Below are positions 1-57,847 of a stretch of 57,847 nucleotides of DNA, in pieces. Below the pieces are notes generated by a model. That model was not told where the DNA came from, did not search any database, and saw only the letters and a program-made list of their open reading frames with translations. Both the position numbers and the translations under genes were made by a program. The stretch covers positions 1 through 57,847 of the forward strand of contig NZ_SPHL01000010.1 in the NCBI RefSeq assembly GCF_005844425.1, read 5' to 3'. Source of the DNA: Anaerofustis stercorihominis. Its GTDB lineage: Bacteria; Bacillota; Clostridia; Eubacteriales; Anaerofustaceae. Numbering within the stretch: the stretch's first letter is position 1; the number at the start of each line of letters is the position of its first letter.

Positions 1-95
1 CTATTTTTTGCTTGTTGAAAAAGCCACTTTGTATATTCTTGTGAAAAGGGTAATTTTTTTGCAAGTTTACCGTGAGTATGTATATCTAAATTCAT
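1..95 (-). CDS. PHP-domain protein, N-terminal fragment (runs off window)
   Basis: Only the first 31 codons are present. The ATG is at 95 on the minus strand, preceded by an AGGAG ribosome site at about 100-106. The peptide begins MNLDIHTHGKLAKKLPFSQE. The D-x-H-x-H motif near the N-terminus is the first metal-binding motif of PHP-domain phosphoesterases (histidinol-phosphatase and polymerase-exonuclease relatives). It lies 9 bases downstream of the ECF permease gene on the same strand, so it may be the last gene of that operon. Too little is visible to assign a substrate. Confidence 0.6.
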   Translation of the reverse strand, partial: MNLDIHTHGKLAKKLPFSQEYTKWLFQQAKN

Positions 96-104
96 TTTTT
101 CTCC

Positions 105-938
105 TTATAAAATAATTAGCTTTGAAAATAAAATACAAACGAATATCCATAAAACAGAAATTATAATAAAATTAATGTCCATTTTAGTTATGCATAATGA
201 AGATAGTTTTAATTTCTTTACATTTTCATTATTCATAGAGTATCTATAACCTTTTATTTCTAAAGCTTCAACTGTTGTTCTTGATTTTTTTGCCATATTA
301 AGCATTAATGGGTAAAATGATAAAATAATTATTTTTATTTGATAAATTAAATATTTTATTTTTCCAATTAGAGTGTTGTTTTGAGGTGGGTTTCCTCTAA
401 GTTTATAAGATAGAAGAATATTTTGAAATTCTTCCATAAGTATAGGTAAAATTCTATATCCAAAAGAAATACTAAAAGAAAGAGTTTCCGGAAATTTAAA
501 CCATAAAAGTCCATTTGCAAGCCTATCTGGATCTAAGCCCGAAAAAACTGTTATTGAAGCAAGGGAAACGATTGCTATTTTTAATGTCATTATTAATAAT
601 GGGATAATCGTTGTTGTATTTCCACCAAAAAATAAAGCAACAAAAAATAAATATCCTGTTTGAGAAAATACACCAAGGCAAAATAAAAATAAAACTAAAG
701 GTGCGATTTTAGCTAATTTTGTTGTTATGACAACCAAAATAAAAATGCCAAGCAGAATAATTATATTGTTTAAAAACCAAGGTACTATTCCAAAGAAACA
801 ATACCAACATAATAAAACTCTTGGATCTAGTTTCGCTATTTTTGTATCATCGTTTCCATATGCGTTTTTTAGAACTTGATTTCTTATATAATCAATAGAT
901 ATTTTATCTAAAATATTTTCTGATAGTTTGTTTTTCAT
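105..938 (-). CDS. ECF transporter transmembrane component (EcfT/CbiQ family)
   Basis: 277 residues, the usual length for EcfT. It has several hydrophobic helices between about residues 40 and 160 and near residues 195-215, and a last one at the C-terminus. Between them lies a conserved cytoplasmic coupling segment with the family pattern S-R-T-T-V-E-A-L-E-I-K-G-Y (about residues 220-232), which contacts the ATPases. The start codon follows the TAA stop of the upstream ATPase gene with no spacer, and its GGAGGT ribosome site lies inside that gene's last codons, so the two are translationally coupled. It forms a dedicated (group I-like) ECF transporter with the two upstream genes. Substrate unknown. 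Confidence 0.87.
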   Translation of the reverse strand: MKNKLSENILDKISIDYIRNQVLKNAYGNDDTKIAKLDPRVLLCWYCFFGIVPWFLNNIIILLGIFILVVITTKLAKIAPLVLFLFCLGVFSQTGYLFFVALFFGGNTTTIIPLLIMTLKIAIVSLASITVFSGLDPDRLANGLLWFKFPETLSFSISFGYRILPILMEEFQNILLSYKLRGNPPQNNTLIGKIKYLIYQIKIIILSFYPLMLNMAKKSRTTVEALEIKGYRYSMNNENVKKLKLSSLCITKMDINFIIISVLWIFVCILFSKLIIL

Positions 939-2633
939 TTATGCATTACCTCCAAAAGCATTGCAAAATTCATTTATTGTATAACAATTGGATTGTTTGT
1001 CAAGCATTTTTGCCATAGAATATATTTGTGGCGGATTTATTCCCATAATATCTGTTACAATGTTATTGGAAAATACTTTATCTTTATTGCCGTCATCTAT
1101 AATTTGTCCACTTGATAACACAATTATTCTATCTGCCCAGTCACATACAAGTTGCATATCGTGTGTGGCAATAATAACAGTATGAGTGATATCTTTAATA
1201 TCATTTAATGTTTTCATTATTTCTTTCCTTGTAGCAATATCTAAATTTGCTGTAGGTTCGTCGAGCAATAAAATTGAAGGGTTTAACGCTATTCCTATTG
1301 CCAGTGAAGCTCTTCGCATTTGTCCACCTGATAGCATTCTGCCATCTTTGTCTTTTATTTCATTTAAATTAAATCTTTTAAGTAGTTCAATGGTTTTTTG
1401 TTTATAATTATCAATATTTCTTGATTTAAGAGCAAAGCTTATATCTTCCTCTATTGAATCTTTAATAAACATTTGTTCAGGGTTTTGGTATACCAGTGAA
1501 ATTTTTTTTGATAAGTCTTTATAAGGGATATCTTTTATATTTTCTCCATCTATTAAAATATTTCCATTATCTTGTTTTATAAGCCCCATTATAAGCTTCA
1601 TTATCGTTGATTTTCCAGCTCCATTAGAGCCAATTAAAGCAACTTTTTCATCTTTTTTAATGTTTAAATTCATATATTTCATTATATTGTTTCTTTTACC
1701 TTTTACAGCTCTATATGATACATCTATATTTATAAACGAGATAACATCTTTTTTTTCTTTGATTTCATGAAAATTATTTTTATTATTAAATTTATATTTG
1801 TAATTTTTAAAGAAATCTAAACCTTCCTCTAATGTTGTTGGAAGTTTTTTTGTATTATTTTTTATTATATTGTTATCAATTAATTTTTTTGCTGCAATGG
1901 TGATTTGTGGAGGGAAGATGTTATTATCTTGTAGCTTATATACATCTCTTAGTGCTTCTTTAGCATTTTTTTTCCATAAGATTTCCCCGTCTTTCATCAA
2001 AATTGCATTTTTACAATATTGTGCAATAAATTCTGTATGGTGTTCTATTACAATTATTGTCTTATTATATTTTTCATTTAGCATTTTTAATGTATCATAT
2101 ATTTTCTTTGCATTTTGAGGGTCAAGCTGAGCAATTGGCTCATCTAAGATTAAAATATTTGGACTAAGAGAAATTGTTCCAGCCAAGGCAAGAAGATGTT
2201 TCTGCCCTCCTGAAAGTTGCCAAATATAATCATTCATATTTTTTTCAAGACCACATAACTTTACTGCTTTTTTACCTTTTTCTTCATAATCTTCATATGC
2301 ATAATTTAAACATGCATATGATGCTTCATCTAAAACAGTTGGTCTAACTATTTGATTTTCAAAGTCTTGATATACATATCCTACTTTACATGCAAGTTGT
2401 CCGATATCTGCCTCTTTTGTATTTGTTTTATCTATAAAAATATCTCCTGTTATATCACCATCGATAAAGTGAGGTATTAATCCATTTAATGTTTTACAAA
2501 AAGTTGATTTCCCGCAACCATTGTTACCAATGATTGCAAGGAAATCACCATCTTCAATATTTAGATTAATATTTTTTAATGTAGGTGTTTTTGCAGCAGG
2601 ATATGTAAATGTTAAATTTTTAATTTCTATCAT
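939..2633 (-). CDS. ECF transporter ATP-binding protein, two fused ABC domains
   Basis: 564 residues containing two complete ABC ATPase domains. The first has Walker A GNNGCGKST (about residue 37), signature LSGGQ and Walker B ILILDEP. The second, after a poorly conserved linker at about residues 245-295, has Walker A GSNGAGKST, signature LSGGQ and Walker B ILLLDEP. Fused EcfA-type ATPases of this kind (for example YkoD) energise a single dedicated substrate-binding component. The gene sits between the S-component and EcfT genes on one transcript, 5 bases after the S gene. It acts at the inner face of the membrane. Confidence 0.92.
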   Translation of the reverse strand: MIEIKNLTFTYPAAKTPTLKNINLNIEDGDFLAIIGNNGCGKSTFCKTLNGLIPHFIDGDITGDIFIDKTNTKEADIGQLACKVGYVYQDFENQIVRPTVLDEASYACLNYAYEDYEEKGKKAVKLCGLEKNMNDYIWQLSGGQKHLLALAGTISLSPNILILDEPIAQLDPQNAKKIYDTLKMLNEKYNKTIIVIEHHTEFIAQYCKNAILMKDGEILWKKNAKEALRDVYKLQDNNIFPPQITIAAKKLIDNNIIKNNTKKLPTTLEEGLDFFKNYKYKFNNKNNFHEIKEKKDVISFINIDVSYRAVKGKRNNIMKYMNLNIKKDEKVALIGSNGAGKSTIMKLIMGLIKQDNGNILIDGENIKDIPYKDLSKKISLVYQNPEQMFIKDSIEEDISFALKSRNIDNYKQKTIELLKRFNLNEIKDKDGRMLSGGQMRRASLAIGIALNPSILLLDEPTANLDIATRKEIMKTLNDIKDITHTVIIATHDMQLVCDWADRIIVLSSGQIIDDGNKDKVFSNNIVTDIMGINPPQIYSMAKMLDKQSNCYTINEFCNAFGGNA

Positions 2634-2638
2634 ATCCT

Positions 2639-3457
2639 TTATTTAACCTCTGTATTTTTCTTTTTCTTCATTGCGAAAAGAGTAATAATTGAAATAATAA
2701 AAGCAACGATTATTCCTATAAATATTGAATTTGTATTTCCTGCCCATTCAGCTTCCCATTCAATTAATGCCATGCCGTTTTCTGCAAGAAATTCACTGAT
2801 AATTGCAAGAATAAAGAATCCTATAGATGATAAAATAATTTTTGGAGAAATGCCTTCAAAAGAAGTTTGAGGATTTCTAGGTCTCATTCCAAGAAGAGGT
2901 TCTATTTTTCCATAAAGTTTAGGAGCTAGGAAAATTGTAGGTAACATACAAAATAGTATTCCTGAGAATAGAACGTCATTTAAAAATGCAAATCCTTCTG
3001 TAAAGAAGACACTTTCTGGAAGCCCTGCAACAGCTTCAAACTCTTCTATTGCAAATTGAACTTTTAAAATATCAATACAACATCCCATGAATTGTTGTAT
3101 TATTACACCTGATATTGCAGCTATTGCAACCATTTTTTTGTTTTTGGGATCTTTTACCATTCTTCCTGCAATATAAATACCTATTGCTAGTGTTATAAAT
3201 TTTTCAAGTTCACCTATTCCTCCAAATTGTCCAAGCATTATTTCACTAAAAACAATTTCTCCTGTTGCTGCACCAAGAGCAACTGGTAAAGGTGAAAAAA
3301 GCATTGCCAATGTTAATGGAATAAATAAGAAATATTCAACAGAAATTTCTATTATACCTATTTGAAATGAAGGTATTAGTTCTGTAAATAAAGTGGCAAT
3401 CCCATATAATGCCATTGATAAAATAAAAATCATTAAATTTTGTGTTTGTTTGTTCAT
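2639..3457 (-). CDS. ECF transporter S component, substrate unknown
   Basis: 272 residues counted from the ATG at 3457, which has a GGAGG ribosome site 11 bases upstream; the reading frame is open for 68 more codons but without a ribosome site. The protein is very hydrophobic, with about six membrane segments in the first 215 residues followed by an extra C-terminal helix and a KKKKNTEVK tail. Its place as first gene before the fused ATPase and EcfT identifies it as the substrate-binding (S) unit. I do not recognise the subfamily: it does not match the ThiT or QueT proteins found elsewhere in this window. No riboswitch is seen upstream that would hint at the ligand. Confidence 0.7.
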   Translation of the reverse strand: MNKQTQNLMIFILSMALYGIATLFTELIPSFQIGIIEISVEYFLFIPLTLAMLFSPLPVALGAATGEIVFSEIMLGQFGGIGELEKFITLAIGIYIAGRMVKDPKNKKMVAIAAISGVIIQQFMGCCIDILKVQFAIEEFEAVAGLPESVFFTEGFAFLNDVLFSGILFCMLPTIFLAPKLYGKIEPLLGMRPRNPQTSFEGISPKIILSSIGFFILAIISEFLAENGMALIEWEAEWAGNTNSIFIGIIVAFIISIITLFAMKKKKNTEVK

Positions 3458-3594
3458 TTTTTTGTTTTCCTCCAAAATATATAAATCTAAAATTATTATA
3501 AATATTTTATGTAAAATAATCTTTCTTTTAACGGTAAAAAGAAAGTAAATTTTCATTATGTGTTGATATGAAAAAAATATTTCATAATCCTGTA

Positions 3595-3625
3595 AAAAAA
3601 AAGCACATAAAATGTGCTTTTTTTT
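3595..3625 (-). terminator. Intrinsic terminator of deoD
   Basis: Arms GCACAT (3603-3608) and ATGTGC (3612-3617), extended by A/T pairs and followed on the minus strand by a U run. It lies just after the deoD stop codon and separates deoD from the ECF operon. Confidence 0.85.
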
Positions 3626-3635
3626 ATTATTATAA

Positions 3636-4346
3636 TTATTCTGCAAAAGTTTCAAGGGCAAGAGTTATCATATCGTTTAGTTTTGTTTCTCTTTCTTTAC
3701 TTGATAAGATAGTATCGGTATAAATAAAATGATCACTTACCGTAAAAATTCCAAGAGCTTTTTTATTTAAGGCTGCTGCAACACTATATAAGCCTGCTGC
3801 TTCCATTTCCACTCCGAGAATTCCAAGCTCTTTCCATTTCTTCCAACCGTCACTGCCTTGTGCATAGAAGTTGTCGCTTGAAAGAATATTTCCTACCTTT
3901 ACATCAATATTAAGTTCTTTTGCTTTATTGTAAGTTTTAATAAGCAAATCAAAATCAGCAAGGGGAGCGAAAGTTCCGTCTAAGTGGAACTGAGAAGCAA
4001 AGTTTGAATTTGTACTTGCACCTTGTGCTATTAATACATCGTTAACTTTTACATCTTCGCTGTATCCTCCGCAGCTTCCTATTCTTACTATATTTTCAAC
4101 TCCGTAAAAACTATATAATTCATGAGAATAAATTGATATTGAAGGTATACCCATTCCTGAACCCATTACGGAGATGTTTTTACCTTTATATTGTCCACTA
4201 TAACCTAGCATTCCTCTTACATTTGTTACTTCTCTTGCATTTTCCAAAAAGTTTTTTGCAATATATTTTGCTCTTAGAGGATCTCCCGGCATTAAAACCG
4301 TTTTATAAAAGTCGCCGTCTTTTGCGTTAATATGAGGTGTTGTCAT
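3636..4346 (-). CDS. deoD: Purine-nucleoside phosphorylase, DeoD type
   Basis: 236 residues, full length for the hexameric bacterial PNP family. It catalyses reversible phosphorolysis of purine (deoxy)ribonucleosides to base plus pentose-1-phosphate in the cytosol. Visible family motifs are the N-terminal phosphate-site segment MPGDPLRAKYIA, the G-S-C-G-G motif, the ribose-binding V-E-M-E-A-A-G segment near residue 180 and the catalytic S-D-H near residue 205. It follows the RelA gene by 12 bases on the same strand with a good ribosome site (AGGAGG), so the two are probably cotranscribed and linked to nucleotide salvage. A strong terminator follows. Confidence 0.96.
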   Translation of the reverse strand: MTTPHINAKDGDFYKTVLMPGDPLRAKYIAKNFLENAREVTNVRGMLGYSGQYKGKNISVMGSGMGIPSISIYSHELYSFYGVENIVRIGSCGGYSEDVKVNDVLIAQGASTNSNFASQFHLDGTFAPLADFDLLIKTYNKAKELNIDVKVGNILSSDNFYAQGSDGWKKWKELGILGVEMEAAGLYSVAAALNKKALGIFTVSDHFIYTDTILSSKERETKLNDMITLALETFAE

Positions 4347-4358
4347 TTTTTATTCCTC

Positions 4359-6518
4359 CTAAATTCTGTAAACTTCTTTTACTCCGTTAATATTTTTAAG
4401 TTTTCTGAATAAATCTTCTAACTCTTTAGTATTATGAACATTTAAACTTATGTTTACAACGGAGCCATATTTTTTGTCTGATGAAGCAGAGAAGCTAGAC
4501 ATATTAAATCCTTCGTTACTTATTATTGTCGAAATTTCGGCGGACAAACCTATTCTGTCATGGGCAGTTATTCTTATATCGGCTTCAAAGGTTTTGTTTT
4601 CCTTTAATTCTTCCGTATTCCAAGATACGTTTATAAGTCTTTCTTTGTTGATTGAATTACTTACGTTTATACAATCCGCTCTGTGAATAGATACCCCTCT
4701 GTTTTTGGTTATATATCCTACTATATTGTCTCCCGGTACGGGATTGCAGCAATTTGAGAAAAATACGGCAAGATCTGTATACCCTTGAACATTGATTGCA
4801 TTGCTGTTTTTGCTTTTTTTGTTCTTTACAAGTTTAATTTCTTTTTCTTTTTCTTCGTTTTCAAATTCATCTTTGAAATGTTCTTTTATTCTTTGGAAGA
4901 CCATTCCGCTTTTAAGTCCGCCGTATCCAATAGCTGAATACAAGTCATCCCAAGTATTTACATTAAAACGTTTTTTTACGAATTCCAAATGACCGTTTGT
5001 AGCAATTGTATTAAGAGAGTATCCATCTTTTTTAACTTCTTTTTCAAGGGCTTCTTTTCCTCTAATGATGTTTTCTTCTCTGTCTGCCTTTTTAAAGAAA
5101 GATTTTATTTTTGTTTTTGCGTGAGAACTTTTTACGATATTAAGCCAGTCTCTGCTTGGACCTTTAGAGTTTGGAGAAGTTATTATGTTTACTATATCTC
5201 CATTTTGAAGTTTATATGTTAAAGGTACCATTTTTCCGTTTACCTTTGCTCCTACACACTGATTTCCTATATCTGAATGGATTCTGTATGCAAAGTCAAT
5301 AGGGCAGGCTCCGCTTGGGAGCTGAATAACCTTTGAATTTGGAGTAAAAACGAAAACTTCATCTGTAAATAAGTCAAATTTTATTCCTTCCATAAATTCA
5401 TCGGAGTTTTCGACTTCATTTTCCATTTCCATTAATTCTCTTATCCAAATGAGTCTTTTTTCAAAACTGTCTTCTTTTTTATTTGTTGTTCCTTCTTTGT
5501 ATTTCCAGTGAGCAGCGATACCGTATTCTGCCGTTCTGTGCATTTCATATGTTCTTATTTGTATTTCGAAAGGTTCGGAGCCTTTTGTGAATACAGTTGT
5601 ATGCAAAGATTGATACATATTTGGTTTTGGCATTGCTATATAATCTTTAAATCTTCCGGGCATTGGGTTCCATAGTGTATGAGCCATACCAAGAACTCCG
5701 TAACAGTCTTTTACTGTTTTAACTAGAACCCTTATTGCAAATAAATCATATATTTCTTCAAAGGCTTTTCCTTTTTTCATTTTTCTGTAAATTGAATAAA
5801 AATGTTTAGGTCTTCCTTCTATTTTTGCTTCGATGTCGGATTCTTTTAAAACCTTACCTAACATATATTTAACATTATCTATAAAAGCTTCTCTTTCTTC
5901 TCTTTTTAGTGCAACTTTTCTTGCTATGTCGTGATATGCTTCAGGGTCAAGGTAAAGAAGAGCCAAGTCTTCAAGTTCCCATTTTATTTTAGAGATACCA
6001 AGACGATGGGCAATAGGTGCATAAATATCAAGAGTTTCTCTTGCTTTTTGTTTTTGTTTATCCGGTCTCATGGCTGATAGAGTACGCATATTATGAAGTC
6101 TATCGGCTAATTTTATTATAACGACCCTTATGTCGTTAGCCATTGCTATAACCATTTTCCTTAGATTTTCGGCTTCTCTTTGTTCTTTTGTTATAAATTG
6201 AAGTTTGCCTATTTTTGTAACTCCGTCAACTAAATTTGCTATTGTTTGATTAAAGTTTGTTTTTATCATTTCATAACTTGCAGGAGTATCTTCTATAACA
6301 TCGTGGAGAATTGCCGCACAAATGGTATCCGTATCCATGTGTAAATCCGTTAAAATAAAAGCTACTTCAAGAGGGTGAGATATATAAGGTTCCCCTGAGT
6401 ATCTTGTTTGATTTTTATGTGCATCTTTTGCAAGCAAATAAGCTCTTTCTATGATTTCAAAATTTGCATCTTTTGAATATTCTCTTATACTGTTTTCAAG
6501 TTTTCTAAGAAGTTCCAT
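4359..6518 (-). CDS. relA: Bifunctional (p)ppGpp synthetase/hydrolase (Rel/RSH)
   Basis: About 719 residues with the standard long-RSH order. The N-terminal HD hydrolase domain has H-D-V-I-E-D near residue 70. A synthetase domain follows (Y-x-S-L-H around residues 300-310), then TGS (about 390-450, with the segment PIDFAYRIHSDIG), a conserved CC zinc-finger-like region (NCCNPVPGD) and a C-terminal ACT domain. It makes and degrades the stringent alarmone. Two ATGs are close together: the one at 6524 touches the GGGAGG ribosome site, whereas 6518 is at normal spacing, so I prefer 6518. A perfect hairpin lies just upstream of the ribosome site. deoD follows. Confidence 0.95.
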   Translation of the reverse strand: MELLRKLENSIREYSKDANFEIIERAYLLAKDAHKNQTRYSGEPYISHPLEVAFILTDLHMDTDTICAAILHDVIEDTPASYEMIKTNFNQTIANLVDGVTKIGKLQFITKEQREAENLRKMVIAMANDIRVVIIKLADRLHNMRTLSAMRPDKQKQKARETLDIYAPIAHRLGISKIKWELEDLALLYLDPEAYHDIARKVALKREEREAFIDNVKYMLGKVLKESDIEAKIEGRPKHFYSIYRKMKKGKAFEEIYDLFAIRVLVKTVKDCYGVLGMAHTLWNPMPGRFKDYIAMPKPNMYQSLHTTVFTKGSEPFEIQIRTYEMHRTAEYGIAAHWKYKEGTTNKKEDSFEKRLIWIRELMEMENEVENSDEFMEGIKFDLFTDEVFVFTPNSKVIQLPSGACPIDFAYRIHSDIGNQCVGAKVNGKMVPLTYKLQNGDIVNIITSPNSKGPSRDWLNIVKSSHAKTKIKSFFKKADREENIIRGKEALEKEVKKDGYSLNTIATNGHLEFVKKRFNVNTWDDLYSAIGYGGLKSGMVFQRIKEHFKDEFENEEKEKEIKLVKNKKSKNSNAINVQGYTDLAVFFSNCCNPVPGDNIVGYITKNRGVSIHRADCINVSNSINKERLINVSWNTEELKENKTFEADIRITAHDRIGLSAEISTIISNEGFNMSSFSASSDKKYGSVVNISLNVHNTKELEDLFRKLKNINGVKEVYRI

Positions 6519-6534
6519 AGGCATCCTCCCAACC

Positions 6535-6557
6535 GACTAAACATTACATGTTTAGTC
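6535..6557 (-). promoter_or_regulatory. Perfect inverted repeat in the rel leader
   Basis: Arms GACTAAACAT (6535-6544) and ATGTTTAGTC (6548-6557) with a 3-base loop, placed immediately 5' of the GGGAGG ribosome site of the rel gene. On the plus strand it is followed by CTTTTTT and so resembles a terminator, but no plus-strand gene ends there. It may be an operator, a leader hairpin controlling rel translation, or a block to antisense transcription. Confidence 0.5.
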
Positions 6558-6722
6558 CTTTTTTGTTATCTTTTATAATAACACAAAGTGAGCATCTGTT
6601 CAACTTTATTTAATGTAAAATAAACCTACAGATTAAATATTTATTTAGTATATAATTGATTTTAAAGGGTATATTTGGTAATATAAATTATTATAGCTTT
6701 TTATTTAAGGAGAGTGTGATAA

Positions 6723-8678
6723 ATGAGTAAAAAACCATATTATATTTCAACAGCAATCGCCTATACATCAGGTAAACCTCATATTGGAAATACTTATGAA
6801 ATTGTATTGGCGGATAGTATAGCAAGATATAAAAGAATGACTGGATATGATGTTTATTTCCAAACAGGAACAGATGAACACGGTCAGAAAATAGAAACAA
6901 AGGCGAATGAAGCCGGAATTTCACCAAAAGAATTTGTAGATAACGTATCAGGCGAAATTCATAGAATTTGGGATATTATGAATACAAGCTATGATAAATT
7001 TATCAGAACTACAGATCCTTATCATGAAAAGAAAGTTCAACAAATATTTAAAAAATTATATGAAAAAGGGGATATATATAAAGGCGTATATGAAGGAATG
7101 TACTGTGAACCATGCGAATCTTTCTTTACAGAAAGTCAGCTTGTTGACGGAAAATGTCCTGACTGCGGAAGAGAAGTTACTTATGAAAAAGAAGAAGCTT
7201 ATTTCTTCAAATTAAGCAAATACGCTGACAGATTAATGGAATATATAGATTCTCACCCTGAATTTATTCAACCTGAATCAAGAAAAAATGAAATGGTTAA
7301 TAACTTCTTAAAACCCGGACTTAAAGATTTATGTGTATCAAGAACAAGTTTTAAATGGGGTATACCTGTTGATTTTGATGAAGGTCATATTGTATATGTT
7401 TGGATTGATGCTCTTTCAAACTATATTACATTCCTTGGATATGATGTTGATGGAAACCATGAAGATACATTTAAGAAATACTGGCCTGCAGATGTTCATT
7501 TAATTGGTAAAGATATTTTAAGATTCCATACAATATACTGGCCTATAATGCTTATGGCTCTTGATATCCCTCTTCCAAAACAAATTTTTGGACATCCTTG
7601 GTTACTTCTTGGTGAAGGTAAAATGAGTAAATCAAAAGGTAATGTTATTTATGCTGATGACCTTGTAGATGTATTTGGTGTTGACAGTGTAAGATATTAT
7701 CTTTTAAGAGAAATGCCTTTTGCTCAAGACGGTACACTAACTTACGAACAACTTATTGACAGAGTTAACGGAGAACTTGTAAATATATTAGGTAACCTTG
7801 TAAACAGAACTTTAGCAATGAGTAAAAAATACTTTGATGGTAAAGTTACAAATCCTAATGTTAAAGAAGATGTTGATGATGATTTAATTAAACACGTTAC
7901 AGATACACCAAGACTTGTTGAAGAAAAAATGAATGAATTAAAAGTTGCTGATGCAATTAATTTAATTATTGCTCTTGCAAGAAGAAGTAATAAATATATT
8001 GATGAAACAATGCCTTGGGTACTTGCTAAAGATGAAAGCAAAGCAGACAGATTAAAAACTGTTTTATATAATCTTTTAGAATCAATAAGAGTTATCGGTA
8101 TTTTAATTACACCTTTCTTGCCTCAAACAGGTGAAAATATCATTAAAATGTTAAATACAAAAAATGATTCTTATGAAAGTGTGTTAAGTTTTAGTGGTTT
8201 AGAAGAAGACATAGTTTTAAATGAATCATTTGTATTATTTAACAGACTTGATCCAAAAGAAATTATGAAACAAGTTGGTAAAGAAGAAAAACAAGAAAAG
8301 AAAAAAGATAAAAAAGAAAATAAAAAAGCAAAGAAAGAAGAACAAGAAAATACAGAAATTACCATTGATGATTTTGCAAAAGTTAAGTTAAGAACGGGTA
8401 AAATAGTAAGTGCAAGAAAACATCCTAATGCTGATAAATTATTGGTATTTGAAGTAATGGTTGGAGAAGAAAAAAGACAGATTGTTTCAGGTATTGCAAA
8501 ATTCTTTACCCCTGAAGAAGTTGTAGGTAAAAATGTTGTAGTAGTAGCAAACTTAAAACCTGCAAAACTTAGAGGTGAAGTTTCTGAGGGAATGTTACTT
8601 CTTGCGGAAGATAAAGACGGAAAGCTTACTTTTGTATCTCCTGAAGAAGATATTGAAAGTGGATTAGAGGTTAGATAA
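6723..8678 (+). CDS. metG: Methionyl-tRNA synthetase
   Basis: 651 residues. It charges tRNA-Met in the cytosol. The class I signature appears as H-I-G-N near residue 21. A zinc-knuckle region follows (C-E-P-C ... C-P-D-C around residues 127-147), then the KMSKS loop near residue 300 and an anticodon-binding helical domain. A lysine/glutamate-rich linker of about 30 residues (around 520-550) leads to a C-terminal EMAP-II-like tRNA-binding OB domain starting near KVKLRTGKIVSARKHPNADK, which usually supports dimerisation. Start chosen at ATG 6723 after AAGGAGAG. It heads an operon with two one-carbon folate genes. No T-box motif was seen in its short leader. Confidence 0.97.
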   Translation: MSKKPYYISTAIAYTSGKPHIGNTYEIVLADSIARYKRMTGYDVYFQTGTDEHGQKIETKANEAGISPKEFVDNVSGEIHRIWDIMNTSYDKFIRTTDPYHEKKVQQIFKKLYEKGDIYKGVYEGMYCEPCESFFTESQLVDGKCPDCGREVTYEKEEAYFFKLSKYADRLMEYIDSHPEFIQPESRKNEMVNNFLKPGLKDLCVSRTSFKWGIPVDFDEGHIVYVWIDALSNYITFLGYDVDGNHEDTFKKYWPADVHLIGKDILRFHTIYWPIMLMALDIPLPKQIFGHPWLLLGEGKMSKSKGNVIYADDLVDVFGVDSVRYYLLREMPFAQDGTLTYEQLIDRVNGELVNILGNLVNRTLAMSKKYFDGKVTNPNVKEDVDDDLIKHVTDTPRLVEEKMNELKVADAINLIIALARRSNKYIDETMPWVLAKDESKADRLKTVLYNLLESIRVIGILITPFLPQTGENIIKMLNTKNDSYESVLSFSGLEEDIVLNESFVLFNRLDPKEIMKQVGKEEKQEKKKDKKENKKAKKEEQENTEITIDDFAKVKLRTGKIVSARKHPNADKLLVFEVMVGEEKRQIVSGIAKFFTPEEVVGKNVVVVANLKPAKLRGEVSEGMLLLAEDKDGKLTFVSPEEDIESGLEVR

Positions 8679-8683
8679 TTTAT

Positions 8684-9322
8684 ATGGCTTATAAAGATTA
8701 TACTTTACAAGATTTTGTTAATAAAACGTACAGCAAAGACCCTGCTCCCGGAGGGGGCGGGGTCTGTTCCTTATGTGGCTCTTTAGGTGTGGCATTGTCG
8801 GGAATGGTTTCTAATTTTACGACAGGAAAGAAAAAGTATGCACAGTATGAAGAGGATATTCAAAAAATAATAAAAGATGCAAAGAGACTTCAAGAACGAT
8901 TTTTATCTTTGATAGATGAAGATGAAGAGAATTTTATACCTTTGTCAAAAGCATATGGTTTAAAAGCAGAAAGTGATGAAGAAAAGAAATTTAAAGATGA
9001 TGAAATTTCAAGATGTTCCGTTATTGCATGTAAGGTACCAATAGAGATTATAGATATTTCCTATGAAGCAATATTACTTCATAAAGAACTTTTAACAAAA
9101 GGTTCTGTGTTGTTAATAAGTGATGTTGGAGTAGGAGTTGAATGCTTAAGAACAGCTTTAAAAGGTGCTTACTTGAATGTATTGATAAACATGAAAACAA
9201 TAAAAGATTCTTCTTTTATAGAAAAAAATTTGAAAGAATGTAAAGATAAAGTTGATAGTGGCTTAATTTTGTGCGACGAAGTATATGATAAAGTTTTGGA
9301 TAGACTAAATATAGGAGAATAA
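8684..9322 (+). CDS. fchA: Cyclodeaminase/cyclohydrolase family protein (formimino-THF cyclodeaminase-like)
   Basis: 212 residues, the normal size of the FchA/FTCD-C family. It begins with the family hallmark P-A-P-G-G-G-G (about residues 21-27) followed by a helical segment G-S-L-G-V-A-L-S-G-M-V-S-N. Relatives convert 5-formimino-tetrahydrofolate to methenyl-tetrahydrofolate or act as methenyl-THF cyclohydrolases in anaerobes. It starts 5 bases after metG and is followed after 3 bases by folD. This arrangement fits a one-carbon folate unit supplying formyl and methylene groups. The ribosome site lies within the end of metG. The exact reaction cannot be told apart by sequence. Confidence 0.88.
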   Translation: MAYKDYTLQDFVNKTYSKDPAPGGGGVCSLCGSLGVALSGMVSNFTTGKKKYAQYEEDIQKIIKDAKRLQERFLSLIDEDEENFIPLSKAYGLKAESDEEKKFKDDEISRCSVIACKVPIEIIDISYEAILLHKELLTKGSVLLISDVGVGVECLRTALKGAYLNVLINMKTIKDSSFIEKNLKECKDKVDSGLILCDEVYDKVLDRLNIGE

Positions 9323-9325
9323 AAA

Positions 9326-10174
9326 ATGACAAAGAAATTGCTTGGCAGCAAAGTTGTAAATGAAATAATAATAAACAGCAAAAAAGAATGTAATGAGTTA
9401 AAGGAACAAGGAATAAATCCTCAAATAGCAGTTATTAGGGTTGGAAATAATTCTAGTGATATTTCATATGAAAAAAGTATAATGAATTTCATGGAAAAAG
9501 CTGACATATCCGTAAAATCAATAGTATTAGATGAGAATATTAAGGAAGAAGAATTCATTAATATATTAAAGGAAGTAAACGAAGATGAAAGTATAAATGC
9601 AATTTTGGTATTTAGACCTCTTCCTGATCAGATTGATGAAGATAAAATAAAATATATAATTTCTCCAAGTAAAGATATTGACTGTTTCTCTCCTGTAAAT
9701 ATGGCAAAACTTTTTATTTCAGATACAAGTGGTTTTTATCCTTGTACACCTCTTGGAGTTATGGAAATGTTAGATTATTACAGAATAAATCCAGAAGGGA
9801 AAGAAGTTGTAATTGTAGGTAGAAGTCTTGTTGTAGGAAAACCTTTAAGTATGATGCTTTTAGACAGACATGCTACTCTTACGATTTGTCATTCAAGAAC
9901 AAAAAACTTAAAAGAAGTATGTAAAAAAGCTGATATTTTAATTGTTGCTGTTGGAAGAGCAAATATGGTAGATAAAGAATATATTAAAAAAGATGCTGTT
10001 GTTATAGATGTAGGAATTAATTTTTATGATGGTAAATTGACAGGTGATGTTGATTATGAAAGTGCAAGTGAAGTTGCAGGTATGATTACTCCTGTTCCAG
10101 GCGGAGTAGGAAGTGTAACAACGGCTTGTCTTGTTAAAAATGTTTTAAAAGCATGTAAACAAAAAAACGGATAA
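9326..10174 (+). CDS. folD: Bifunctional methylene-THF dehydrogenase / methenyl-THF cyclohydrolase
   Basis: 282 residues, the usual FolD length. It interconverts methylene-, methenyl- and 10-formyl-tetrahydrofolate with NAD(P). Recognisable blocks are the N-terminal catalytic region (Y-E-K at about residues 52-54, with the conserved Y and K), the D-V-D-G-like region rendered D-I-D-C-F-S-P-V-N, the nucleotide-binding VVGRSLVVGKP near residue 170 and the C-terminal TPVPGGVGSVTTA. The last gene of metG-fchA-folD. Its stop codon lies within the shared bidirectional terminator. Confidence 0.96.
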   Translation: MTKKLLGSKVVNEIIINSKKECNELKEQGINPQIAVIRVGNNSSDISYEKSIMNFMEKADISVKSIVLDENIKEEEFINILKEVNEDESINAILVFRPLPDQIDEDKIKYIISPSKDIDCFSPVNMAKLFISDTSGFYPCTPLGVMEMLDYYRINPEGKEVVIVGRSLVVGKPLSMMLLDRHATLTICHSRTKNLKEVCKKADILIVAVGRANMVDKEYIKKDAVVIDVGINFYDGKLTGDVDYESASEVAGMITPVPGGVGSVTTACLVKNVLKACKQKNG

Positions 10175-10190
10175 TTTATCCGTTTTTTTT
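10161..10190. terminator. Bidirectional terminator between folD and the sigma-54 activator
   Basis: Near-perfect palindrome AAAAAACGGATAA / TTATCCGTTTTTT with A and T runs on both sides. It serves the convergent ends of folD (plus) and the activator gene (minus) and overlaps the folD stop codon. Confidence 0.9.
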
Positions 10191-11568
10191 ATCTTGAATA
10201 TTTTTTTCTTTTTCTTACAAATGTAGATGGATCCATATTTAAACTTGCCGCTGCCTGTCTTACATTTTTATATTTTTCATAAGCCTTATTTATATATGCA
10301 AGTTCAATTTGTTCTATAAGTTCTTTTAAATTGTCTGTTTTAGGAAGTTTAAAATCTTTTATAATGTCTTTATTATATTTAGGAAAGTTTAAATCTTTTG
10401 TCGTTACTACATTATCAGAAAGTATTAATCCTCTTTCTACTACATTTCTTAGTTCTCTTATGTTTCCTTTCCATTCCTGTTCTTTTAAAAATTCAAGTGC
10501 TTCCTTTGAAAATGATTTGTTAAAGCCATATTTTTTATTAAATGTATCTTTAAATAAATTTATAAGAGAGATAATATCTTCTTTTCTTTCTTTTAAAGGC
10601 GGAATATATATAGGGAATACCATTAGTCTATAATATAAATCTTTTCTAAATAGTTTCTTTTCCACAAGTTGTTCAAGGTCTGCATTAGTTGCGGCTATTA
10701 TTCTAACATTAACTTTTATGGATTTTGTTCCCCCGACTCTTTCTATTTCTCTTTCTTGAATAACTCTTAAAAGTTTCACTTGTAATGAAAGAGGAAGTTC
10801 TCCAACTTCATCTAAAAACACTGTTCCGTTATTAGCCGCCTCAAATATTCCTGCTTTTCCTTTTTTGTCTGCTCCTGTAAATGATCCTTTCTCATATCCA
10901 AAAAGTTCACTTTCCGCAAGAGATGGGGATATAGCACCACAGTTGACTTTTATAAAAGGTTCATTTTTTCTGTTACTGTTATTTAAAATATAATTTGCAA
11001 AAAGTTCTTTACCTACTCCTGTTTGTCCAATAAGCATTACCGTTGTGTCAAGGTCTGCAACTTTTTTTGCAATATTTAAAACTTGCTTTGAATTTTCATC
11101 AACACAAATAATCTTTTCATTTTCTTTAAAATCAGTTGATTCTATATTTTTATTTTCGTTTTTTAAGAAGCTGTTTTTTTCTACTTCTTTTTTTAATTTG
11201 TAAATTTCCGTTAAATCTCTTACGTTTGTTACAACCATTATTATATTACCCTTTTTGTCAAAAACAGGGGAGCTTGTTATTAGCGCTTTTTTCCCAGTTT
11301 TAAATTCTTGTTGAAGGGTTATTGGTTCTTTTTTTTGAAGAGCCAAGACCGAACCTGATATGGATATGACATTATTTTTTATAAGGTCAATCATGTTTTT
11401 ACCTAAAACTTCTTCTTTTTTTAAGCCTGTAATTACCTCATAAGATTTATTTACTTTTATTGTATTTGCTTTATTATCTGTTATATAAATACCGTCAAAT
11501 GAGTTTTCTATTATTGCATCAAGTCTTTCATTTGCTTCTTGAAGATTATTAAATATATTATTTTCCAT
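10189..11568 (-). CDS. PAS-domain sigma-54-dependent transcriptional activator
   Basis: 459 residues from the ATG at 11568, which has a GAGGTG ribosome site; the frame is open for 18 codons upstream but without one. Order: PAS sensor domain (about residues 10-120), AAA+ domain with Walker A GQTGVGKE (181-188), the sigma-54 contact loop GSFTGA (228-233), Walker [11 protein letters not shown] (249-258), and a C-terminal Fis-type helix-turn-helix (about 435-457). It activates RpoN-dependent promoters in response to an unknown cytoplasmic signal. No target gene with a -24/-12 promoter is apparent in the window. A TGTTGCA/TGCAACA palindrome sits just upstream and is a candidate binding site. Confidence 0.94.
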
Positions 11569-11603
11569 TTTACACCTCGTATATAATTGTATTTTACTAT
11601 GCA

Positions 11604-11621
11604 TGTTGCAAGAATGCAACA
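11604..11621. promoter_or_regulatory. Candidate binding site of the sigma-54 activator
   Basis: Perfect 7-base arms TGTTGCA and TGCAACA separated by AGAA, in the divergent region between the activator gene (minus) and the NifU-like gene (plus). TTGCA-N4-TGCAA palindromes are typical upstream activating sites of Fis-type sigma-54 activators. I saw no clear TGGCAC-N5-TTGC promoter nearby, so it could serve autoregulation. Confidence 0.55.
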
Positions 11622-11700
11622 ATCTATTTTTAGTAATATAAGCAATAAATATATTTGAAAAAAATATAATTGTTTTATATAATTTGGTAGAGGTAGAGTT

Positions 11701-11991
11701 ATGTTAAAAGATGATAAAATAATAGAAATAGAAAAAGTTTTAAATGATAAAGTTCGTCCTTATTTAAAAAATCACGGCGGTAATGTTGTTATAAAGGAAT
11801 ATAAAGAAGGAATACTGAAAGTAAAATTAATAGGTCAATGTGCAAACTGTGTAAGTGCAAAGACAACAAATGAAGAACTTATAAAATATAACTTATTAAA
11901 AGAAATACCAAGCATAAAAGATGTAATTCTTGTTGAGGGAGTAAATGACGAACTTCTTGATTTTGCAAAAAATTTTCTAAAAGGGAAATAA
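11701..11991 (+). CDS. NifU-like C-terminal domain protein (Fe-S scaffold)
   Basis: 96 residues consisting only of a NifU C-terminal domain. Visible: [12 protein letters not shown] near residue 20 and the iron-sulfur ligand motif C-A-N-C (about residues 46-49, in QCANCVSA). Such stand-alone domains (Nfu type) assemble or carry Fe-S clusters to target enzymes in the cytosol. The gene is divergent from the sigma-54 activator and followed after one base by a small 8-cysteine protein, suggesting a shared role in Fe-S or metal handling. Ribosome site AGAGG precedes the ATG. Confidence 0.85.
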
Positions 11992-11992
11992 A

Positions 11993-12259
11993 ATGAACGT
12001 ATATTTAAAATACTGTGGCGGCTGCAATGAAACATATAACAGGGTTAGTGAAGTGGAAAAATTAAAAAAGGAATTCCCTGATTTTTGTTTTTATTATGAT
12101 GATAATCACATTTGTGATATTGCGCTTATTGTATGCGGATGTAATAATGCTTGCGTTTGTATGGATAAAATAAAAATTGAAAATAAATATATTTTAAAGG
12201 ATAAAGAAGATTTTTATAAAATAAAATCTGTTTTATTAAATAAATTACAAGGGAATTGA
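11993..12259 (+). CDS. Small cysteine-rich protein, unknown function
   Basis: 88 residues with eight cysteines: C8 and C11 in a C-G-G-C motif, C32, C41, then C48-G-C50 and C54-V-C56 in a tight V-C-G-C-N-N-A-C-V-C block. There is no signal peptide, so it is probably cytosolic, and the spacing suggests Fe-S cluster or metal binding or redox chemistry. I do not recognise a named family. It starts one base after the NifU-like gene (translational coupling is likely) and is followed by a frameshifted helix-hairpin-helix gene. Confidence 0.75.
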   Translation: MNVYLKYCGGCNETYNRVSEVEKLKKEFPDFCFYYDDNHICDIALIVCGCNNACVCMDKIKIENKYILKDKEDFYKIKSVLLNKLQGN

Positions 12260-12261
12260 TT

Positions 12262-12506
12262 ATGGGTGAACTTAGAAAAATACCAGGTGTAGGGAAGAAA
12301 ACAGAAAAAGATTTAATAATGTTAGGGTATAAAAATATTGAGTCCTTAAAAGGAGAAGATCCTGAAAAATATATTTAAAGGAATGTGAACAAAAAGGCTG
12401 TAAAGTTGACAGGTGTCAGCTTTATGTATATAGATGTGCTGTGTATTATGCGAACGAAGGAAAAGATAGAGAGAATAAAAAGTGGTGGGATTTTAAAGAT
12501 AAATAA
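12262..12506 (+). pseudogene. Helix-hairpin-helix (Cdd1-like) gene with a one-base frameshift
   Basis: From ATG 12262 the frame encodes MGELRKIPGVGKKTEKDLIM and on to GEDPEKYI, then stops at 12376-12378. A second frame continues in register: YLKECEQKGCKVDRC, then LYVYRCAVYYANEGKDRENK and KWWDFKDK, ending at 12506. Together they make an about 81-residue Cdd1 ('pathogenicity locus') type protein with an N-terminal helix-hairpin-helix (K-I-P-G-V-G-K) and a cysteine-rich C-terminal half. One base appears to be missing near 12369-12373 (AAATATATTTAAAG). It could be a real mutation, a sequencing error or, less likely, a slippage site. A weak GGGAATTG precedes the start. Confidence 0.75.
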
Positions 12507-12570
12507 TACTAGTATTTGACATATTATGTTGTCAGTGGTAAAATATTGTGAAATCAAAATAATACAAATA

Positions 12571-12656
12571 AGCTAGGGGAGCCTATGGGCTGAGAGAACT
12601 ATTCGTGTTTACCCTTACTACTTGATCCGGGTTATGCCGGCGTAAGGAAGCTAAAT
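12571..12656 (+). promoter_or_regulatory. TPP riboswitch (THI element)
   Basis: The conserved core is clear: AGGGGAGCC, GGCTGAGAG, ACCCTTAC, TTGATCCGGGTTATGCCGG and CGTAAGGAAGCT. It senses thiamine pyrophosphate and precedes the thiamine transporter gene thiT. A promoter-like ATTTGACATATTATGTTGTCAG region lies about 50 bases upstream. Confidence 0.96.
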
Positions 12657-12666
12657 ATTTTCTTAA

Positions 12667-12691
12667 CCCCTCCTATGTTTATAAAAGGAGG
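12667..12691 (+). promoter_or_regulatory. RBS-sequestering hairpin below the TPP riboswitch
   Basis: CCTCCT (12669-12674) can pair with AGGAGG (12686-12691), the ribosome site of thiT, with an 11-base loop. There is no U run after the stem, so control is probably at translation initiation rather than by termination. Confidence 0.65.
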
Positions 12692-12698
12692 TATTTTT

Positions 12699-13361
12699 AT
12701 GTCAATTTTTGTATCATCTACACCTGACGGTTATATGCCAACAACAATAGGATATATAACTTTAGCAGTTTTACTTATTGCTATTTTGGTTATAGGTGTA
12801 TATTTATCAAAATCAAATAAGAAAGAAAAACAAAAAAGTATCAGTACAAAAAAAATGGTTTTTTGTGCAATGATTATTGCTCTTGGAACAGTAGCATCAA
12901 TGCTTAAAGTATATGAGTTTCCATTTGGAGGTTCCGTAACTTTATGTAGTATGTTATTCGTATGTTTGGCGGGTTATTTTTTTGGTCCTGCAACAGGTAT
13001 TTTAACAGGTGCTGCATATGGTATTTTGCAACTGATTATTGAACCTTACATAGTTTTTCCTTTGCAGGTTATCGTTGATTATTTACTTGCTTTTGGGGCT
13101 CTTGGTTTATCCGGAATATTTTATAAATCAAAAAACGGTTTATTAAAGGGATATATAGTTGGTGTTATCGGAAGATATATTTTTGCAGTTCTTTCAGGTT
13201 TTATATTTTTTGCTGAATATGCTTGGGCAGGCTGGTCGCCACTTGCTTATTCTTTGGTATATAACGGAATATATATAGGAGCTGAAGCAATTCTTACAAT
13301 TATTGTAATTTCAATACCGGCTGTAAAAAAAGGATTTGAAAGAGTTAAAAATAATATTTAA
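12699..13361 (+). CDS. thiT: ECF thiamine transporter S component ThiT
   Basis: 220 residues from the ATG at 12699, which has an ideal AAAGGAGG site; an in-frame ATG at 12675 overlaps the regulatory hairpin and lacks a site. After an unusual extra N-terminal membrane helix (about residues 15-37) and a charged stretch, a ThiT core follows. Its ligand-site features are I-I-E-P-Y, the Q-V-I-V-D-Y segment, L-A-F-G-A-L-G, the Y-A-W-A-G-W loop and the Y-S-L-V-Y-N-G-I-Y-I-G-A-E helix. It binds thiamine and must share EcfA/EcfT units encoded elsewhere. The TPP riboswitch upstream confirms the substrate. Confidence 0.94.
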   Translation: MSIFVSSTPDGYMPTTIGYITLAVLLIAILVIGVYLSKSNKKEKQKSISTKKMVFCAMIIALGTVASMLKVYEFPFGGSVTLCSMLFVCLAGYFFGPATGILTGAAYGILQLIIEPYIVFPLQVIVDYLLAFGALGLSGIFYKSKNGLLKGYIVGVIGRYIFAVLSGFIFFAEYAWAGWSPLAYSLVYNGIYIGAEAILTIIVISIPAVKKGFERVKNNI

Positions 13362-13362
13362 G

Positions 13363-13389
13363 GAAGAAGTGTTTTACTTCTTCTTTTTT
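13363..13389 (+). terminator. Terminator of thiT
   Basis: GAAGAAGT / ACTTCTTC hairpin (13363-13370 and 13376-13383) followed by a T run, directly after the thiT stop. Confidence 0.85.
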
Positions 13390-13479
13390 ATTATTAAGGA
13401 GTGCTTTTTGAACTTTGTAATATATTTATAATTTAGTTTTTAGTGTTATAATTATTTTAATATAGTTTGGAGGAATGTT

Positions 13480-13923
13480 ATGAGTATAGGACAAAGAATA
13501 GCACGTGAAAGAAGAAATCTTAATTTAACACAAGAACAGCTTTCAGAAAAACTTGGAGTATCAAGACAAACAGTTTCAAAATGGGAGCAGGATATTATTT
13601 TAGTTGGGACAAATAAGCTTATAGAACTTTGTGATATACTTGAGGTAAGTATAGATTATTTATTAACAGGTGAAGAAAAAAATAATAAGCTTGAAGTAAA
13701 AAACGGAGAAAAAGGGCTTGAAATAGACTGGACTAAAGTTTATCCTATTTTAACTAAATATCAAGATGAAATAGATATGGATTACTATTTGTCTCATTTT
13801 GAGAATATGATAAAAGAAGCTATGAAAAAATATGATTATTCTCTTGAAGATGCTGTGCTTGTTTTAAAAGATGTATTTTATAAAGCATTTTTAAATATTG
13901 AAAAAAAAGAAAAGGACTGTTAA
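13480..13923 (+). CDS. XRE-family DNA-binding regulator
   Basis: 147 residues. The N-terminal 65 residues form a Cro/C1-type helix-turn-helix: the recognition region is Q-L-S-E-K-L-G-V-S-R-Q-T-V-S-K-W-E followed by the L-C-D-I-L-E-V-S-I-D-Y-L-L-T-G closing helix. The C-terminal half is mostly helical and has no recognised sensor. It is a single-gene unit with its own TATAAT-like region (TTATAATTATTT about 35 bases upstream), a GGAGG site and a terminator overlapping its stop codon. Target unknown. Confidence 0.9.
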   Translation: MSIGQRIARERRNLNLTQEQLSEKLGVSRQTVSKWEQDIILVGTNKLIELCDILEVSIDYLLTGEEKNNKLEVKNGEKGLEIDWTKVYPILTKYQDEIDMDYYLSHFENMIKEAMKKYDYSLEDAVLVLKDVFYKAFLNIEKKEKDC

Positions 13924-13936
13924 ACAGTCCTTTTTT
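13911..13936. terminator. Bidirectional terminator between the XRE gene and DUF6440 gene
   Basis: AAAAGGACTGT / ACAGTCCTTTTTT hairpin enclosing the TAA stop of the XRE gene. On the minus strand it gives a U run after the DUF6440 stop. Confidence 0.85.
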
Positions 13937-14111
13937 ATTCATCATATATTGGGGTAACTAAAGGTTTTCCGTCTTTGTTTAGTAAAGGGGTAAGTCCTCC
14001 TGCATTACCATCAAAATGGAATAAATAATTTACTCCTGTTTCTCTGTCAACCCAAATTTCATTACCTTTTATTGTTCCTTCACTATGAACTTTTATGAAT
14101 CTTTTTTTCAT
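13935..14111 (-). CDS. Small DUF6440-family protein
   Basis: 58 residues, below many gene-finder cut-offs. The sequence MKKRFIKVHSEGTIKGNEIW, then V-D-R-E-T-G-V-N-Y-L-F-H, G-G-L-T-P-L-L-N-K-D-G-K-P and V-T-P-I-Y, matches the DUF6440 pattern, a family of short proteins of unknown function. It starts 2 bases after the stop codon of the CoA-transferase gene, with no strong ribosome site of its own, so it is likely coupled to it. A shared terminator follows at once. Confidence 0.8.
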   Translation of the reverse strand: MKKRFIKVHSEGTIKGNEIWVDRETGVNYLFHFDGNAGGLTPLLNKDGKPLVTPIYDE

Positions 14112-14113
14112 TG

Positions 14114-15457
14114 TTATTTATTGCTTCTTCTCCAGATGTTCATTTTTTCTGCTTCTTTAATAAGTTCTTCTCTGAAGTCAGGATGAGCAACACTGATTAA
14201 AGCTTCAGCTTTTTGCCATGTAGAAAGTCCTTTTAAGTTTACTTTACCATATTCTGTTACAACATAGTGAGTATTTGCTCTTGTATCTGTAACTACTGAA
14301 CCAGGGTGAAGTGTTGGTAAGATACGAGATTTTAATTCACCTTGTTTGTTTTTGAATGTAGAAGATAAGCAGATAAAGCTTTTACCTCCTTTTGATAAGT
14401 AAGCACCAAGAACGAAGTCAAGTTGTCCGCCTGCTCCAGAAATTTGTTTTGTTCCTGAAGATTCAGAGCTTACTTGTCCGAATAAGTCAATATCAACAGC
14501 ATTGTTGATTGAGATGAAGTTATCATGTTCAGAGATAACTCTTACATCGTTTGTATAATCAACAGGAACTGACATACATTCTGGGTTGTCATTTAAGTAA
14601 TCATATAATTTTTTTGTACCTGCTGCGAATGCATATGTTTGACGGAATCTGTTTAAGTTCTTTTTAGAACCATTGATTTTGCCTGCGTTTGCAATATCAA
14701 CAAAACCGTCTACAAACATTTCTGTATGAACACCAAGGTCTTTTAAGTCTGATTCTGCGATTAAAGAACCAACTGCGTTTGGCATTCCACCGATACCAAG
14801 TTGTAAACAAGCTCCATTAGGGATTTCTTCAACGATTAGTTTTGCAACTGTTTTATCAACGTCTGTTGCAGCTCCGCCGCCACCCATTTCAGCCATTGGA
14901 GGGTTGTCTCCTTCAATAATCATGTCTACATTTGAGATATGAACTGCAGATTCAAATCCGCCTAAACATCTTGGTACATTTTCGTTTACTTCAACAATAA
15001 TTTTTTTTGCTGTTTCGCATACAGCCATTAAGTGTGAAGCACTTGGTCCAAAACTAAAGTATCCATGGTTATCCATTGGAGAAACTTGCATAATAGCAAC
15101 ATCTGCTCCTGGAGTATTTCCATCTCTATAGTATCTTGGAAGTTCTGAGTAACGAATTGGAGAATAGAATGAAAATCCTTTTGCTACAGCTTTTCTTTCA
15201 ATTCCGCCCATATGCCAAGAGTTCCATGTGAAATGATCTTTTGCATCTTCAAGTTTGAAGATTTCAGGTTCCCACATTAAGATACCGCCTCTTACGTTTA
15301 CGTCTTTTAAGTTAGGCATTAATTTTGCTAATTCTTTGTCGAATGCAACAGGAGTTGTTGCTGTCCAACCGTAATCAATCCAATCGCCTGATTTTACTGT
15401 TTTTGCTGCTTGTTCAGCACTTACTAATTTTTGTTCATATTCTTTTTTATAATCCAT
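14114..15457 (-). CDS. but: Butyryl-CoA:acetate CoA-transferase (acetyl-CoA hydrolase/transferase family)
   Basis: 447 residues, the length of the butyryl-CoA:acetate CoA-transferases of gut butyrate producers. It would move CoA from butyryl-CoA to acetate in the last step of butyrate formation. It is closely related to 4-hydroxybutyrate CoA-transferase, the main alternative. Visible family blocks: W-I-D-Y-G-W near residue 26, the [11 protein letters not shown] region, G-I-G-G-M-P-N-A-V, the glutamate segment H-T-E-M-F-V-D-G (probable catalytic Glu) and the [13 protein letters not shown] block. It is monocistronic except for the small DUF6440 gene. A TTGACC/TAAAAT promoter lies upstream. High, even codon use suggests strong expression. 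Confidence 0.88.
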
Positions 15458-15490
15458 ATTAGTATCCTCTCGTTTATTTGAATTATATAT

Positions 15491-15520
15491 ATTTTATCAT
15501 TAATAACTATTAAGGGTCAA
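15491..15520 (-). promoter_or_regulatory. Sigma-70-type promoter of the CoA-transferase gene
   Basis: On the minus strand: TTGACC (15515-15520), an 18-base spacer and TAAAAT (15491-15496), about 35 bases before the start codon. Confidence 0.55.
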
Positions 15521-15552
15521 TAGCTTAAAGTTTTAAATCAGTAAAAAATTAC

Positions 15553-16494
15553 TTATTTTTTTCTCATTTTATTTCTTATTCTTATATCTGAACTGATAAA
15601 ATGTAAATATTTAAAATTACTTACTATCCTTGAATATATTCTTGATTTGTATTTATCGCTTATTTCATTGAGATTAAGATTTGTTGTTATTATCATTTTT
15701 TTATTGTAAGTGATTCTATAATCAATTAATTTTAATATTTCATTGTTAACATATTCACTTTGGGTTTCTATTCCAAGGTCATCAAGAATTAATAAATCTG
15801 CATTTAATATATTTTGTTTATCTTCTTCTAAAGATGGATTAGAGAAATTTTTTATTGCATCTTCAAATTCTCTTGCAGTTAAACAAACAACACTATATCC
15901 TTTTTTTAATAAAACCTTTCCTGTTGCAGCTGCAAGAAAAGTCTTTCCACTTCCAACTTTACCTGACATTAGTAAACCTATGTTATTATTACTGTCATTA
16001 AATTCATTTATAAACCTTAAAGATTGTTGTTTATTTTTTAAAATATTTTCCCTTGGTGATATTTCTCCTTTTTTTGATTCATTAGTAAATAGATTTTCAT
16101 TAAATTCTTCAAAGCTTCCCTTTCTAAAAAGTAAAGGGTGAGGTTTTACATTAAAATGTAAAAATTCTTTTAAGCAATCACACATATGTCCGTTTATATA
16201 TCCTGTATCTTTGCATTTATTACAGTCGTATTTTACCTCCAAGAAATTTTCATCAAAACCCTTTTTTATTAATTCTTCTCTTAATTGATTATTTAGTTTT
16301 GTTTCTTTTTCTTTGTATTTTTCACTACTTAGATTACCAAGACAAGCGCTTATTCCAAGTTCGTTAATTTCGTTAAGGATTTTCTTTATTTTAGGATAAT
16401 TTTGTTTTACATAATCTATTTTTCTTTCTAATTCTTTTTCTTTTAAATGTCTTTTATTGTTAAAATCAATCATTTTTTTTTCATTAATATTCAT
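15553..16494 (-). CDS. DnaC/DnaI-like helicase loader ATPase
   Basis: 313 residues. The N-terminal half is charged and helical and carries a zinc-binding set C-N-K-C ... C-D-C (residues 91-107). The C-terminal AAA+ domain has Walker A SGKVGSGKT (177-185), Walker B LLILDDL (234-240), and an R-I-Y-S-R-I segment near residue 288 containing the arginine-finger/sensor region. Proteins of this IstB/DnaC class load the replicative helicase onto origin DNA. It follows the dnaD gene by 2 bases, the usual DnaD-DnaI type pair for initiation and restart. No transposase is nearby, so it is not an IS-associated IstB. Confidence 0.88.
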   Translation of the reverse strand: MNINEKKMIDFNNKRHLKEKELERKIDYVKQNYPKIKKILNEINELGISACLGNLSSEKYKEKETKLNNQLREELIKKGFDENFLEVKYDCNKCKDTGYINGHMCDCLKEFLHFNVKPHPLLFRKGSFEEFNENLFTNESKKGEISPRENILKNKQQSLRFINEFNDSNNNIGLLMSGKVGSGKTFLAAATGKVLLKKGYSVVCLTAREFEDAIKNFSNPSLEEDKQNILNADLLILDDLGIETQSEYVNNEILKLIDYRITYNKKMIITTNLNLNEISDKYKSRIYSRIVSNFKYLHFISSDIRIRNKMRKK

Positions 16495-16496
16495 GA

Positions 16497-17498
16497 TTAA
16501 TCCTCACTCATCATTTTTATAATATCTTCTTCATTATAATATTCATAATCAAGATCTGCTTGTATCGTTTCTTTTGTACTTGAAGGTTTATTATATTGTT
16601 TATTGCTGTTTTGAGGTTTTGTGTTTTTATCTTTGTTTATATACATGCTATAAATTACACTATCAACATATTTAAAGCTTGGTTTGTTTGTTGCAATGGT
16701 TTCGTCACAGGCTTTTAAAATTTGTTCCATGCTTAATTTATATTCATCAAGCCATTTATCCACAAGATTTTCTTCAGGTTTTGTAATAAATGTTCCTCTT
16801 GTATTAAGTCCAAGATATTTAAATATTTTTTGATATTCTTGATATCTTTTATCGCTTTTGTTAAATTCCATTGCGGCTTCGTCAAAGGTTTTTATTCCTT
16901 TTGAGTGGAAGTCCATTGCCACTGCATTCCAATATTTTCTTTGTTTTATTTTCCTTTTAATAAGACATGTATTTACTATTAATTTAACGGTTTCTGTACT
17001 AAAAGAATAATCTTCCATCCAGTCAGAGAACATTTCCATTTCTTGATGTGATATCGGTCTTCCAAGTCCACCTTCCTCAATGGAAGCTTCAAATTCTTTA
17101 CTAAGTTCGTCAAATAAACTTTGTTTTTTGGTGTTATATTCTATTGTTTCGCTGTAAGAACCGTTTTTCTTGAATTTTTCAGGAGTAAATATCATGGTAG
17201 AGATATTTTTATATTGGATGACATAGTTTCTTTTATCTGTATGAATAAAAGTTAAAACTTGTTTTTCATGCCAATATTTAAACGCTTTTACTACATCACC
17301 TTCACTCATTCCAAGAGTGTTTGCGATTTTTTTATTTGAAGGCATTTCGGCAATTGAGCTTTGTGTACATTTTAGTCCATATAAATATACTTTGACATAA
17401 TCTCCTCTTGCCATTGGCATAAAGTGGTTTATAAAAATATTTTCTACTATTGTTACACCTATATCATCGTTGTTGTTTATAAATTCAAATCTATTCAT
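16497..17498 (-). CDS. dnaD: DnaD-domain replication initiation protein
   Basis: 333 residues. An N-terminal winged-helix region (about residues 20-100, including I-A-N-T-L-G-M-S-E-G-D-V-V-K-A-F-K-Y-W) precedes two DnaD-type domains: residues about 140-215 (F-S-D-W-M-E-D-Y-S-F-S-T-E-T-V) and about 225-305 (V-D-K-W-L-D-E-Y-K-L-S-M-E-Q-I with the trailing Y-V-D-S-V-I-Y-S-M-Y motif). A tandem DnaD arrangement is typical of Clostridia. It remodels origin DNA and recruits the helicase loader encoded just downstream. The start follows GGAGAAATTTTA. Divergent from yhaM. Confidence 0.9.
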   Translation of the reverse strand: MNRFEFINNNDDIGVTIVENIFINHFMPMARGDYVKVYLYGLKCTQSSIAEMPSNKKIANTLGMSEGDVVKAFKYWHEKQVLTFIHTDKRNYVIQYKNISTMIFTPEKFKKNGSYSETIEYNTKKQSLFDELSKEFEASIEEGGLGRPISHQEMEMFSDWMEDYSFSTETVKLIVNTCLIKRKIKQRKYWNAVAMDFHSKGIKTFDEAAMEFNKSDKRYQEYQKIFKYLGLNTRGTFITKPEENLVDKWLDEYKLSMEQILKACDETIATNKPSFKYVDSVIYSMYINKDKNTKPQNSNKQYNKPSSTKETIQADLDYEYYNEEDIIKMMSED

Positions 17499-17592
17499 TT
17501 AAAATTTCTCCAAAATAAAGTAAAACAATTATAGCATATTTTGTAACTTTAGTGTAGAATATAATATGTATTTTAATTTTACGAGGTAGTAA

Positions 17593-18546
17593 ATGATTAG
17601 TAATTTAAAAGTTAGCGATAAGGTATTCGATAATTTTATTTTAAAGAGCGTTATGCTTAGAAAGACAAGAACAGGTAAAGATTATCTTGATATAATCCTT
17701 AAAGATAAAAGCGGTGAAATTGCCGCAAAATTATGGAATGTGGAAGAAGGTCAAAAGGATAGTTTTAAAGCCGGTGATGTTGTAAAAGTAAGCGGAGAAG
17801 TAGACAGCTTTGGTTCAAATCCTCAAGTTAAGATTGAACATATTGAAAAAGTTAAATTGAACGATGAAGAAATGAATAAGCTTGTTGAAGCCGCTCCTTT
17901 GAATGCTGATAAGATGTTTGAAGAAATTATTTTAACTATAAATAATTTCAAAAATAAGGATATTAAACTTATCACAAAGACTTTAATTGATAAGTATGAA
18001 TACAAATTTAAAACATATCCTGCGGCAAAATCTTTTCATCATGCAATGAAAAGTGGACTATTATTTCATACTTTCACAATGCTTACAAATGCAAAAAAAC
18101 TTAGTGCTACATATACATTTTTAAATACGGATTTGCTTTTTGCAGGCGTTATACTTCATGATATATGTAAAACAGAAGAAATGGAATGTAATGATTTGGG
18201 AGTTGTTGAAAGTTATACAAAAGACGGACAACTTCTTGGACATATAATTCAGTGCATTTGTGAAATAGATAATGTAAGCAGAAACTTAAATATTGAAAGC
18301 GAAGTTCCGCTTTTGCTTAAACATATGGTTCTTTCACATCATTATCATCCTGAGTTTGGTTCTCCTAAATACCCTATGATACCAGAAGCAGAAATGCTTC
18401 ATTATCTTGATATTTTGGATTCAAGAATGAATCAAATGCAAACTGCTTTTAATGCTACAAAAGAAAATGAATTCTCAAGCAGGGTAAGAATGCTTGATAA
18501 CAGAAACATATATCACTATAATATAGAAGATACAAAGGAGGAATAA
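17593..18546 (+). CDS. yhaM: YhaM-family 3'-5' exoribonuclease (OB fold plus HD domain)
   Basis: 317 residues. An N-terminal OB-fold nucleic-acid-binding domain (about residues 15-90, with R-K-T-R-T-G-K-D-Y-L-D and W-N-V-E-E-G) is followed by an HD metal-dependent phosphohydrolase domain: H-H-A-M-K-S-G-L-L-F-H-T, then V-I-L-H-D-I-C-K and L-S-H-H-Y-H. This architecture is that of YhaM, which trims RNA (and single-stranded DNA) from the 3' end. All HD ligands are present. The next gene starts one base after its stop codon, so they form one unit. Confidence 0.93.
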   Translation: MISNLKVSDKVFDNFILKSVMLRKTRTGKDYLDIILKDKSGEIAAKLWNVEEGQKDSFKAGDVVKVSGEVDSFGSNPQVKIEHIEKVKLNDEEMNKLVEAAPLNADKMFEEIILTINNFKNKDIKLITKTLIDKYEYKFKTYPAAKSFHHAMKSGLLFHTFTMLTNAKKLSATYTFLNTDLLFAGVILHDICKTEEMECNDLGVVESYTKDGQLLGHIIQCICEIDNVSRNLNIESEVPLLLKHMVLSHHYHPEFGSPKYPMIPEAEMLHYLDILDSRMNQMQTAFNATKENEFSSRVRMLDNRNIYHYNIEDTKEE

Positions 18547-18547
18547 T

Positions 18548-19138
18548 ATGAGTGTACAACTTGCGGCTTCATTAGTTATATTTTGCATAGGATATTTCGG
18601 TATGCTTGCAATAAAAGTTATAGGATTTTCAAAAAACAATAAAAAATTAGGAAAGATGGTTTATGCAGCACCAAAAGGGCTTGGTAATACTGATTGTAAA
18701 TGGCAGATTTTATATTTGATTTTGGTAATTGCCGCTATATTGGTTCTTGATATGTTCGGTTTGTTAAATGCTACAATATTCTTTTATTGCATGGGACTAA
18801 TTGGCGTTTATTTTGGGTTTGCAACTTATTCTATTTTTATGTGTATACTTGGAGGAAGAGGTCTTTATCAATATGGTGTAAGGTCAATGACAGGTGCGTT
18901 GGTATATGAAAAAATAGATTCATACGAAATTTTACAAAGAAAAGGACATAAAGGTCTATCATTAAAGGTAAAACCTAAATCGGGAATGTTAAACGCAACT
19001 CAAATTATGTTTTTAGATTATGAAGATAAAGACGATGTTGATAAAATTCTAAGAGTTAATGTAGGAGTACAAGGCAAACCTGCAAACTATTATGGTGTAA
19101 GACCTAATAAGAAAAAAAGAGGAAAAAGAAGAAAATAA
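18548..19138 (+). CDS. Membrane protein with a basic C-terminal tail, unknown function
   Basis: 196 residues. Three hydrophobic segments (about residues 4-24, 55-75 and 80-105) anchor the N-terminal half. The C-terminal 90 residues look soluble, and the pattern of a G-L-Y-Q-Y-G-V ... Y-E-K-I-D-S-Y-E-I segment resembles bacterial PH-like (YcxB/DUF5673-type) domains, though this is tentative. It ends in K-K-K-R-G-K-R-R-K, which could bind nucleic acid or acidic lipid. It is coupled to yhaM and followed by a terminator. Confidence 0.7.
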   Translation: MSVQLAASLVIFCIGYFGMLAIKVIGFSKNNKKLGKMVYAAPKGLGNTDCKWQILYLILVIAAILVLDMFGLLNATIFFYCMGLIGVYFGFATYSIFMCILGGRGLYQYGVRSMTGALVYEKIDSYEILQRKGHKGLSLKVKPKSGMLNATQIMFLDYEDKDDVDKILRVNVGVQGKPANYYGVRPNKKKRGKRRK

Positions 19139-19144
19139 CATTAT

Positions 19145-19176
19145 AAAACCATGTCTATTAGGCATGGTTTTAATTT
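19145..19176 (+). terminator. Terminator of the yhaM unit
   Basis: AAAACCATG / CATGGTTTT hairpin with a short T-rich tail, right after the membrane-protein gene. Confidence 0.75.
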
Positions 19177-19299
19177 ATTTTACAAAATATATTCTTTAAT
19201 TTAAAAGAATATAGCTTTTTAAAAATCTGTATGATATAATTTAAAAGTTATACGGGAAATATTTATAAATTTTTAGGAAATATTTTAAAGAGGTAAATT

Positions 19300-20676
19300 A
19301 TGTTTAAAGAAGATACAATTGCTGCTATTGCAACTCCTTCAGGTTATGGTGGGGTTTCCATAATAAGAATAAGCGGTAGCGAAGCTTTTGATGTTACAGA
19401 TAAAATATTTAAAATGAAAAATAAAACCATACATGATGTTAATAAAAACACCATAAATTATGGGCATATAATAGATCCAAAAACAAATGAAGTCGTTGAC
19501 GAAGTTTTGGTATCAAAAATGTGTGCGCCACATTCTTTTACGGCAGAAGATGTAATTGAAATAAACTGTCATGGAGGTATGAGCGTGACTTCAAGAGTTT
19601 TAGCATTGGTTTTGGAAAACGGAGCAAGACTTGCCGAAGCAGGAGAGTTTACAAAGAGAGCTTTCTTAAATGGTAGAATAGACTTGGTTCAAGCTGAGGC
19701 AATAAGTGATTTGATTATGGCTAAAACAAACAGTTTTGCAAAAAGTGCCATGAATTCTTTAAAAGGGGATTTATCGGAAAAAATAGATGAAATAAAGGCA
19801 GATATTACAAATATGCTTGCAAGGCTTGAAGTAACCATACAGTATCCCGAATACGATGAAGAAGATTTAACGGATAATGAAATTGTTGATTTAATAGAAA
19901 AAATGTCTTTTAAACTAAAGAAAATTATATCAACTTTTGAAAAAGGCGAAATTCTTAAAGAGGGGATAAAAGTTGCCATAATAGGAAAACCAAATGTAGG
20001 GAAATCTCAACTTTTGAATGCCCTTATAAACGAAAATAAAGCAATTGTAACCGATGAGGCAGGAACAACAAGGGATATCGTTGATGAAGTTGTAAATATA
20101 AAAGGTGTTCCTGTTAAATTCATTGATACAGCCGGAATAAGAAATGCCGATAATAAAGTTGAGCAAATAGGAATAGATAAGTCTATATCAATGCTCGAAG
20201 ATAGTAATATAATATTATTTTGCATAGATTCTTCCCGTGCTTTAGATAGTGAAGATATAGAAATAATAAAAATGCTTCCTGAAAATAAAGATATAATTGT
20301 TGTTTTAAACAAAATGGATTTAGATGTAAATAACGAAACAATAAATGCTTTTGAAAATTATAAAACAATAGAAATATCTGCGCTAAAACAAGAGGGGATA
20401 GAAAAAATCGAAAAAGCAATTTATGATATAGCCAAAGTAAATGATAATGACGAAGTTGGAGAAATCCTTGTAAGTAACGTAAGACATAAAAATCTTTTAC
20501 TTGGAGCAAAAGAAGATTTTGATCATGCCATAGAGATGGTTCACTCCGGATTAGAAGTGGATTTGGTTGAAATAGATATAAATGCTGCTCTTTCAAAATT
20601 GGGAGAAATTACCGGAGAAACCACAAGTGAAGATATTATAGATGAAATATTTAAGAATTTCTGTTTAGGAAAGTAG
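19300..20676 (+). CDS. mnmE: tRNA modification GTPase MnmE
   Basis: 458 residues, full length. It works with MnmG to make (carboxymethyl)aminomethyl-uridine at the tRNA wobble position. An N-terminal folate-binding domain ([12 protein letters not shown] near residue 11) is followed by a helical domain carrying a G domain: G1 GKPNVGKSQ (about residues 228-236; Q where S is usual), D-T-A-G-I-R, N-K-M-D, and the invariant C-terminal C-L-G-K with its catalytic cysteine. mnmG follows after 8 bases. Ribosome site AAAGAGG. Confidence 0.97.
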
Positions 20677-20684
20677 AGGTAAAT

Positions 20685-22571
20685 ATGAGTTTTTTAGCTG
20701 GAGAATATGAAGTAATAGTTATCGGTGCCGGTCATGCAGGCTGTGAAGCTGCTCTTGCAAGTGCAAGAAAAGGAAGCAAGACTCTTCTTTTAACATTGAA
20801 TTTGGAAGCTCTTGCAATGATGCCTTGTAACCCTTCAATAGGCGGTACGGGGAAAGGACATTTGGTAAGAGAAATAGATGCCTTAGGCGGTGAAATGGGT
20901 AAAAATATAGATAAAACTTTTATCCAAATCAAAACTTTAAATACTGCAAAAGGTGTAGCCGTACAGTCTTTGAGGGCACAAGCCGATAAAAAAAGATATC
21001 AGGAAGAAATGAAATTTGTTATAGAAAATACTGATAATCTTGATTTGAAACAGCAAGAAGCCGTTGATATTTTAACAGAAGACGGAAAAGTAAAAGGTAT
21101 TGTTACAAATACAGGTGCAATATATTACACAAAAGCAATTGTTCTTTGTTCAGGAACATACTTAAAAGGAAGAATAATCATAGGTGATGTAAGTTATTCT
21201 GGAGGTCCTAACGGTATATTTGCTGCAAATAAGTTAAGTGACAGCTTGAAAAATTTAGGTTTTAAATTATTAAGATTAAAAACAGGAACTCCTGCCAGAG
21301 TAAATAGAAGAAGTATTGATTTTTCAAAAATGGAAATTCAATATGGAGATAAAGAAATAACACCTTTTTCTTTTGAGAATGAAGGTAAAGATATTGAATT
21401 TGATGAACAACCTTGTTATCTTGCTTATACTAACAAAAATACACATGATGTAATAAAAGCAAACCTTCACCGTTCTCCTTTATACAGTGGAAACATAAAA
21501 GGTGTAGGTCCAAGATACTGTCCAAGTATCGAAGATAAAATCGTTAGATTTGCAGATAAAGAAAAACATCAGCTATTTGTAGAGCCTGAAGGGTTAAATA
21601 CAAATGAAATGTATCTTCAAGGGATGAGTTCTTCTTTACCTGAAGATGTTCAAGTTGCTTTTTTAAGAACTATTAAAGGACTTGAAAATGTTGAGATAAT
21701 GAGAGTTGCTTATGCAATAGAATATGATGCAATAGAACCTACGCAAATAAGCCTTTCTCTTGAAAGTAAAGTACTTGAAGGTTTCTTTACAGCCGGACAA
21801 ATAAACGGTACAAGCGGATATGAAGAAGCTGCGGCACAAGGTATAATAGCAGGAATAAATGCTTCTAATTATGTTCAGGAAAAAGAACCTTTAGTTCTTG
21901 ACAGAGCAAGTAGTTATATAGGTGTATTGATTGATGATATTACAACAAAAGGAACGAAAGAACCTTACAGAATGTTTACCTCAAGGGTTGAATATAGATT
22001 ATTATTAAGACAAGATAATGCGGATTTAAGGCTTACTCCTTATGGTTATGAACAAGGTCTTATAAGTGAAGAAAGATATAATAATTTAATAAAATATAAA
22101 AATGCCGTTGAAGGTGAAAAAGAGAGATTAAAAGGAATTAAAATAACTCCTAACAAGGAAAATAATCAAAAACTCGTTGAAATTGGAACAACTCCATTAA
22201 GAAATGCCGTTACTTTATATGATTTGATTAAAAGACCTGATCTTTCATATAAGGATACGATTGTTTTTGATGAAAACAGACCGGCTCTTTCTAAGAGAAT
22301 TTGTGAGCAGGTAGAGATTCAAATAAAATATGAAGATTATATTTTAAAACAACAGGCAAGCATTGAAAAATTCAAATCGATGGAAAAGAAATTATTGCCT
22401 GATGATATAGATTATAATGAAATAAAGAATTTAAGATTGGAAGCAAGACAAAAGCTTGAAGATATAAGACCAAAAAATTTAGGTCAGGCTTCAAGGATAT
22501 CAGGAGTTTCTCCTGCTGATATAAATGTGCTTTTAATCGAGCTTGCAAAAAATACCAAAAGGGGAGAATAA
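20685..22571 (+). CDS. mnmG: tRNA uridine-5-carboxymethylaminomethyl modification enzyme MnmG (GidA)
   Basis: 628 residues. FAD-binding partner of MnmE. The N-terminal Rossmann motif is [12 protein letters not shown]. The family blocks [13 protein letters not shown], the catalytic-cysteine segments R-Y-C-P-S-I-E-D-K and Q-P-C-Y-L, and the C-terminal helical domain with [11 protein letters not shown] are all present. In many Firmicutes the next gene is rsmG. Here a ParB/Noc-type gene follows directly, only one base after the mnmG stop. Confidence 0.97.
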
Positions 22572-22572
22572 A

Positions 22573-23352
22573 GTGTCAGATAAAAATATAAAAGAAATTA
22601 ATATAGAATCAATCAAAGCAAATAAAGAGCAACCAAGAAAATATTTTGATGAAGAAAGTATAAACGAACTTGCCGAATCAATAAAAAGTTTAGGTATAAT
22701 TCAGCCTATTACCGTAAGAGAAAGTGAAGATGGTTTATATGAGGTTGTAAGCGGAGAAAGAAGATTAAGAGCCGCTAAGATTGCAGGATTAGAGAATATT
22801 CCTTGCATTATTGCTAATATAAACAATGAAGAAAATGATTTAATAGCTTTAATTGAAAACATTCAAAGAGAAGACTTGAATTTTTATGAAGAAGCATTAA
22901 GTTATAAAAAGATAATGAGCGAATATGGTATCAGTCAAGAGGCATTATCAAAAAAAATAGGGAAAAAACAGTCTACAATATCAAATTTAGTAAGACTTTT
23001 AAACCTTGATGAAGAGGTTTTGGAAATAATAATAAAAAACAATCTTACTCAGCGTCATGCAAGATGTCTTTTATCTCTTCCTGATAGAAAAATGAGAGTA
23101 AAGGCTGCAAAGGAAATGGCTAAAAAAGATTTAAATGTTAAAAATTCAGAGCTTTTGGTTGAAAGATTAAAACAGGAAGTTATTGTTAATTCTTCAAAGA
23201 CAAACGTAAAGAATATTTTTAATTATAAAATATACACAAATACCATAAAACAGGCTTATAAAAGTATTTTTAATACAGGGCTTGACTGTGATTATAAAGA
23301 AAAAGATTATGATGACAGAATTGAAGTTGTCATAACAATTCCTAAAAAATAA
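22573..23352 (+). CDS. noc: ParB/Noc-family CTP-binding chromosome protein
   Basis: 259 residues from a GTG at 22573, preceded by GGGGAG overlapping the mnmG end; an upstream in-frame ATG lies inside mnmG. The N-terminal ParB CTPase domain has G-E-R-R-L-R-A-A-K near residue 57 and E-N-I-Q-R-E-D-L-N near residue 97. A helix-turn-helix (S-Q-E-A-L-S-K-K-I-G-K-K-Q-S-T-I-S-N) follows, then a short C-terminal dimerisation region. The position after mnmG favours Noc (nucleoid occlusion), but no soj/parA or second parB is beside it, so it could be the segregation ParB itself. No parS or Noc-type site was spotted. Confidence 0.85.
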   Translation: MSDKNIKEINIESIKANKEQPRKYFDEESINELAESIKSLGIIQPITVRESEDGLYEVVSGERRLRAAKIAGLENIPCIIANINNEENDLIALIENIQREDLNFYEEALSYKKIMSEYGISQEALSKKIGKKQSTISNLVRLLNLDEEVLEIIIKNNLTQRHARCLLSLPDRKMRVKAAKEMAKKDLNVKNSELLVERLKQEVIVNSSKTNVKNIFNYKIYTNTIKQAYKSIFNTGLDCDYKEKDYDDRIEVVITIPKK

Positions 23353-23375
23353 AGCATACTCAGTATGCTTTTTTT
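23351..23375 (+). terminator. Terminator of the mnmE-mnmG-noc unit
   Basis: AAAGCATACT / AGTATGCTTT hairpin followed by a T run; overlaps the noc stop codon. Confidence 0.88.
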
Positions 23376-23474
23376 AGTTAATAAAAATTTAATTTTCATT
23401 TAATTTTTTGTTTATTGCCTGTTATGTCGAAATTTGATATAATCACTCCACTGAATATGAAAGAGGCATTTGCT

Positions 23475-24875
23475 ATGAAAATGAGAATTAATAAAAAATA
23501 TGTTTTTTTTGGAATAATAGCATTAATTTGTTTAATTGGAGTGTTTAAAATTTTTATAAGTCCATTATCTTTAAAAGATAAGAGTGTTGAAGTTGAAGTT
23601 AAACATGCATATAATCCTGAAAGTAATATAAAATATGTTGTTTTCGGGGATAAAAAAGATGTTTTAATAGATAGGAAGAATTTGGATACAAATAAGATAG
23701 GGGATTATGAAATTATATATAAGTATAAAAATAAAGATTATCCCGTTACAATAAGTGTCGTTGACACAACACCTCCTTCTTTTAATGTAAAAGAAATTAC
23801 CATAGAAAACAGAGTAAAATTAGACCCAAAAGAATTGGTGAAAGATGTAAAAGATGCAAGTAAAACAACCGTATCCTTTAAAGAAGATTATAATTTTGAT
23901 GATGTAGGAGATTATGAGGTAGAGGTTGTTGTGAGTGATGTTTACGAAAACAGTACAAGTAAAAATACTATCGTTCATGTAATTGAAGATAATAAAGGAC
24001 CTGAGATTAAAAATGTATCTGCAATTGATGTAGTTGTGGGCGGGGATGAAAGTTGGGAAAAGGATGTTATTATAAAAGATGATCATGATCCAAACCCTAA
24101 ACTTATTTTGGAAAAAGGAGATTTTAATCCTAACAAAGAAGGCAAATATTTTGTTACATATAAAGCTGTTGACAGAGCAGGAAATATTAGCATTGTAAAA
24201 AGAGAAGTTAATGTTGTAAAAGCTATTGGAACAACGAGTGAAAGCGAGGAAAAAATAGTATACTTGACTTTTGATGACGGACCTTCTTCCAATACTAAGA
24301 AAATACTTGATATACTTGATAAATATGATGCAAAGGCAACTTTTTTCGTAACAGGAAACAATAAACAATATAATTATTTAATAAAAACAGCTCATGATAA
24401 AGGTCATACTATAGGGCTTCATACATATACTCATGACTATGCAAAAGTATATAAATCAAAGTACTCATATTTTGATGATTTACATAAACTTGAAAACATG
24501 TTAAAAGGCATTATCGGTTATTCTCCTAAATATATAAGATTTCCCGGAGGGTCATCCAATACTATAAGCAGTGCCTATAAAAAAGGTATAATGACTTATT
24601 TAACAAAAGAAGTTCAAAACAGAGGGTATCAATATTATGATTGGAACTGTGATTCTACGGATGCCTCCGGAAATAATGTAGCTGTAGGTAAGCTTGTTGA
24701 AAATGCAACCAATTGTAGTGAAAACAATATTAATATACTTTTTCATGATACAGATGCAAAAGATACGACTGTTGAAGCTCTTCCTAAAATAATTAAGTAC
24801 TACAAACAAAGAGGGTATGTATTTAGGGCTATTGATAATAACTCTTTTGCTCCACATCATGGTGTCAACAATTAA
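23475..24875 (+). CDS. Membrane-anchored polysaccharide (peptidoglycan) deacetylase with Ig-like repeats
   Basis: 466 residues from ATG 23475, which has AAAGAGG 9 bases upstream; earlier in-frame ATGs lack a site. A signal-anchor helix (about residues 9-29) is followed by two or three Ig-like (DUF5011-type) domains ending with T-Y-K-A-V-D-R-A-G-N. The NodB deacetylase domain then shows motif 1 T-F-D-D-G-P, motif 2 H-T-Y-T-H, motif 3 R-F-P-G-G, motif 4 Y-D-W-N-C-D and motif 5 I-L-F-H-D. All metal and catalytic residues are present. It likely removes acetyl groups from cell-wall glycan outside the membrane. Promoter TTGCCT-N17-TATAAT upstream. Confidence 0.92.
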   Translation: MKMRINKKYVFFGIIALICLIGVFKIFISPLSLKDKSVEVEVKHAYNPESNIKYVVFGDKKDVLIDRKNLDTNKIGDYEIIYKYKNKDYPVTISVVDTTPPSFNVKEITIENRVKLDPKELVKDVKDASKTTVSFKEDYNFDDVGDYEVEVVVSDVYENSTSKNTIVHVIEDNKGPEIKNVSAIDVVVGGDESWEKDVIIKDDHDPNPKLILEKGDFNPNKEGKYFVTYKAVDRAGNISIVKREVNVVKAIGTTSESEEKIVYLTFDDGPSSNTKKILDILDKYDAKATFFVTGNNKQYNYLIKTAHDKGHTIGLHTYTHDYAKVYKSKYSYFDDLHKLENMLKGIIGYSPKYIRFPGGSSNTISSAYKKGIMTYLTKEVQNRGYQYYDWNCDSTDASGNNVAVGKLVENATNCSENNINILFHDTDAKDTTVEALPKIIKYYKQRGYVFRAIDNNSFAPHHGVNN

Positions 24876-24908
24876 AGAACACGTTTTTGCCGTGTTCTTT
24901 TTGTTTTT
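24874..24908 (+). terminator. Terminator of the deacetylase gene
   Basis: AAAGAACACG / CGTGTTCTTT hairpin with T-rich tail immediately after the stop codon. Confidence 0.88.
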
Positions 24909-24927
24909 ATATTTAATAAAATAATGG

Positions 24928-24956
24928 TTGACTTTTGATTGGTTTTGATTTATTAT
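24928..24956 (+). promoter_or_regulatory. Promoter of the SorC-PTS operon
   Basis: TTGACT (24928-24933), 17-base spacer, TATTAT (24951-24956), about 95 bases before the regulator's start codon. Confidence 0.65.
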
Positions 24957-24978
24957 AAGAGCATAAAAAGAACAATTT

Positions 24979-25028
24979 TTCAAATATTGAACAAATGTAA
25001 AAATAAATTGAATAGAAATTAATTTCAA
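24979..25028. promoter_or_regulatory. Two palindromes, candidate SorC-regulator operators
   Basis: TTCAA-ATA-TTGAA at 24979-24991 and TTGAA-N11-TTCAA at 25008-25028, the latter enclosing the perfect palindrome GAAATTAATTTC (25015-25026). Both lie between the operon promoter and the regulator gene, where an autoregulating sugar-phosphate sensor would be expected to bind. Assignment to the SorC protein is inferred. Confidence 0.45.
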
Positions 25029-25049
25029 CGGAAAGGAATGAGAAGAATT

Positions 25050-25994
25050 TTGAAAAAGGTTTCTGATGATACTAAGTTAATGGTAAAAGTATGCGATTTG
25101 TATTACAACAACGACATGAAACAAGAAGAAATTGCTTCCAAACTTTCAATATCAAGAGCGACAATATCCAGAATTTTAAAAAATGCAAAAAGTGAAGGGA
25201 TTGTCAAAATAGAAGTTATAAATCCTTTGAAAAATGATTATTACAAGCTAGAAAAACAATTAGAAGAAAAGTTTAACTTAAAAGAAGTCATAATTGCAGA
25301 AGATGTTACCGATGCTTCATATGAAAGGGATGCACTTGGTAAAGCTTGTGCTGAATTTTTACAAAGGGTTTTAAAAGATGGGGAAATTGTTGGGTTATCA
25401 ATGGGAAAAACAATAAAGACTATAGCACAATATGTTCATCAAGATAAACCAAGAGATATTTCTTTTGTTCCTCTACTTGGAGGTATGGGACAAGTTGGTA
25501 TTGAACTTCATTGTAATCAAATTGTAATCGATTTTTTTAGAGCTTTTGGAGGAGAATATCATCTTCTTCATGCACCGGCAATGATAGCGGATCCAAATTT
25601 AATGCTTAGTTTAAAAAATGATATTCATATAAAACAAGTATTTGATTTGTTGGATAAAATTACAACCGCAGTTGTTGGTATAGGTACGGCTGTTCCCGGT
25701 TCGACAATGATGGAAACGGGGTATTACAAAAAAGAAGACATTGTTGAAATGAAAAATAGCGGAATTGTGGGAGATATATGTCTTCAAATGTATGATATAG
25801 AAGGTAATACAAATTATTCGTACAATAATGATATATTCGGTATAAATTTAGAGTCATTAAAGAAAGTAAAGAGAGTTGTTGGGATAAGTGCAGGGGAAGA
25901 GAAAGTTAAGGCAATAAAGGGAGCCTTAAACGGAAAAATTGTAAATGTTCTCGTAACAAATTCAAGAACTGCAAAATTATTGCTTGAAGATTAA
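25050..25994 (+). CDS. SorC/DeoR-type sugar-phosphate-binding transcriptional regulator
   Basis: 314 residues from TTG 25050; an in-frame ATG at 25038 directly touches the AAAGGA site and is a less likely start. An N-terminal helix-turn-helix (Q-E-E-I-A-S-K-L-S-I-S-R-A-T-I-S-R-I-L) is followed by a SorC sugar-binding domain with G-L-S-M-G-K-T and V-P-L-L-G-G-M-G, typical of phosphosugar binding, and the trailing G-I-G-T-A-V-P-G. First gene of the operon with gutM, three PTS genes and an oxidoreductase, which it presumably controls in response to a phosphorylated substrate. Confidence 0.92.
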   Translation: MKKVSDDTKLMVKVCDLYYNNDMKQEEIASKLSISRATISRILKNAKSEGIVKIEVINPLKNDYYKLEKQLEEKFNLKEVIIAEDVTDASYERDALGKACAEFLQRVLKDGEIVGLSMGKTIKTIAQYVHQDKPRDISFVPLLGGMGQVGIELHCNQIVIDFFRAFGGEYHLLHAPAMIADPNLMLSLKNDIHIKQVFDLLDKITTAVVGIGTAVPGSTMMETGYYKKEDIVEMKNSGIVGDICLQMYDIEGNTNYSYNNDIFGINLESLKKVKRVVGISAGEEKVKAIKGALNGKIVNVLVTNSRTAKLLLED

Positions 25995-26008
25995 ATTGGA
26001 GGAATATT

Positions 26009-26455
26009 ATGTGGAAGATTTTTGCGGTTGCTTTTGTTCTAATGGTATTTAATTCCATATTGACCTATAGGCAGGCCAAAGATTTTACTATATCATTTAA
26101 TGAAATTCGTAAATTTGGAAATGTAAGTGTTGGTAAAGATAAACAGTATTTTATTTATGGAGTTATTTTGATTCTTGCTTGTGACAGTAATGGATATGTT
26201 ACAAAAGGTAAAATAATGAAGGGATTTAGTGTTTTTGCAAGATTTAATAATTTTGATGCTTTAAACGGAAAATCTATTTATGATTTAAAAGAAGAAGAAG
26301 AGGAGAAAATGAAAAAAATTAGAAGTAAGAGAAGAAAGAAAAAAGGAAGCTCTTTACTTCAGGCTGTAAATGGTTTAATAGGTGTTTTAGAAAAGAATAA
26401 AACTAACAATGATGAAATTGAGTTGCAGGAAGAAATAAAAAAAGTTGTTGAGTAA
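26009..26455 (+). CDS. gutM: GutM-type PTS operon activator protein
   Basis: 148 residues. An N-terminal membrane helix (M-W-K-I-F-A-V-A-F-V-L-M-V-F) and a second hydrophobic stretch near residues 50-62 match the GutM pattern, as do Y-R-Q-A-K-D-F and K-G-F-S-V-F-A-R-F. The C-terminus is a charged, lysine-rich segment. GutM accompanies glucitol-type PTS genes and acts as an accessory activator, by an unclear mechanism. It lies 14 bases after the SorC regulator gene and before EIIC. Confidence 0.85.
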   Translation: MWKIFAVAFVLMVFNSILTYRQAKDFTISFNEIRKFGNVSVGKDKQYFIYGVILILACDSNGYVTKGKIMKGFSVFARFNNFDALNGKSIYDLKEEEEEKMKKIRSKRRKKKGSSLLQAVNGLIGVLEKNKTNNDEIELQEEIKKVVE

Positions 26456-26515
26456 ATTGTATGTTAAGACAACTGTTGTCTTTCATAAATAAAAAATATA
26501 GAAAGGAGAATTTTT

Positions 26516-27043
26516 ATGGAATTCTTGACAAAACTTGCAGAAGGTTTTATCGGACTATTTAACGCAGGAGGTGAAACTTTTGTTGGATGGGTTACAGGTA
26601 TCATACCTACTCTTATCGTTTTAATTACAGCTATAAATGCTTTAATTAAGATTATCGGTGAAGAAAGAGTAGATAAAGCTATGAAAGTATTATCTAAAAG
26701 TTTTATAACGAGATATACTTTGATGCCTGTTTTAGCTATGTTTTTCTTATGTAATCCAATGGCATATTCATTTGGTCGTTTCCTAAAAGAAGAACACAAA
26801 GTTGCATTTTACGATTCTACGGTTTCATTCTGTCATCCAATAACAGGACTATTCCCTCATGCAAATGCCGGTGAATTATTTGTTTACTTAGGTATTGCAA
26901 ATGGTATTACGGCATTAGGTTTAAGTACTACACCACTTGCTTTAAGATATTTCTTGGTTGGTGTTGTCGTAATTTTAATCAGAGGTATTGTTACTGAAAG
27001 ATTATATGCAATTATGAGTAGTAAGAAAAGTGCAGATGCATAG
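26516..27043 (+). CDS. srlA: PTS glucitol/sorbitol-type EIIC component
   Basis: 175 residues, the usual size of SrlA/GutA EIIC2. It begins M-E-F-L-T-K-L-A-E-G-F-I-G-L-F-N-A-G-G-E-T-F and has at least three hydrophobic segments, with the family sequences C-N-P-M-A-Y-S-F-G-R-F-L and S-F-C-H-P-I-T-G-L-F-P-H. It forms the membrane channel with the EIIB protein encoded next. Ribosome site AAAGGAGA. Because the operon lacks a sorbitol-6-phosphate dehydrogenase, the imported polyol may not be sorbitol. Confidence 0.93.
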   Translation: MEFLTKLAEGFIGLFNAGGETFVGWVTGIIPTLIVLITAINALIKIIGEERVDKAMKVLSKSFITRYTLMPVLAMFFLCNPMAYSFGRFLKEEHKVAFYDSTVSFCHPITGLFPHANAGELFVYLGIANGITALGLSTTPLALRYFLVGVVVILIRGIVTERLYAIMSSKKSADA

Positions 27044-27057
27044 AAAGGGGAAAAGAT

Positions 27058-28044
27058 ATGAGTAATTATAAAGCAGTTAAGATCGAAAAAGGTTCTCAAG
27101 GTTGGGGTGGACCGTTAATTATTAAACCAACTGAAAAGAAAAATAAAATTGCCAGTGTTACAGGTGGTGGAATTCATCCTCTTGCACAATATATTGCAGA
27201 CTTAACGGGAGCACAAGCCGTTGATGCTTTTTCTACAGGTGTTCCTGATGAAGAAATGGCTGTGGTTATAGTTGATTGTGGTGGTACTGCAAGATGTGGT
27301 GTTTATCCTAAAAAAGGCGTATATACAATTAATCTTAATGCTGTAGGAGCTGTTGGACCACTTGCACAATATATTAAAGAAGAAATATATGTATCAGACG
27401 TAAAAGAAAATAACGTAACATTATATGAAGGAGAAGTTAGTGATGAAGAACCTTCGGCTGTTACACAAGAAGTAAAACCATCATCTAATGAAAACAACGG
27501 ACCTGAACAAAAAGGTTTAGTTGGAGTAATTGCAAAAATAGGGAAGGCAGTTGGTGGTGTTGTAAACAAATTCTTTGCAGCAGGTAGAGATGCTATTGAT
27601 ACTACAATAAGAAATATCTTACCATTTATGGCATTTGTTAGTATGCTTCTTGGTATAATTTCTGCATCAGGTATTGGGGATGTAATAGCAAAGGCGATAA
27701 GTCCTTTAGCTGGTTCTCTTCCAGGAATGATTGTTTTATCAATAATCTGTGCAATTCCATTCTTATCACCTGTTCTTGGACCAGGAGCAGTTATTGCTCA
27801 AGTAGTAGGTGTATTAGTTGGTGCTGAAATTGCAAAAGGAAGTATTCCTCCAACATATGCATTACCTGCATTATTTGCTATAGATGCTCAAGTTGGAGCA
27901 GACTTTGTTCCTGTTGGATTATCTCTTGGAGAAGCTGAACCTTCTACAGTTGAAATCGGGGTTCCCGCAATGCTATTCTCTAGACTTATTACAGGACCTA
28001 TTGCGGTTATAATCGCATACTTCTGTTCATTTGGATTATATTAA
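27058..28044 (+). CDS. srlE: PTS glucitol/sorbitol-type EIIB(C) component
   Basis: 328 residues. The N-terminal EIIB domain carries the phosphorylation motif D-C-G-G-T-A-R-C-G-V-Y-P (residues 73-84; Cys74 is the likely phospho-site). A linker rich in E, S and P (about 125-155) joins a C-terminal membrane part with about four helices (residues 185-325), including the SrlE-type S-P-V-L-G-P-G-A-V-I-A-Q. It passes phosphate from EIIA to the incoming polyol. Encoded 14 bases after EIIC, with AAAGGGG as ribosome site. Confidence 0.94.
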   Translation: MSNYKAVKIEKGSQGWGGPLIIKPTEKKNKIASVTGGGIHPLAQYIADLTGAQAVDAFSTGVPDEEMAVVIVDCGGTARCGVYPKKGVYTINLNAVGAVGPLAQYIKEEIYVSDVKENNVTLYEGEVSDEEPSAVTQEVKPSSNENNGPEQKGLVGVIAKIGKAVGGVVNKFFAAGRDAIDTTIRNILPFMAFVSMLLGIISASGIGDVIAKAISPLAGSLPGMIVLSIICAIPFLSPVLGPGAVIAQVVGVLVGAEIAKGSIPPTYALPALFAIDAQVGADFVPVGLSLGEAEPSTVEIGVPAMLFSRLITGPIAVIIAYFCSFGLY

Positions 28045-28082
28045 TAGACATAAAAAATTAAAACGTAAGGAAAGTACATAAT

Positions 28083-28454
28083 ATGAATTATATATCAAAA
28101 ATAACCGGATTTGGCGACATGGCTTTAGATTTTTTACAAGAAAATATGCTTATACTGTTTAATGATGATGCTCCAGTTGAACTTGCGGAACTGTCAGTTT
28201 TACATGAAAAGCAAGAATTAACAAGGGATGTTTGTGTGGGAGACATTATTTCTCTTGGTGAAGATGATTATCTTGTTACTGCTGTAGGCTCAGAAGCAAA
28301 AGAAACCTTAAAGATGTTGGGACATTGTTGTTTGGTATTTGGAGGCAAAGACAGCGTAGATCTTCCCGGACAAATCCAATTAAAAGGTGATAAACTTCCA
28401 GATTTAAAAGTGGGAGATTATATTAAAATACAATTTTTAGGAGGAAATGAATAA
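28083..28454 (+). CDS. srlB: PTS glucitol/sorbitol-type EIIA component
   Basis: 123 residues, the size of SrlB/GutB. Aligned by eye with E. coli SrlB, the active histidine falls at H41 (S-V-L-H-E-K-Q-E-L). The V-T-A-V-G-S-E-A-K-E-T-L-K-M-L-G-H block is also conserved. It accepts phosphate from HPr (a ptsH gene lies at 51594 in this window) and hands it to EIIB. Its TAA stop overlaps the ATG of the next gene (TAATG), indicating translational coupling with the oxidoreductase. Confidence 0.93.
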   Translation: MNYISKITGFGDMALDFLQENMLILFNDDAPVELAELSVLHEKQELTRDVCVGDIISLGEDDYLVTAVGSEAKETLKMLGHCCLVFGGKDSVDLPGQIQLKGDKLPDLKVGDYIKIQFLGGNE

Positions 28455-29752
28455 TGTTAAGAATGAATTACAAATTAGCAGAGCTAGAAGAAAAAAATGC
28501 TCCTATTATGACCAGTATAATAGGAGCAGGACAAATGGGCAGGGGCATGACCAGTCAAATGATCAGGATGAAAGGTATGAAGCCCGCAATTGTTGCTGAC
28601 ATTAATATAGATAATGTCATTGCCGCATTTGAAAACTCTGGATTAACCAAAGATGATTATATTATAACAAATAAATTAAGCGAAGCCAATGCATATCTTG
28701 AAAAAGGTAAATATATTGCAACAGAAAATTCAGAGCTTGGTGCAAAAGCAAACCTTATTCAAGCTGCTGTTGATGCTACAGGGGTTCCTGAAGTAGGGGC
28801 AAGAGTTGCAATTGATGCTATAAACGAAGGTAAACATATTTGTATGTTAAATGTTGAAACTGATGTTGTTATTGGACCTATGCTTAAAAAATTAGCTGAT
28901 AATGCAGGTGTAATTTATACAGGCAGTGCAGGGGATGAACCTGGTGCGGTTAAAGAATTATATGATTTTGCAACAGCTGCCGGATTTGATGTAAGAGTTA
29001 TTGGTAAAGGTAAAAACAATAAAATCGACTATGATGCAAATCCTACAACATTAGCTGAATATGCAGCTAAGAGAGGCGTTAGTCCTAAGATGCAAACAGC
29101 ATTTACAGACGGAACAAAAACAATGGTAGAACTTACAGCTATGGCTAATGCAACAGGATTTATCCCTGATATCAGAGGAGGTCATGGACCTGAAGCTGAA
29201 GTAAATGATTTACCTAATTTGTTTAGACCTACTGAAGAAGGTGGTATTCTTCAAAATGGATACGGAAAAGTTGAATGGGTAAATGGTATTGCTCCTGGTG
29301 TATTTGTAATCATTTCAAGCGATCTTCCTTTTGTTAAACATGAAATGAATTACCTAAGCATGGGCGAAGGTCCTAACTGGGTATTATATAGACCTTATCA
29401 TTTATGTTCTTTGGAAACACCTCTAACAGTAGCAAAAGCAGTTGTTGACAATACTTCAACATTAGTTCCTATGGACGGTGGATTAGTTTGTGAAACAGTA
29501 GCAGTTGCTAAAAAAGATTTAAAAGCAGGCGAAATGCTTGACGGTATTGGTGGATATACTGTATATGGTGTTGTTGATACACACGAAAATATGCTTAAAG
29601 ATAACGGAGTTCCTTTGGGAGTTATTACAAAGAATACAAAACTTCTTAAAGATGTTAAAAAAGGTCAAACAATCACATATGATATGGTTGATTTAGATGA
29701 TAATTCATTAATTGTACAGCTTAGAAAACTACAAGATAGATTTTTCGGATAA
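28454..29752 (+). CDS. Homoserine-dehydrogenase-like oxidoreductase with C-terminal SAF domain (COG4091 type)
   Basis: 432 residues. The N-terminal Rossmann fold has I-I-G-A-G-Q-M-G-R-G-M (residues 22-32), then A-T-G-V-P-E-V-G-A-R-V-A and N-V-E-T-D-V-V-I-G-P near residues 110-140, as in homoserine-dehydrogenase-like enzymes. The final 90 residues form an SAF domain (V-A-K-K-D-L-K-A-G-E ... L-G-V-I-T-K-N-T-K-L-L). I know of no firmly assigned reaction for the family. Coupled to EIIA at the end of a glucitol-type PTS operon, it is placed where sorbitol-6-phosphate dehydrogenase would normally be, so it probably oxidises or rearranges the imported polyol phosphate (inference). Confidence 0.85.
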   Translation: MLRMNYKLAELEEKNAPIMTSIIGAGQMGRGMTSQMIRMKGMKPAIVADINIDNVIAAFENSGLTKDDYIITNKLSEANAYLEKGKYIATENSELGAKANLIQAAVDATGVPEVGARVAIDAINEGKHICMLNVETDVVIGPMLKKLADNAGVIYTGSAGDEPGAVKELYDFATAAGFDVRVIGKGKNNKIDYDANPTTLAEYAAKRGVSPKMQTAFTDGTKTMVELTAMANATGFIPDIRGGHGPEAEVNDLPNLFRPTEEGGILQNGYGKVEWVNGIAPGVFVIISSDLPFVKHEMNYLSMGEGPNWVLYRPYHLCSLETPLTVAKAVVDNTSTLVPMDGGLVCETVAVAKKDLKAGEMLDGIGGYTVYGVVDTHENMLKDNGVPLGVITKNTKLLKDVKKGQTITYDMVDLDDNSLIVQLRKLQDRFFG

Positions 29753-29777
29753 AATAATATAACATTTTGATTTAAAT

Positions 29778-29820
29778 AAACCCAAATATGAAATTTAATT
29801 CATATTTGGGTTTATTATTT
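29778..29820 (+). terminator. Strong terminator of the PTS operon
   Basis: 15-base arms AAACCCAAATATGAA (29778-29792) and TTCATATTTGGGTTT (29799-29813) followed by a T-rich tail. Confidence 0.88.
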
Positions 29821-30103
29821 TAATTATATTAAAAACATAATAAATAATGTTATTAATATAAGTATATAATGAATACAGTAATAAATGATATATATTTTAA
29901 TAAAATATGATTAAGAGCATTGTATATATTTTAATTTGTATTTATGGCTTTGTAAGTTTTATTTGAAGGAGAATATATATAACTAACAATCCATTAACCT
30001 ATGTATTATTTATTTTGTTTAAATGGTTTTATATGGAGCTTAAATTATTAATGTTCTATAAAATAAGATATAATAAAATATATGGAATTTATTTAAATAA
30101 AAT
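29821..30103. other. AT-rich gap without a recognisable gene
   Basis: About 280 bases of very AT-rich sequence between two terminators. No open frame of note, no RNA motif and no repeat is recognised. A GAAGGAGAA followed by stop-rich sequence near 29965 does not lead to a reading frame. It may be non-coding spacer or a decayed gene. Confidence 0.5.
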
Positions 30104-30135
30104 AAAAAGCGGTTTTATTATAAAACCGCTTTTTT
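30104..30135 (-). terminator. Terminator of the lipoprotein gene
   Basis: AAAAAGCGGTTTTA / TAAAACCGCTTTTTT hairpin, U run on both strands, 16 bases after the lipoprotein stop on the minus strand. Confidence 0.88.
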
Positions 30136-30150
30136 GTAATATATCATTTA

Positions 30151-30582
30151 TTATTGTAATCTGTTAAATAATGCAAGAACAGCATCATATTGAGGGAAAT
30201 CTGTAGGAAGTATAATAGCATATCCGTTTGCAACTGTAACATTTTCTGTTATTTCGCTTCCAAGGGATTCCATTGTTAATTTACCATCTTTTTCAGCATT
30301 TTTATATGCATCTGAATCTTTATCAAATGTATATAATTCTAAAGTTTTATCATCGGCTGTAAATTTAAATCCCGCAGTTGCACCTACAAGTTCGTACATT
30401 GTTTCTGATTCTGTTCCTTCGATTCCAAGATTTTTAAGTTCAGCTTTGAATTCTTCTACTGTGATTTTAGGTTCGCTTGTTTGTGTTTCACCAGAACTGC
30501 TTGTTTCTCCTCCACCGCATGCAACGAAAGAAACAGCCATAAGAGCAACAATTAATAATGCTAATAATTTTTTTAGTTTCAT
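30151..30582 (-). CDS. Small secreted lipoprotein, unknown function
   Basis: 143 residues. A lipoprotein signal peptide (M-K-L-K-K-L-L-A-L-L-I-V-A-L-M-A-V-S) ends at the lipobox F-V-A-C, giving lipidation at Cys22. A Ser/Gly/Thr-rich spacer follows, then an about 105-residue acidic globular domain that I do not recognise. It is expected on the outer face of the cytoplasmic membrane. Ribosome site GGAGGG. A palindrome lies just upstream. It is followed by its own terminator and is not linked to neighbours. Confidence 0.85.
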   Translation of the reverse strand: MKLKKLLALLIVALMAVSFVACGGGETSSSGETQTSEPKITVEEFKAELKNLGIEGTESETMYELVGATAGFKFTADDKTLELYTFDKDSDAYKNAEKDGKLTMESLGSEITENVTVANGYAIILPTDFPQYDAVLALFNRLQ

Positions 30583-30600
30583 AATTTATTCCCTCCTTGA

Positions 30601-30617
30601 AACTTATATTATAAGTT
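30601..30617 (-). promoter_or_regulatory. Palindrome in the lipoprotein promoter region
   Basis: AACTTATA-T-TATAAGTT, 8-base arms. On the minus strand it contains a TATAAT hexamer about 25 bases before the lipoprotein start. Could be a -10 region covered by an operator. Confidence 0.35.
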
Positions 30618-30643
30618 AATGATATCACAAAGGAAGAGAAAAA

Positions 30644-30669
30644 ATATAAAAAAAAGACCTTGAGGTCTA
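30644..30669 (-). terminator. Terminator of the tRNA operon
   Basis: On the minus strand AGACCTCAAGGTCT followed by eight U residues, about 12 bases after the tRNA-Leu gene. Confidence 0.85.
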
Positions 30670-30680
30670 ACATAAAAGGA

Positions 30681-30769
30681 TGGTGCCGAAGACCGGAGTC
30701 GAACCGGTACGATCGGTAAGGATCGCAGGATTTTAAGTCCTGTGCGTCTGCCAATTTCGCCACTTCGGC
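30681..30769 (-). tRNA. tRNA-Leu (anticodon TAA)
   Basis: Class II tRNA with a long variable arm. On the minus strand the acceptor pair is GCCGAAG/CTTCGGC, the anticodon loop CTTAAAA contains TAA, and the T-arm is GGTTCGACTCC. CCA is encoded. Last gene of a six-tRNA transcript. Confidence 0.95.
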
Positions 30770-30779
30770 TTAAGATAAA

Positions 30780-30853
30780 TGGAGGCGGCACCCAGACTCG
30801 AACTGGGGATACGGGTGTTGCAGACCCTTGCCTTACCACTTGGCTATGCCGCC
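30780..30853 (-). tRNA. tRNA-Cys (anticodon GCA)
   Basis: Acceptor GGCGGCA/TGCCGCC, anticodon loop CTGCAAC with GCA, T-loop GTTCGAGTC; CCA encoded. Ten bases separate it from tRNA-Leu. Confidence 0.95.
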
Positions 30854-30862
30854 TAAAAAAAA

Positions 30863-30937
30863 TGGAGCGAAAGACGAGATTCGAACTCGCGACCCTCGCC
30901 TTGGCAAGGCGATGCTCTACCACTGAGCCACTTTCGC
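30863..30937 (-). tRNA. tRNA-Gly (anticodon GCC)
   Basis: Acceptor GCGAAAG/CTTTCGC, anticodon loop TTGCCAA with GCC, T-loop GTTCGAATC; CCA encoded. Confidence 0.95.
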
Positions 30938-30943
30938 TTAAGA

Positions 30944-31020
<77 letters not shown>

Positions 31021-31025
31021 TAAAA

Positions 31026-31104
31026 TGGCGACTCGGAAGGGACTCGAACCCTCGACCTCTAGCGTGACAGGCTAGCATTCTAACCAGCTGAACTACCGAG
31101 CCGC
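31026..31104 (-). tRNA. tRNA-Asp (anticodon GTC)
   Basis: Acceptor GCGGCTC/GAGTCGC with one G-U pair, anticodon loop CTGTCAC with GTC, T-loop GTTCGAGTC; CCA encoded. Confidence 0.95.
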
Positions 31105-31126
31105 ATTCTTAATATTAATTTTTTAA

Positions 31127-31202
31127 TGGTGGTCGCAATAGGGCTCGAACCTATGACCCCCTGCTTGTAAGGCAGGTGCTCTCCCAGCTGAGCTATGCGA
31201 CC
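31127..31202 (-). tRNA. tRNA-Val (anticodon TAC)
   Basis: Acceptor GGTCGCA/TGCGACC, anticodon loop CTTACAA with TAC, T-loop GTTCGAGCC; CCA encoded. First gene of the tRNA transcript. Confidence 0.95.
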
Positions 31203-31236
31203 ATTTTTTTTGTTGCCACTTTTTCAGCGCTGATTT

Positions 31237-31265
31237 ATTATATAACAATGCAAAGATTATGTCAA
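31237..31265 (-). promoter_or_regulatory. Consensus promoter of the tRNA operon
   Basis: On the minus strand a perfect TTGACA (31260-31265), 17-base spacer and perfect TATAAT (31237-31242), about 35 bases before tRNA-Val. Confidence 0.9.
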
Positions 31266-31283
31266 GTATAAATTAACATTTTT

Positions 31284-32453
31284 TTAATTTATTTTTTCAA
31301 AAGTTTTTTCGTTATAATAGATAACGTTGAAACCCTTTATTTTAGCAGTGTTTATGCTTTCTTTATAATTTGATGGAATAGATAAAACACTCTTATTTCC
31401 ATCTGAAATATATTTTTTATCCGGATTTTTTTTATAATAATCAAAATACCAGTACATATCTTGGTGTTGTCCTTTATTTGCTATAGCTCTGCTTATATAA
31501 TAAGGATCAAAGTCATTTTTTATTGGATTTGTAAAATAAGGTTTTTCCGGTGCTGCAAGAACTGCGCTTTCTATATTGTATGAAATGTCTTTATATGTTC
31601 CGCTTTTTACAGCTTTTAATCCATTTTTGTTTGGTTTGTCACCATAGGGATAAGCTAAATAAACAGTCTTGTTTTTATTTGTGTTGTTATAAACTAAATT
31701 ATTTACTTTTCCTATTTCTTTTGTTATTTCGCTGTTACTTAGTTCATTCATATTATAATGACTATAAGTATGATTTCCTATTTCGTATCCTAATTCTTGT
31801 AAAACTCTGAATTTATCCTTATAAGAGCCTTCTGATTTGCTATTATGGTAAGCATCATATTCAAAAGGATTATTTGTTATATATAAAACTCCTCCGCTTC
31901 CAAAATCCGGATGTTCTGCTTTAAAATTTTCAAGAATCCCTATAAGTGTATCATCATTTACTACAAGTTTTCCCTCTTTATTTTTTACTAAGGAAAAACA
32001 GCTTTTTAATCCATCATCAAAAGTTAGCAAAATAGGGGTTTTCCCAGCAGGAATATCTATATCATTGCTTAAATACTCTTTCATGGAAATTAAAACATAT
32101 CCGTTTTGGTACATATATTCCAAATCTTCCCTAAATTCTTTTTTGCTTCTGTGCCATGGATAGTGATTCTTTTTATCATCTATACTGTGATACATAATAA
32201 CTAAAATATCACCGGCTTCGTTTGGTTTAATATTTTTATAGTCAATATCTGTCTTTGATATATCTTCTTTTATTTCTACTTCGTTTTGAGTATTTATATA
32301 AGCTGAAAATTTATTTATATTAAAAGATACTAACGCGATAATAAAACAAAGAAGTACTAAAATTATAATGTAATACCTTTGTTTTTTTATAAACATATTT
32401 AGATTGGTAATCTTTTTTCTGAAATCATCATTATGTTTATTTTTATTTGACAA
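31284..32453 (-). CDS. Membrane-anchored polysaccharide deacetylase
   Basis: 389 residues from a TTG start at 32453 with GAGAGG 9 bases upstream. A cytoplasmic basic N-terminus (about 25 residues) and one membrane helix (about 27-48) are followed by an extracellular NodB-type domain: L-T-F-D-D-G (motif 1, near residue 143), G-N-H-T-Y-S-H (motif 2, near residue 227) and A-Y-P-Y-G (motif 3, near residue 270). It probably deacetylates a surface glycan; substrate not predictable. It stands alone, upstream of the tRNA operon on the same strand and divergent from the RubisCO-like gene. It is distinct in domain layout from the deacetylase at 23475. Confidence 0.88.
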   Translation of the reverse strand: MSNKNKHNDDFRKKITNLNMFIKKQRYYIIILVLLCFIIALVSFNINKFSAYINTQNEVEIKEDISKTDIDYKNIKPNEAGDILVIMYHSIDDKKNHYPWHRSKKEFREDLEYMYQNGYVLISMKEYLSNDIDIPAGKTPILLTFDDGLKSCFSLVKNKEGKLVVNDDTLIGILENFKAEHPDFGSGGVLYITNNPFEYDAYHNSKSEGSYKDKFRVLQELGYEIGNHTYSHYNMNELSNSEITKEIGKVNNLVYNNTNKNKTVYLAYPYGDKPNKNGLKAVKSGTYKDISYNIESAVLAAPEKPYFTNPIKNDFDPYYISRAIANKGQHQDMYWYFDYYKKNPDKKYISDGNKSVLSIPSNYKESINTAKIKGFNVIYYNEKTFEKIN

Positions 32454-32677
32454 TTGTTTTTACCTCTCTTTTTATTTGTTACATTAAAATATATGTTAAG
32501 TAGAAAAAAATATTTTCTAATTTTAAGATGTTTTTTGCTTTTTAACAAGTTATATGTTTTATAACGGCATATATAACCATTATGGTTTATTTGTTGTTTT
32601 TATTTTGTTACTTGTTAATAATATTATAACATTAAGTTGTTTTAAATAGAAATAAAAGTAAAATATAAATTATAATA
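32454..32677. other. Divergent intergenic region, AT-rich
   Basis: Separates the deacetylase and RubisCO-like genes. It holds an imperfect palindrome near 32550-32580 (GTTATATG ... CATATATAAC) and a CCATTATGG motif, possible operator sequences. No gene, RNA motif or catabolite-repression box is clear. Confidence 0.45.
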
Positions 32678-32706
32678 TTGACAAAACATAATTACCATGT
32701 TAATAT
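32678..32706 (+). promoter_or_regulatory. Promoter of the RubisCO-like gene
   Basis: TTGACA (32678-32683), 17-base spacer, TAATAT (32701-32706). It leaves a leader of about 85 bases with a weak TTTAAG/CTTAAA inverted repeat before the AAGGAGG ribosome site. Confidence 0.7.
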
Positions 32707-32797
32707 AAAAGCGTAAAGACAGGACTATGTTTATAAAGTTGTTTTTACATTTAAGGGTAGACGGTTAAATACTTAAAGTTTAAGGAGGATTTTTATA

Positions 32798-34126
32798 ATG
32801 AAACAAAAATATAACCCTTTGATGTTCCAATGTAGTGAAAGTTTAGATATGAGCAAATATATTGTTGCTACATATTATATGAGAGGTAAAGGAAATAATC
32901 CTATGGAACTTGACCTTGCCAAATTTGCAGAATCAATAGCTGCAGAACAAGCAACAGGTACATGGATTGATGTTCCTTTTGAAACAGATGACATTGTTGA
33001 AAGACATGCTGCAAAAGTTATTGGTATTTATGAAACACCTGCTTATGACAGAGAACTTCCTGACGGAATACAATACAGAGATATGATAGTTAGACTTGCT
33101 TTCCCTTGGGAAAACATAGGAACTAACTTCCCAATGATTTTTACAACTGCAATAGGTAATATTTCTGCTGCAAGATTAAAGCTTGTAGACCTTGAATTCC
33201 CTAAAGAATATACAGACCATTTCCAAGGCCCAAAATTTGGTATAAAAGGCGTAAGAGAAATTCTTGATATTCCTGAAAGACCACTTACTTGTGCAATGAT
33301 TAAACCTGATACAGGTTGGACTCCTGAACAAGGTGCAATAATGGCAGGAGATGCTTATGTTGGCGGTATTGACGTAATAAAAGATGATGAACTTCTTGTT
33401 GCGGATCCTGCATGGTGCCCTATTGAAAAAAGAGTTAAAGCAATAACAGAAGCAGGTCTAAAAGCTTATGAACAAACAGGTGAAAAACATTTATATACTG
33501 TTAACTTAACAGAAGACAGCTTTAAGATTAAAGACCTTGCATACAGAGCTTTAGATGCAGGTGCAAATGCTTTAATGATTAATACATATACAGCAGGTTT
33601 CTCAGCTCTTAGAATGTTAGCTGAAGACCCTAATATTCAAGTTCCTATTATGTCACATCCTGACTATGCAGCAGCACAATCTTACTCTCCTGATACAGGT
33701 GTTGCCGTAGCATTACTTTGGGGTAAACTTGTAAGACTTGCCGGAGCTGATATGGCAATAACAACAAACTATTATGGTAAGATTCCTGTACTTAGAGATT
33801 CTTACTTAAGAACTTGTAGAGATCTTAAGATGAAATTCCATAATATTAAAGATTGTCTTCCTGCACCAAGCGGTGGAATGTATCAAGGTGTTGTTCCAGA
33901 AACAATTTATGAAGTTGGTACTGATGTTATGATTGCAGCAGGCGGTGCTGTTCATGGACACAGAAACGGTGCTACAGCAGGTGCAAGATCTCTAAGACAA
34001 GCAATTGATGCTGCTATGGCTGGTATTTCATTAAGAGAATATGCAAAAGATAAACCGGATCTTCAAATCGCTCTTGATGATTGGGGATGTGGTGAAAAAG
34101 AAGATTTATTTGATATGAAAAAATAA
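32798..34126 (+). CDS. RubisCO-like protein (large-subunit superfamily), function unassigned
   Basis: 442 residues with the N-terminal alpha/beta domain and the C-terminal TIM barrel of the RubisCO large-subunit superfamily. By-eye correspondences to spinach numbering: E50 (E60), T55 (T65), N121 (N123), K169 in I-K-P-D-T-G-W (K175), K195/D197/E198 in G-G-I-D-V-I-K-D-D-E (K201/D203/E204), H287 (H294), K328 (loop-6 K334), S358-G-G (S379) and G382-G383 (phosphate site). R295 and H327 seem replaced. Enolase-type MtnW usually lacks the loop-6 lysine, so this may be a decarboxylase/transcarboxylase-type form IV protein; that is inference. It is monocistronic, with its own promoter and terminator. 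No methionine-salvage genes are nearby. Confidence 0.9.
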   Translation: MKQKYNPLMFQCSESLDMSKYIVATYYMRGKGNNPMELDLAKFAESIAAEQATGTWIDVPFETDDIVERHAAKVIGIYETPAYDRELPDGIQYRDMIVRLAFPWENIGTNFPMIFTTAIGNISAARLKLVDLEFPKEYTDHFQGPKFGIKGVREILDIPERPLTCAMIKPDTGWTPEQGAIMAGDAYVGGIDVIKDDELLVADPAWCPIEKRVKAITEAGLKAYEQTGEKHLYTVNLTEDSFKIKDLAYRALDAGANALMINTYTAGFSALRMLAEDPNIQVPIMSHPDYAAAQSYSPDTGVAVALLWGKLVRLAGADMAITTNYYGKIPVLRDSYLRTCRDLKMKFHNIKDCLPAPSGGMYQGVVPETIYEVGTDVMIAAGGAVHGHRNGATAGARSLRQAIDAAMAGISLREYAKDKPDLQIALDDWGCGEKEDLFDMKK

Positions 34127-34183
34127 ACTTTTGAGTTTATAACATAACGTCATGTTTTCCTCTTAAAAAAGAATATAATTATT

Positions 34184-34215
34184 ACCCCCAACTATCGTTG
34201 GGGGTTGTTTTTTTA
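34184..34215 (+). terminator. Strong terminator of the RubisCO-like gene
   Basis: ACCCCCAAC / GTTGGGGGT hairpin with TATC loop and T run. Confidence 0.92.
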
Positions 34216-34235
34216 TTATTAAAAAAGTATTTTAA

Positions 34236-34281
34236 TTGTCAAGTGAAAAACCTTGACAATGTCTTTTCCTTTTGTTATAAT
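34236..34281 (+). promoter_or_regulatory. ylxM-ffh promoter with overlapping palindrome
   Basis: Consensus TTGACA (34253-34258), 17-base spacer, TATAAT (34276-34281). The -35 box lies in the right arm of a perfect inverted repeat TTGTCAAG-N8-CTTGACAA (34236-34259), a possible operator. Confidence 0.75.
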
Positions 34282-34307
34282 CCTTTAGTCAGTATAAGGA
34301 GAGTAGT

Positions 34308-34622
34308 ATGGAAAAATATTTTAAGATGTCGTATTTAATAGATATATATGCATCTCTTCTTACTCAAAAACAGTATAAAGTGCTTGAATATTATTACAGT
34401 GATGATATATCACTAAGTGAAATTGCAAGTATTTTGAATATCTCTAGACAAGGTGTTTATGATACTTTAAAAAGGGCAGAAAAAATAATATCTGATTATG
34501 ATGATAAATTACAGTTATTAAATAAATATGAACAAAACATTAAAATGCTTGAAAAAGCAGAAGCTTTGATTGATAATAAAGAGGCTTTATCTTTAATAGA
34601 GAAGGTAAAGGAAAACCTATAA
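34308..34622 (+). CDS. ylxM: YlxM, SRP-associated sigma-70-region-4-like protein
   Basis: 104 residues, standard for YlxM. Its helix-turn-helix (L-S-E-I-A-S-I-L-N-I-S-R-Q-G-V-Y-D-T-L) resembles sigma-70 region 4. YlxM is cotranscribed with ffh in Firmicutes and has been linked to signal-recognition-particle function. It lies 10 bases before ffh, downstream of a consensus promoter. Confidence 0.93.
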   Translation: MEKYFKMSYLIDIYASLLTQKQYKVLEYYYSDDISLSEIASILNISRQGVYDTLKRAEKIISDYDDKLQLLNKYEQNIKMLEKAEALIDNKEALSLIEKVKENL

Positions 34623-34632
34623 GGAGGTTTCT

Positions 34633-35955
34633 ATGTTTCAGGCTTTAGGTGATAAATTACAAGAAACTTTTAAAAAGTTAAGAGGAAAAGGAAAACTTAC
34701 AGAAAAAGATATCGATGCAGCTTTAAGAGAAATAAGAATGTCCTTACTTGAAGCTGATGTAAACTATAAAGTAGTAAAAACATTTGCAAAAAATTTAAAA
34801 GAAAAATGTATGGGGGAAGAGGTTTTAAAATCTTTGACTCCGGGACAACAAGTTATTAAGATAGTTAACAATGAACTTATCGATTTGCTTGGAGGGGAAA
34901 GCAGAGATATAAACTTTTCATCCACTCCTCCGACTGTTATCATGGTTGTCGGGGTACAAGGTAGTGGTAAAACTACAAGTATCGGTAAAATGGGTAACTA
35001 TTTTAAAAATAAAAAGAATAAAAAAGTTGTGTTTGTAGCTTGTGATATTCATAGAGCCGCAGCGGTAGATCAACTTAAAATTCTTGGTGAAGGTCTTGAT
35101 ATTGAAGTATTTTCACTTGATAGTAAAGATGCAGGAAAGATTGCAAAAAAAGGTGTTGAATATGCAAAAAGTAAAGGCGCCGATATTGTAATCGTGGATA
35201 CGGCAGGTAGACAACATGTTGACAGTGAAATGATGGAAGAAGCCGTAAAGGTTAAGAAAGTTATTAATCCTGACGAAACACTATTTGTAATAGACTCTTT
35301 AATGGGACAACAAGCCGTAGATGCAGCAAAAGCTTTCGATGAAAATCTTGAAATTACAGGTTTCATTCTTTCAAAACTTGACTCTGATGCAAGAGGCGGT
35401 GCGGCACTTAGTGTTACTTATATAACAAATAAGCCTATTAAGTTTTCTGCATTTGGTGAAAAAATGGAAGACTTTGAACCTTTCCATCCTGATAGAGTAG
35501 CTTCAAGAATTCTTGGTATGGGTGACGTTCTTTCTTTAATAGAAAAAGCGGAAAGCGTATATAACGAAGAAGAAGCTAAGAAGATGGAAGCAAAATTAAG
35601 AAAGAACTCTTTTACTTTGGAAGATTTTCTTGATCAAATGGAAAGCATGAGTAAAATGGGTGGAATTGAAAGTATACTATCTATGCTTCCGGGTGCCGGA
35701 AAGCTTAAGAATTTATCAATAGATGAAAGAGAGCTTGTAAGACAAAAGGCAATAATACAGTCAATGACAATAAAGGAAAGACAAAATCCAAGTATCATCA
35801 ATGCCAGCAGAAGAAAGAGAATAGCTGCTGGAAGCGGTACAAAAGTAAGTGATGTAAATAAACTTTTAACGGGATTTGAACAAAGTAAAAAAATGATGAA
35901 ACAGCTTAATTCAGGTAAGATGAGATTACCTAAGATGAAATTCCCGTTTATGTAA
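34633..35955 (+). CDS. ffh: Signal recognition particle protein Ffh
   Basis: 440 residues. N domain, then a GTPase domain with G1 GVQGSGKTTS (about residue 104), D-T-A-G-R, the loop S-K-L-D-S-D-A-R-G-G-A-A-L-S and the closing G-x-G-D segment. A methionine-rich M domain (residues about 300-440; M-M-K-Q-L-N-S-G-K-M-R-L-P-K-M-K-F-P-F-M) binds SRP RNA and signal peptides. It targets membrane proteins cotranslationally. Followed by rpsP with a weak hairpin between. Confidence 0.97.
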   Translation: MFQALGDKLQETFKKLRGKGKLTEKDIDAALREIRMSLLEADVNYKVVKTFAKNLKEKCMGEEVLKSLTPGQQVIKIVNNELIDLLGGESRDINFSSTPPTVIMVVGVQGSGKTTSIGKMGNYFKNKKNKKVVFVACDIHRAAAVDQLKILGEGLDIEVFSLDSKDAGKIAKKGVEYAKSKGADIVIVDTAGRQHVDSEMMEEAVKVKKVINPDETLFVIDSLMGQQAVDAAKAFDENLEITGFILSKLDSDARGGAALSVTYITNKPIKFSAFGEKMEDFEPFHPDRVASRILGMGDVLSLIEKAESVYNEEEAKKMEAKLRKNSFTLEDFLDQMESMSKMGGIESILSMLPGAGKLKNLSIDERELVRQKAIIQSMTIKERQNPSIINASRRKRIAAGSGTKVSDVNKLLTGFEQSKKMMKQLNSGKMRLPKMKFPFM

Positions 35956-36023
35956 CAAGTCAAAAAAGAAATTTAATTTCTTTAATATAAAAATATAATT
36001 ATTAAAATAAAAGGAGAAAAAAC

Positions 36024-36266
36024 ATGGCAGTAAAAATCAGATTAAAAAGAATGGGTTCAAAAAAACAACCATACTACAGAATCGTAGTAGCAGATGAAAG
36101 AACAGCAAGAGATGGTAAAAGCATCGACTTAATTGGTAGATATAAACCAGTTGGAGAAAAAAGCATTGAAATTAATGCTGAAAAAGCTCAAGAATGGTTA
36201 AACAAAGGTGCTAAACCAACTGATACTGTTGCTAAGTTATTCAAACAAAACGGTATTATAAAATAA
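36024..36266 (+). CDS. rpsP: 30S ribosomal protein S16
   Basis: 80 residues. It begins with the S16 pattern [22 protein letters not shown] and includes G-R-Y-K-P. Part of the 30S small subunit. Strong AAAGGAGAA ribosome site. khpA follows after 12 bases, the conserved Firmicutes order. Confidence 0.97.
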
Positions 36267-36278
36267 TAGGAGACCAAT

Positions 36279-36509
36279 ATGGTTGAATTAATTGAAACAA
36301 TTGCAAAAGCTTTGGTTGACAGTCCCGAAGAAGTTTGTGTAAAACAAATTGAAAAGGAACATTTAACAGTAATTAAGCTTAAAGTTGCTAAAGATGACAT
36401 GGGTAAAGTTATCGGAAAGCAAGGTAGAATTGCGAAAGCAATAAGAAATGTTTTAAAAGCTGCTGCAATAAAAGCTGATAAAAGGGTTGTTTTAGATATT
36501 GAAGAATAA
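36279..36509 (+). CDS. khpA: KH-domain RNA-binding protein KhpA
   Basis: 76 residues consisting of one KH domain with the G-K-V-I-G-K-Q-G-R-I-A-K-A-I-R loop. KhpA, often paired with KhpB, binds RNA and affects cell elongation in related bacteria. In many Firmicutes rimM, trmD and rplS follow. Here the cluster ends at a terminator and a convergent DUF4186 gene, so those genes must be elsewhere. Confidence 0.93.
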   Translation: MVELIETIAKALVDSPEEVCVKQIEKEHLTVIKLKVAKDDMGKVIGKQGRIAKAIRNVLKAAAIKADKRVVLDIEE

Positions 36510-36510
36510 A

Positions 36511-36550
36511 AATAAGAACTCAAACTATTATTGTTTGGGTTCTTTTTTAT
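36511..36550. terminator. Bidirectional terminator between khpA and the DUF4186 gene
   Basis: AAGAACTCAAAC / GTTTGGGTTCTT arms (36514-36525 and 36533-36544) with one T-G pair and T runs outward. The left part overlaps the last codons and stop of the minus-strand gene. Confidence 0.85.
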
Positions 36551-36902
36551 ATTCTTTTTTTATCCATTCCATTATTACTTTTACTATGTATTCTTGTTCT
36601 TCTTGATTAAGTTGTTTATTTTTTTGTATATGGTGCCATTTATATAAACAATTTCTGCAGCATGTTGCTGTAGCATGCTGAGCGATGAATACAGGGTGGT
36701 TTTTAGTTGGTGTTTGTTTTCCATCGTTTTTTATGTACTGTGGTGCTATTCTTTTTTCTATGAAGTCAAAAGCATGGCTTTTAATTGTATTTATACCTTT
36801 TTTATCAATATATTCTATATCTTTCTTCTTTAAATGAAAACTGCTTCTAAATTTAGATTTTGATAAAGCATTTAATTTATCTTGAATGTATTTTTCGTTC
36901 AT
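36528..36902 (-). CDS. DUF4186-family protein
   Basis: 124 residues. The sequence R-S-S-F-H-L-K-K-K-D, A-F-D-F-I-E-K-R-I-A-P, N-D-G-K-Q-T-P and H-P-V-F-I-A-Q-H-A-T-A-T-C-C-R-N-C-L-Y-K-W-H is that of DUF4186, a conserved small cytosolic family of unknown function. The H-A-T-A-T-C-C-R-x-C-L-x-K-W-H block, with several His and Cys residues, could bind metal. Single gene, convergent with khpA. Confidence 0.85.
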   Translation of the reverse strand: MNEKYIQDKLNALSKSKFRSSFHLKKKDIEYIDKKGINTIKSHAFDFIEKRIAPQYIKNDGKQTPTKNHPVFIAQHATATCCRNCLYKWHHIQKNKQLNQEEQEYIVKVIMEWIKKEYKKEPKQ

Positions 36903-37050
36903 TATAAGTTCCTTTTATAATATTTATTAGATATATTTATGTTATACAAGTCATTATATGTTTTGTCAATATTGTAGCTATTTTTTTAATTTATTTATTG
37001 GGGGATAAAATTTTATGATATAATAAAAATAATTAAAAGGAGGTACGAAA

Positions 37051-37434
37051 ATGAATTTTAGATTTGGGCATACAAGCATAAGAGTCTTTGATTTAGATAA
37101 GAGCTTGGAGTTTTACGTAGGAGCTCTTGGAATGAAGGAAACAAGAAGAAAAGATTATCCTGGAGATTTTTGTTTAGTATTTTTGGAAGATGTTAACAAA
37201 ACTTGTGAAGTTGAACTAACATATAATTATGATCCTGAAAAACCATATGAAATCGGAAACGGATTTGCTCACCTTGCATTTTATGTTGAAGATTTAGAAG
37301 CTGCGCACGATGAACTTGCCAAAAAAGGATACAAGGTAACAGATTTTTACGGATTAAAAGGAAATAAACCAAATTATTTCTTTGTTACAGATCCTGACGG
37401 TTATGATATAGAAATTATCAGAGAGAAAAAATAA
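37051..37434 (+). CDS. gloA: Glyoxalase I-like VOC-superfamily protein
   Basis: 127 residues comprising two beta-alpha-beta VOC modules. H7 in F-G-H-T-S-I-R-V, a glutamate in C-E-V-E-L-T-Y, H91-like in F-A-H-L-A-F-Y-V and E-I-I in D-I-E-I-I-R match the metal ligands of lactoylglutathione lyase. It may detoxify methylglyoxal, using glutathione or another thiol. The D-P-D-G-Y-D-I-E-I motif is typical. Good AAAGGAGG site. Single gene followed by a hairpin. Confidence 0.85.
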   Translation: MNFRFGHTSIRVFDLDKSLEFYVGALGMKETRRKDYPGDFCLVFLEDVNKTCEVELTYNYDPEKPYEIGNGFAHLAFYVEDLEAAHDELAKKGYKVTDFYGLKGNKPNYFFVTDPDGYDIEIIREKK

Positions 37435-37445
37435 TTTAAAAATTT

Positions 37446-37479
37446 AAAGAGGTAAATTTTTATTTATCTCTTCTTTTTT
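37446..37479 (+). terminator. Terminator after the glyoxalase-like gene
   Basis: AAGAGGTAAA / TTTATCTCTT hairpin (one G-T pair) followed by CTTTTTTT. Confidence 0.7.
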
Positions 37480-37560
37480 TATTATTAATTTGTTGACATA
37501 ATATTTATATAATAGTATATTGTTAAAAAATATAGTAAACAGTAAATTTTTATATGATAT

Positions 37561-37580
37561 TGTTAGCAATAACTAATGTT
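37561..37580. promoter_or_regulatory. Inverted-repeat operator at the ZIP promoter
   Basis: TGTTAGCAATAACTAATGTT. It matches TGTTAGCAGTTACTAACATT at 47119-47138 in 16 of 20 positions, sharing GTTAGCA-N-T-N-ACTAA. Both copies follow an ATGATAT(AA) element at the expected transcription start. It is a candidate binding site for a shared, probably zinc- or metal-responsive repressor. Confidence 0.6.
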
Positions 37581-37599
37581 TAGAATAAGGAGGGGAGTT

Positions 37600-38382
37600 A
37601 TGTTTAACATAAATACAATAATAGGAATTCTAATTCCGTTTTTAGGCACTTCTCTTGGTGCTGGATGTGTTTTTTTATTAAAAAAAGATATGAAGCGAAG
37701 TATGCAGAATTTACTTCTTGGGTTTGCCTCAGGAGTTATGGTTGCGGCTTCTGTATGGTCTTTATTAATTCCTTCAATAGATATGTCAGAAAGCTTGGGT
37801 AAATTTTCTTTTTTACCTGCAGCAATAGGTTTTATTCTTGGAATACTTTTTCTACTTTTACTTGATAAACTTATTCCGCATATGCACATAGATAATTCTA
37901 AAGAGGGGATGGAAAGCAGTCTTAAAAAATCAACAATGCTTGTTCTTGCGGTAACTCTTCATAATATACCTGAAGGAATGGCTGTTGGGGTAGTTTTTAG
38001 CGGATTTTTAACAAACAGTGCAGGTATAACTCTTGCAGGTGCAATTGCATTATCAGTAGGTATAGCGATTCAAAATTTTCCGGAAGGGGTTGTTATTTCA
38101 ATGCCTCTTATAAATGAAGGCGTAAGTAAAAAGAAGGCTTTTTCATATGGAGTATTGTCGGGGATTGTAGAGCCAATAGGTGCGTTTATTACGATTTTAT
38201 TATCATCATATATAGTATCATTTTTACCGTATTTATTGTCTTTTGCTGCAGGTGCAATGATATATGTTGTTGTTGAAGAGCTTATTCCAGAGTCTTCTAT
38301 TGGAAGTCACTCCAATTTGGGAACTATAGGTTTTTCTATAGGTTTTTTAATTATGATGATTTTAGACGTTGCTTTAGGTTAA
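37600..38382 (+). CDS. ZIP-family metal (zinc) transporter
   Basis: 260 residues from ATG 37600, which follows AAGGAGGGG; an upstream in-frame ATG lacks a site. Eight membrane helices are expected. The two ZIP metal-site helices are obvious: H-N-I-P-E-G (121-126) and Q-N-F-P-E-G (158-163). A histidine-containing loop P-H-M-H-I-D lies between helices 3 and 4. It most likely brings Zn2+ (or another divalent metal) into the cell. The operator-like repeat just upstream recurs before the CobW-type GTPase genes at 47 kb. Confidence 0.92.
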   Translation: MFNINTIIGILIPFLGTSLGAGCVFLLKKDMKRSMQNLLLGFASGVMVAASVWSLLIPSIDMSESLGKFSFLPAAIGFILGILFLLLLDKLIPHMHIDNSKEGMESSLKKSTMLVLAVTLHNIPEGMAVGVVFSGFLTNSAGITLAGAIALSVGIAIQNFPEGVVISMPLINEGVSKKKAFSYGVLSGIVEPIGAFITILLSSYIVSFLPYLLSFAAGAMIYVVVEELIPESSIGSHSNLGTIGFSIGFLIMMILDVALG

Positions 38383-38399
38383 TATAACGAGGTATACAA

Positions 38400-39743
38400 A
38401 TGAAAAAAAATATTTTTGTATTAAATATAAAAGATATAAATGAAATAACATTAAAGATAAAAAATAAAATTGAAACTATGGATAATGTTATTATTCAAAA
38501 AGATTTATATGAGAATAATATTCTAAAAAAAAGTATTAGTTTTGATTTTAATGATTATAATAACTTTAAAAATGAAATTGCTAATAATAAAGATATAACT
38601 GTTATTTTTGATACAAATAAATACCGTGATTTTGTTGAGTTAATGTTTGATGATAATTCACTAAATATAACTTTAGATGAAAATAATCTAGTAAATATTT
38701 TATTTGGTAAAAATAGTAATTATAAAATAATAGATTTAAGAATTGACGAAAATATAAATATAGATTTTAGCGGTATAAATATTATTAAAAATATTGATAA
38801 AAATAATTTCTCTTCTTTAAAAGAAAAACTTTTAAAAAGTTTTAGTGAAAACATAATAATATATGTAATAAAAGAAGATAAAACAGATAAAATAAAATTA
38901 AAAGATTTTGATGAATCTTTTACAGAAGAGGTTTTTACATTAGCCATAGATAAGCAGAATTTTACTGATGTAAAAGGAAGTTTTGATGCATTTATGGAAC
39001 TTATTGATTATCTTAGAAGCGATAAGGGTTGTCCTTGGGATAGAAAACAGACTCATAAGAGTTTAAAGAAACATTTAATAGAAGAGTCTTATGAGGTTCT
39101 TGATGCTCTTGATAAGGAAGATATGAATGCCTTAAGCGATGAACTTGGAGATTTACTTATGCAAATAGCTCTTCATAGTCAAATCGCTAAAGAAAGTAAA
39201 GAATTTGATTATAAAGATGTAATTTTAAATGTTGCAAGTAAATTAATAAGAAGGCATCCTTATGTGTTTTCAGATACTATTTTAGAAGGTGATGACACTG
39301 CTGCTGTTTGGAATAGTGTTAAAAAGGAAGAGAAGTCTTTTGTAAATTTTAGACAGACTTTATTAGATGTTCCAAAAGGTTTTCCGGCACTTTTATATGC
39401 GCAAAAAATTCAAAAGAGAGCAGGGGATGCAAATTTTGATTTTGCAGATTATAAAGAAGCTTTAAATAAACTTTATGAAGAAATTGAAGAGTTTAAAAAT
39501 GAAATAGGGAAAAATGAAGATAACCTATTTATGGAAGCCGGGGATTTGCTTTTTAGTGTAGTAAATGTTTTAAGGCTAATGGGAATAAACTCTGAAGAGG
39601 CTCTGAATTCTTCTACAAACAAGTTTATAAGCCGTTTTGTTTTAATGGAAGAACTAATCGAAAAGGATAGTAAAAATATAATGTGTTTGGACCAAGAAAA
39701 TTTGGAAAAATATTGGGAAATGGCTAAAATACTATTGAAATAA
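38400..39743 (+). CDS. mazG: MazG nucleoside-triphosphate pyrophosphohydrolase with an unusual N-terminal domain
   Basis: 447 residues. Residues about 198-447 are a full MazG protein (G-C-P-W-D-R-K-Q-T-H, E-E-S-Y-E-V-L-D-A-L and D-E-L-G-D-L-L-M-Q), with tandem NTP-PPase modules that hydrolyse noncanonical or house-cleaning NTPs. The first about 195 residues are Asn/Lys/Ile-rich. They take the place of the tetrapyrrole-methylase domain of YabN-type fusions but lack its G-x-G-P-G signature, so they look like a decayed methylase (inference). HU follows, as in the common yabN-hup order. Confidence 0.88.
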   Translation: MKKNIFVLNIKDINEITLKIKNKIETMDNVIIQKDLYENNILKKSISFDFNDYNNFKNEIANNKDITVIFDTNKYRDFVELMFDDNSLNITLDENNLVNILFGKNSNYKIIDLRIDENINIDFSGINIIKNIDKNNFSSLKEKLLKSFSENIIIYVIKEDKTDKIKLKDFDESFTEEVFTLAIDKQNFTDVKGSFDAFMELIDYLRSDKGCPWDRKQTHKSLKKHLIEESYEVLDALDKEDMNALSDELGDLLMQIALHSQIAKESKEFDYKDVILNVASKLIRRHPYVFSDTILEGDDTAAVWNSVKKEEKSFVNFRQTLLDVPKGFPALLYAQKIQKRAGDANFDFADYKEALNKLYEEIEEFKNEIGKNEDNLFMEAGDLLFSVVNVLRLMGINSEEALNSSTNKFISRFVLMEELIEKDSKNIMCLDQENLEKYWEMAKILLK

Positions 39744-39821
39744 ATAATTTTTTTGGTAAAATATAATCTAGAGTTTAAAAGTTGATATATCAACAAAAAT
39801 TAATTTGGAGGAAAATTTAGA

Positions 39822-40094
39822 ATGAATAAATCAGAATTAGTAAGCGCTTTAAGCGAAAAAACTGGACTTACAAAAAAAGAATGTGATAGCTGTTTAGGAG
39901 CATTTATTGAAACTGTAACAGAAACATTAAAAAAAGAAGATAAAGTTTCATTAGTAGGTTTCGGTACTTTTGAAGTAAGAGAAAGAGCTGAAAGAAAAGG
40001 TATCAATCCTCAAACTAAAGAACAAATTACTATTCCAGCAAGCAAAGCTCCAGTTTTCAAAGCAGGTAAAGCTTTAAAAGATTCTTTAAACTAA
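39822..40094 (+). CDS. hup: DNA-binding protein HU
   Basis: 90 residues, full length. M-N-K-S-E-L-V-S-A-L-S-E-K-T-G-L-T-K-K-E at the N-terminus, G-F-G-T-F-E-V-R-E-R-A-E-R-K-G-I-N-P-Q-T-K in the DNA-embracing arm and F-K-A-G-K-A-L-K-D at the end. Abundant nucleoid-compacting protein; the TAAAATATAAT region about 55 bases upstream and GGAGG site suggest strong expression. Confidence 0.98.
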   Translation: MNKSELVSALSEKTGLTKKECDSCLGAFIETVTETLKKEDKVSLVGFGTFEVRERAERKGINPQTKEQITIPASKAPVFKAGKALKDSLN

Positions 40095-40122
40095 TTAAAT
40101 TTTTTAATATAATAAAATAAAA

Positions 40123-40150
40123 AGATACCTAATATATAAGGTATTTTTTT
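40123..40150 (+). terminator. Terminator of hup
   Basis: ATACCT / AGGTAT hairpin followed by seven T residues. Confidence 0.75.
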
Positions 40151-40198
40151 ATTGTTCTTTATGTTATAATAATTTTACTAAAAAATGGGAGTGATACG

Positions 40199-41479
40199 AT
40201 GCCAGAGTACGATGCAATTATACTTAATTTAGACGGCAGTAAAAAGTTTTATGAAATAGGTTCATTTGCTGCATTTATGGAAAGTGATATGAAATTTAAG
40301 GCTGTTTGTGCGGGAGGCATGGGAGCCGTAAATGCTGCTTTTTTTTCTATGAAAGATATGGATAAGATTGTTAAATTTTGGACAATGGCAGTTGGAAAGA
40401 ATTTGTTTAAAGTAAACAATCTTATAGCAGGTTTATATGAACATTCATGGTCTAAGTTATCTAAAAAAAGCTTTGTTAAAGAGTTTACAAAATTTCTATC
40501 TACAGATAAAAGATTAAAAGATCTTAAAAAAGCTTTAAGAGAATATATAAATGAAGATGATGTAAGAAATAGCGATATTAAGCTTTTTTTTGATGTAATA
40601 GATTTAAACACAATGGAGTTTTCATCTTTAAGTATTGATGATATTCCCAAAGGCCAGCTTCATTCATATATTCTACTTTGTGTATGTTTCCCTGAAATTT
40701 CAAATATGGACTCAAATATGGGGGGAATGCAAAATTATAATGGTAATTTAATTGATGTACTTGTGGAAAATGGATACGAAAATATAATATCCACAGAAGA
40801 AATGGTAGATAAATCTTCATTGAAAAAAATAACAATAATTAAAAGCAGTGACTTTTTGGAACTTGAGGATAAATACAGTACCGATATAATGAAAGAGCAT
40901 ATAAAAATAGGATATTTGAATACATTAAAAGTTTTAAAAAAGGTCTGTGGAAAATATTATTATATAAATTTTGAAAATGATTCTTCTTATACTTTATTTG
41001 AAAAGCATATGGGAGATAGTTTTAATGATAATAAAGATTATTTGATTATGGAGCTTTTAGATTTAGATTCTAACAATAAGAATTTAATAAGAAAAACTCT
41101 TTGTGATATGATAAGATTTTCTGAATATAGAAAAGAGAATAATGCTTTAATTTCCTTAATGGAAAATTTATCTAACATATTAGGCATTGAAGAAAAAGAA
41201 AAATATACCTTTACGAAGTTAAAAAATGAAATTGAAAAAATATATAAACACGAAGTTAATTCTCATTTAAGAAAAATTGAAGATAAGAACTATTTATCAA
41301 AAATGATAAATAGTAAAGAAGAGATTTTAAGTGTGAATAAAGATAATTTCTTGGATTATTTTTTAGTTCTTGTAAGTGCAAATCCAAGAAATTATGAAAG
41401 ACTTTATGTTAATATTTTTAATAAAATAAACGATAAAATGAGACTTGGCATTGTAACATTATTATATTTACTATATTAA
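40199..41479 (+). CDS. Patatin-like protein with degenerate catalytic site
   Basis: 426 residues. The first about 200 residues follow the patatin fold order: a glycine-loop region (L-D-G-S-K-K-F-Y-E-I-G-S-F-A-A-F) and then C-A-G-G-M-G-A-V-N-A-A (37-47), where active patatins have G-x-S-x-G. The nucleophile serine position is G40. Further on, N181-G-N183 stands where the catalytic D-G-G/A would be. Both dyad residues are therefore absent and it is probably not a phospholipase. The C-terminal 220 residues are helical and charged and not recognised. Single gene with its own TATAAT and terminator. Confidence 0.65.
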   Translation: MPEYDAIILNLDGSKKFYEIGSFAAFMESDMKFKAVCAGGMGAVNAAFFSMKDMDKIVKFWTMAVGKNLFKVNNLIAGLYEHSWSKLSKKSFVKEFTKFLSTDKRLKDLKKALREYINEDDVRNSDIKLFFDVIDLNTMEFSSLSIDDIPKGQLHSYILLCVCFPEISNMDSNMGGMQNYNGNLIDVLVENGYENIISTEEMVDKSSLKKITIIKSSDFLELEDKYSTDIMKEHIKIGYLNTLKVLKKVCGKYYYINFENDSSYTLFEKHMGDSFNDNKDYLIMELLDLDSNNKNLIRKTLCDMIRFSEYRKENNALISLMENLSNILGIEEKEKYTFTKLKNEIEKIYKHEVNSHLRKIEDKNYLSKMINSKEEILSVNKDNFLDYFLVLVSANPRNYERLYVNIFNKINDKMRLGIVTLLYLLY

Positions 41480-41508
41480 AAAAAGCAAGGTGGGTACCCC
41501 TTGCTTTT
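41478..41508. terminator. Bidirectional terminator between the patatin-like gene and tadA
   Basis: AAAAGCAAGG / CCTTGCTTTT arms around TGGGTACC, with A/T runs on both sides; serves convergent genes. Confidence 0.88.
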
Positions 41509-41944
41509 ATTTTTTTCTTATTGTTTTAAAAAAATCTTTTATTAATGTTTTACATTTATCTTCTTCTATTCCTGCATATACTTCTATTTTCTTAGCTTTA
41601 TTGTCATTTAAGAGATTATATTTGCTTCCACACGCTCCGTAGTTTATATCCATTGCTCCATATACTACTTTATCTATTTTAGCGTTTATTATAGCTCCTG
41701 TGCACATAGGACAGGGCTCTAATGTTGAATATATGGTGCAACCGCTTAAATTATATGTATTAAGTTCTTTGCAAGCCTCTTTAATTGCTATTATTTCTGC
41801 ATGAGCCGTTGAATCATTTCTCTTTATAACTTCATTGTGGGCTTTTGATATTACTTTATTGTTTTTTACAATAACTGCGCCCACAGGAATGTCATCATTG
41901 CTTTTTTTAGCTTCTTCTAAAGCTAGAAGTATATATTCATTCAT
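41507..41944 (-). CDS. tadA: tRNA adenosine-34 deaminase TadA
   Basis: 145 residues. Zinc-dependent cytidine-deaminase fold with H-A-E (S-T-A-H-A-E-I-I-A-I, about residue 52) and P-C-P-M-C (about 82), so all catalytic and zinc ligands are present. It converts A34 to inosine in tRNA-Arg. Its ATG overlaps the TAA stop of queT (TAATG), so the two tRNA-related genes are translationally coupled. Confidence 0.93.
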   Translation of the reverse strand: MNEYILLALEEAKKSNDDIPVGAVIVKNNKVISKAHNEVIKRNDSTAHAEIIAIKEACKELNTYNLSGCTIYSTLEPCPMCTGAIINAKIDKVVYGAMDINYGACGSKYNLLNDNKAKKIEVYAGIEEDKCKTLIKDFFKTIRKK

Positions 41945-42423
41945 TAGTGAGATAAAAGTGTCCTTAATTTTTCATTTTTTTCTATTATTAATAATAGAGG
42001 AAGTCCTATAACATATAGGCTTATAGCTTGTCCAATGCATACGCTTATAAATCCTGCAATGAATGGAACTGCTGACATTTTGTATAAAACAAAACCAACA
42101 AATATACCGTTAAAAAGTATACTTGGAATTCCTACAAGGTATTTGTTTTTTATTTTACTGGCAACCATTCCCGCAAGTAAAGTAGCAAGAGAACCGAAGG
42201 CGATATCGATTATTCCAAAAGGACTTGCAAGGTTTGATAAAATGCATCCTACAAATAATCCCGGAACAGCCGATGGTGTAAAGTATACCAATACATTTAG
42301 AGCTTCAGATATTCTTACTTGATTTTCTCCAAAAGCAAGTGGAGAGATAAGCATTGTGCATACTGTGTAGATAGCTGCTATTATTGCAGCTTTTGTGATA
42401 AATTGAATTTTACTGTTTTGCAT
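41944..42423 (-). CDS. queT: QueT, queuosine-precursor ECF S component
   Basis: 159 residues with about five or six membrane helices. The QueT pattern is visible: A-I-Y-T-V-C-T-M, the conserved F-G-E-N-Q-V-R-I-S-E-A-L near residue 32, G-L-F-V-G-C-I-L-S-N and P-F-G-I-I-D-I-A-F-G-S-L-A-T. It takes up a queuosine precursor (preQ0/preQ1 class) using shared ECF energising units encoded elsewhere. It is fused in translation to tadA. Its leader contains complex inverted repeats that may form a regulatory RNA. Confidence 0.92.
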   Translation of the reverse strand: MQNSKIQFITKAAIIAAIYTVCTMLISPLAFGENQVRISEALNVLVYFTPSAVPGLFVGCILSNLASPFGIIDIAFGSLATLLAGMVASKIKNKYLVGIPSILFNGIFVGFVLYKMSAVPFIAGFISVCIGQAISLYVIGLPLLLIIEKNEKLRTLLSH

Positions 42424-42563
42424 AATTGGCTCCTATCCACCACAAAAAAGCTCTTATAAAAAGAGTTCGTGGTATTTGTTATATATAATAACAAGTATAA
42501 CAGCCTTAGGTACCCCTAAAGGGTATATGAAAAACCATGAAACCACGACGTTTCATATACCAG
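42424..42563 (-). promoter_or_regulatory. Structured leader upstream of queT (possible riboswitch)
   Basis: On the minus strand, an outer hairpin GGTATATGAAA / TTTCATATACC (about 42524-42562) encloses TCGTGGT. Farther downstream ACCACGA is its exact complement and starts a second structure, ACCAC ... CTCTT-TTTAT-AAGAG-C-TTTTTT-GTGGT, ending just before the AGGAG site. CTCTTTTTATAAGAGCTTTTTT could act as a terminator. I could not match preQ1-I, II or III consensus motifs by eye. Confidence 0.45.
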
Positions 42564-42564
42564 T

Positions 42565-42594
42565 AAAAACAAGAGGGAAGTCCCTCTTGTTTTT
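42565..42594 (-). terminator. Terminator of glmS
   Basis: AAAAACAAGAGGGA / TCCCTCTTGTTTTT hairpin, 30 bases after the glmS stop on the minus strand. Confidence 0.92.
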
Positions 42595-42623
42595 GCCTCT
42601 TATACTAAATGTTATTAACCTTA

Positions 42624-44453
42624 TTATTCTACTGTAACAGATTTAGCCAAGTTTCTTGGTTTATCAACGTCACAGTTTCTTGCAACTGCAAGGTAGTATG
42701 CAAGAGTTTGAAGATATACAACTGTAGGTATTACAGTTAAATCATCAATTACATTATCTATATACATTACTTTATTTGCTTCTTTTTCAACATTTGAGTT
42801 TTGTTCTTTTGCAAAAGCTACGATATAAGCACCTCTTGCAACAACTTCTTTAATGTTGCTTAACATTTTTTCAAATAAAGCATCTTGAGTACAAAGAGCT
42901 ATAATAAGAGTTCCTTCTTCAACTAATGCGATAGGTCCGTGTTTTAATTCTCCTGCTTGATAAGCTTCTGAATGAATGTATGAAATTTCTTTCATTTTTA
43001 AAGAACCTTCAAGTGATAAGAAGTAATCAAGACCTCTACCAAGGAAGAATACATCGTGTACTTTGAAATGTTCATAAGCTATTTTTTTGATTTCTTCTTC
43101 TTTTGCTAGAACATTTTCAACGTTTTTGTCTATTGTCATTAAGCCGTTTGCGATTATTTCAAAATCTTCATCACTTAATTTTCCTGTTAGCTTACCGAAT
43201 AATAAAGCGATTAAGTACATACTTACAACTTGTGTAGAGTATGCTTTTGTTGAAGCAACGGCAATTTCAGGACCAGCCCATGTATATAATACATCGCTTG
43301 CTTCTCTTGAAACAGTACTTCCTACTACGTTTGTTACTGCAAGTACTCTGGCTCCTTGAGCTTTTGCAAGTCTCATTGCTGCAAGAGTATCTGCTGTTTC
43401 TCCTGATTGAGAAATTGAAATAAGAAGTGTGTGTTCATCTATAATTGGATTTCTATATCTAAATTCACTTGCTATATCAACTTCAACTGGAATTCTTGCA
43501 TATTTTTCTATTACATTTTTACCTACGTTTCCTGCATAGTAAGCAGTACCGCAAGCTACAATATAGATTTTGTTGATTTTATCTAAATCTTCTTTTGTTA
43601 TTGTAATATCATCAAGTTTTACTTCGTGTTTTTCAACGTCAAGTCTTCCTCTTAATGTATCTCTGATAGCTCTTGGTTGTTCGTGGATTTCTTTTAACAT
43701 GAAATGTTCATATCCGCCTTTTTCTGCACCTGCAGCATCCCAGTTAACTTTTAGAATTTGTTTTCCAACTTTATTTCCTTCATTATCATAAATTGTAATA
43801 TCATCTTTTGTTATTACGGCAATTTCATCATCATCAAGCAAATATATATCTCTTGTGTATTTTAAAACCGCAGGTATATCACTTGCTATAAAGTTTTCTC
43901 CTTCACCTTTACCGATTATTAATGGGCTGTCTTTTCTTACTGCAATAAGTTCTTCTGGATCATCTTTACACATTATTGCAAGAGCATAAGAACCTGAAAG
44001 TTTTTTTACTACTTTCTTTACTGTTGAAAGTAAATCGCCATCATCCATATCTTCAAGTAAATGAGCAACAACTTCTGTATCTGTATCTGAAATAAATCTA
44101 AAACCTTTTTTTACAAGATCTTCTTTTAATTCAATATAGTTTTCTATAATACCATTGTGTACAATTACAAATTTACCGTTATGACTTGCATGTGGGTGAG
44201 AGTTTATGTCTGATGGCTCTCCATGAGTAGCCCATCTTGTGTGACCAATACCTACATGACCGTTAATATCTTTTTCTCCTAAGCTTTCTTTTAAATTATC
44301 AAGTCTGCCTTTATGTTTTCTTATTGTAATTTTATCATCTTCAAAAACAGCAATTCCTGCTGAATCATAACCTCTGTATTCAAGCTTTCCAAGTCCTTCA
44401 ACAAGAATGTCACTGGCTTTTTTGTTTCCTATATAACCTACTATTCCGCACAT
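42624..44453 (-). CDS. glmS: Glutamine-fructose-6-phosphate aminotransferase (isomerizing)
   Basis: 609 residues, full length. The mature N-terminal C-G-I-V-G-Y-I-G gives the Cys1 nucleophile of the glutaminase domain. The two SIS sugar-isomerase domains follow (S-Q-S-G-E-T-A-D-T and the second G-R-G-L-D-Y-F segment), and the protein ends in the family's K-S-V-T-V-E. It makes glucosamine-6-phosphate for cell-wall synthesis. Its mRNA carries a glmS ribozyme for product feedback. Monocistronic. Confidence 0.98.
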   Translation of the reverse strand: MCGIVGYIGNKKASDILVEGLGKLEYRGYDSAGIAVFEDDKITIRKHKGRLDNLKESLGEKDINGHVGIGHTRWATHGEPSDINSHPHASHNGKFVIVHNGIIENYIELKEDLVKKGFRFISDTDTEVVAHLLEDMDDGDLLSTVKKVVKKLSGSYALAIMCKDDPEELIAVRKDSPLIIGKGEGENFIASDIPAVLKYTRDIYLLDDDEIAVITKDDITIYDNEGNKVGKQILKVNWDAAGAEKGGYEHFMLKEIHEQPRAIRDTLRGRLDVEKHEVKLDDITITKEDLDKINKIYIVACGTAYYAGNVGKNVIEKYARIPVEVDIASEFRYRNPIIDEHTLLISISQSGETADTLAAMRLAKAQGARVLAVTNVVGSTVSREASDVLYTWAGPEIAVASTKAYSTQVVSMYLIALLFGKLTGKLSDEDFEIIANGLMTIDKNVENVLAKEEEIKKIAYEHFKVHDVFFLGRGLDYFLSLEGSLKMKEISYIHSEAYQAGELKHGPIALVEEGTLIIALCTQDALFEKMLSNIKEVVARGAYIVAFAKEQNSNVEKEANKVMYIDNVIDDLTVIPTVVYLQTLAYYLAVARNCDVDKPRNLAKSVTVE

Positions 44454-44516
44454 ATTTTAAATAATCTCCTTAAAAATAATTGTTGTGTGATTTTTAAGTT
44501 TTAGCTTAAATTTGTC

Positions 44517-44666
44517 CTTAAAATTACTTTTAAGTTTTGTTAAGCATTAAGGAATAACTTTTAAATCCCAAAGGGTATCCGCCGAAATTTCGATAAACCC
44601 TTTACCTCGTCAACCTTAAAATTTTATTTAGGAATTCGGTTCGGGCGCTTTAACTAAAAATTCCTA
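44517..44666 (-). promoter_or_regulatory. glmS ribozyme/riboswitch
   Basis: On the minus strand the core AGCGCCCGAAC, GTTGACGAGG, GGGTTTATCGA, TTTCGGCGGAT and ACCC appears in canonical order, with an AGGAATT/AATTCCT stem around the start. Predicted self-cleavage lies between A at 44649 and G at 44648, activated by glucosamine-6-phosphate. The 3' part (P3-P4 region) is AT-rich. It starts about 195 bases upstream of the glmS ATG. Confidence 0.95.
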
Positions 44667-44755
44667 TATATAAACCTCCTTTGTACATTATATCAAAAGA
44701 GGAGTAAATATAAAACTAAATTAATTATTTTTTAATATTCAGAAAATTTGCAAAT

Positions 44756-44780
44756 AAAAAAATGCTTAAAAAGCATTTTT
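44756..44780 (-). terminator. Terminator of acpS
   Basis: AAAATGCTT / AAGCATTTTT hairpin with U run on the minus strand, adjoining the acpS stop codon. Confidence 0.82.
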
Positions 44781-45165
44781 ATACTGCGATTACAAACGCA
44801 ATGGCATATTCTTTTTCGTGAGAAATGGATATTTTAAAATCTTCTATGTTATTTTCTTTCATATATTTTTTTGCATTACCTTCTAATTTTATATAAGGAC
44901 AGTTATCTTCTGTTTTAAGTATTGTTATATCTTTAAAACTTGTTTTATCCATTCCTTTTTTTAATGTTTTCATTATGGCTTCTTTTACGGCAAAATATCC
45001 TGATATGCTTTTTGCATCATATTTATTGCTTTTAAAATATTCAATTTCTTCTGTGTTAAATATTTTCTTTAAAAAAGCGTCTTTATAGGGTCTTTTTAAT
45101 ATTTTTCTTATTCTATCAACTTTTACTATATCAACACCATTTGATATTATTTCTTTGTCTATCAT
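44779..45165 (-). CDS. acpS: Holo-[acyl-carrier-protein] synthase AcpS
   Basis: 128 residues from ATG 45165, with AAGGA at proper spacing; the open frame reaches 45186 without a site. G-V-D-I-V-K-V-D-R-I near the N-terminus and the F-A-V-K-E-A-I-M-K helix are the Mg2+/CoA site motifs of the trimeric AcpS family. S-I-S-H-E-K-E-Y-A-I-A-F is the conserved end. It transfers phosphopantetheine from CoA to acyl carrier protein. Encoded after rpsT, separated by a terminator. Confidence 0.93.
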   Translation of the reverse strand: MIDKEIISNGVDIVKVDRIRKILKRPYKDAFLKKIFNTEEIEYFKSNKYDAKSISGYFAVKEAIMKTLKKGMDKTSFKDITILKTEDNCPYIKLEGNAKKYMKENNIEDFKISISHEKEYAIAFVIAV

Positions 45166-45184
45166 ACATAATTCCTTTAACTGC

Positions 45185-45213
45185 AAAAAGACCTCTCTAA
45201 GATGAAAGGTCTT
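45185..45213 (-). terminator. Terminator of rpsT
   Basis: AAGACCT / AGGTCTT hairpin followed by a short U run on the minus strand. Confidence 0.7.
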
Positions 45214-45232
45214 AAATAGTCTATATATAATA

Positions 45233-45496
45233 CTAACCTAAAGCATTGACTTTTTTTGCTAATTGAGCTTTTTTTCTGTTTGCAGCATTTTTATGAATAA
45301 TACCTTTGCTTGCAGCCATGTCAAATTTTTTGCTTGCTAATTTGCATGCTTCATTAGCTTTTTCAACATCATTAGATAAAATAGCTTTTTCAAAATCTTT
45401 TTCAACTGTTTTTAAGTTAGTTTTGATAGCTTTATTTCTAAGTCTGCTTTTTTCGTTTGTAATTGCTCTTTTCTTTGCAGATTTAATGTTTGCCAC
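45233..45496 (-). CDS. rpsT: 30S ribosomal protein S20
   Basis: 87 residues, basic and helical. M-A-N-I-K-S-A-K-K-R at the N-terminus and K-G-I-I-H-K-N-A-A-N-R-K-K-A-Q-L near the end are the S20 signature. Ribosome site GGAGGTG. Monocistronic between acpS and the aminotransferase gene. Confidence 0.97.
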   Translation of the reverse strand: MANIKSAKKRAITNEKSRLRNKAIKTNLKTVEKDFEKAILSNDVEKANEACKLASKKFDMAASKGIIHKNAANRKKAQLAKKVNALG

Positions 45497-45605
45497 TTGC
45501 TACACCTCCACTTTAAATAGTCTCGCGAATGATATTATAGCACCTATATATACCAAATGCAAGCATTTTTTTACTTTCTTTTCATGTTTTCTTATTGTTT
45601 ATATT

Positions 45606-46868
45606 TTACATAGCAGGTTGTTCTTTTGCTATTAAAATTTTACCTTTTTTCTTACCTGTTTCAACTACTTTATTTGTATTAAATACTTTTTGATATTCCA
45701 TAAGACCTTTATCTAAAATGTTAACTGCATTTATTAAGTCTTCTTCTTTTAATACATACGCAATTCTTACTTCATTTACTCCAAGTTCTTTTGTTGAATA
45801 AAATTCGCTTGCAGGGCAAAGCATAACTGTTTCGTTGTTATAATCATAATTTTCAAGTAACCATTTTGAGAATTCATGAGCATTTTCAACAGGAAGTTTT
45901 GCTATTAAATAAAATGCGCCTGCAGGTTTTTGTACTTGGATACCTTTTATTTTCTTTAATCTTTGATATATTGTATCTCTTCTATGTTTATATTCTTTTA
46001 TTACACTTTCTATGTATTCTTTGCTTGTATGTTTTAAAACAGCAGCAGCTCCGACTTGGTCGATATAAGGAGCACAAAGTCTTGCTTGTGCAAGTTTTAA
46101 AACGTGAGCCATAAATTCTTCATTTTTTGAAGCGATTAGACCTATTCTTGCTCCGCATGCAGAAAATCTTTTTGAAATGCTGTCTATTATTACAACTTTG
46201 TCTTCAACGTCTTTTATAGATGAAAAACTTATAAATTTACCGTCGTAAACAAATTCTCTGTAAACTTCATCAACTATTATAAATAAATTATTTTCCTTTG
46301 CGATGTCACATAATAATTTTATTTCTTCTTTTGTATAAACTCTTCCTGTTGGGTTTGAAGGATTTGTTATGCAAAATGCTCTTGTTCTATCTGTTATTTT
46401 TGATTTTATTTCTTTTTTGCTTGGAAGTCTGAAGTTTTCTTCAGGTCTTGTTGTTATGGAAACCATGTTTATTCCAGCTTGAGTAGCAAAAATATTGTAG
46501 TTTGTATAATAAGGTTCAAAAACGATTATTTCATCTCCTTCATTACAAAGAGTTAGGAAAGAAAATAATATAGCTTCGCTTCCTCCGTTTGTAACTATCA
46601 TGTCTTCTTTTTTCATATTTGAACCAATTTCTTTGTAATATTCTTCAAATGCTTCCAATAGTTCAGGAATACCTTTTGAGTTTGTATATGATAATATGTT
46701 TTCATCAAAGTTTCTTACCGCGCTAAAAAATTCCTTTGGTGTAACTATATCAGGTTGCCCAATATTTAATTGATATACATGAGTTCCTTCTTTTGTTCTT
46801 TTTTCTTGTATTGGGGCAAATTCTCTTATTGGAGATTGTCCTATTGATGTAACTTTATTTGAAAACAT
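45606..46868 (-). CDS. Class I/II PLP-dependent aminotransferase
   Basis: 420 residues. Fold-type I aminotransferase: N-G-G-S-E-A-I-L-F, then T-N-P-S-N-P-T-G-R, V-D-E-V-Y-R-E-F, and the PLP lysine in S-I-S-K-R-F-S-A-C-G-A-R-I-G. The C-terminal R-I-A-Y-V arginine binds the substrate carboxylate. Aspartate, alanine or aromatic amino acids are possible amino donors. The E-P-Y-Y-T-N-Y and C-P-A-S-E-F-Y segments fit the aspartate-aminotransferase subgroup but are not decisive. Single gene, with promoter TTGAAA-N17-TAGTAT. Confidence 0.88.
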   Translation of the reverse strand: MFSNKVTSIGQSPIREFAPIQEKRTKEGTHVYQLNIGQPDIVTPKEFFSAVRNFDENILSYTNSKGIPELLEAFEEYYKEIGSNMKKEDMIVTNGGSEAILFSFLTLCNEGDEIIVFEPYYTNYNIFATQAGINMVSITTRPEENFRLPSKKEIKSKITDRTRAFCITNPSNPTGRVYTKEEIKLLCDIAKENNLFIIVDEVYREFVYDGKFISFSSIKDVEDKVVIIDSISKRFSACGARIGLIASKNEEFMAHVLKLAQARLCAPYIDQVGAAAVLKHTSKEYIESVIKEYKHRRDTIYQRLKKIKGIQVQKPAGAFYLIAKLPVENAHEFSKWLLENYDYNNETVMLCPASEFYSTKELGVNEVRIAYVLKEEDLINAVNILDKGLMEYQKVFNTNKVVETGKKKGKILIAKEQPAM

Positions 46869-46904
46869 AACTTTCTCCTTTATTTTATTATCTTACTATA
46901 AGAT

Positions 46905-46933
46905 ATACTATCATAAAATAAAGTATATTTCAA
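46905..46933 (-). promoter_or_regulatory. Promoter of the aminotransferase gene
   Basis: On the minus strand TTGAAA (46928-46933), 17-base spacer, TAGTAT (46905-46910). A short palindrome TCTTACTATAAGA lies near the transcription start. Confidence 0.5.
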
Positions 46934-47206
46934 GTATTAATTTTATAAGTAAGGTATTTTTTTATTTGTACATTATTATAATATGTAAAAACAGGAAAAT
47001 GGTTAATTAAATTATGTATTATTTATTGTAAATGTTTTCTATCTTAAAAAAATTAAGTATTTACTCAAAAAAAAATTATTTTTATAAGTTATTGAAATAA
47101 AATAATTTCATGATATAATGTTAGCAGTTACTAACATTATTTTGTTTGTATTTTTTTTATTTTTGGTATAAAATAGATATATTTAATAATAGAAAGAAGG
47201 GTTTTT
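46934..47206. other. Divergent intergenic region with CobW promoter(s)
   Basis: AT-rich, with no gene seen. It contains TTGAAA-N16-TATAAT (-10 at 47114-47119) running into the inverted repeat at 47117-47138, and a second -10-like TATAAA near 47168 closer to the CobW start. Confidence 0.5.
47117..47138. promoter_or_regulatory. Inverted-repeat operator at the CobW-pair promoter
   Basis: AATGTTAG-CAGTTA-CTAACATT, perfect 8-base arms overlapping the end of the -10 box. The sequence is nearly the same as the repeat at 37561-37580 before the ZIP transporter, which supports a shared metal-responsive repressor. Confidence 0.65.
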
Positions 47207-48409
47207 ATGACAAAAGTAAATATAATATCCGGATTTTTAGGAGCCGGTAAAACTACATTTATAAAAAAATTGGTAAGTGAAGTGTTTACGGATGAAAAAG
47301 TAATTTTAATAGAAAATGAATTTGGAGAAATTGGAATTGATTCAGGCTTTTTAAAAGATGCCGGAATTGAAATAAAGGAAATGAATTCAGGATGTATTTG
47401 TTGTTCTTTGGTAGGAGACTTTAGTAAATCTCTTGAAGAAGTAATAAACACATATTCTCCTGACAGAATTATTATTGAACCTTCAGGGGTAGGTAAACTT
47501 TCAGATGTTGAAAAGGCAATTATAGATGTAAAAGATAAACTTGATCTTTCTGTAGACAGTAAAATAACCGTTGTTGACGGAAAGAAAGCAAAAATTTATA
47601 TGAAGAATTTTGGAGAATTCTTTAATAATCAAGTTGAAAATGCAAATGTTATTGTTTTAAGCAGAACTCAACTTATGAAAGAAGAAAAGATAAATGAATG
47701 TTTTGAAGAATTAAAGAAACATAATGATAAAGCAAATATTATTACAACTCCTTGGGATGATTTAAATAAAGGAGTAATACTTGATGCATTTACAAATTTT
47801 GATAAAGAAAATAAAATGCTTGAAGAATTAAAAAGAGAAGAAATGGAAAGTCATGAACACCATCACCACCACGAACACTGTGAATGTGGACATGATCATG
47901 AACACCATCACCACCACGAACACTGTGAATGCGGACATGATCATGAACACCATCACCACCACGAACACTGTGAATGTGGACATGACCATGAACACCATCA
48001 CCACCATGAACATTGTGAATGTGGACACGATCATGAACATCATCACCACCACGAACACTGTGAATGCGGACATGACCATGAACACCATCATCATGAACAT
48101 TGTGGATGTGGACATGATCACCATGGACATGATGCAGATGAAGTTTTTGAAAGCTTTGGAATGGAAACAATTCATAAGTTTACAAAAGATCAGTTAAATG
48201 ATATTTTGGAAGACTTAGCAGAAGGAAGTAGTTATGGGGTTATTTTAAGAGCTAAAGGTGTTGTAAGCGGAGAAGATGAAAGCTGGTATGAATTTGATTT
48301 AGTTCCTGGTGAATACGAAATTAGAGAAAGAAATGCTGATTATATAGGTAAAGTTTGTGTAATTGGTTCAAACTTGCTTAAAGATAAATTAGAAAAAATA
48401 TTTAAATAA
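47207..48409 (+). CDS. CobW/COG0523-family metallochaperone GTPase with His/Cys repeat region
   Basis: 400 residues. An N-terminal P-loop GTPase has Walker A G-F-L-G-A-G-K-T (9-16), the E-N-E-F-G-E switch and the hallmark metal site C-I-C-C (63-66). Residues 216-304 are about six tandem copies of a 15-residue unit, H-E-H-H-H-H-H-E-H-C-E-C-G-H-D, a very large zinc-binding reservoir. A shortened CobW C-terminal domain follows (Y-G-V-I-L-R-A-K-G-V-V). The family delivers or inserts metals, often under zinc starvation. The second CobW-like gene starts 13 bases later. The operator upstream matches that of the ZIP gene. Confidence 0.93.
   Translation: MTKVNIISGFLGAGKTTFIKKLVSEVFTDEKVILIENEFGEIGIDSGFLKDAGIEIKEMNSGCICCSLVGDFSKSLEEVINTYSPDRIIIEPSGVGKLSDVEKAIIDVKDKLDLSVDSKITVVDGKKAKIYMKNFGEFFNNQVENANVIVLSRTQLMKEEKINECFEELKKHNDKANIITTPWDDLNKGVILDAFTNFDKENKMLEELKREEMESHEHHHHHEHCECGHDHEHHHHHEHCECGHDHEHHHHHEHCECGHDHEHHHHHEHCECGHDHEHHHHHEHCECGHDHEHHHHEHCGCGHDHHGHDADEVFESFGMETIHKFTKDQLNDILEDLAEGSSYGVILRAKGVVSGEDESWYEFDLVPGEYEIRERNADYIGKVCVIGSNLLKDKLEKIFK
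47852..48118 (+). repeat. 45-bp in-frame tandem repeat encoding His/Cys metal-binding units
   Basis: Five 45-base units start at 47852, 47897, 47942, 47987 and 48032, and a sixth of 42 bases (48077-48118) has lost one His codon. Units differ only at synonymous sites (for example TGT/TGC and GAT/GAC) until the last one, which also changes E to G. Copy number is likely to vary between strains. Confidence 0.95.
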
Positions 48410-48422
48410 CAGAGGTGATATT

Positions 48423-49367
48423 ATGGTAACACCGGTTTTTGTTATATCAGGTTTATTAGATAGCGGTAAAACAACTTTAATAAAGAATATGTTTAGAAGT
48501 CCTGATTTTAGAAATAACGGACCTACTCTTCTTATTATGTGTGAAGATGGGGAAGAAGAGTTTGAAAGAGATTTTTTAAGTGAATGTCAAATAACAAAGG
48601 TAACAATTGATGATATAGAGAAGTTCACTCCAACACTTCTTCAAAATTATGAAGCATTATATAGACCAAATCAGGTTGTTATGGAATACAATGGGACATG
48701 GAGTATGGATACGCTTCTTAAAACAGATTTTCCTGAAAATTGGCAGATTGCAAGCGTATATTCTTTGGTTAACTGTGAAACAGCAGAAATATATATGCTT
48801 AACATGAGAGCAATGTTTATGGAGCCTCTTAATTTATCAAGTCTAATAATATGTAACAGATATGAAGATGATATGGACAGAGCTAAACTTAGAAGAAATA
48901 TTAAAGCTTTAAATCCAACAGTTCAAATTGTATTTGAAAGAAGCGACGGAAGCGTTGTTGAAGAAACTGAAGAGGATTTGCCTTTTGATATAAATGCAGA
49001 TATTATAGATGTAAGTGATGTGGATTATGGTGTATGGTTTATTGATACACTTGATAATCCGGGACATTATATGGGCAAAAAGGTAAGGTTTAAAGCTCAG
49101 GTTTATACTGATAAGAGTTTAGGTAGAAATACGTTTGTTCCTGGGAGATTTGCAATGACTTGCTGCGCTGATGATATACAATTTTTGGGACATGAATGTA
49201 AGTATTTTTTGAAAAACTTCAGTTATAAAAATAGAGACTGGGTTGAGGTACTTGTGCATGTTGAGTATGAATTTAACGTTGAATACGGCGAAGATGTTCC
49301 TGTGTTATATCTTGAAAGTATAAAAAAAGCAGCTAAACCTGAAGATGAGATTGTATATTTTATGTAG
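48423..49367 (+). CDS. CobW-like GTPase fused to a DUF1980/YcgQ-like C-terminal domain
   Basis: 314 residues. The N-terminal half is a CobW-type P-loop domain with G-L-L-D-S-G-K-T (10-17) and C-E-D-G-E-E-E-F where CobW has N-E-F-G-E. The C-x-C-C metal motif is missing. The C-terminal half (about 205-314: G-K-K-V-R-F-K-A-Q-V-Y, R-F-A-M-T-C-C-A-D-D and W-V-E-V) matches the soluble domain of TIGR03943/DUF1980 (YcgQ-type) permease partners. Such proteins occur in zinc-limitation operons. No YcgR-type permease gene is adjacent. Cotranscribed with the preceding CobW gene. Confidence 0.82.
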   Translation: MVTPVFVISGLLDSGKTTLIKNMFRSPDFRNNGPTLLIMCEDGEEEFERDFLSECQITKVTIDDIEKFTPTLLQNYEALYRPNQVVMEYNGTWSMDTLLKTDFPENWQIASVYSLVNCETAEIYMLNMRAMFMEPLNLSSLIICNRYEDDMDRAKLRRNIKALNPTVQIVFERSDGSVVEETEEDLPFDINADIIDVSDVDYGVWFIDTLDNPGHYMGKKVRFKAQVYTDKSLGRNTFVPGRFAMTCCADDIQFLGHECKYFLKNFSYKNRDWVEVLVHVEYEFNVEYGEDVPVLYLESIKKAAKPEDEIVYFM

Positions 49368-49371
49368 TATT

Positions 49372-49406
49372 AGAAGATATATGTTTTCATATATCTTCTT
49401 TTTTAT
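49372..49406 (+). terminator. Terminator of the CobW pair
   Basis: AGAAGATATATG-TTTT-CATATATCTTCT hairpin followed by TTTTTT, directly after the second gene. Confidence 0.92.
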
Positions 49407-49494
49407 TTCTTAAAAATTGTTAAATAAAAGTTAAAAATATTGTGTTATTTGTCAAATACATATATAATTTAAGTATGCTAAAAGGAGAGGATGT

Positions 49495-50856
49495 ATGGAA
49501 AAAAGAAAAAGAGTCGTAAAAGTAAAAAAAACGATGAGAAGACCTAAAAGAAAAAAAATAAACAAAGATAATAATATAAATCTTATGGATAATAATCTTT
49601 TTGAAGATGAAAAAGTACTTTCTAACATCTCAGTTGATGAAGGAACAAAAGAAAATATTGATATCAAAGATGATGTGCTTTTTGAAGATGTAGATGTAAA
49701 AACAGAGGATTTTTCTAATATAAAAGAAAATCAATTTGATGATGTAAAACAAAGTAAAAAAGATGTTGTTTTAAATAACAAAAATAGCAAAACTAAGAAA
49801 AATAATAAAAAAGCAAGCAAGAAGAAATATATACTTGGAGGAATAGGGGCATTTGTTTTAATATGTGTTGTAGCTATTATTGTAAGTTATAACGTTTTAT
49901 TAGGCGCTGTTGATTCTTCAAATACAAATAAAATGGATGTTACAATAGAAGAAGGTTCATCTCTTTCAGGTATTTCTCAGACACTTAAAGATAAAGATTT
50001 AATAAGAAGTGAACTTGCATTTAAAGTGTATGTTAAATTAACAGGAAAATCAAATGATTTAAAGGCCGGATATTATTCTTTCTCTCAAAGTCAATCAGCA
50101 GGAGATATTGTTTCTATCATGATGGAAGGCAGTAATAGCGATACAGCAACTGTTACAATAAAAGAAGGTCTTGACCTTAACAGAATTGGTGATACTTTAG
50201 AAGAGCAAGGAATATTTACAAAAGAAGAATTTTTAAGTGAAATTAAAAATAATGCGGATTATTACAGAGAAAAATATGATTTCTTATCAAGTGTTCCAAA
50301 GGATAGAGAATATATTTTGGAAGGATACTTATTTGCGGATACATATAATATTTATGTAAATTCTACACCAAGAGATTTAATAGAAAAAATGCTTGATAGA
50401 TTCGATCAAGAATATACAGACGAATATAAGAAAAGAACAAAAGAAATGGGCAAAACCATTGATGAAATTGTAACTATGGCATCGGTTGTTGAAAGAGAAA
50501 CAATACTTGATTCTGAACTTCCGACTGTTGCCGGGGTATTTTATAACAGACTTGAAAAAGGTATGATGCTTCAGTCTTGTGCAACGCTACAATATATTTA
50601 TAAGGATTATCAATTCTCTTTTACAGAATCACAAAAGAATATTGATTCTCCATATAATACATATAAATATGAAGGGCTTCCTGCAGGACCTATATCAAAC
50701 TTTAGAGCAGCTTCTCTAAAAGCTGCACTTTATCCTGAAGATACCGATTATTTGTATTTCTGTACAAAAAATGACGGTACGGGAGCAAGTGCTTTTGCTA
50801 AGACTTATGAAGAGCATGAAGCCAATATACAAAAATATAGTGGGAACTGGGAATAA
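49495..50856 (+). CDS. mltG: Endolytic peptidoglycan transglycosylase MltG
   Basis: 453 residues. A long Lys/Asp-rich cytoplasmic N-terminus (about 110 residues), one membrane helix (about 112-133), a LysM-like region (I-E-E-G-S-S-L-S-G-I-S) and the YceG/MltG catalytic domain follow: L-E-G-Y-L-F-A-D-T-Y, A-S-V-V-E-R-E-T (catalytic Glu) and S-P-Y-N-T-Y-K-Y-E-G-L-P-A-G-P-I-S-N. It cleaves nascent glycan strands at the membrane to end their elongation. Ribosome site AAAGGAGAGG. An O-methyltransferase gene follows after 3 bases. Confidence 0.95.
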   Translation: MEKRKRVVKVKKTMRRPKRKKINKDNNINLMDNNLFEDEKVLSNISVDEGTKENIDIKDDVLFEDVDVKTEDFSNIKENQFDDVKQSKKDVVLNNKNSKTKKNNKKASKKKYILGGIGAFVLICVVAIIVSYNVLLGAVDSSNTNKMDVTIEEGSSLSGISQTLKDKDLIRSELAFKVYVKLTGKSNDLKAGYYSFSQSQSAGDIVSIMMEGSNSDTATVTIKEGLDLNRIGDTLEEQGIFTKEEFLSEIKNNADYYREKYDFLSSVPKDREYILEGYLFADTYNIYVNSTPRDLIEKMLDRFDQEYTDEYKKRTKEMGKTIDEIVTMASVVERETILDSELPTVAGVFYNRLEKGMMLQSCATLQYIYKDYQFSFTESQKNIDSPYNTYKYEGLPAGPISNFRAASLKAALYPEDTDYLYFCTKNDGTGASAFAKTYEEHEANIQKYSGNWE

Positions 50857-50859
50857 AAA

Positions 50860-51501
50860 ATGATAAATGAAATAACAAAGGAATATTTAGAGGGTCTTCT
50901 TCACTTAAGTAGTGAAGAAGATGCTCTTTTAGAGTTTAGAAAAGAAGCAAAAGGAAATAATATACCTATTATTACGGAAGATGTTGAAAGGCTTGTAAAA
51001 ATTATTTTAAAGTCAAGTTCTTCAAAGTCTCTTTTTGAAGTAGGAAGCGCTGTAGGTTATTCTTCCTGTGTGTTTGCAGATACAATGGGTAAAGATAGTT
51101 ATGTAAAAACTATAGAAAGAGATGAAATAAGATATATCGAAGCAAAAAATAATATAAAGAAATACGGTTTTGAAGATAATATTGATTTATGTCTTGATGA
51201 TGCAGGGGAAGTATTAAAAAATGAAGAAAAGGTATATGATGTTGTTTTCCTTGACGGAAATAAAGGTCATTATATCCATATGCTTGAAGACTGCAAAAGA
51301 ATACTAAAACCCGGTGGGCTTTTAATATGTGATAATGTTTTATTTAGAGGAATGATTGATAAAAGTAAGCCTCTAATTAGAAGAAAAATAACCATTGTAA
51401 AAAGGCTTAGAAAGTTCTTAGATGCTATAAGTGAAGATAGTGAATTAACTACTTCTGTTCTTCCTATAGGGGATGGTTTAAGTATAAGTATAAAAAAATA
51501 A
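50860..51501 (+). CDS. O-methyltransferase-like SAM-dependent methyltransferase (family 3)
   Basis: 213 residues with the family-3 O-methyltransferase layout: an N-terminal helical part, SAM motif I F-E-V-G-S-A-V-G-Y-S-S (near residue 61), E-R-D-E acidic motif II, and metal-ligand region V-F-L-D-G-N-K-G-H-Y followed by G-G-L-L-I-C-D-N-V-L. Such proteins in Firmicutes (YrrM type) methylate small molecules or tRNA hydroxyuridine. The location after mltG matches the common mltG-yrrM order, which favours the TrmR (5-hydroxyuridine-34 tRNA methyltransferase) role. Confidence 0.85.
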   Translation: MINEITKEYLEGLLHLSSEEDALLEFRKEAKGNNIPIITEDVERLVKIILKSSSSKSLFEVGSAVGYSSCVFADTMGKDSYVKTIERDEIRYIEAKNNIKKYGFEDNIDLCLDDAGEVLKNEEKVYDVVFLDGNKGHYIHMLEDCKRILKPGGLLICDNVLFRGMIDKSKPLIRRKITIVKRLRKFLDAISEDSELTTSVLPIGDGLSISIKK

Positions 51502-51593
51502 GGAATTTGTTAAAATTTTAATAGTATTTTGATAAATTTATGTTATAATCTAATTAATACCGATAAAAGAAAAAAAATTAGGAGGAATTATAT

Positions 51594-51857
51594 ATGTATT
51601 CAAAAAATGTAACAATTACAAATCCTACAGGTCTTCATGCTAGACCAGCATCTCAATTTGTACAAACAGCTGCTAAATTCTCATCAGAAATTCTTTTAGT
51701 TAAGAATGGAAATGAAATCAATGCAAAATCTATCATGGGCGTTATGGCTGGTGGATTATCTCAAGGTACAGAATTAGAAATCAGAGCTAACGGTGCTGAT
51801 GAACAAGAAGCTGTAGATACATTAGCAGCTTTAATCGAAGACGGTTTTGGTGAATAA
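51594..51857 (+). CDS. ptsH: HPr phosphocarrier protein
   Basis: 87 residues. The active histidine lies in N-P-T-G-L-H-A-R-P-A (His15), and the regulatory serine in N-A-K-S-I-M-G-V (Ser46) is present, so HPr-kinase/CcpA control is expected. It carries phosphate from Enzyme I to PTS EIIA proteins, including the glucitol-type one at 28083. No ptsI gene follows here. Strong TAGGAGGAA site. Confidence 0.97.
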   Translation: MYSKNVTITNPTGLHARPASQFVQTAAKFSSEILLVKNGNEINAKSIMGVMAGGLSQGTELEIRANGADEQEAVDTLAALIEDGFGE

Positions 51858-51868
51858 TTTACTTATAT

Positions 51869-51905
51869 AAAAAAAAGACATATCTTTTGATATGTCTTTT
51901 TTATT
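51869..51905. terminator. Bidirectional terminator between ptsH and the MetE-like gene
   Basis: AAAAAAGACATATC-TTTT-GATATGTCTTTTTT hairpin serving both convergent genes. Confidence 0.9.
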
Positions 51906-51912
51906 TTAAATT

Positions 51913-53037
51913 TTATTTCCAAACTTCTTTAGCTATTTCTTTTATTAATTTTAATTTTTCCCATTGATTTTCTTCTGTTAAGATATTTCCTTCTTCGGTT
52001 GAAGCAAATCCGCACTGTGGACTTAGGCAAAGATTTTCTAAATCTATATATTTTGTTGCTTCTTTTATTCTTTTCTTTATTATTTCTTTATCTTCCAAAA
52101 TTCCGTTTTTTGATGTTATAAGACCAAGAACAACAAACTTATCTTTTGGTACAAATCTTAAAGGTTCAAATCCTCCTGAACGTTCATCATCAAATTCAAG
52201 ATAAAATGCTTTTACATTTTCTTCTTTAAATAGAATTTCTGCAATAGGTTCATAGCCTCCTTCGCTTGCATATGTTGAGTGATAATTGCCTCTGCATACA
52301 TGAGTAGTAACTATTAAATCTTTTGGTAAATTTGCTATAGCTTTGTTGTTTAATTCTACATATAATTTTGCAGTTTGTTTTACTTCTTCTTCACTTAGTC
52401 CAATTAATTTTATAGCTTTTTTGTCGCAAAGCATTCCCCATGTACAGTCATCAAGTTGAATATTTCTGCATCCAAGTTCATAAAATTTCAAAATTGTTTT
52501 ATTATAAGCGCTTGCAATATCTTTAATTAATTTGTTTGTGTCATTATAGTATTTTTTTACCTCTGATGCATTATCCGGTCTTTGTAATTCTGCGAAAAAC
52601 TGTGCTGGAGCAGGTATGGTTTGTCTTGGAATTACATCGTTATTTAAAGCTATTTTATGTAAAAATTTATAACCTTCAAAGAAAGGATGGTTTTCATTAT
52701 ATTCTACTTTGCCTTCTAAAGATACTGTTTCAGCTCTTGTTTCTTCATCTTTAAATTGATATCCTTTTTCAAGTTCTTTCTTTTTTACTCCCTTAAGCCC
52801 CCACATGAAATCCAAATGCCACCAACTTCTTGTAAATTCTCCGTCTGTAACTGATTTTAATCCAGCTTCTTTTTCTTTTTTTACAAGTTCTTCAATACAT
52901 TTGTTTTGGATTTTAGTTAATTCATCTAAATTAATTTTTCCTTTTATATAATCTTCCTTAGCATTTTTAAGTTCTAAAGGACGTAGGAAACTTCCTACGA
53001 TATCATTTCTAAATGGTACGTTTGTTCTTTTTGTCAT
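51913..53037 (-). CDS. MetE-like cobalamin-independent methionine synthase family protein (YxjG type)
   Basis: 374 residues, the size of stand-alone MetE C-terminal-domain proteins (YxjG/YxjH). It starts R-N-D-I-V-G-S-F-L-R-P. Metal-site features of the methionine synthase II barrel are visible: T-T-H-V-C-R-G-N (His and Cys ligands), the acidic strand F-Y-L-E-F-D-D-E and the late L-S-P-Q-C-G-F cysteine. It probably transfers a methyl group to homocysteine from a folate or other donor. It lies downstream of a LysR gene on the same strand, with a weak -35 (TATCAC-N17-TATACT) that suggests activator control. No S-box or T-box is seen. Confidence 0.9.
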   Translation of the reverse strand: MTKRTNVPFRNDIVGSFLRPLELKNAKEDYIKGKINLDELTKIQNKCIEELVKKEKEAGLKSVTDGEFTRSWWHLDFMWGLKGVKKKELEKGYQFKDEETRAETVSLEGKVEYNENHPFFEGYKFLHKIALNNDVIPRQTIPAPAQFFAELQRPDNASEVKKYYNDTNKLIKDIASAYNKTILKFYELGCRNIQLDDCTWGMLCDKKAIKLIGLSEEEVKQTAKLYVELNNKAIANLPKDLIVTTHVCRGNYHSTYASEGGYEPIAEILFKEENVKAFYLEFDDERSGGFEPLRFVPKDKFVVLGLITSKNGILEDKEIIKKRIKEATKYIDLENLCLSPQCGFASTEEGNILTEENQWEKLKLIKEIAKEVWK

Positions 53038-53121
53038 AATTAATTCCTCCTTAAGTTGCTTTGTTAGTATATCATGTTTTTTTATTATGTGATAATATAC
53101 ATTTTTTATATTTTGATATAG

Positions 53122-53152
53122 AAAAAAGGAATATCAATATTGATATTCCTTT
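53122..53152 (-). terminator. Terminator overlapping the lysR stop codon
   Basis: Almost perfect palindrome AAAGGAATATCAA-TA-TTGATATTCCTTT with U run on the minus strand; the last codons and TGA of lysR lie inside the stem. Confidence 0.88.
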
Positions 53153-54045
53153 ATATAATCTTCTAATTTTTCAATGTATTTCTTTGCCGGTATGCTAAGG
53201 CTTGCATTTTTGTGTTTTATATAACCAAGTCTTATGACTTCATCAGATTCAAGAGGAATTGAAACAAGGTTGCTTCCGTTAAGTTCAACACTTAAAATAC
53301 CCGTTGTTATGGTATATCCCTGAAGACCTATAAGAAGGTTTGAAAGAGTTGCTCTGTCACTTACTAAAAGATTTTTCTTATGAGAAAGTGTACTTAAAAT
53401 TTCTTCCGAGAAATAAAAAGAATTATATGTACCTTGTTCAAAGGAAACTCTTGGATATGGATCAAGGTCTTCTATAGTAAGTTTTTCTTTTTTTGCAAGG
53501 GGATTATCTATGCTTATAAAAATATGAGGTCTTGCATCGAAAAGGTGAGTAAAAACTAAGCCGTTATCTTTTAAAATTTTATTTATTACTTTTTCGTTAA
53601 AATCGTTTAAATAAATTACTCCAATTTCGCTTCTAAGATTTTTTACATCCTCTATTATTTCATGGGTTTTGCTTTCTCTTATGGCAAACTCATATTCGTC
53701 TTTATCAAATTCTTTAACCATGTTTACAAAGGCGTGAACGGAAAAAGCATAATGCTGTGTGGAAACAGAGAATATTCTTTTTGATGGAGTTTTATTCATA
53801 TATCTTTGCTCCAAAAGTTCTGCTTGTTCTATAACTTGTCTTGCGTATCCCAAAAATTCGGCACCATCTGAGGACAGAGATATACCTCTGTTTGAACGGA
53901 CAAATATTTCAATGCCAAGTTCGTTTTCAAGTTCTTTTACGGATTTTGAAAGACTTGGTTGAGTTATGAATAATCTGCTTGCAGCTTCGTTTATAGAACC
54001 ACAGTTTACTATTTCTATTATGTATTTAAGTTGTTGTAATGTCAT
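53134..54045 (-). CDS. LysR-family transcriptional regulator
   Basis: 303 residues. An N-terminal winged helix-turn-helix has the LysR signature Y-I-I-E-I-V-N-C-G-S-I-N-E-A-A-S-R-L-F and Q-P-S-L-S-K-S-V-K-E-L-E. The C-terminal two-lobe effector domain follows (residues 90-303). The effector is unknown. It is divergent from a DedA gene and upstream of the MetE-like gene, either of which could be its target. Ribosome-site strength is modest. Confidence 0.93.
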   Translation of the reverse strand: MTLQQLKYIIEIVNCGSINEAASRLFITQPSLSKSVKELENELGIEIFVRSNRGISLSSDGAEFLGYARQVIEQAELLEQRYMNKTPSKRIFSVSTQHYAFSVHAFVNMVKEFDKDEYEFAIRESKTHEIIEDVKNLRSEIGVIYLNDFNEKVINKILKDNGLVFTHLFDARPHIFISIDNPLAKKEKLTIEDLDPYPRVSFEQGTYNSFYFSEEILSTLSHKKNLLVSDRATLSNLLIGLQGYTITTGILSVELNGSNLVSIPLESDEVIRLGYIKHKNASLSIPAKKYIEKLEDYIKEYQY

Positions 54046-54163
54046 TTTGTTTTACCTAAATTTTACATTCCTTTAATTTTTCTTTAATTAGTATGCAATA
54101 TATTATATCATACAAAAATATAATATACATATAAATTGTTTTAGAAAGTAAAAGAGGGGATTT

Positions 54164-54769
54164 ATGCAAGAAACACTGTTAAGTTTTATTAGAGATTACG
54201 GATATATTGGGATAATGATTTTAATACTTGTTGAAAATATTTTTCCACCGATTCCTTCTGAGGTTGTTTTGTTGTTTGGGGGATATATGGTAGTTGCAGC
54301 AGGGTTAAACCCGATTGTTGTAATTATTTTTGCAACGATAGGTGCAATTCTTGGTGCGGTTATACTTTATATACTCGGGTATATGTTTAAAAGGGAAAAA
54401 CTTAGAGATTTGTTTTCCAGTAGATTAGGAAAAATTTTACATTTAAAACCTGAATATATTGATTTAAGTTATAATTGGTTTTTAAAATTTGAAAATAAGG
54501 CTGTGTTTATATGCAGATGTATACCTGTAGCAAGGAGTCTTATATCAATTCCTGCGGGACTTTCCAGAATGGAATTTTCTTATTTTATTATATTAAGTAC
54601 ACTTGGTACATTGATATGGAATACTTTACTTGTTTTTCTTGGTGTTATTCTTGGAGATGCATGGGAAAGTTTTCTTCCTTATTTTAAAAGCTATTCAAAC
54701 ATAGTTTGGATATTGATTTTTGCTTTCATTATTATTTATATTTTAAGATACAAAAAAGGTAAAAAATAG
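54164..54769 (+). CDS. DedA-family membrane protein
   Basis: 201 residues with about five hydrophobic segments. The DedA (SNARE-associated/VTT) features E-N-I-F-P-P-I-P-S-E-V-V-L near residue 25 and the C-R-C-I-P-V-A-R-S-L-I-S-I-P-A-G motif near residue 125 are clear. Members act as lipid-carrier or phospholipid flippases and affect membrane homeostasis. Single gene. Ribosome site GAGGGG. It is divergent from lysR. Confidence 0.92.
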   Translation: MQETLLSFIRDYGYIGIMILILVENIFPPIPSEVVLLFGGYMVVAAGLNPIVVIIFATIGAILGAVILYILGYMFKREKLRDLFSSRLGKILHLKPEYIDLSYNWFLKFENKAVFICRCIPVARSLISIPAGLSRMEFSYFIILSTLGTLIWNTLLVFLGVILGDAWESFLPYFKSYSNIVWILIFAFIIIYILRYKKGKK

Positions 54770-54787
54770 CCGATATATAGGCAAATC

Positions 54788-54857
54788 TTGACAAAAAAAT
54801 AAACTTAATATAAAATATTACAAAGGTACTATTTTCATAGGACCTTTGTTTTTTTAT
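54788..54857 (+). promoter_or_regulatory. putP promoter followed by a terminator-like hairpin
   Basis: TTGACA (54788-54793), 17-base spacer, TAAAAT (54811-54816). The predicted transcription start (about 54823) coincides with the base of a hairpin, CAAAGGT ... ACCTTTG (54821-54848), followed by TTTTTTTT and then the putP ribosome site. It is either the dedA terminator downstream of an overlapping promoter or an attenuator for putP. Confidence 0.55.
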
Positions 54858-54882
54858 AATTAAAAAGATAGGAGAAATTGTA

Positions 54883-56418
54883 ATGGAGGCAAACCAAATA
54901 GGAATGCTTGCGGTCATATTTATTTATTTAATAGGTATGGTTGTTATTGGAGCATTTTTATCAAAACAAAACGAGACGGCTCACGATTTTTATTTAGGAG
55001 GAAGAAAACTTGGTCCTTTTGTAACGGCTATGAGTGCCGAGGCCTCTGATATGAGTAGCTGGTTACTTATGGGACTACCTGGAGTTGCTTATTTATCAGG
55101 TATAGCCGATGCAGGATGGACAGCTTTAGGTCTTGCAATAGGTACATATGTAAACTGGCTTATTATAGCAAAAAGAATAAGATTATATACGGAAGTTTCA
55201 AAGAACTCTTTTACTCTTCCTGATTTCTTTTCAAATAGGTTTAGAGATAAAAAGAAGATTTTAATGCTTATATCTTCATTATTTATAATTATTTTCTTTA
55301 TTCCTTATACTGCTTCAGGATTCGCTGCTTGTGGTAAATTATTCTCAAGTTTATTTGGTATTGATTATTTTACCGCAATGGTTGTAAGTGCAGTGGTTAT
55401 TATTTTATATACAGCAATGGGAGGTTTCCTTGCTGCAAGCACTACAGACTTTATTCAAAGTATAATTATGTCTGTTGCTCTTGTTATTATTCTTGTTTTT
55501 GGAATAACTGCTGCAGGCGGTATGGATATGGTAATAAGTAATGCAAAAGAACTTCCGGGATATTTGAGTATGGTTTCAACTCATAATATGACAACGGGAA
55601 GTGCTGAAAGTTACGGATTTTTAACAATCGTTTCAAAAATGGCTTGGGGGCTTGGTTATTTTGGAATGCCTCATATATTACTTCGTTTTATGGCTATTGA
55701 AGATAAAGACAAACTTAAAATTTCAAGAAGAGTTGCTTCTATATGGGTTGTAATTTCTATGTTTGCTTCTATTTTGATAGGTATAATTGGTTATGGAATG
55801 ACAAAAGCATCTGTTATTCCATTCCTTGAAGGAACATCTTCTGAAACAGTAATAGTTCAAATTGCAAATGTATTAAGTACACACGGATGGATATTTGCTT
55901 GCTTTGCAGGTGTAATACTTGCAGGTATTCTTGCATCAACAATGTCAACTGCGGATTCACAGCTTCTTGCTGCTTCTTCAAGTGTATCTGAAAATATCAT
56001 AGGTGGTGTTTTTGGTAAAAACCTTGACGGCAAAATGAGAATGGTTGTAGCAAGAGGATGTCTTATTGCAATTGCTGTTCTTGGTATTTTCCTTGCAAAA
56101 GATCCAAACAGCTCAGTATTCTCTATTGTATCATTTGCATGGGCAGGTTTTGGTGCTGTATTTGGACCAGTTGTATTATTTGCTCTTTTCTGGAGAAGAG
56201 CTAATAAATACGGTGCAATTGCTTCAATGATTTCCGGTGGAGTTATGGTATTCTTATGGAAATACGTTATAAGTAATTTAGGTGGTTTATTTGATATTTA
56301 TGAATTATTACCTGCTTTCTTAACAGGTTGTATATTTATGGTTGTGGTAAGTCTTCTTACTCCTGAACCTGAAAAAGAAATAACTGATGAATATGATAAA
56401 GTACAAAGTTTATTATAA
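54883..56418 (+). CDS. putP: Sodium/proline symporter PutP
   Basis: 511 residues, 12-13 membrane helices, typical of the SSS family. The PutP features D-F-Y-L-G-G-R-K-L-G-P, A-E-A-S-D-M-S-S-W-L-L-M-G-L-P-G (Na+/proline site) and the family segment G-G-F-L-A-A-S-T-T-D-F-I-Q are clear, as is A-S-T-M-S-T-A-D-S-Q-L-L. It imports proline with Na+. No proline reductase or putA gene is nearby. Ribosome site ATAGGAG. Confidence 0.95.
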   Translation: MEANQIGMLAVIFIYLIGMVVIGAFLSKQNETAHDFYLGGRKLGPFVTAMSAEASDMSSWLLMGLPGVAYLSGIADAGWTALGLAIGTYVNWLIIAKRIRLYTEVSKNSFTLPDFFSNRFRDKKKILMLISSLFIIIFFIPYTASGFAACGKLFSSLFGIDYFTAMVVSAVVIILYTAMGGFLAASTTDFIQSIIMSVALVIILVFGITAAGGMDMVISNAKELPGYLSMVSTHNMTTGSAESYGFLTIVSKMAWGLGYFGMPHILLRFMAIEDKDKLKISRRVASIWVVISMFASILIGIIGYGMTKASVIPFLEGTSSETVIVQIANVLSTHGWIFACFAGVILAGILASTMSTADSQLLAASSSVSENIIGGVFGKNLDGKMRMVVARGCLIAIAVLGIFLAKDPNSSVFSIVSFAWAGFGAVFGPVVLFALFWRRANKYGAIASMISGGVMVFLWKYVISNLGGLFDIYELLPAFLTGCIFMVVVSLLTPEPEKEITDEYDKVQSLL

Positions 56419-56426
56419 TTTTTCTT

Positions 56427-56451
56427 AAAAGCGGAGTTATCCGCTTTTTTA
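56427..56451 (+). terminator. Terminator of putP
   Basis: AAAAGCGGA / TCCGCTTTTTT hairpin with T run. Confidence 0.88.
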
Positions 56452-56545
56452 TTTTTGTTTAAATAATTTATATATTCTTAAGGTTGAGTTAAATAAAAAT
56501 ATATTATATAATTTTTATATATTTTAGGAACGAAAGGTGATAAAG

Positions 56546-57019
56546 ATGAAATGTCCACATTGCGGTTTTAGCGAAAGTAAAGTTATAGATTCAAGACCTA
56601 CTGATGATAATACGGCTATAAGAAGGAGAAGAGAGTGTTTATCTTGTGCAAAAAGATTTACAACTTATGAAAAAATAGAAACGATACCTTTAATTGTAGT
56701 TAAGAAAAATGGTACTAGAGAAGCTTTTGACAGAAATAAACTTATGAACGGTATAATAAAATCATGTGAAAAAAGACCTGTTTCTATTGAGCAGATAGAA
56801 CATGTTGTAAATGAAATAGAAAGTAATATTCAAAAAATAGCAAAGAAAGAAATACCATCAAATTTAATAGGTGAAGAGATAATGAAGTACCTAAAAGATT
56901 TAGATGAAGTTTCTTATGTAAGATTTGCTTCTGTTTATAGACAGTTTAAAGATGTAAATAGCTTTATGGATGAACTTAAAAGTATGTTAAATGAAAGAGA
57001 TGGTAGAGGTAACAAATAA
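56546..57019 (+). CDS. nrdR: Ribonucleotide-reductase repressor NrdR
   Basis: 157 residues from ATG 56546; a GTG at 56537 in the same frame directly touches GAAAGG and is less likely. The N-terminal zinc ribbon is C-P-H-C-G-F and [12 protein letters not shown]. An ATP-cone domain follows ([15 protein letters not shown]). It represses nrd genes according to ATP/dATP. Its stop codon overlaps the next ATG (TAATG), coupling it to a Nudix hydrolase. Confidence 0.95.
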
Positions 57020-57555
57020 TGGATATTACAGAAAAAATAGATAAAACAGAAGTTCTTTTTAAAGGAAACATTTTTGAAGTAAGGAGAGATTATGTTACTC
57101 TTCCAAATGGGGAAAAAGCAACAAGGGATGATTTGAACCATGCAGACTCTTCTGCTGTTTTAGCAATAACAGAGGACAATAAGGTTGTTCTTGTTAAGCA
57201 GTATAGATGTTCTGTTTATGGTATTACCGTTGAACTCCCAACGGGTAAATTAGAAAAAGGTGAAGATCCTATGGAATGTGCAATAAGAGAGCTTGAGGAG
57301 GAAACAGGATATAAGGCAGAAAGTCTTGAATTCTATATGAATAGTTGGCCTGCTGTGGGATACTGTAATGAAGTTATACATATATATTTAGCAAAAGGCC
57401 TAAAAAAAACTAAACAAAAATTAGATGAAGATGAATTTATAAATGTTTTTGAAGTTGATATAAAAGAGTTTAAAGAAGATATATTAAATAATAAAAATAT
57501 TGATTCTAAAACTGTTAGTGCAGTTTTAAAATATTGTATTGAAAATAATATATAA
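57019..57555 (+). CDS. Nudix hydrolase, ADP-ribose pyrophosphatase type
   Basis: 178 residues. A complete Nudix box, G-K-L-E-K-G-E-D-P-M-E-C-A-I-R-E-L-E-E-E-T-G with R-E-L-E-E-E metal ligands, starts near residue 77. The family pattern A-V-L-A-I-T-E-D-N-K-V-V-L-V-K-Q-Y-R precedes it. This resembles NudF-type ADP-ribose pyrophosphatases. It is coupled to nrdR by a one-base overlap. A SpoIIM-like gene follows after a terminator, a common Firmicutes order. Confidence 0.92.
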   Translation: MDITEKIDKTEVLFKGNIFEVRRDYVTLPNGEKATRDDLNHADSSAVLAITEDNKVVLVKQYRCSVYGITVELPTGKLEKGEDPMECAIRELEEETGYKAESLEFYMNSWPAVGYCNEVIHIYLAKGLKKTKQKLDEDEFINVFEVDIKEFKEDILNNKNIDSKTVSAVLKYCIENNI

Positions 57556-57575
57556 ACAGTCATAAAATATAAATA

Positions 57576-57613
57576 AGGACATACCCTTTATTAATAGGGC
57601 ATGTCTTTTTTAT
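57576..57613 (+). terminator. Terminator of nrdR-nudix
   Basis: GACAT-A-CCCT / AGGG-C-ATGTC hairpin with one mismatch, followed by TTTTTT. Confidence 0.78.
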
Positions 57614-57640
57614 GTCACAAAAAATAAGGAATAATATTTT

Positions 57641-57847
57641 ATGGTTAGAGAATTTATAAATTATCATTTTAAGGAAAACAAAAATAAATATTTATTTTTT
57701 CTTATTGTTTTTCTTCTTGGGATTATAATAGGGGGAGTCAGTATATATTTTTTAAGTTCTACACAATTGGATGAGCTTAAAGATTACATAGGTTCATTTT
57801 TTGAACTCATTACAAAAGATACATCAAGTATAGATAGTAAAAAGATT
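57641..57847 (+). CDS. spoIIM: SpoIIM-like membrane protein, N-terminal fragment (runs off window)
   Basis: 69 codons are visible from ATG 57641 (AAGGAATA site). M-V-R-E-F-I-N-Y-H-F-K-E-N-K is followed by a membrane helix L-F-F-L-I-V-F-L-L-G-I-I-I-G and S-S-T-Q-L-D-E-L-K-D-Y-I-G-S-F-F. This matches stage II sporulation protein M, part of the engulfment complex of spore formers, which also survives in some non-sporulating relatives. The position after a NudF-type gene supports the call. Confidence 0.72.
   Translation, partial: MVREFINYHFKENKNKYLFFLIVFLLGIIIGGVSIYFLSSTQLDELKDYIGSFFELITKDTSSIDSKKI

Follow-up and report, generated by a model that had tools for sequence, protein, structure and literature searches.

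The window, as we call the whole 57,847-nucleotide stretch of Anaerofustis stercorihominis DNA that was analysed, carries a gene for a RubisCO-like protein (RLP), preceded by an AAGGAGG ribosome-binding site. The coordinates of the gene and of the other features mentioned below are collected in Table 1. The predicted promoter of the RLP gene is common to three Anaerofustis species (that of the window and two congeners). In the leader that follows it, the blocks GCGTAAAGACAGGAnTATGTTT and AAGGGTAGAYGGTTAAA are kept across the same three species, and GCGTAAAGACAGGAnTATGTTT occurs only once in the genome. A riboswitch in the leader was considered and is not supported; no Rfam family matched positions 32707-32797 at threshold, and no strong fold was found there. 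The gene ends in an intrinsic terminator and is monocistronic in all three species, in agreement with the original prediction, which had described a single gene with its own promoter and terminator. Its flanks in Anaerofustis, named from sequence, are a polysaccharide deacetylase gene and ylxM-ffh-rpsP, and no pathway gene linked to the RLP gene was found at the locus.

Table 1. Positions of the RLP gene with its signals and active-site codons, and of other features mentioned in the text (window coordinates unless a locus is named; RubisCO numbering in brackets).
Feature	Position	Strand	Basis
Predicted promoter, sigma-70-type, TTGACA-N17-TAATAT with TG before the second hexamer	32678..32706	+	Pattern match and conservation
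5' leader, ~85-90 nt	32707..32797	+	Blocks with full or near identity across three Anaerofustis species
RLP coding sequence, 442 aa	32798..34126	+	Open reading frame, ATG start, Pfam matches
Codon E50 (E60)	32945..32947	+	
Codon N121 (N123; K in MtnW)	33158..33160	+	
Codon K169 (K175)	33302..33304	+	
Codons K195-D196-D197-E198 (K201 carbamate; D203, E204 metal ligands)	33380..33391	+	
Codons H287 (H294) and P288 (at R295)	33656..33661	+	
Codon K328 (loop-6 lysine, K334; S/T in MtnW)	33779..33781	+	
Intrinsic terminator stem-loop, 9-bp stem, then T-run TGTTTTTTTA	34184..34205	+	Sequence
TPP riboswitch	12565..12665	+	Above Rfam threshold
Apparent SorC and glucitol-type PTS operon	25038..29752		Sequence reading
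glmS ribozyme	44493..44660	-	Above Rfam threshold
Second RLP, 43% identical to the window RLP	L033 9667..10998, genome contig C37	-	
Palindromes like GTGCATATATGCAC	L022 6862..6976; L023 8268..8350		
Distant RLPs with KDDH	L092 5626..6780; L093 5026..6156	-	

Elsewhere in the window, an apparent operon is read from its sequence as a SorC regulator, a glucitol-type PTS and an NAD-binding SAF-domain-like oxidoreductase. It has no obvious sorbitol-6-phosphate dehydrogenase, and the oxidoreductase stands in its place. The SorC gene at 25038 was considered as a regulator of the RLP gene and set aside, since its identity to RLP-linked SorC genes is no more than 24-31% and it sits in an apparent sorbitol PTS operon. 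The TPP riboswitch and the glmS ribozyme, the latter upstream of a glmS-like gene, are ordinary.

The window protein matches the Pfam families RuBisCO_large (E=9e-46) and RuBisCO_large_N (9e-9), both domains at full length. Its residues were compared with those of RubisCO in an alignment of 91 RuBisCO-superfamily proteins, comprising the window protein, relatives found in some 900 genomes of Bacillota, MtnW and form I-III sequences, and RLPs with a link to acid sugar kinases. The alignment bore out every retained residue named in the original prediction: E60 (E50 in the window protein), T65 (T55), N123 (N121), K175 (K169), K201 (K195), D203 (D197), E204 (E198), H294 (H287), K334 (K328), and S379 (S358). 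The changes it had proposed at R295 (now P288) and H327 (now I321) are equally correct. Further retained positions are W66 (W56), P176 (P170), and the glycines G380, G381, G403, and G404 (G359, G360, G382, and G383), and further changes affect K177 (D171) and H298 (alanine). Given the two full-length Pfam domains, a position outside forms I-III in the tree described below, and the replacements R295 to P, H327 to I, and K177 to D, the open reading frame is a genuine form IV RLP.

The original prediction depended in particular on the loop-6 lysine being equivalent to K334, and a profile-profile alignment (hhalign) of the window group against forms I-III supports this with probability 100 and E=4e-72. 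It pairs '..YYGK' of the window group with '..AVGK' of forms I-III, which places the lysine on K334; D324 and K334 are equally far apart in both groups, with no gap between them. If loop 6 is correctly registered, E60 and K334 are expected to covary. This is what we observed: 62 sequences combine E and K at these positions, and K334 is present in 0/21 sequences with G60. By the usual assignment of phosphate-binding residues in RubisCO structures, the phosphate-1 (P1) site is kept in the window protein (T55, W56, G360, G382, and G383) and the phosphate-2 (P2) site is lost through the changes at R295 and H327. An AlphaFold model from the single window sequence reached a pLDDT of 34, and no inference was drawn from it.

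The original prediction also implied that such a residue set is rare, and this did not hold. Among 59 Bacillota relatives (the window group and its kin, 32-94% identity), E60 and K334 are each present in 50, N123 in 58, and the carbamate/metal triad in all 59, and the sites of R295 and H327 are never occupied by R or H (0/59). One relative, from A. stercorihominis DSM 28733, is 93% identical to the window RLP over the whole protein. A scan of genome contigs with the single window protein gave the congener as its sole match, and no RLP relatives were found in the viral contigs scanned. The same genome encodes a second RLP on another contig, adjoined by a divergent SorC regulator and a deoC gene. 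This paralog groups at 100/100 with the RLPs linked to polyol kinases or PTS (types B and C below). Nearly all of the residues are thus kept across a large Bacillota family and in the paralog. The window RLP is no isolated oddity; it belongs to a wider family, which forms an uncharacterised branch within a known superfamily.

A maximum-likelihood tree of 51 rows (support given as ultrafast bootstrap / SH-aLRT) separated a superclade of 43 window-type and MtnW sequences from forms I-III and the acid-sugar-kinase RLPs (100/100). Inside the superclade, MtnW forms its own 100/100 clade, and the window RLP forms another (100/99) together with the congener's RLP and two order-level orthologs at 67% identity; the backbone between the two clades is unresolved. 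A larger quick tree likewise separates the window RLP from MtnW. MtnW is one branch of the window-type superclade, and the window RLP lies outside that branch.

That the window RLP could be the DK-MTP-1-P enolase (MtnW) of methionine salvage, a function the original prediction had discounted, is hardly credible in view of this placement and of the residues. MtnW proteins are its best solved relatives and MtnW-type models its best NCBIfam matches, and the two share the superclade, the carbamate/metal triad, K175, H294, the P1 site, and the loss of R295 and H327. However, the NCBIfam scores fall under the curated cut-offs (350 vs. 409 bits and 302 vs. 513.6 bits). All 13 MtnW sequences have G60, K123, G/S/A176, and S/T334, so that MtnW has lost several active-site residues including the loop-6 lysine, as originally stated. 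The G60, K123, G176, and S334 of MtnW are not found in the window RLP, which has E, N, P, and K at these positions and G where MtnW has A380. No methionine-salvage gene and no methylsulfurylase-type cupin gene adjoins the window RLP gene; the former had been noticed in the original prediction and extends to MtnA genome-wide.

Neither MtnW nor the DeepYkr isomerase has a substrate unless MtnA is there to make it. MtnA was absent from all five genomes of the window lineage (the window genome, two congeners, and two others), and the same search was positive in 7 related genomes, of 12 searched, and in 9 of 14 controls. This result also bears on a second reading, in which the window RLP would serve the MTA-isoprenoid shunt as a 5-methylthioribulose-1-phosphate (MTRu-1-P) 1,3-isomerase, as the DeepYkr RLP1 of R. 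rubrum and R. palustris is known to do (PMC5893883). The window RLP lies outside MtnW and inside the superclade that contains it, where a 'deep Ykr' protein is expected. The two RLP1 proteins, which were not among the 51 rows of the tree, probably belong to the same deep region, and their reaction class equals the one we favour for the window RLP below. We nevertheless regard this function as improbable, since the maker of MTRu-1-P is missing from 5/5 genomes of the lineage, and neither the cupin nor mtn genes lie beside the RLP gene.

The absence of MtnA, together with a PRK-family match that is only weak, leaves methionine salvage and a route through RuBP both poorly supported. It is very unlikely that the protein is a true, if poor, RubisCO acting on RuBP from a pentose-bisphosphate-type route. 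Nearly all catalytic residues are present, and form III RubisCO (PDB 2cwx, 6hun) shares with the window RLP E60, T65, W66, N123, K175, the triad, H294, K334, S379, and the glycines. In contrast, R295, H327, K177, and H298 are changed in the window protein, and the loss of R295 and H327, the P2-phosphate residues, argues against a bisphosphate such as RuBP. The form III profile scores 264 bits against a cut-off of 497, and forms I-III make up a separate 100/100 clade. The genome's sole PRK-family protein matches weakly, in a large frame of 553 codons, and we take it to be a nucleoside kinase-type protein. No eIF2B-type isomerase was found in the genome by the MtnA search, which is expected to see ribose-1,5-bisphosphate isomerase-like proteins as well.

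RLPs that act as decarboxylases, transcarboxylases, or oxygenases exist and provide a precedent for a further function (PMC10176493), in which the window RLP would act on a 3-oxo sugar-acid phosphate in the manner of OiaX, OiaT, or the hamamelose-pathway RLP. The window RLP resembles RLPs paired with four-carbon acid sugar kinases in having K334 and N123, and it shares K334, K175, the triad, and H294 with OiaX and the acid-sugar-kinase RLPs (e.g., PDB 3nwr). Unlike the window RLP, the latter two retain R295 and (H/Q)327 and have F66, and most of them have a four-carbon acid sugar kinase as partner. In the tree, the acid-sugar-kinase RLPs fall on the side of forms I-III as a 100/100 clade of their own. 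The OiaX profile gives the window RLP 210 bits against a cut-off of 700, no acid-sugar kinase (cl34) adjoins the window gene or any of the 59 relatives, and the strictly anaerobic life of the organism makes an oxygenase improbable. The operons of the relatives, moreover, suggest breakdown of sugar alcohols and not decarboxylation of sugar acids. We consider this function unlikely.

As none of the three Anaerofustis species has the window gene in an operon, its pathway was inferred from relatives at 40-67% identity. An FGGY kinase or a galactitol-type PTS was encoded within 7 genes of the RLP in 24 of the 59 relatives, compared with 0 of the 18 loci of MtnW and forms I-III that served as reference. 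For SorC-type regulators with a sugar-binding domain the corresponding counts were 20/59 and 0/18. These counts treat related loci as independent, which makes p-values no more than a rough guide. In type B operons the RLP is accompanied by an FGGY kinase, oxidoreductases like GlpA and GlpB, DUF1667, and in most cases a SorC regulator. Type C operons have a galactitol-type PTS and SorC, most of them also a zinc dehydrogenase and/or a class II aldolase, and at one PTS-type locus the class II aldolase is of another, FBA/GatY-like kind. Across the relatives, GlpA-like FAD dehydrogenases, zinc alcohol dehydrogenases, and class II aldolases are recurrent neighbours. Type A operons contain UPF0261, two PEP-hydrolase-like proteins, ComB, and GlpP, and those of types D and E, whose RLPs have lost E60 and K334, contain TIM, RpiB, and often an aldolase or UPF0261. 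Because operon types differ among subclades, one of them being marked by UPF0261, PEP-hydrolase-like proteins, and ComB, a single substrate cannot fit them all.

Conserved clusters with the RLP beside UPF0261, two PEP-hydrolase-like TIM barrels, and a homolog of 2-phosphosulfolactate phosphatase, were seen at loci L053, L055, L057-L059, L061, L064, L067, and L070, and smaller or partial ones at L054, L056, and L060.

The nearest orthologs beyond the genus, at 67% identity, adjoin a PAS/sigma-54 activator and have zinc dehydrogenases nearby, and one of them is preceded by a textbook -24/-12 site, TGGCACG-N4-TTGCA. Activator and predicted site would fit an inducible catabolic gene. Palindromes like GTGCATATATGCAC upstream of two RLP genes adjoining the sigma-54 activator are possible activator-binding sites. 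The zinc dehydrogenase family is large, with 12 copies in the window genome, so its adjacency to RLPs is weak evidence, and a link of the RLP to one specific zinc dehydrogenase was downgraded for the same reason. The genome holds a separate operon of Gat-PTS, zinc dehydrogenase, and class II aldolase genes, with no RLP gene in it. In the congener A. butyriciformans, Biolog tests are positive with adonitol (ribitol), D-arabitol, dulcitol, erythritol, and sorbitol (PMC12029686). This operon and the Biolog results are compatible with a polyol link but are no proof of it.

With about even confidence, we propose from residues and operon context that the window RLP catalyses carbamate-Mg-dependent enolisation and reprotonation of a polyol-derived ketose monophosphate, acting as an isomerase or epimerase. 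In RubisCO, a carbamylated lysine and Mg2+ remove the C3 proton of the bound ketose phosphate to yield an enediolate. The window enzyme would run this first half-reaction. K195 would be carbamylated and bind Mg2+ together with D197 and E198, and the P1 site would hold a ketose carrying one phosphate. Deprotonation at C3 would give the 2,3-enediolate, which would then be reprotonated on the other carbon. The net reaction would be an isomerisation or epimerisation (carbonyl transposition) of a sugar-alcohol-derived ketose monophosphate, and the product would pass to an aldolase or to the pentose-phosphate pathway.

Several observations argue for such an isomerase. The triad, H294, K175, and the P1-site residues are all retained, and a DeepYkr-clade RLP is a proven 1,3-isomerase of a ketose-1-phosphate (PMC5893883). 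RLPs diverge in the step after the enediolate (PMC10176493), and reprotonation is the simplest outcome given that polyol kinases or PTS, along with dehydrogenases and aldolases and with sugar-binding regulators, surround the relatives. As in MtnW, whose substrate is a 1-phosphate (PMC6302742), P1 is kept and P2 is lost, so a monophosphate substrate is expected. The original prediction had left the reaction open between an enolisation and a carboxylation or decarboxylation of a phosphorylated substrate; enolisation stands as the best reading, and CO2 chemistry is no better supported than isomerisation. K334, which RubisCO uses in carboxylation, is not obviously needed in a simple isomerisation and speaks against the isomerase. 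A carboxylation-type reading is unsupported but has an outside chance: the E60-N123-K334 set would be functional, and CO2 would be added to, removed from, or transferred on the enediolate of a ketose monophosphate other than RuBP. If so, RubisCO-like carboxylation or transcarboxylation would serve sugar-alcohol metabolism in gut anaerobes, and MtnW would have lost the E60-N123-K334 set within the branch of the window RLP.

Only a handful of RLPs have a known function (PMC10176493). The large Bacillota group described here keeps residues usually said to separate RubisCO from RLPs, has no second phosphate pocket, and is tied to polyol operons in several subclades. These ties yield a short, testable substrate list: the ketose monophosphates from erythritol, ribitol, arabitol, and galactitol. 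The order of losses that led from RubisCO-like active sites to MtnW also becomes testable, as E60 and K334 vanish together and K at position 123 is found only in MtnW.

A distant RLP group of about 380 amino acids was also seen (loci L092 and L093), in which KDDH replaces KDDE, so that the metal ligand E204 is H, and in which the TGTW phosphate loop is missing. Several more matches from class and phylum searches, 30-34% identical, are of similar length.
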